DNA of 15,849 bases from Spirochaetota bacterium (GTDB taxonomy: Bacteria > Spirochaetota > JAGLSM01). The position numbers were made by a program, and so were the translations under genes. The stretch is from positions 1 through 15,849 of the forward strand of contig JAGLSM010000008.1 in assembly GCA_023135745.1 (NCBI GenBank), read 5' to 3'. Below are positions 1 to 15,849 of the stretch, in pieces (the stretch's first letter is position 1; every line of letters begins with the position of its first letter). Under the pieces are notes generated by a model, which worked only from the letters and a program-made list of their open reading frames with translations, was not told the DNA's origin and ran no database searches.

Positions 1-164
1 AATCTCAATAATTTGAGAAAATTAAGCTAATTTCAGCATATTTATAATCAAAATACTGGAAAAAACCTGCAATTCCACCTGAAATAAGTAGTTCTGAAGT
101 ATCCGATGAGTTAAGGGACAGCCTGGATCTGCGTCCCCTGCTGTCCTCATGTCAAGAAAACCTT
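1..164. other. Left-edge non-coding stretch
   Basis: I see no gene here. It lies just past the stop codon of the cyclase gene. Two inverted repeats are visible: TCTCAA/TTGAGA at 3-8 and 13-18 with a 4-nt loop, and GGACAGC/GCTGTCC at 116-122 and 140-146 with a 17-nt loop. On the cyclase transcript neither is followed by a U-run, so neither is a convincing intrinsic terminator. Confidence 0.5.
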
Positions 165-2405
165 CTACTTTGATGTGAGCTTAAACACTCCGTCCCATGG
201 TTGAGGCGGAGGATTCTTAATGAACTCTCGGCATCTTGGGATGTAAACCCTTCCTGCAAGGGAGTCATTGGGACTAATTTTTAAAGCATCCTCAAACCTG
301 CTTATGGCTTTTTCAAATTCCATAGCCTGATAGAGTTTAATTCCGGTTTCGTATGTGTCCCGGAACTCTATAATCTGACTTGAAAGTTCTCCCTTTCTTG
401 CCATGAGTTCAAAAACCTGAGTTGGTTCGCTTTTTCCTTTTACTGTTAATTTATCGATAGTTCTTACTTCGATTTTATCGCTTGCCTGAAAAAGAGTCGA
501 TTCGCTTACCATTGTAAATGTACCGTACTGTTTGTTTGCGCCTTCCAGACGAGATGCAAGATTCACCGGATCTCCCATAATTGTGTAGTTAAGTTTTTTC
601 TCTGATCCGATATTACCTGCAACAGCATTTCCTGTATTGAGTCCTATCCTGACTTTCAGGTCGCTTTCAAGCCCCATACTTCTGAATTCTTCCCGAAGTT
701 CATGTAGTCTTTTCTGGTTATCAAGGGCGGCATAACATGCTTTCCACGCGTGATTTTCATCGTCAACCGGCGCTCCCCAGAATGCCATGATTGCGTCACC
801 TTCGTATTTATCCACATAACCGTCAAAGTCGTAAATTATATCCGACATTGCAGTGAGGTATTTATTCAGGATTTGAACAAGCTTCTGCGGCGATCCCAAC
901 TTTTCGGAAAATGTTGTAAAGCCCTGAAGGTCGGAGAAAAATATTGTAAGTTCCTTTTCTTCTCCGCCAAGGCCTAATTTAGAAGGATCGTCCATGAGTT
1001 TATCAACTATGGCAGGAGCCACAAATTGTGAAAAAGCTCCCTTGATAAAGGATTTCTGTCTGTTTTCAATAAAATAATTTACAAGCGTTCCTATGAGGAA
1101 GGCCGCAATGATAGATGCTAGAATGGTTGCCATATCTATTAAGGTATTTGAAAAATTAAAAAGCATAATGGATACTGCAATATAGACTAAAGCGATGCCT
1201 ACAGTTATTATGGTTCCTTTTAATACGGAAAATTTTGCTCCGGCAAGGCCTGTAATAATTGACAAGACAAGAATTATAATAATGGTGAGCATTGGATCAT
1301 CTATCTCGGAAATAAAGTCCTTTTGTATGAAGTTGTCAATAAGGGTTCCATAAAGATGCATTCCGGGATCTTTTTTATAAAATGGATTGGGCCTTAGGTC
1401 AAGTAAACCCGGGGCCGTAGAACCAATGATGACTATCTTGTCTTTAAATGTTTTTGAGTTGAATTTGAACTTAAATGATTTTGCAATATCATCGATACTT
1501 GCATTCGGCATTTCCTGTTGTTTTGTTTGAATCCAGATTAACTTAAAAGCGGAAACCGATTTATATTCTGCAAATTCATTATAAAATTTCAAAAGAAAAT
1601 TACCATTTTTATCAAGCGGCGCCTGAATTGTTTTACCCTTTTTTGTTTTTATAATGAATTTGGATTGAGACATAATTATTTCTTTTGAATTAAAAAAATC
1701 CAGTATCGGCGGGATACCAAGGTTTCCAAAAAATTTGCCCTGAGATTTGAAGATAAGCTTAACCCTTCTGGAAATACCGTCTTTGTCGGATAAATGAGCA
1801 ATGTCGCCAATGTTTTTTACAGCAGGTATATAGACAGAATACGGCGGCTGAATATAGTCTTTTGTTATTACCTTAGAATCTTTTCCTTTTACTTTCACGG
1901 ACAGCGCGAATTTACCCAAAGGGTTTTCTGTGACAAGGGATTTTGAATTTTTTGAAGAACCTTTTTTTATTTTTGAAGTCTGGAAATTCACTCCAAAATA
2001 AACCGATCCAAAATTTGTTATTTCAGCTGCGAAGATTTTATCGTCTTCTACTCCGGCTTTGGAAAATTCTGTAAACAGCATATCAAAAACGGCAGCCTTT
2101 GCGCCTGCTTTTTTAAGATATTTTAGAATAAAAGCATACGCCTGCCGGGGCCAGGGCCATGTTATCCCCTGTTGCTCAGCGATGGTTGTGAGGCTGCTTT
2201 GGTCTATTTTTACATAGACAATTTTATTGCTTGATTTTCCAGATGAAAAATTTCTGCGTCTCCAGTCAGCTGTAAAATTTTCTATGTTTTCCATTAGTCC
2301 TGACATATAGACTACAGATGCGATAATTGATACGGTTATTCCGATAAGAAGGCCCTGAATAATTTTGGAATGTTTTTTTAGTTTATTTTTTATGAGTTTT
2401 TTCAT
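165..2405 (-). CDS. CHASE2-domain class IIIb adenylate cyclase with C-terminal TPR
   Basis: Predicted inner-membrane receptor that makes cAMP from ATP. Numbering is from the chosen start, giving 746 residues. One membrane helix (about 17-36) leads into an extracytoplasmic CHASE2 sensor domain (about 40-365). Three closely spaced helices follow (about 373-446), then a class III cyclase domain (about 485-665). Metal-binding aspartates are D492 (FSDLQGF) and D537 (YEGDAIMAF). K533, N615 and R619 supply the other catalytic positions, so the enzyme looks active. The adenine-selecting position is T608 rather than Asp, the class IIIb pattern. One TPR-like hairpin (about 682-725) and a PPPxxWDGV tail end the protein. 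I prefer this ATG to the one at 2417 because GGAGA lies 5 nt before it, while the upstream ATG has no ribosome site. It has its own promoter-like sequence, so it need not belong to the pel transcript. The sensed ligand is unknown. Confidence 0.93.
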   Translation of the reverse strand: MKKLIKNKLKKHSKIIQGLLIGITVSIIASVVYMSGLMENIENFTADWRRRNFSSGKSSNKIVYVKIDQSSLTTIAEQQGITWPWPRQAYAFILKYLKKAGAKAAVFDMLFTEFSKAGVEDDKIFAAEITNFGSVYFGVNFQTSKIKKGSSKNSKSLVTENPLGKFALSVKVKGKDSKVITKDYIQPPYSVYIPAVKNIGDIAHLSDKDGISRRVKLIFKSQGKFFGNLGIPPILDFFNSKEIIMSQSKFIIKTKKGKTIQAPLDKNGNFLLKFYNEFAEYKSVSAFKLIWIQTKQQEMPNASIDDIAKSFKFKFNSKTFKDKIVIIGSTAPGLLDLRPNPFYKKDPGMHLYGTLIDNFIQKDFISEIDDPMLTIIIILVLSIITGLAGAKFSVLKGTIITVGIALVYIAVSIMLFNFSNTLIDMATILASIIAAFLIGTLVNYFIENRQKSFIKGAFSQFVAPAIVDKLMDDPSKLGLGGEEKELTIFFSDLQGFTTFSEKLGSPQKLVQILNKYLTAMSDIIYDFDGYVDKYEGDAIMAFWGAPVDDENHAWKACYAALDNQKRLHELREEFRSMGLESDLKVRIGLNTGNAVAGNIGSEKKLNYTIMGDPVNLASRLEGANKQYGTFTMVSESTLFQASDKIEVRTIDKLTVKGKSEPTQVFELMARKGELSSQIIEFRDTYETGIKLYQAMEFEKAISRFEDALKISPNDSLAGRVYIPRCREFIKNPPPQPWDGVFKLTSK

Positions 2406-2441
2406 TGGATTCTCCATACGGGTTTTTAAAGTAACAAGTGC

Positions 2442-2470
2442 ATTATGTCTGTTATTATTTAGGATGTCAA
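2442..2470 (-). promoter_or_regulatory. Near-consensus sigma70-type promoter for the cyclase
   Basis: On the minus strand a perfect -35 TTGACA (2470-2465) is separated by exactly 17 nt from a -10 CATAAT (2447-2442), five of six matching consensus. Transcription would start near 2435 and leave a leader of about 30 nt. This is the best promoter match I found in the window, and it implies separate expression of the cyclase from pelG. Confidence 0.6.
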
Positions 2471-2488
2471 ATATAATGTTCTGGGGGT

Positions 2489-2616
2489 CTACAGGTTGCG
2501 ACCTGTAGGTACTGCAGATGTGGGTAATGTAGAAACAGGTTGTGAACCTGTCAGTACAGCAGACTTGTAGGTACAGGTCGCGACCTGCACCTACAATATA
2601 TCGTCGCGACCTGTAT
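2489..2616. repeat. Cluster of REP-like palindromic repeats
   Basis: Related palindromes built on ACAGGT(T/C)GcgACCTGT lie between pelG and the cyclase. Unit 1 (2489-2508) has perfect 8-bp arms, CTACAGGT/ACCTGTAG, around TGCG. Unit 2 (2535-2551) has perfect 7-bp arms, ACAGGTT/AACCTGT. Unit 3 (2565-2596) is a 32-bp palindrome with 16-bp arms and one mismatch (2573/2588), centred on TCGCGA. Unit 4 (about 2604-2616) is only a right half. The spacers contain GTAGGTAC and GTACAG fragments of the same theme. They look like dispersed REP/BIME-type elements, typically moved by RAYT (Y1 REP-associated) transposases, though no transposase is present here. On an mRNA the long palindrome would form a very stable hairpin near the 3' end of pelG, but there is no U-run. 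Confidence 0.75.
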
Positions 2617-2648
2617 CTATATCCAATCTGTTCCTATATGAACGATTT

Positions 2649-4007
2649 CTATATAGGCTGGTTTTTAAATATTGTGTACTCAAGGTTTTTAAGACGAATC
2701 AGCATAAAAACAAGTCCGATGAACATTGGAATGGCCAGGGATAGCGCGTATCCCATACCAAGATATTTTTTATCTAATGTGGATGAGTATATCGTCAGAC
2801 CTACATTGAGGAAAAAAAACAAAATTACAATCCAGGTTGTTGTTCTCCTGAGGTCGAAGTACATCATAAAGATCATTGTAAATAAAAACATCACGTGAAA
2901 ACATGCCGCAATTGCAAGGTTCCGAAATACCGGTATAAAGGATTCAGGAGCTCCGAATATTCTGAGTACATCTCCCGCAAAATAATACGCTGCAGCAGTT
3001 ATTAGAATCTGGAAGACAAAAAGTTCTGCAAAGCTTTTTTTAAAAGAGTGAGCCATTTCAATTTTATTTTTTTTAATTTCCTTAACCGGTTTATCAATTA
3101 TTGAATCATAAAATTTTCTGTATTTCATATAAAAATCAGTTTCTATTTTTATTATAAAATGTGCCAGGGTTGGTATAATTGTAAGATACGCTATATATAC
3201 TGATATATCATATGGCGGATAAGCGTAAAAATTTCCTGAGATTCTTTCTCCGCGGATTATCCAGAAAATTATTTTATCAATCCATATCCCGCAGGAATAG
3301 AAAAAACCAATTACTGCTATTGACGGAAAAATTTTAAAATAGGTAAAAATCTCTCTGATAAAAAGCATTTTTGTTTTAAACTCTTTAAGAACTGATCTTA
3401 GAAGGAGAATAAAAATTGTAAACTGGCCTAATGAATAAAAAATTATAAGAGGCCATCTAAGAAAAATGACATTTCCTGCGATTAATACTACCGTAATTAA
3501 TACGCCTATCAAAAATGCCCTGACTATTTCTTTGTAGTTTTTAAGGCAGCTCAGGAAATCCATCATTACCCAGATGGATGATATAGTCATGTAGAAAAAA
3601 ACACCGAATATTCCCCGCAATAACGAGAGTTTAAAATAAAGGGCTGCGCCGACTCCTGTAATGAGTGTGAGTATTGCAGTAAATATAAGCATTGTAGAGA
3701 GTGCGGGCAGCAGGCGGTCTGTTTGCTTTAAAAATAATTGATCCGCGAGGTATCTGGTTAATGTGAATTGTATGGGGCCTGTTAATACGAGAGATCCGGC
3801 AAAACAATAAACTATGAGTATACTGAAGCTGCCCATATTTGCAGTTTTAAAAAAAGTTCCGCTGAGTATTCCGATAGCGACCAGGCAGAATATTGAAAAT
3901 ATCCAGGGGCCGGATGAAATTAATGTGGCAAAAAAATATGCTTTAATTTTTGCGAAGCCTTTTTTACCCTCATATAGTTTCTGAAGTTCAAACCCTATTC
4001 CGGCCAA
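2649..4007 (-). CDS. pelG: PelG-like polysaccharide transporter, MOP/flippase-type membrane protein
   Basis: Inner-membrane partner of PelF. In characterised Pel systems PelG is thought to move the growing polymer across the inner membrane. With the chosen TTG start it has 452 residues, close to the roughly 456 usual for PelG. It begins AGIGFELQKL, the family's characteristic N-terminus, followed by the LISSGPW stretch in the first helix. I count twelve hydrophobic segments spread along its length, with a charged cytoplasmic-type loop near the middle (KIETDFYMKYRKFYDSI). An open frame runs back to an ATG at 4058, but that adds 17 residues unlike the family. The TTG has AAGGG 7 nt upstream. 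The gene overlaps the end of pelF by 20 bp, so translation is probably coupled. Assignment is by recalled family features and by its place after pelF. Confidence 0.9.
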   Translation of the reverse strand: MAGIGFELQKLYEGKKGFAKIKAYFFATLISSGPWIFSIFCLVAIGILSGTFFKTANMGSFSILIVYCFAGSLVLTGPIQFTLTRYLADQLFLKQTDRLLPALSTMLIFTAILTLITGVGAALYFKLSLLRGIFGVFFYMTISSIWVMMDFLSCLKNYKEIVRAFLIGVLITVVLIAGNVIFLRWPLIIFYSLGQFTIFILLLRSVLKEFKTKMLFIREIFTYFKIFPSIAVIGFFYSCGIWIDKIIFWIIRGERISGNFYAYPPYDISVYIAYLTIIPTLAHFIIKIETDFYMKYRKFYDSIIDKPVKEIKKNKIEMAHSFKKSFAELFVFQILITAAAYYFAGDVLRIFGAPESFIPVFRNLAIAACFHVMFLFTMIFMMYFDLRRTTTWIVILFFFLNVGLTIYSSTLDKKYLGMGYALSLAIPMFIGLVFMLIRLKNLEYTIFKNQPI

Positions 4008-5442
4008 TTGTTGTCCCTTCTCTATGCATTTCCATATAGGTTTGCCGGTATTTGTCAATTACCAGTCTTATATCGTACATTTTTAATACTTTGTCCTTGC
4101 TTTTTTTACCCAGAGCTTTTCTAAGTGCATGATCCTCTGCAAGCTTAACTATCGCATCGGCAGTTTCTCCGGGAGCTTTTGCTTTTGTGATGAGGCCTAC
4201 TCCTTCAAGGAGATCAGGACAGCTTCCTACAGAGCTTGAAATACACGGAACCTCAACGCACATGGCTTCCAACAGGGTCAGCGGCTGAGCTTCTCTTACG
4301 CTGGTTAAAACCATAATGTCTATTTTGCCGTAATAGTCCATCATGTTTACTTTTCCGGTGAATATAATATCATTGCTCATGTCGAGGTCTTTGACTTTCA
4401 TCATACATTTTAAGAAATAGTTTTTATTTTCATCTGTGGGGCCTATTATATAGAATTTTAAATCCGGTAATTTTTGTTTTGCTATCGCGGCTGCTTCAAT
4501 AAATGTTAGTATGTCTTTAATAGGAACTACTCTTGCGACTATACCGATTCTGATTATATCAGAAGGTTCCTTTTTTATCGATGTGAATTTTTTTGTATCA
4601 ATTCCATTTGGAATTATCTCAATCTTTCCGGGATCGGCGTGTCCCTTTACCGCCAACAGTCTGTTTCCCTCAAATAGGGTTACAAGTTTGTCGGTATATT
4701 CGTATGTAATATTGCAGAGGTTATTAAAAAATTTAATCCAGAGTGGTTTTAATTCAGGTTTAATATTCTTTGAGGCAAGAATCTCATCCTCCCTCTCATT
4801 CGCATATATGCCGTGTTCGGTTAATAAAAACGGCTTATTGTATTTGATATGAGCAAGTGCGCCCATATAACCGGCGTAACCGGTTGATACAGTATGATAA
4901 AGGTCGGCGTAGGGGATCGTGGAATCGTAGAGCTTATAGAGGGTTGTCTGTGTTGATCTCCAGAACCAGAAATAATCCATAAAACTTACGTTTCCTCCAT
5001 CCTTATGGTATCTTGAATTGAATAGATTAAATGATCCACGGCTTTTTAACAAATCCATAAGGTCTAAAGTTTTTTCTTTGTTTGCTTTTGGAAGAAGGTG
5101 TGCTGCCACAACATCAAACATTTTGTAATTTTTAAAATCCATGTAGTTGAAGTAAGTTTCTACGTCTTCCCAGGCTTTCCTTTTTTCTTTTGATGAAGCT
5201 TTTGAATATTTTTTTGCTTCATTAATTGTGCTTTGATTTAAAAAGATTTCTTCAATGTGAAGTACATTATTTGGTATGGGATATTTAAACTTTCTTTTTT
5301 TATATTCCTGAGGAAGTATCAGCCATAGTACAAAATTGAATTCTTTTAGAGACTCTATTATCTGGTGAACCCAGCTTGCGACTCCGCCTACTATATAGGG
5401 ATAAGATCCTTCAACTATCATACATACTAGAGGTCTGGTCAA
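3988..5442 (-). CDS. pelF: PelF glycosyltransferase, GT4 family (GT-B fold)
   Basis: Cytoplasmic polymerase of Pel-type polysaccharide; in Pseudomonas, PelF is the UDP-sugar-using transferase of the Pel inner-membrane complex. It has 484 residues against about 507 in Pseudomonas. The N-terminal half (about 5-290) carries the PelF signature EGSYPYIVGGVASWVHQ (11-27) and TEHGIYANER (208-217). The C-terminal GT4 lobe (about 295-470) shows GIVARVVPIKD (300-310) and the nucleotide-sugar EX7E motif at E384 and E392, so the active site looks intact. There is no membrane segment, so retention at the membrane would rely on partners. The TTG start overlaps the HEAT gene stop (TTGA) and has a good GGAGG 7 nt upstream. 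The next in-frame ATG (5421) would cut into the first beta-strand. Polymer identity is not provable from sequence alone. Confidence 0.93.
   Translation of the reverse strand: MTRPLVCMIVEGSYPYIVGGVASWVHQIIESLKEFNFVLWLILPQEYKKRKFKYPIPNNVLHIEEIFLNQSTINEAKKYSKASSKEKRKAWEDVETYFNYMDFKNYKMFDVVAAHLLPKANKEKTLDLMDLLKSRGSFNLFNSRYHKDGGNVSFMDYFWFWRSTQTTLYKLYDSTIPYADLYHTVSTGYAGYMGALAHIKYNKPFLLTEHGIYANEREDEILASKNIKPELKPLWIKFFNNLCNITYEYTDKLVTLFEGNRLLAVKGHADPGKIEIIPNGIDTKKFTSIKKEPSDIIRIGIVARVVPIKDILTFIEAAAIAKQKLPDLKFYIIGPTDENKNYFLKCMMKVKDLDMSNDIIFTGKVNMMDYYGKIDIMVLTSVREAQPLTLLEAMCVEVPCISSSVGSCPDLLEGVGLITKAKAPGETADAIVKLAEDHALRKALGKKSKDKVLKMYDIRLVIDKYRQTYMEMHREGTTIGRNRV
4005..4019 (-). promoter_or_regulatory. 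Ribosome binding site and TTG start of pelG
   Basis: Minus-strand AAGGG (4019-4015) lies 7 nt before TTG (4007-4005), inside the last codons of pelF. The protein from this TTG begins exactly where PelG homology begins, which decides the start against the longer ATG option at 4058. Confidence 0.7.
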
Positions 5443-6989
5443 ATCAAGGCCTCCGGATCTGTATATCTAAGCAGTTTTACAACACTGCTAAAAACACTTT
5501 CTTTTTTTATAAGGTTGGGCATGTTTGCTTTTATAAAGAGATTATCTTTCATTAATAGAAGGAGAGTAGCTCTTCCCGGCGTGTTTTTAAGGGCATCAAG
5601 AGCTTTTTCCAGAAAAAAGTTATATTGCTGAGGTGTATATCTTGAAGAGTTACAAAGGCGGGTAAGTCTCTTTGTGATATATTTTAAGCCCTTTTTTGTT
5701 TTTTCTTTTGAAAAGATAAATAGGGTAAGTGCGTTAATAAAAATATTTTTATCGTTTATAAAGGTTTTGAACTCCTTTTCTGTCAGATTTCTCCCTTTTA
5801 AAAATAAAGCGTATAATGCTCTATATCTTACCTTCCAGTTTTTAGAATGTATTGCTATTTTTTTTACCGCATAAAATGGAAAAGAGCCTGTTCCGCTTGG
5901 GATAATTTTTAAAACCAGTCTTTGAATCAGCTGATTTTCATGATACAGCAGGGAAATACAGGAAGCTTCGAATCCTATTGAAGAGAGACTTTCAATTATC
6001 AAGCGTAGTTTATCACTGGTTTCCGATTCAAGGTGATCAACGAGAAATTCGATGCTTTCTTTATCCCTGACTTCCTTGAGTATTTTCAAGACTGAAAGCT
6101 GGGCACTTTCATCCAGATTACTGTATTCTTCTATTATTATGCTTATATCAAAAGGATAGAGTTTTATTATTGCGGTTTCAATATGCCTGGATAAGGCAGG
6201 TTCTTTTTTAAGCATTTCGATCAGGTATGGCAGGCTTGATTCGGAACCGACCTCTCCAATCGCCCAGACAGAGATTCGTTTTAACGCTCTTTCTTTTGCA
6301 TTAAGATATTTATAGAGTATATCGAGGCTTGTTTCATTTTTTAATCTGGCAAATGCTTCAAGTATCAAATATTTTTTATAAGGAGGAGCCATTGGTTCAT
6401 CAAGAGCGAGGCTCAACGATTCAATGGCATCGGCTCCGATTGAAACAACAGTATCTATTACATAAGGAGCAAGAATCTTGTTTTCGATGAGTTTCATCAT
6501 TGGCAGAATAGCAACAAGATTTTTGAGAAGACCTAATGCCTTTATTATTTTCTTCTGAAATCTCTGATCCGGGTCTTCGAGCATCGGTATCAGTTTAAAG
6601 ACATCCTCCTCTTTCTGAAAACTGCTTAAAGCAAGTGCCGCTTGTGCGCGCACCATTTTATTTTTATGTTCAAGAAATTCAGAAGAGAATTCATAGGACA
6701 GCTCTGTTTTAATTTCAGGAATTATTTCAAGTAATTCAATTAATAACGTTTCATTTAATTGGTCAATGAACATTTTTGCTGTATTTATTGTTTCATCACC
6801 CATGGCAATGAGGAACTCTTTTATTTTATCTCTGAAATTGTAATTACTGTCTATGATATGTAGAAGGATTTCTTTTTGTACATCAGGATCCTGGGTTATT
6901 TTTAACAGATTGAAAGACTTGAGTCTCTCTTCAACCGGAAGGCGGGTATCCTTGAACCTGGTCAGATTGTGAGCCAGGGAATTGTCCAT
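5439..6989 (-). CDS. HEAT-repeat protein, candidate Pel-complex scaffold
   Basis: A 516-residue protein with no signal peptide or membrane helix, so cytoplasmic. Nearly all of it reads as paired amphipathic helices of the HEAT/PBS-lyase-repeat type. The clearest stretches are MVRAQAALALSSF, KRISVWAIGEVGSESSLPYL and KVRYRALYALFLK, with D or P at the turns. No catalytic motif is visible. It lies between the epimerase (6 nt gap) and pelF (stop-start overlap), so it is almost certainly co-translated with pelF. HEAT solenoids bind other proteins. In known Pel systems, PelE, a membrane protein with TPRs, helps join PelD to PelF and PelG. A similar scaffold role here is inference from position only. 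A GAGG ribosome site lies about 10 nt before the ATG. Confidence 0.85.
   Translation of the reverse strand: MDNSLAHNLTRFKDTRLPVEERLKSFNLLKITQDPDVQKEILLHIIDSNYNFRDKIKEFLIAMGDETINTAKMFIDQLNETLLIELLEIIPEIKTELSYEFSSEFLEHKNKMVRAQAALALSSFQKEEDVFKLIPMLEDPDQRFQKKIIKALGLLKNLVAILPMMKLIENKILAPYVIDTVVSIGADAIESLSLALDEPMAPPYKKYLILEAFARLKNETSLDILYKYLNAKERALKRISVWAIGEVGSESSLPYLIEMLKKEPALSRHIETAIIKLYPFDISIIIEEYSNLDESAQLSVLKILKEVRDKESIEFLVDHLESETSDKLRLIIESLSSIGFEASCISLLYHENQLIQRLVLKIIPSGTGSFPFYAVKKIAIHSKNWKVRYRALYALFLKGRNLTEKEFKTFINDKNIFINALTLFIFSKEKTKKGLKYITKRLTRLCNSSRYTPQQYNFFLEKALDALKNTPGRATLLLLMKDNLFIKANMPNLIKKESVFSSVVKLLRYTDPEALI
5440..5454 (-). promoter_or_regulatory. Ribosome binding site and TTG start of pelF
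   Basis: Minus-strand GGAGG (5454-5450) is 7 nt before TTG (5442-5440). The TTG shares bases with the TGA stop of the HEAT-repeat gene, giving a stop-start overlap typical of translational coupling. Confidence 0.75.
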
Positions 6990-6995
6990 ATTTTT

Positions 6996-7922
6996 TTAGC
7001 CTCTTATATTCTCTTTGTAATATTTATATGTTTCGGTGATAGAATCTTCTCTAAGATACTTAATTTTGAAGCCGGTTTCTTTTAATTTATCGATAGATGC
7101 TGCGGAATGTTTAATATCTCCGGGCCTTTCGGGCAGATAAACAACCGGGGATTCATTTTTACACATTTTATTTATCATAAATGCAAGTTCATTGATTGAT
7201 ATGATGCCTTCACCTGATATATTGTAGACTTCTGAGTTACCCTTATCCAGCAGCCATGTCAAAGCGTTTATGACATCTTTTACGTAGACAAAATCTCTGG
7301 TTTGTTCTCCATCACCAAAGACATTTATTGCTTTTCCCTGAAGCGCCTGATTAATAAAAATCGGTATTGCCGCGGCATATTTTGAAGCAGGGTCTTGTCT
7401 GGCTCCAAATACATTGAAGAAACGAAGAACACTTGTTTCTACCCAGTTATTACCGCTGTATATTGAACAGTAATACTCTCCGTCAAGTTTTGTTACCGCG
7501 TAAGGAGAGAGCGGGGCGGGGAGCATTGTTTCAACCTTGGGCATTGCAGGATCATCTCCGTAAACAGCAGCTGATGAAGCAAATATGACTTTTCTCACCT
7601 TGTTTTTTTTTGCCGCTTCCAGAACATTTAAAGTTCCATCGACATTTATCGATACTGTTTCAAAGGGTTTTTCAAGGGATTCGGGTACACTGATTAACGC
7701 GGCTAAGTGAAAGATGCAGTCTACTCCCTGTGATACATCTTCAAGCAGCCTTCTGTTTTCAACAGAACCTTCTACAAAATCATGCTTAATGCCGTCCAGG
7801 TTTTTTTTGTAACCTGATCTGAGGTTGTCCAGAATAATCACCTTATTATCAACCGATAATGCTTCGGCAAGGTGACTTCCAATAAATCCGGCGCCGCCGG
7901 TAATAAGATATTTCTTGCTCAT
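6996..7922 (-). CDS. NAD-dependent sugar-nucleotide 4-epimerase, extended SDR family
   Basis: Likely interconverts a UDP-hexose or UDP-N-acetylhexosamine at C4 in the cytoplasm. The 308 residues show the NAD-binding TGGAGFIGS (8-16), the active-site S117 in SSAAVYG, and the YxxxK pair Y141 and K145 in SPYAVTK. The RFFNVFGARQDP block (168-178) and GDGEQTRDFVYVKD (203-216) place it with GalE/WbpP-type epimerases rather than with the dTDP-glucose dehydratases. Pel contains N-acetylgalactosamine, and some Pseudomonas pel clusters carry the UDP-GlcNAc C4-epimerase PelX. That makes a UDP-GalNAc-supplying role attractive, but substrate preference cannot be read with confidence. The start has GGAG 7 nt upstream. 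The gene follows the lipoprotein gene by 15 nt. Confidence 0.9.
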   Translation of the reverse strand: MSKKYLITGGAGFIGSHLAEALSVDNKVIILDNLRSGYKKNLDGIKHDFVEGSVENRRLLEDVSQGVDCIFHLAALISVPESLEKPFETVSINVDGTLNVLEAAKKNKVRKVIFASSAAVYGDDPAMPKVETMLPAPLSPYAVTKLDGEYYCSIYSGNNWVETSVLRFFNVFGARQDPASKYAAAIPIFINQALQGKAINVFGDGEQTRDFVYVKDVINALTWLLDKGNSEVYNISGEGIISINELAFMINKMCKNESPVVYLPERPGDIKHSAASIDKLKETGFKIKYLREDSITETYKYYKENIRG

Positions 7923-7937
7923 TTTAATTCTCCTGTT

Positions 7938-8996
7938 TTATTTCCATCTTTGTCCGCGGCGGATTTTTGATAATTTTACGACTGCGGCAATAAATTCTAT
8001 TCCGGTAACATCCTGCTTTGGATGGAATCTTGAACTGAATGTTGCAGATAGAAGCTCATTTCTTACTGTGAATATTATGTCTGACAGGTATCTGCCGGTA
8101 TCAACGTCAACAAACGGATTTTTTACACCTCTATAACGGCTGTATATTCTGATGTCTCTTGATTTGTATTTATAGATATATGTCAGGAGTTTTGCTGTTT
8201 CCATACGGGACAGAGTTTTTTTTCGACGTTGGCTTCTGTAAAAGGCTCGGGGAATTACTCTTCTGTTTAACAAGGTCAGGTCAAGGTTGGTAAAATACTT
8301 TGTATATCTGTATTTTAACAGTTTTCTTGCAATAACAAGTATTGCTTCTTTATAGGAAACAGTTTTTTTAATTGCCAGTTTTTTTTCAAAAACTCCATTA
8401 ACATTACAGGTTTTTATCAGTTTTAGAAGTGATAGTTTTTTATCCGCGTCTTTCTGTTGTTTTGCCGGGATGTGAAAAAGCCGTTTATAGAATTTTTTCG
8501 CGGTAGTGAAATCAAGACGTTCTTTGTATATCTCTCCAAGAAGCCAGAGTGTTAAGGGCATATCCTTTTTTTCTTTATAAACGCTCAAGAGTATCTCAAG
8601 CGATCTGTTTTTTCGTCCCCATTCATAGAGAGTTTCTCCGTATTTTTCTCTTACACTAATATTTTTTCCTCCAAATTTGAGGTATTTCTCATAATTTAAG
8701 GATGATTTTTGGGGTTTATTAACAAGAGCGTATAGTTCTCCAAGATAGTTATGTATGTCACGGAAATATTTTTTATTGTTCTTTTTAAATTCAGGATTTC
8801 TATCTGCAAGTTTTAATGATTTTTCAAATGATTCAATTGCAAGAACTTTATTTTGCGCATCAAGATCAATGGTTATATAATATTTTTTTCCCAAAGTGAA
8901 GTGGTCTATAGGGTTAGATGATTTCAAAATAGATTCTTTGCTTCTGCAGGAGAAGCTTATGAATATAATAATTAGAAAAATCAAAGCTCTTTTCAT
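7938..8996 (-). CDS. Lipoprotein with TPR-like and SLH-like repeats
   Basis: First gene of the leftward string, 352 residues. A hydrophobic signal peptide (1-16) ends at C17 in SFSC. This is a relaxed lipobox of the kind seen in spirochaetes, so lipidation is likely. Residues about 30-185 form TPR-like helix pairs (DIHNYLGELYALVNKPQKS, WLLGEIYKERLDFTTAKKF). The C-terminal half resembles three degenerate SLH modules. Their cores, matching the ITRAE-type motif, are SYKEAILVIAR (module about 192-232), LSRMETAKLL (about 233-275) and VTGIEFIAAV (about 295-350). The third also has the opening FVDV and the RFHPKQ turn. SLH modules usually bind cell-wall polymers. TPR lipoproteins such as AlgK help exporter assembly in other exopolysaccharide systems, and PelC is a lipoprotein of Pel export. 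A similar role is inference. The SLH call is by eye and uncertain. Confidence 0.85.
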   Translation of the reverse strand: MKRALIFLIIIFISFSCRSKESILKSSNPIDHFTLGKKYYITIDLDAQNKVLAIESFEKSLKLADRNPEFKKNNKKYFRDIHNYLGELYALVNKPQKSSLNYEKYLKFGGKNISVREKYGETLYEWGRKNRSLEILLSVYKEKKDMPLTLWLLGEIYKERLDFTTAKKFYKRLFHIPAKQQKDADKKLSLLKLIKTCNVNGVFEKKLAIKKTVSYKEAILVIARKLLKYRYTKYFTNLDLTLLNRRVIPRAFYRSQRRKKTLSRMETAKLLTYIYKYKSRDIRIYSRYRGVKNPFVDVDTGRYLSDIIFTVRNELLSATFSSRFHPKQDVTGIEFIAAVVKLSKIRRGQRWK

Positions 8997-9045
8997 TATT
9001 TAAGCGGCCTTTCTGTGTGAATAAAATTTTATTTAAGATTTACGG

Positions 9046-9074
9046 TTGTAATTATTGATGCAGTGAGATAAAAT
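9046..9074 (+). promoter_or_regulatory. Possible promoter for the giant outer-membrane protein gene
   Basis: TTGTAA (9046-9051) and TAAAAT (9069-9074) are separated by 17 nt, four and five of six matches to sigma70 consensus. Transcription would start near 9081, about 30 nt before the ATG. It interleaves with the leftward promoter, so one regulator or the competition between polymerases could balance both transcripts. Confidence 0.45.
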
Positions 9075-9079
9075 TGCAA
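9051..9079 (-). promoter_or_regulatory. Possible promoter for the lipoprotein-epimerase-HEAT-pelF-pelG string
   Basis: On the minus strand TTGCAA (9079-9074) and AATAAT (9056-9051) are separated by 17 nt, matching consensus at four and five of six positions. The leader would be about 50 nt. It overlaps the opposite-strand promoter-like sequence almost completely. Confidence 0.4.
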
Positions 9080-9111
9080 GTAAAACTTTGGTTCCTCGGA
9101 GGGAATGGATA

Positions 9112-12100
9112 ATGAATAAAGTCAAGGCAGTTGTATCATTGATATTAATTACATGCTTGTTTCTGCCAAGCACCCCGCATAGTCAGATCGGATACAGGAA
9201 TATAATTGTAATTGAGGGAGAAGACGCGATTACAACCAACTTTGCAAAGGAACCGACTTTTAACCTTGACTGCAGCGGTCAGAAGGCTCTTCAGCTTTCC
9301 ACATCTAAAAAACCTTCTCTAAAAAGAGGATATTTTGCGGAATATGTATTTACCAATCCTCAGAATAGAAAGTATGATCTCTGGATTGGAGTAACCCCTC
9401 CGGGCTCCAGGTATTCATCAAAGACCGGCTATGCATCTCCATTCAGGTGGAAGCTGGATGATGGGAAATTTACTTTAGCATCTTCAGAAAATACAAAGGT
9501 AGGTAAATACTACGCGGCAGGCGGATTTTACTGGATAAGACTGAGCAGGGGAATTTTAACAAAAGGTAAACATAAACTTGTAATAGAAGTAGATCAAAAA
9601 AGAAGCAGCGGTTGGGATTATTTTTTATACATAGACTCAATGATCTTTATTCCGGTTGACACAAATCCGAAAAATTTTATTCCCAAAGTTAAAGTTTTTC
9701 CGAAAAAGAGGAGCAGACTTAAAGTTTTCAAACTCAGATCAATACAGGAATATAAGAGACTCAGAAAAAGGAAGAGACTGAGTGAGAACGAGCTGTTTAC
9801 CCTTGCTAATTGTTATATCTGGCTGTTTGATTATAAAAAGGCAATTCATGTTCTTAATCAGCTTTCCTTTAAGTACCCGCGAAAAGTCCGGTATAGAATT
9901 CTGGCTGCAAAAAGCCGTGCGTGGAGCGGTAAAATTGATCTTGCAATCAGGGACTATAAAAGGATACTTGTTAAATTTCCCAGAAACACCTATGTCAGGA
10001 AGTCAATGGCCATTATCGCCGGTTGGAACAACAGGTATAATGAAGCGATTAAACAGTATAAAAATATTATTAGAGTAGATCCAAATAATATTGATGCCTA
10101 TTTGTCAATTGCTACAGTTTATTCATGGTCTAAAAGGTCAAAAGAAGCTCTCGGCTGGTATGAGAAAGCTTCTGCCAGATTTCCGAATAATGTTAAGGTT
10201 AAAATGACTCTCGCGAAACACTATTCATGGTCAGGTAAAATGGATGCCGCGATTAGGGAACTTGAAAAAGTAATCAGGATTGATAAATACAATATCAAGG
10301 CATATAAACAACTTGCAAAATTTTACAGGTGGAATAATCAGCCTAAAAAAGCCAAGCTTGTCATTAAGAAGCTGCTTGCCAGATTTAAAGACCCTTCTGT
10401 TTATAAGGATATGGTCGCGGTATTTGATGAAACAGAAAAAAACAGACTTCTTGCGATAAAGAATTATCTTGCAATATTAAAGGTGAATCCTGAAAATCTT
10501 TCAGTCAGGGAGAGTCTTGCCAAGGCCTATGTCTGGAATAATATGGGCAAGGAAGCTGTCAGCGAATATAAAAAAATTATTGATATAAGATATTACAAAA
10601 AACTTATTAAGACTGAAAATGACAATAAAAATCTGTTTGTTCAATATGCCAGGTTAAAGATAATGGAAGACTGGATGAAAAAAGTATCACCGCGTCTTCT
10701 AAGATCAGTCTCAGACCTGGAAGATATTACAAAAACGGATTCAAAATATAAAAGCATCATTACCAGAGCAGCAAAAATACAGAACTATCTGAAAGGTAAG
10801 TTAAATTCTTATGCCCTTTTAATCAGGAAAAATGAGGGATTGCTTGAGAAGATGGCGAAGCTCAGAAAGTCATTTTTAGCAAATATTTATAAACTCGGAT
10901 GGACACCTGAGATTAATTCGTTAATTTCAAAATCAAGGGATAATATTAAACTATATAAAACGATATGGCCCCGGAAAATAATCGCATCAATGTATACCTT
11001 TCTTAACAGAATTGGTTCCTCTATTGATACTTATAAAGATTTGGGAATAAAAAGGAAGCCTGAGATAAGCTGGATTCTGCCCATATTGCATATCTGGAAT
11101 GGTAATATTAAATCGGCAAAGAATACACTTGCATTATTGCCTCCTAAGATAAGGGGGAAAGTATTCAGCAGTGTATTGGCAGATTTTTTGAGTATTGAAG
11201 GAATAAAACTTGATATAAAAAACAGTTCCGGGTCAGGTATTTTAGACCCCAAAAAACTCAGGAAAAAGCTTCTTGGAATGTATATTCAGATTGGGCTTTT
11301 TCAGAATCAGCTGAAGTCTCTGTATGGTCTCATATCAAGTGCGATAAATACAGAGCTTGATTATGCTCTTTTTACCCAGGCAAAAGAGAATACTTCATTG
11401 AGAAAAGAGATAGGAAACTTTAACCTGCGCGAGAAAAAGGTCGCGGATGCGATTTTTCAATATGAGAAGGTGTTAAAAGTGCTTCCCGGGGATAGTGAGC
11501 TTAAACTATTATTATCAGAGATATACGGATGGGATAATAAATGGAAGAAAAGTCAAAAACTCCTTACATCGTTACTTACATATAATCCTGACAATAAAAC
11601 AGCAAGAAACAGATACATAGATCTTAACCGTAATCATGCCATGAATATCCATTCTGACTTTAAGATCATAGATGATACTGGTTATAATTCAACAAAGATA
11701 AACGCCGGATGGAGTGATTATCTGGGAGAAATAGGAAAGATCAATCTTAAGTACAGTTTTATTAATCAGATAGAAACTGCTGCAGTTACAAATACAAGTA
11801 TTCAGGCTTATGATCTTGGCGCTGACTACAAAGGAAATTATACCGCGCATGTCTTAAAAGGGGGGATTGAATTTGCATTTGGTAAGAATTTTTCCATTAA
11901 TCCTTTCGCTTCTCTATATAGTTTTGAAGTTGAAGATATTCCCATAGCCACAAATAATCATACATTTTTAGGATATGGAGCTGATGTCTTTATAAAAATG
12001 TTTGATGATGCTATTGTTTTGCAGCTTCAGTTTGCAAATCTTCCGGTTATGGATAGAGCTCAAACCGTAAATAAAAATATATCCAAAATGACAGGTGGTA

Positions 12101-13911
12101 TTGAGTTATCACTTAATCTATTTGAACGATTGAGCCTGGGGGGTGTTTTTAGATTAAATAATTATTCTGATACCAACAATACCGTCTCTATCGAAACAGG
12201 GCTCAATCTGCACTACGCAATAATAGACAGCAGCCGGTATGGTTTTAAGTTGTCTCCACGCATAGGTATTTCTTATCTTGACAGGTTATCAGACTATAAG
12301 GGTGCTTTGCCGTTCTGGATACCTTTAAAGAGAACAACCGGATCATTTGGTGTAGGTATAAATCATAATCTGGAGAAGATGATTGGCACACGTCTGTCCT
12401 ATTATTTATCCTATAGTTTTGGTATGAACAACAACAAAGAGAAATCTCACAGCCTATATTTCGCTCCTTCATGGCATATCGGTGATTTTCTTTTAAACGC
12501 AGTAATTTCCTATTACACATCTAAGGCTGAAACTGCAGACGATCCTTATAAGAATACGACTTATGGATTTAATGCAGGTTTAAAATTTTATTCTTCATCT
12601 TTGCCGGGTTTAAAGGTTAGAAAGAGTGATCTTTACGTACAGTCCAAGAGTGATTTTATGACTATGGACAATGACGGCAAAGATGATACAGCAGTTTTTG
12701 AAATTCAGACATTTGATGCTTCAGAGATAAAAAAATGGGAGTTTATAATCAAAGACATCAATATGAAACTTGTTAGATCATATAAAGGTCTTGGGAATCC
12801 TCCTTCAACACTTGAATGGAAGGGCTATGATTCCGCAAAAAGAATTGTTAAAGCGGGTGATTATAATTATTGTATAAAAATTGAGAATGGTTTGGGGCAG
12901 CTGTCACAGACAAGGGCAAAAAGGATTACAGTATCCAAATCTTCGATAGCGGTACGCGTTACTGTGACACCGTCATTTTCACCTAATGGTGACGGGGCAA
13001 AGGATGTCTGCAGTATAAAACCTTCATCTACATCAACTAAGGGTATAAAGAAATGGGTCATAACTATTAAGGATAGACGTAAAAAAGACATAAGAGTTTT
13101 CAGTGGACTGAAAAAGCTTCCTTATGGAAAAGAATGGAACGGAAAAGACGCGTTTGAGAGGAAACTGCGTGATGGTGAATATAAGGCTCAATGTGAGATT
13201 GAATACAATAACGGTATCAAAATTGTTTCATCGGAAGTTGCTATAGTACTTGATACTAAAACTTCAGCAAGTATTCGGTCAATGCCTGATTCTAAAAATA
13301 TAAACGCGGTAATGTTTAATATGAAAAGCAGGGAGAAAGCCGATATAGTTGAGTGGTCTGTAGTTATTTATCATACTGAAGGTTATGCTTTAAGGACCAT
13401 ATCCGGAATTGGTGTTTTGCCGGATTCTGTAAGCTGGGATGGTAAGCTTGAAAAAAATCTTGCTTCAGAATACGGCACCAGATTTTATGCTAAGCTGATA
13501 GTTAAAGACAGGTCGGGTAATTCCTATACTACAGGAAAGACTTATTTTACAACCAGACCATATGTGTTTACAACAAAACGCTATATGAAGGTAATTACAT
13601 TTTCATACAATAAAAAGAACAGGCGGTTTTTAAATCCGCTTTTTGCTCTGATAAATAACAAGTTTGCAGAAAAGGGGAAAAGGATAATTATTGCAGGTTA
13701 TACTCATATGTCAGGATTAAAGGATCAGAATATTCTGCGGTCAAAAAACAATGCCAAGGCAATGCAAAAAATGCTGACAGCGGCTTATCCGGGTTTAGGT
13801 TCAGCAATCATGGCAGGCGGCAACGGCGGGACTAATCCATTTCGGAGTACCGGTACTATCAATGATAAAAAGTGGAATGACCGGATTGAGATAACAGTGT
13901 ATTTTAAGTAG
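9112..13911 (+). CDS. Giant PelB/BcsC-like outer-membrane exporter with carbohydrate-binding, FlgD/Ig and OmpA-like domains
   Basis: An exported protein of 1599 residues. The order is: signal peptide (1-24); a CBM6/35- or malectin-like beta-sandwich (about 30-182, opening IEGEDA); and a Lys/Arg-rich linker (about 185-224). TPRs follow (about 225-500) with a recurring YSWSGK/GWNNRY helix turn, then a less regular helical stretch (500-770) and more TPR (770-843). Next is a run of alternating amphipathic strands (about 844-1163), roughly sixteen, read as an outer-membrane beta-barrel. Three FlgD-like Ig domains follow (about 1175-1482; the second has FSPNGDGAKD), then an OmpA-like end (about 1485-1599). 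TPR plus barrel is the plan of PelB, BcsC and PgaA exporters. An even number of strands would leave both ends in the periplasm, as an OmpA end requires. The ATG has GGAGGG 8 nt upstream; an in-frame TTG at 9088 lacks that support and overlaps the ribosome site. Confidence 0.88.
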   Translation: MNKVKAVVSLILITCLFLPSTPHSQIGYRNIIVIEGEDAITTNFAKEPTFNLDCSGQKALQLSTSKKPSLKRGYFAEYVFTNPQNRKYDLWIGVTPPGSRYSSKTGYASPFRWKLDDGKFTLASSENTKVGKYYAAGGFYWIRLSRGILTKGKHKLVIEVDQKRSSGWDYFLYIDSMIFIPVDTNPKNFIPKVKVFPKKRSRLKVFKLRSIQEYKRLRKRKRLSENELFTLANCYIWLFDYKKAIHVLNQLSFKYPRKVRYRILAAKSRAWSGKIDLAIRDYKRILVKFPRNTYVRKSMAIIAGWNNRYNEAIKQYKNIIRVDPNNIDAYLSIATVYSWSKRSKEALGWYEKASARFPNNVKVKMTLAKHYSWSGKMDAAIRELEKVIRIDKYNIKAYKQLAKFYRWNNQPKKAKLVIKKLLARFKDPSVYKDMVAVFDETEKNRLLAIKNYLAILKVNPENLSVRESLAKAYVWNNMGKEAVSEYKKIIDIRYYKKLIKTENDNKNLFVQYARLKIMEDWMKKVSPRLLRSVSDLEDITKTDSKYKSIITRAAKIQNYLKGKLNSYALLIRKNEGLLEKMAKLRKSFLANIYKLGWTPEINSLISKSRDNIKLYKTIWPRKIIASMYTFLNRIGSSIDTYKDLGIKRKPEISWILPILHIWNGNIKSAKNTLALLPPKIRGKVFSSVLADFLSIEGIKLDIKNSSGSGILDPKKLRKKLLGMYIQIGLFQNQLKSLYGLISSAINTELDYALFTQAKENTSLRKEIGNFNLREKKVADAIFQYEKVLKVLPGDSELKLLLSEIYGWDNKWKKSQKLLTSLLTYNPDNKTARNRYIDLNRNHAMNIHSDFKIIDDTGYNSTKINAGWSDYLGEIGKINLKYSFINQIETAAVTNTSIQAYDLGADYKGNYTAHVLKGGIEFAFGKNFSINPFASLYSFEVEDIPIATNNHTFLGYGADVFIKMFDDAIVLQLQFANLPVMDRAQTVNKNISKMTGGIELSLNLFERLSLGGVFRLNNYSDTNNTVSIETGLNLHYAIIDSSRYGFKLSPRIGISYLDRLSDYKGALPFWIPLKRTTGSFGVGINHNLEKMIGTRLSYYLSYSFGMNNNKEKSHSLYFAPSWHIGDFLLNAVISYYTSKAETADDPYKNTTYGFNAGLKFYSSSLPGLKVRKSDLYVQSKSDFMTMDNDGKDDTAVFEIQTFDASEIKKWEFIIKDINMKLVRSYKGLGNPPSTLEWKGYDSAKRIVKAGDYNYCIKIENGLGQLSQTRAKRITVSKSSIAVRVTVTPSFSPNGDGAKDVCSIKPSSTSTKGIKKWVITIKDRRKKDIRVFSGLKKLPYGKEWNGKDAFERKLRDGEYKAQCEIEYNNGIKIVSSEVAIVLDTKTSASIRSMPDSKNINAVMFNMKSREKADIVEWSVVIYHTEGYALRTISGIGVLPDSVSWDGKLEKNLASEYGTRFYAKLIVKDRSGNSYTTGKTYFTTRPYVFTTKRYMKVITFSYNKKNRRFLNPLFALINNKFAEKGKRIIIAGYTHMSGLKDQNILRSKNNAKAMQKMLTAAYPGLGSAIMAGGNGGTNPFRSTGTINDKKWNDRIEITVYFK

Positions 13912-14788
13912 AAGTATCCGGATCCAGGGAACCCATCATTGATTCTATTTCTGACTTTTTTTCAAAGAGTTCTACTGTTATCTGTTTAAGCTGGTCTTCA
14001 TCAAGACCAAGAGTTTCAAAGACCTCATCCTGAAGAGGTGTCGGGATGTCGGATCCTGTAGAACCTATTTCTGCAATTTCTGCCGCGAAATCAGCCAAGT
14101 GAATTGTGGATACAAATATCTTGTTTTTATCGGATACATTTACGGGATTATGATGAGCTGAGAGAGCTTCAACAAGAAAGTCAGGAAATCCCCATTTTTC
14201 CGATACAATTTTCCCTATAATCTCATGGGTAAATTGACCCATGACAACCTGCTCAGCTTCATAGTAAGATACGTTTTTCTTTTTTGCTTCTTTGAGTATA
14301 TCCGCGAACTGGTCAGGAAAGTAGCATTCAATTATTACCTTTCCAAGATCATGAAGAAGGCCTGCAATAAAGAGATTCTGTATTTTTTTTTCATTCATGT
14401 TTTTTGTTTTGTTTGCAATTATTTTCGAGCAGGTTGCGACTGCCAGGGAATGTATCCAAAGAAGGTTTCTGTCAAATCCGTATTTACTGTGCTGTTTAAA
14501 GGTGTCTACACAGGCAATTCCGAGAGTTAAATTTTTAACAAGATCAAAACCGAGTATTGTAATCGCGTGTTGTAAAGAGTGGATTGGTTCACTGAATCCG
14601 TAATACGCGGAGTTAACTATTTTAAGGATTTTACTTGCTATTGCCATATCGTTTGAAATGACCTCGGCAAGGGCATTTGCATCACTATTAGGATCATTTA
14701 CTATTTCGTTTATCTTAATACTTAAGGCCGGTATTGTAGGTATCTGATCTACTTTTTCAAGTATTACTTCTATATTAATATTTGCCAT
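13904..14788 (-). CDS. HDOD-domain signalling protein
   Basis: A cytoplasmic protein of 294 residues consisting of one HDOD domain and a short acidic tail. Typical features are the opening IPTIPALSIKINEIVNDP (17-34), SNDMAIASKILKIVNSAYYG (45-64) and SLQHAITILG (71-80). The HD-like core includes H113, H146-D147 in LLHDLGK, H188 and H212-H213. HDOD proteins are regulatory or adaptor proteins in two-component and motility control, with no established enzyme activity. No receiver domain or other output domain is fused here. AGGA lies about 6 nt before the ATG. The gene follows the GH114 gene by 43 bp in the same direction, so the two may share a transcript. Its last 8 bp overlap the end of the oppositely oriented exporter gene. 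Confidence 0.9.
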   Translation of the reverse strand: MANINIEVILEKVDQIPTIPALSIKINEIVNDPNSDANALAEVISNDMAIASKILKIVNSAYYGFSEPIHSLQHAITILGFDLVKNLTLGIACVDTFKQHSKYGFDRNLLWIHSLAVATCSKIIANKTKNMNEKKIQNLFIAGLLHDLGKVIIECYFPDQFADILKEAKKKNVSYYEAEQVVMGQFTHEIIGKIVSEKWGFPDFLVEALSAHHNPVNVSDKNKIFVSTIHLADFAAEIAEIGSTGSDIPTPLQDEVFETLGLDEDQLKQITVELFEKKSEIESMMGSLDPDTST

Positions 14789-14831
14789 TATTTCCTCTTT
14801 TTATACTGATGTGTTTTTTGTAAAAGCTCTA

Positions 14832-15701
14832 TTAATATAACACAAAAGGCGGTATAGTATCAAGCTTGCGGTTTGAACAAAATGGAATAAATTTTTTCAT
14901 TATGGAAAGGAAATATGTTTTTTTGACATTGTTCCTGTTTTTTACATAATCAACGGTTAGTACAGATTTTCCTGCTTTGATGAAATATGACAGATATTTA
15001 AAGTAGAATCTTCGAGTATCCAGGGAGGTAGCGTTCTTATCTGATTTGTAGAAAATACTTTCCTGTCCTATCCCGTCAACTGAATCAAGATACTCTTTTC
15101 TTCTTCCCAGTTCAGGAGCATTTTGAACAAATACATATTTTTTTTTAATTCCGCTTTGTCTTACAATTTGGGAGATTTGTCTGACCATAAGTATCATTCT
15201 TTTTTCTGCGTTTACAAAACCTCTTTTTTTCCAGAAACGGTATGTGTCTATCCTGTCGAGATATACACCGTCAAATCTCGCGGAGATTATACGGCTGATG
15301 TAAGAATTTAATCCATTATATATGATTTTTTTCCACTGAGGATGCCAGAACTTTACAATAAAGTTTCCTGCCCATCCCTGATCGAGTTTAAGAATCCAAT
15401 CAGGGTGATTCGTTTTTGACCAGTGTTTTTTCCAATAGAATCTGTAGTTTTCAGCTTCTCCGATTGAAACGTACGCGAGGACAATTTTGCCGCTGTTTTG
15501 AATGCGCAGTATCTGAGCTTTTGTGAATGCTGAGTTTTCTGATCCGTCTTTCGTATAGTCAATTACTACAAGATCATAGGGTGATTTTGCTATCTCTGAA
15601 ATACTTACGTTCTGCAATTGGTATAACCATGAGCGTATGCCATGGAAGGATTTGTTAGTGACTTTTAGATTTTTTGAACAGCCGGAGGTGCTGATTATCA
15701 A
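14832..15701 (-). CDS. GH114-type (endo-alpha-1,4-polygalactosaminidase-like) glycosidase, probable lipoprotein
   Basis: A TIM-barrel hydrolase of the TM1410/GH114 type. Characterised GH114 enzymes cut alpha-1,4 galactosaminogalactan, and the related GH166 domain of PelA cuts Pel. Numbered from the TTG at 15701 (289 residues), the barrel strands show VVIDYTKDG with D48, LAYVSIGEAENYR with E82, FDGVYLDRID with D149, VQNAPEL (192-198), QES with E214 and LTVDYV with D251. This full acidic set suggests an active enzyme. The start is unresolved. Cys8 in TSGC looks like a lipobox, and the in-frame sequence upstream adds a hydrophobic stretch (ICYCFLIGLIIS). Yet no ATG, GTG or TTG lies in frame upstream before the window edge, and the TTG at 15701 has no ribosome site. 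I therefore give the minimal coding extent. Its place beside Pel genes suggests polymer trimming or release. Confidence 0.82.
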   Translation of the reverse strand: MIISTSGCSKNLKVTNKSFHGIRSWLYQLQNVSISEIAKSPYDLVVIDYTKDGSENSAFTKAQILRIQNSGKIVLAYVSIGEAENYRFYWKKHWSKTNHPDWILKLDQGWAGNFIVKFWHPQWKKIIYNGLNSYISRIISARFDGVYLDRIDTYRFWKKRGFVNAEKRMILMVRQISQIVRQSGIKKKYVFVQNAPELGRRKEYLDSVDGIGQESIFYKSDKNATSLDTRRFYFKYLSYFIKAGKSVLTVDYVKNRNNVKKTYFLSIMKKFIPFCSNRKLDTIPPFVLY

Positions 15702-15849
15702 GCCAATTAAAAAACAATAGCAAATTATTTGAAAATCCCGTATAATAAAATTTGATTTTATTTTTATTATGCTTACAAAAGTATTAGAACGTTGGAGAAG
15801 ATAATTTTTCTCCCCTTCCCTGCCGGGGCTGTCGATAAATAAAAATTGG
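15702..15849. other. Right-edge stretch upstream of the GH114 gene
   Basis: The minus-strand frame of the GH114 gene stays open to the window edge without a standard start codon. Only the part next to 15701 (about 15702-15746) looks like a lipoprotein signal peptide; the rest reads like translated AT-rich non-coding DNA. A small inverted repeat GGAGAA/TTCTCC (15794-15799 and 15808-15813) lies further out. I see no other gene. Confidence 0.4.

Follow-up and report, generated by a model that had tools for sequence, protein, structure and literature searches.

A Pel-type locus in a Spirochaetota bacterium with type-A PelF and PelG and no detected PelD or PelE

The stretch of DNA analyzed here (the window; 15,849 nucleotides) is a complete contig, C492, of the genome of a Spirochaetota bacterium (G000), which is assembled in 513 contigs and is 76% complete. 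The window is best explained, with a probability of about 50%, as a locus for polymer synthesis and export that belongs to a distinct type-A branch of PelF and PelG in the Spirochaetota, a branch with no PelD or PelE of its own and under other control. Judged from the sequences, the locus is real and Pel-type; on the same grounds stand the gene identities, the separateness of the branch, the finding that four relatives each have two PelFG pairs but a single PelD and a single PelE, the assignment of a GH191-like hydrolase in the window and of a PelADA-like deacetylase on another contig of the genome, and the recurrence of an HDOD neighbor.

PelF and PelG are unambiguous, in agreement with the sequence-only reading. 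PelG (2649..4058, minus strand) is a MATE-like inner-membrane translocator with 11 hydrophobic segments; it matches PF16933 with an E-value of 3.7e-114 and 382.5 bits (cut-off 29), residues 19-464 being aligned to positions 2-452 of the 452-position profile. Its predicted TTG start overlaps pelF (3988..5442, minus strand), the product of which is a GT4 synthase with the EX7E motif that scores 355 bits (E 8e-106) against a cut-off of 100 with the equivalog profile NF038011. Both proteins group with the type-A paralogues of the genomes G021, G086, G157 and G173, each of which carries two PelFG pairs. In the PelF tree (43 rows) the window is grouped with three type-A rows (100/99), and a larger group (100/97) unites these with 15 spirochaetal rows that have PelD. 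In the PelG tree (25 rows) five type-A rows are grouped (96/91) and the other phyla are all separate from type A and the pelDEFG type (95/95). When read unrooted, the two trees agree on the placement of type A, and the window tip is long in both (0.9-1.0).

The roles of PelA are divided. The hydrolase gene (14832..15848, minus strand) is cut at its 5' end by the end of the contig, and its product scores 226.6 bits with TIGR01370 (cut-off 181.25). The closest solved relative is TmGH191/TM1410 (9eux, E 6.3e-49), and Env-GH191 (9ep5) is matched with an E-value of 1.8e-27. The catalytic residues Asp156 and Glu225 of TmGH191, together with W121, align to D, E and W in the window protein, which is predicted to be a hydrolase of the PelA kind, GH191-like rather than GH166. 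According to PMC12054363, the GH191 member for which action on Pel has been demonstrated prefers GalN-rich stretches. Outside the locus, contig C24 of the same genome encodes a deacetylase resembling PelADA of Bacillus cereus (9ZAU, E 6.6e-47). Partners are present for D262, D263, H350, H354, N407, R458, H488 and D490 of PelADA (residue list from PMC13254593), and the zinc and base residues of CE26 (PelADA), D262, D263, H350, H354 and H488, are all aligned. The protein is predicted to be a CE26-like deacetylase and may act together with the window locus from its separate contig. The reported lack of PelA is contradicted by the GH191-like hydrolase in the window and the PelADA-like protein on C24, and a fully acetylated Pel, also proposed earlier, is rejected as unlikely because this deacetylase is present in a genome that also holds the hydrolase.

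The SDR epimerase (6996..7922, minus strand; PF01370, E 2.7e-61) has intact GxxGxxG (GGAGFIG) and YxxxK (YAVTK) motifs and is a candidate UDP-GlcNAc/UDP-GalNAc 4-epimerase, with homologues in the dual loci L063 and L066. Its best NCBIfam matches, TviC (197 bits) and GalE (179 bits), are both under cut-off, which, together with the deep branching, the long window tip in both trees and the lack of a known product for type A, would fit a PelFG pair making a glycan other than Pel. However, PelF lies far above its equivalog cut-off and both tailoring enzymes resemble enzymes acting on alpha-1,4-GalNAc/GalN polymers, and another product is considered quite improbable.

PelD and PelE, described earlier as not visible, were detected neither in the contig nor in the rest of the assembled part of the genome. 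The contig contains 15 ORFs of at least 80 aa, five of them outside the gene calls and each of these at least partly overlapping gene calls; none of the 15 is PelD-, PelE-, PelC- or PelA-deacetylase-like. In the assembled genome (76% complete) the best score with the spirochaetal PelD profile is 82 bits, for a soluble GAF-GGDEF protein, and the best score with the spirochaetal PelE profile is 32 bits, the best matches to both being generic GAF-GGDEF or TPR proteins. The PelD profile scores 648-691 bits in PelD-bearing genomes and the PelE profile 318-353 bits in PelE-bearing genomes, but these genomes are themselves rows of the profiles. The PelD profile (A1) is built from 13 rows, 12 of them spirochaetal and one from Comamonas, and since the positives for A1 and the PelE profile (A2) supplied rows of these profiles, the scores do not gauge the sensitivity for a strongly diverged PelD. 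PF16963 (PelD_GGDEF) matched nothing, not even the controls, and was therefore replaced as uninformative by A1. The PelD result for this genome relies on the non-iterated profile search; the matches of the iterated profile to a generic cyclase on contig C484 of the same genome (304 bits) and to a fragment of 147 aa at the end of a G173 contig (62 bits) were taken as profile drift. A TM-GAF protein is likewise absent from the contig and was not found in the assembled genome. The Comamonas PelC query matched in 14 of 29 named loci and in none of 21 larger spirochaetal loci, and none of the remaining ORFs of the contig is of the PelC kind. The earlier suggestion that the missing parts lie outside the window holds for the deacetylase and may yet hold for PelD and PelE.

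Profile searches revealed, in each of the four type-A relatives, PelF and PelG in two copies but only a single PelD and a single PelE, the latter two adjoining the type-B PelFG pair and not the type-A pair. Since all four also hold a pelDEFG set and the present genome is 76% complete, a hidden set would be ordinary here. The contig is possibly, though with the odds against it, one half of a dual Pel locus whose pelD-pelE-pelF-pelG lie in the unassembled quarter and whose PelD and PelE serve both PelFG pairs. In G021 and G157 the two pairs indeed share a contig, where they flank a common export module and are separated by about 20 kb. The assembled part of the present genome, however, contains a single PelF and a single PelG besides lacking a detectable PelD or PelE. 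Moreover, in the four relatives it is pelD that runs divergently from the TPR-lipoprotein/giant pair, whereas in the window the genes for the TPR lipoprotein, the epimerase, the HEAT protein, PelF and PelG run divergently from the giant gene. Wrong binning of the contig, a separate concern, is unlikely, on a weak test: the tetranucleotide correlation is 0.97-0.98 with contigs C24, C484 and C112 of the same genome (first 6 kb) and also reaches 0.95-0.96 with loci of some relatives.

The HEAT-repeat protein (5439..6989, minus strand; PF13646, E 1.9e-23) is 516 aa long and has no transmembrane segment by hydropathy. Its gene lies directly 5' of pelF and has 4 bases in common with the start of pelF. 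A homologue (P0002, 48% identity over 99%) and a PelF homologue (P0005, 71%) come from the same source with an equal longest contig of 23,774 bases; the equal lengths, rather than the contig sequence, suggest that HEAT and PelF are linked in a second genome. This HEAT protein does not occur beside PelF in any of the four type-A relatives, so a role of it is not general for type A. A search of 392 genomes of the phylum returned four matches besides the window's own, all at the level of the repeats (best E 2.5e-8). The protein is a candidate scaffold in the PelE slot. That it is a strongly diverged PelE or a functional substitute, so that only PelD is truly missing, is unlikely. Like PelE, it is encoded directly 5' of pelF; three examined spirochaetal PelE-like proteins also have no transmembrane segment, a PelE-position protein of the Calditrichota has TPR and HEAT matches, and HEAT proteins are found directly 5' of pelF in five named loci (L017, L018, L020, L024 and L027). 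In these same five, however, the HEAT protein adjoins a separate PelE-position gene, and a profile of their HEAT proteins misses the window protein at E 1e-3. Comparison of the window protein with the spirochaetal PelE profile gave an hhalign probability of 0.2%. A first HEAT alignment (A4), in which PelE-position proteins, the histidine kinase of L015 and HEAT proteins were mixed, was replaced by A5, and the E-value of 0.0038 was not used.

The TPR lipoprotein candidate (7938..8996, minus strand) has weak repeats (TPR_2, E 9.8e-5, below cut-off). Its counterparts carry an SLH domain over cut-off in L063, L066 and L069 and below cut-off in L065; none was found in the window protein. The export candidate (9088..13911, plus strand) is a giant protein of 1607 aa with a signal segment, TPRs at about 230-850, an uncharacterized region at 855-1190 in which a barrel is suspected, and, below cut-off, a FlgD_ig/CHU_C-like region (1199-1367) and a weak OmpA match (1509-1595). 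Near full-length homologues with 27-28% identity are present in G021, G086 and G173. A search with residues 850-1607 gave homologues whose domains mainly match the Ig/OmpA part, none of them on a 23,774-base contig. Single-sequence structure models of the lipoprotein (pLDDT 38) and the suspected barrel (pLDDT 30) were too poor for a fold search, and moment analysis of the barrel was weak (z 1.7). The NAD epimerase, the HEAT protein, the lipoprotein candidate, the giant TPR/Ig/OmpA protein and the GH114-annotated hydrolase were all found where the sequence-only reading had placed them. Of these neighbors and the HDOD protein, all but the HEAT protein, whose gene is in no fetched relative locus, recur around PelFG in other Spirochaetota, each in some of them.

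SadB, an HDOD-type protein, binds c-di-GMP. The HDOD protein of the window (13904..14788, minus strand; PF08668, E 3.7e-59) is the only one above 60 bits in the assembled genome. Of 28 spirochaetal pelG places, 23 have an HDOD gene no more than 11 kb away (0.83 expected), a limit set after the window's own distance of 10.1 kb had been seen; with a limit of 1 kb, 14 of the 28 qualify. Matches below 60 bits are excluded from these counts, and the loci, being related by descent, are not independent. The association makes the HDOD protein a candidate regulator of Pel; the mechanism of the domain is said to be unestablished (PMC6543031). It is conceivable, yet doubtful, that type-A PelFG works without PelD and PelE through a soluble HEAT scaffold at PelF in place of PelE and a SadB-type HDOD protein carrying the second-messenger input that elsewhere comes through PelD. 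A CHASE2 and class III nucleotide cyclase protein (165..2417, minus strand; PF05226, E 1.5e-39; PF00211, E 6.8e-25, both well over cut-off), of uncertain membership in the system, is encoded 231 bases 3' of pelG on the same strand. It is very unlikely to be the membrane input that replaces PelD, via cAMP. A HAMP-cyclase is encoded close to the type-B pelG of G086, but this is the only cyclase match among 20 fetched relative loci and L034, and a promoter-like match at the 5' side of the window's cyclase gene is a weak sign against this role.

In the preferred reading, that of a type-A locus under other control, the epimerase would supply UDP-GalNAc, from which PelF would build an alpha-1,4-GalNAc chain to be carried across the inner membrane by PelG. 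As a product translated beside PelF, the HEAT protein may hold or gate PelF in the position of PelE. The CE26-like enzyme would partly deacetylate the chain and the GH191-like enzyme trim it, while the TPR lipoprotein and the giant protein would guide it through the periplasm and outer membrane. Control without PelD might be exerted by transcription, by the HDOD protein or by another input.

Like Pseudomonas aeruginosa with its pelABCDEFG, the organism has PelF and PelG, a candidate TPR exporter, a hydrolase of the PelA type and a deacetylase. It differs in that no PelD, PelE or PelC was found in the window locus, the PelA roles are divided between the GH191-like hydrolase and the CE26-like protein on another contig, the export candidate is fused to Ig and OmpA-like domains, and HEAT and HDOD genes are extra. 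The pelDEADAFG locus of B. cereus ATCC 10987 likewise has a separate PelADA-homologous deacetylase, a separate hydrolase and a galE-like accessory epimerase, but it contains both PelD and PelE and requires them (PMC7112168, PMC13254593); this organism is Gram-positive and lacks an outer-membrane exporter. The streptococcal pel locus, whose PelD is of class IV, resembles the window in Pel control without c-di-GMP binding to PelD, but its PelD (degenerate SDR, TM, GAF) is kept and needed according to PMC12345266, whereas the window locus has no TM-GAF protein. Among 15 spirochaetal pelD-pelE-pelF-pelG loci (L034, L063, L065, L066, L069-L074 and L076-L080) an HDOD neighbor is shared by 11 and a giant TPR protein by 8 (phmmer, stretches compared), and a TPR-SLH lipoprotein is the counterpart of the window TPR lipoprotein in the four dual-pair genomes; unlike the window, all 15 have PelD and a different PelFG branch.

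As far as the literature found shows, the Spirochaetota are hereby added to the phyla with Pel loci, and their loci distribute the PelA roles over separate genes and include dual PelFG loci. The post-translational switching of Pel is attributed to PelD, which is retained even by streptococci without c-di-GMP (PMC12345266). A Pel branch without PelD and PelE, if true, would show a minimal synthase-translocator and an alternative gating.

The window is the whole of contig C492, from a draft genome of 2.39 Mb in 513 contigs that is 76% complete. The minus strand carries a tightly packed row of genes for a candidate TPR lipoprotein, an SDR epimerase, a 516-aa HEAT protein, PelF and PelG. The first two intergenic gaps measure 15 and 6 bases, and overlaps follow. 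PelF and PelG score far above the curated cut-offs, and a gene for a CHASE2-class III cyclase (165-2417) follows directly after pelG. A 1607-aa giant protein, in which the TPRs are clear and the Ig-like and OmpA matches weaker, is encoded divergently from the minus-strand pel genes; convergent with it are an HDOD gene and a GH114-annotated hydrolase gene, the latter truncated by the contig end.

PelG above the cut-off was found in 23 of 392 genomes of the phylum, including the window's own, and in neither G001 nor G002, two genomes of the same order. In G062 the open frame that holds PelG is 955 aa long (locus L008, 1-2868); PelG spans residues 501-942, and the first 500 residues matched nothing in a Pfam search up to E 1. 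The relatives are Spirochaetota, and a named Spirochaetales contig (L034) falls among them in the tree. In the PelF tree (43 rows) the window, G021, G086 and G173 form a clade (type A, 100/99), united at 100/97 with 15 PelFs of spirochaetal pelD loci. The same group, with five members, was recovered for PelG at 96/91 (25 of 48 rows, chosen for speed) and at SH-aLRT 93 in a quick tree of 48 rows. Unrooted PelG trees split all spirochaetal rows, type A together with the pelDEFG type (type B), from all other phyla at 95/95, with SH-aLRT 97 for this split in the quick tree. Left out of the trees were PelF frames no longer than 350 aa (e.g., the interrupted one of G157), L008, L045-L061, L075 and L081. 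From the PelF and PelG trees, types A and B look like two old branches within Spirochaetota.

Four relatives (G021, G086, G157 and G173) each encode two PelF, two PelG, one PelD and one PelE, the latter two adjoining the pair that is not of type A. In G021 and G157 a single contig carries both pairs, some 20 kb apart and enclosing the genes for a giant protein, TPR lipoprotein, DUF2194 protein and hydrolase. The window resembles a reduced version of this dual arrangement in which the genes have been rearranged: its type-A pelFG genes are divergent from the giant gene, in the position of pelD in G021 and G157, and the strand of the TPR lipoprotein gene relative to the giant gene is switched. 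The type-A PelF of G157 (L067 7507-8982) is interrupted into two open frames, through an assembly error or a broken gene. In G021 a gene for a GlmS-like GATase/SIS protein (L062 14389-16236) separates type-A pelF from the hydrolase gene, and a 609-aa protein has the matching position in G157. G173 has an 880-aa Ig/CHU_C/OmpA protein (L068 4709-7351), divergent from type-A pelF, which resembles the giant protein's C-terminal part standing alone. A HAMP-cyclase gene lies near the type-B pelG of G086 (L065 758-2683).

PelD-like proteins (TM, GAF, GGDEF) are encoded 5' of PelF in 15 fetched spirochaetal loci, 14 of which also have a PelE-like protein. Profiles built from these proteins found one PelD (648-691 bits) and one PelE (318-353 bits) in each of G021, G086, G157, G173 and G255, the same five genomes having supplied profile rows. 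In the assembled, 76% complete genome of the window, the best PelD match was a soluble GAF-GGDEF protein (82 bits) that carries a GGEEF motif, and the best PelE match reached 32 bits, which agrees with the sequence-only reading, where neither is visible, as far as the assembly extends. The alternative is that a pelDEFG set sits in the absent quarter of the genome. Sequence 5' of PelF is available for 27 of 29 named loci (all but L012 and L035), and a PelD-like gene is present in 24 of the 27, five of them profile seeds (L013, L014, L019, L021 and L034); PelD is thus usually easy to detect even across phyla. The three loci with no PelD-like gene within the available stretch (L011, L015 and L016) are all KSB1 contigs and constitute, as far as the stretches reach, a second lineage of PelD-less PelFG, so that the absence of PelD from the window's genome is unusual, not unique. 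A secretin is encoded a short way 5' of PelF in L011 and L016, and two histidine kinases in L015.

An HDOD gene above 60 bits lies within 11 kb of pelG at 23 of 28 places over the cut-off (23 genomes, 27 loci, one gene being split over two contig ends) and within 1 kb at 14, against an expectation of 0.83 based on the number of HDOD genes and the genome size. Among the 29 named loci, HDOD occurs only in the spirochaete L034, within the available stretches. Four HDOD genes are convergent with type-A pelG (L062 10504-11433, L064 14556-15458, L067 10297-11202 and L068 10355-11257); their products keep the HD motif and are strongly diverged, at 63-95 bits versus 145-210 for most others. The window's HDOD, the only one above 60 bits in its assembled genome, scores 201 bits and shares 33% identity with the HDOD neighboring type B in G021; its gene adjoins the giant gene, not pelG. 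The genome encodes c-di-GMP signaling (GGDEF proteins, ten PilZ matches). SadB reportedly acts on Pel in Pseudomonas aeruginosa. SadB of P. fluorescens has two domains, the C-terminal one being HDOD, and binds c-di-GMP through one or other of them with a Kd of 0.23 micromolar (PMC6543031).

The HEAT gene overlaps the start of pelF by four bases. Its homologue P0002 (48% identity) and the PelF homologue P0005 (71%) share the source 'lgn' and would lie on one contig, given the equal longest contigs of 23,774 bases. HEAT proteins of 640-684 aa are also encoded directly 5' of pelF, behind the gene in the PelE position, in five named loci (L017, L018, L020, L024 and L027; two Omnitrophota, one Bdellovibrionota, one Myxococcota and one UBP16), with a match to Comamonas PelE in L017, L018, L020 and L027. 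A profile of these five proteins did not reach the HEAT protein of the window; the pelF-adjacent position is shared, and common descent is suggested for the HEAT repeats only.

The sequence-only reading had no recognizable PelA either, which did not hold. The hydrolase of the window matches the TM1410 structure 9eux (E 6.3e-49) and the structure 9ep5 (1.8e-27), described in a 2025 report as TmGH191 and Env-GH191 of the new family GH191 (PMC12054363); the three residues named there, Asp156, Glu225 and Trp121, are identical in the window protein. A DUF2194 protein encoded on contig C24 of the same genome matches 9ZAU (E 6.6e-47), the PelADA deacetylase of Bacillus cereus and founding member of CE26, in which D262, D263, H350, H354, N407, R458, H488 and D490 are named as binding zinc, serving as base or base partner, or putatively contacting the substrate (PMC13254593); all eight are identical in the C24 protein. 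Its gene lies apart from the window among neighbors that by inspection are housekeeping-like (Lon-like, deformylase-like). In G021, G157 and G255 a DUF2194 gene neighbors that of the giant TPR protein, which ties the family to these loci.

Pel is described from Gram-positives, Thermotogae and others (PMC7112194, PMC7112168). The latter, a survey, lists operons in which only pelF and pelG were recognized, some of which were completed by iterative searches, which calls for caution with the window. Searches of open PMC, with subscription journals mostly outside its scope, returned no paper pairing 'HEAT repeat' with 'pel operon' or PelF with phrases for an absent PelD, no link of HDOD to a pel locus in titles or abstract starts on exopolysaccharide, and, among the matches listed, none pairing Pel with spirochaete terms. 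The most probable reading of the window is a Pel locus from a PelFG branch that lacks PelD and PelE; its product would be a partly deacetylated Pel-like polymer.
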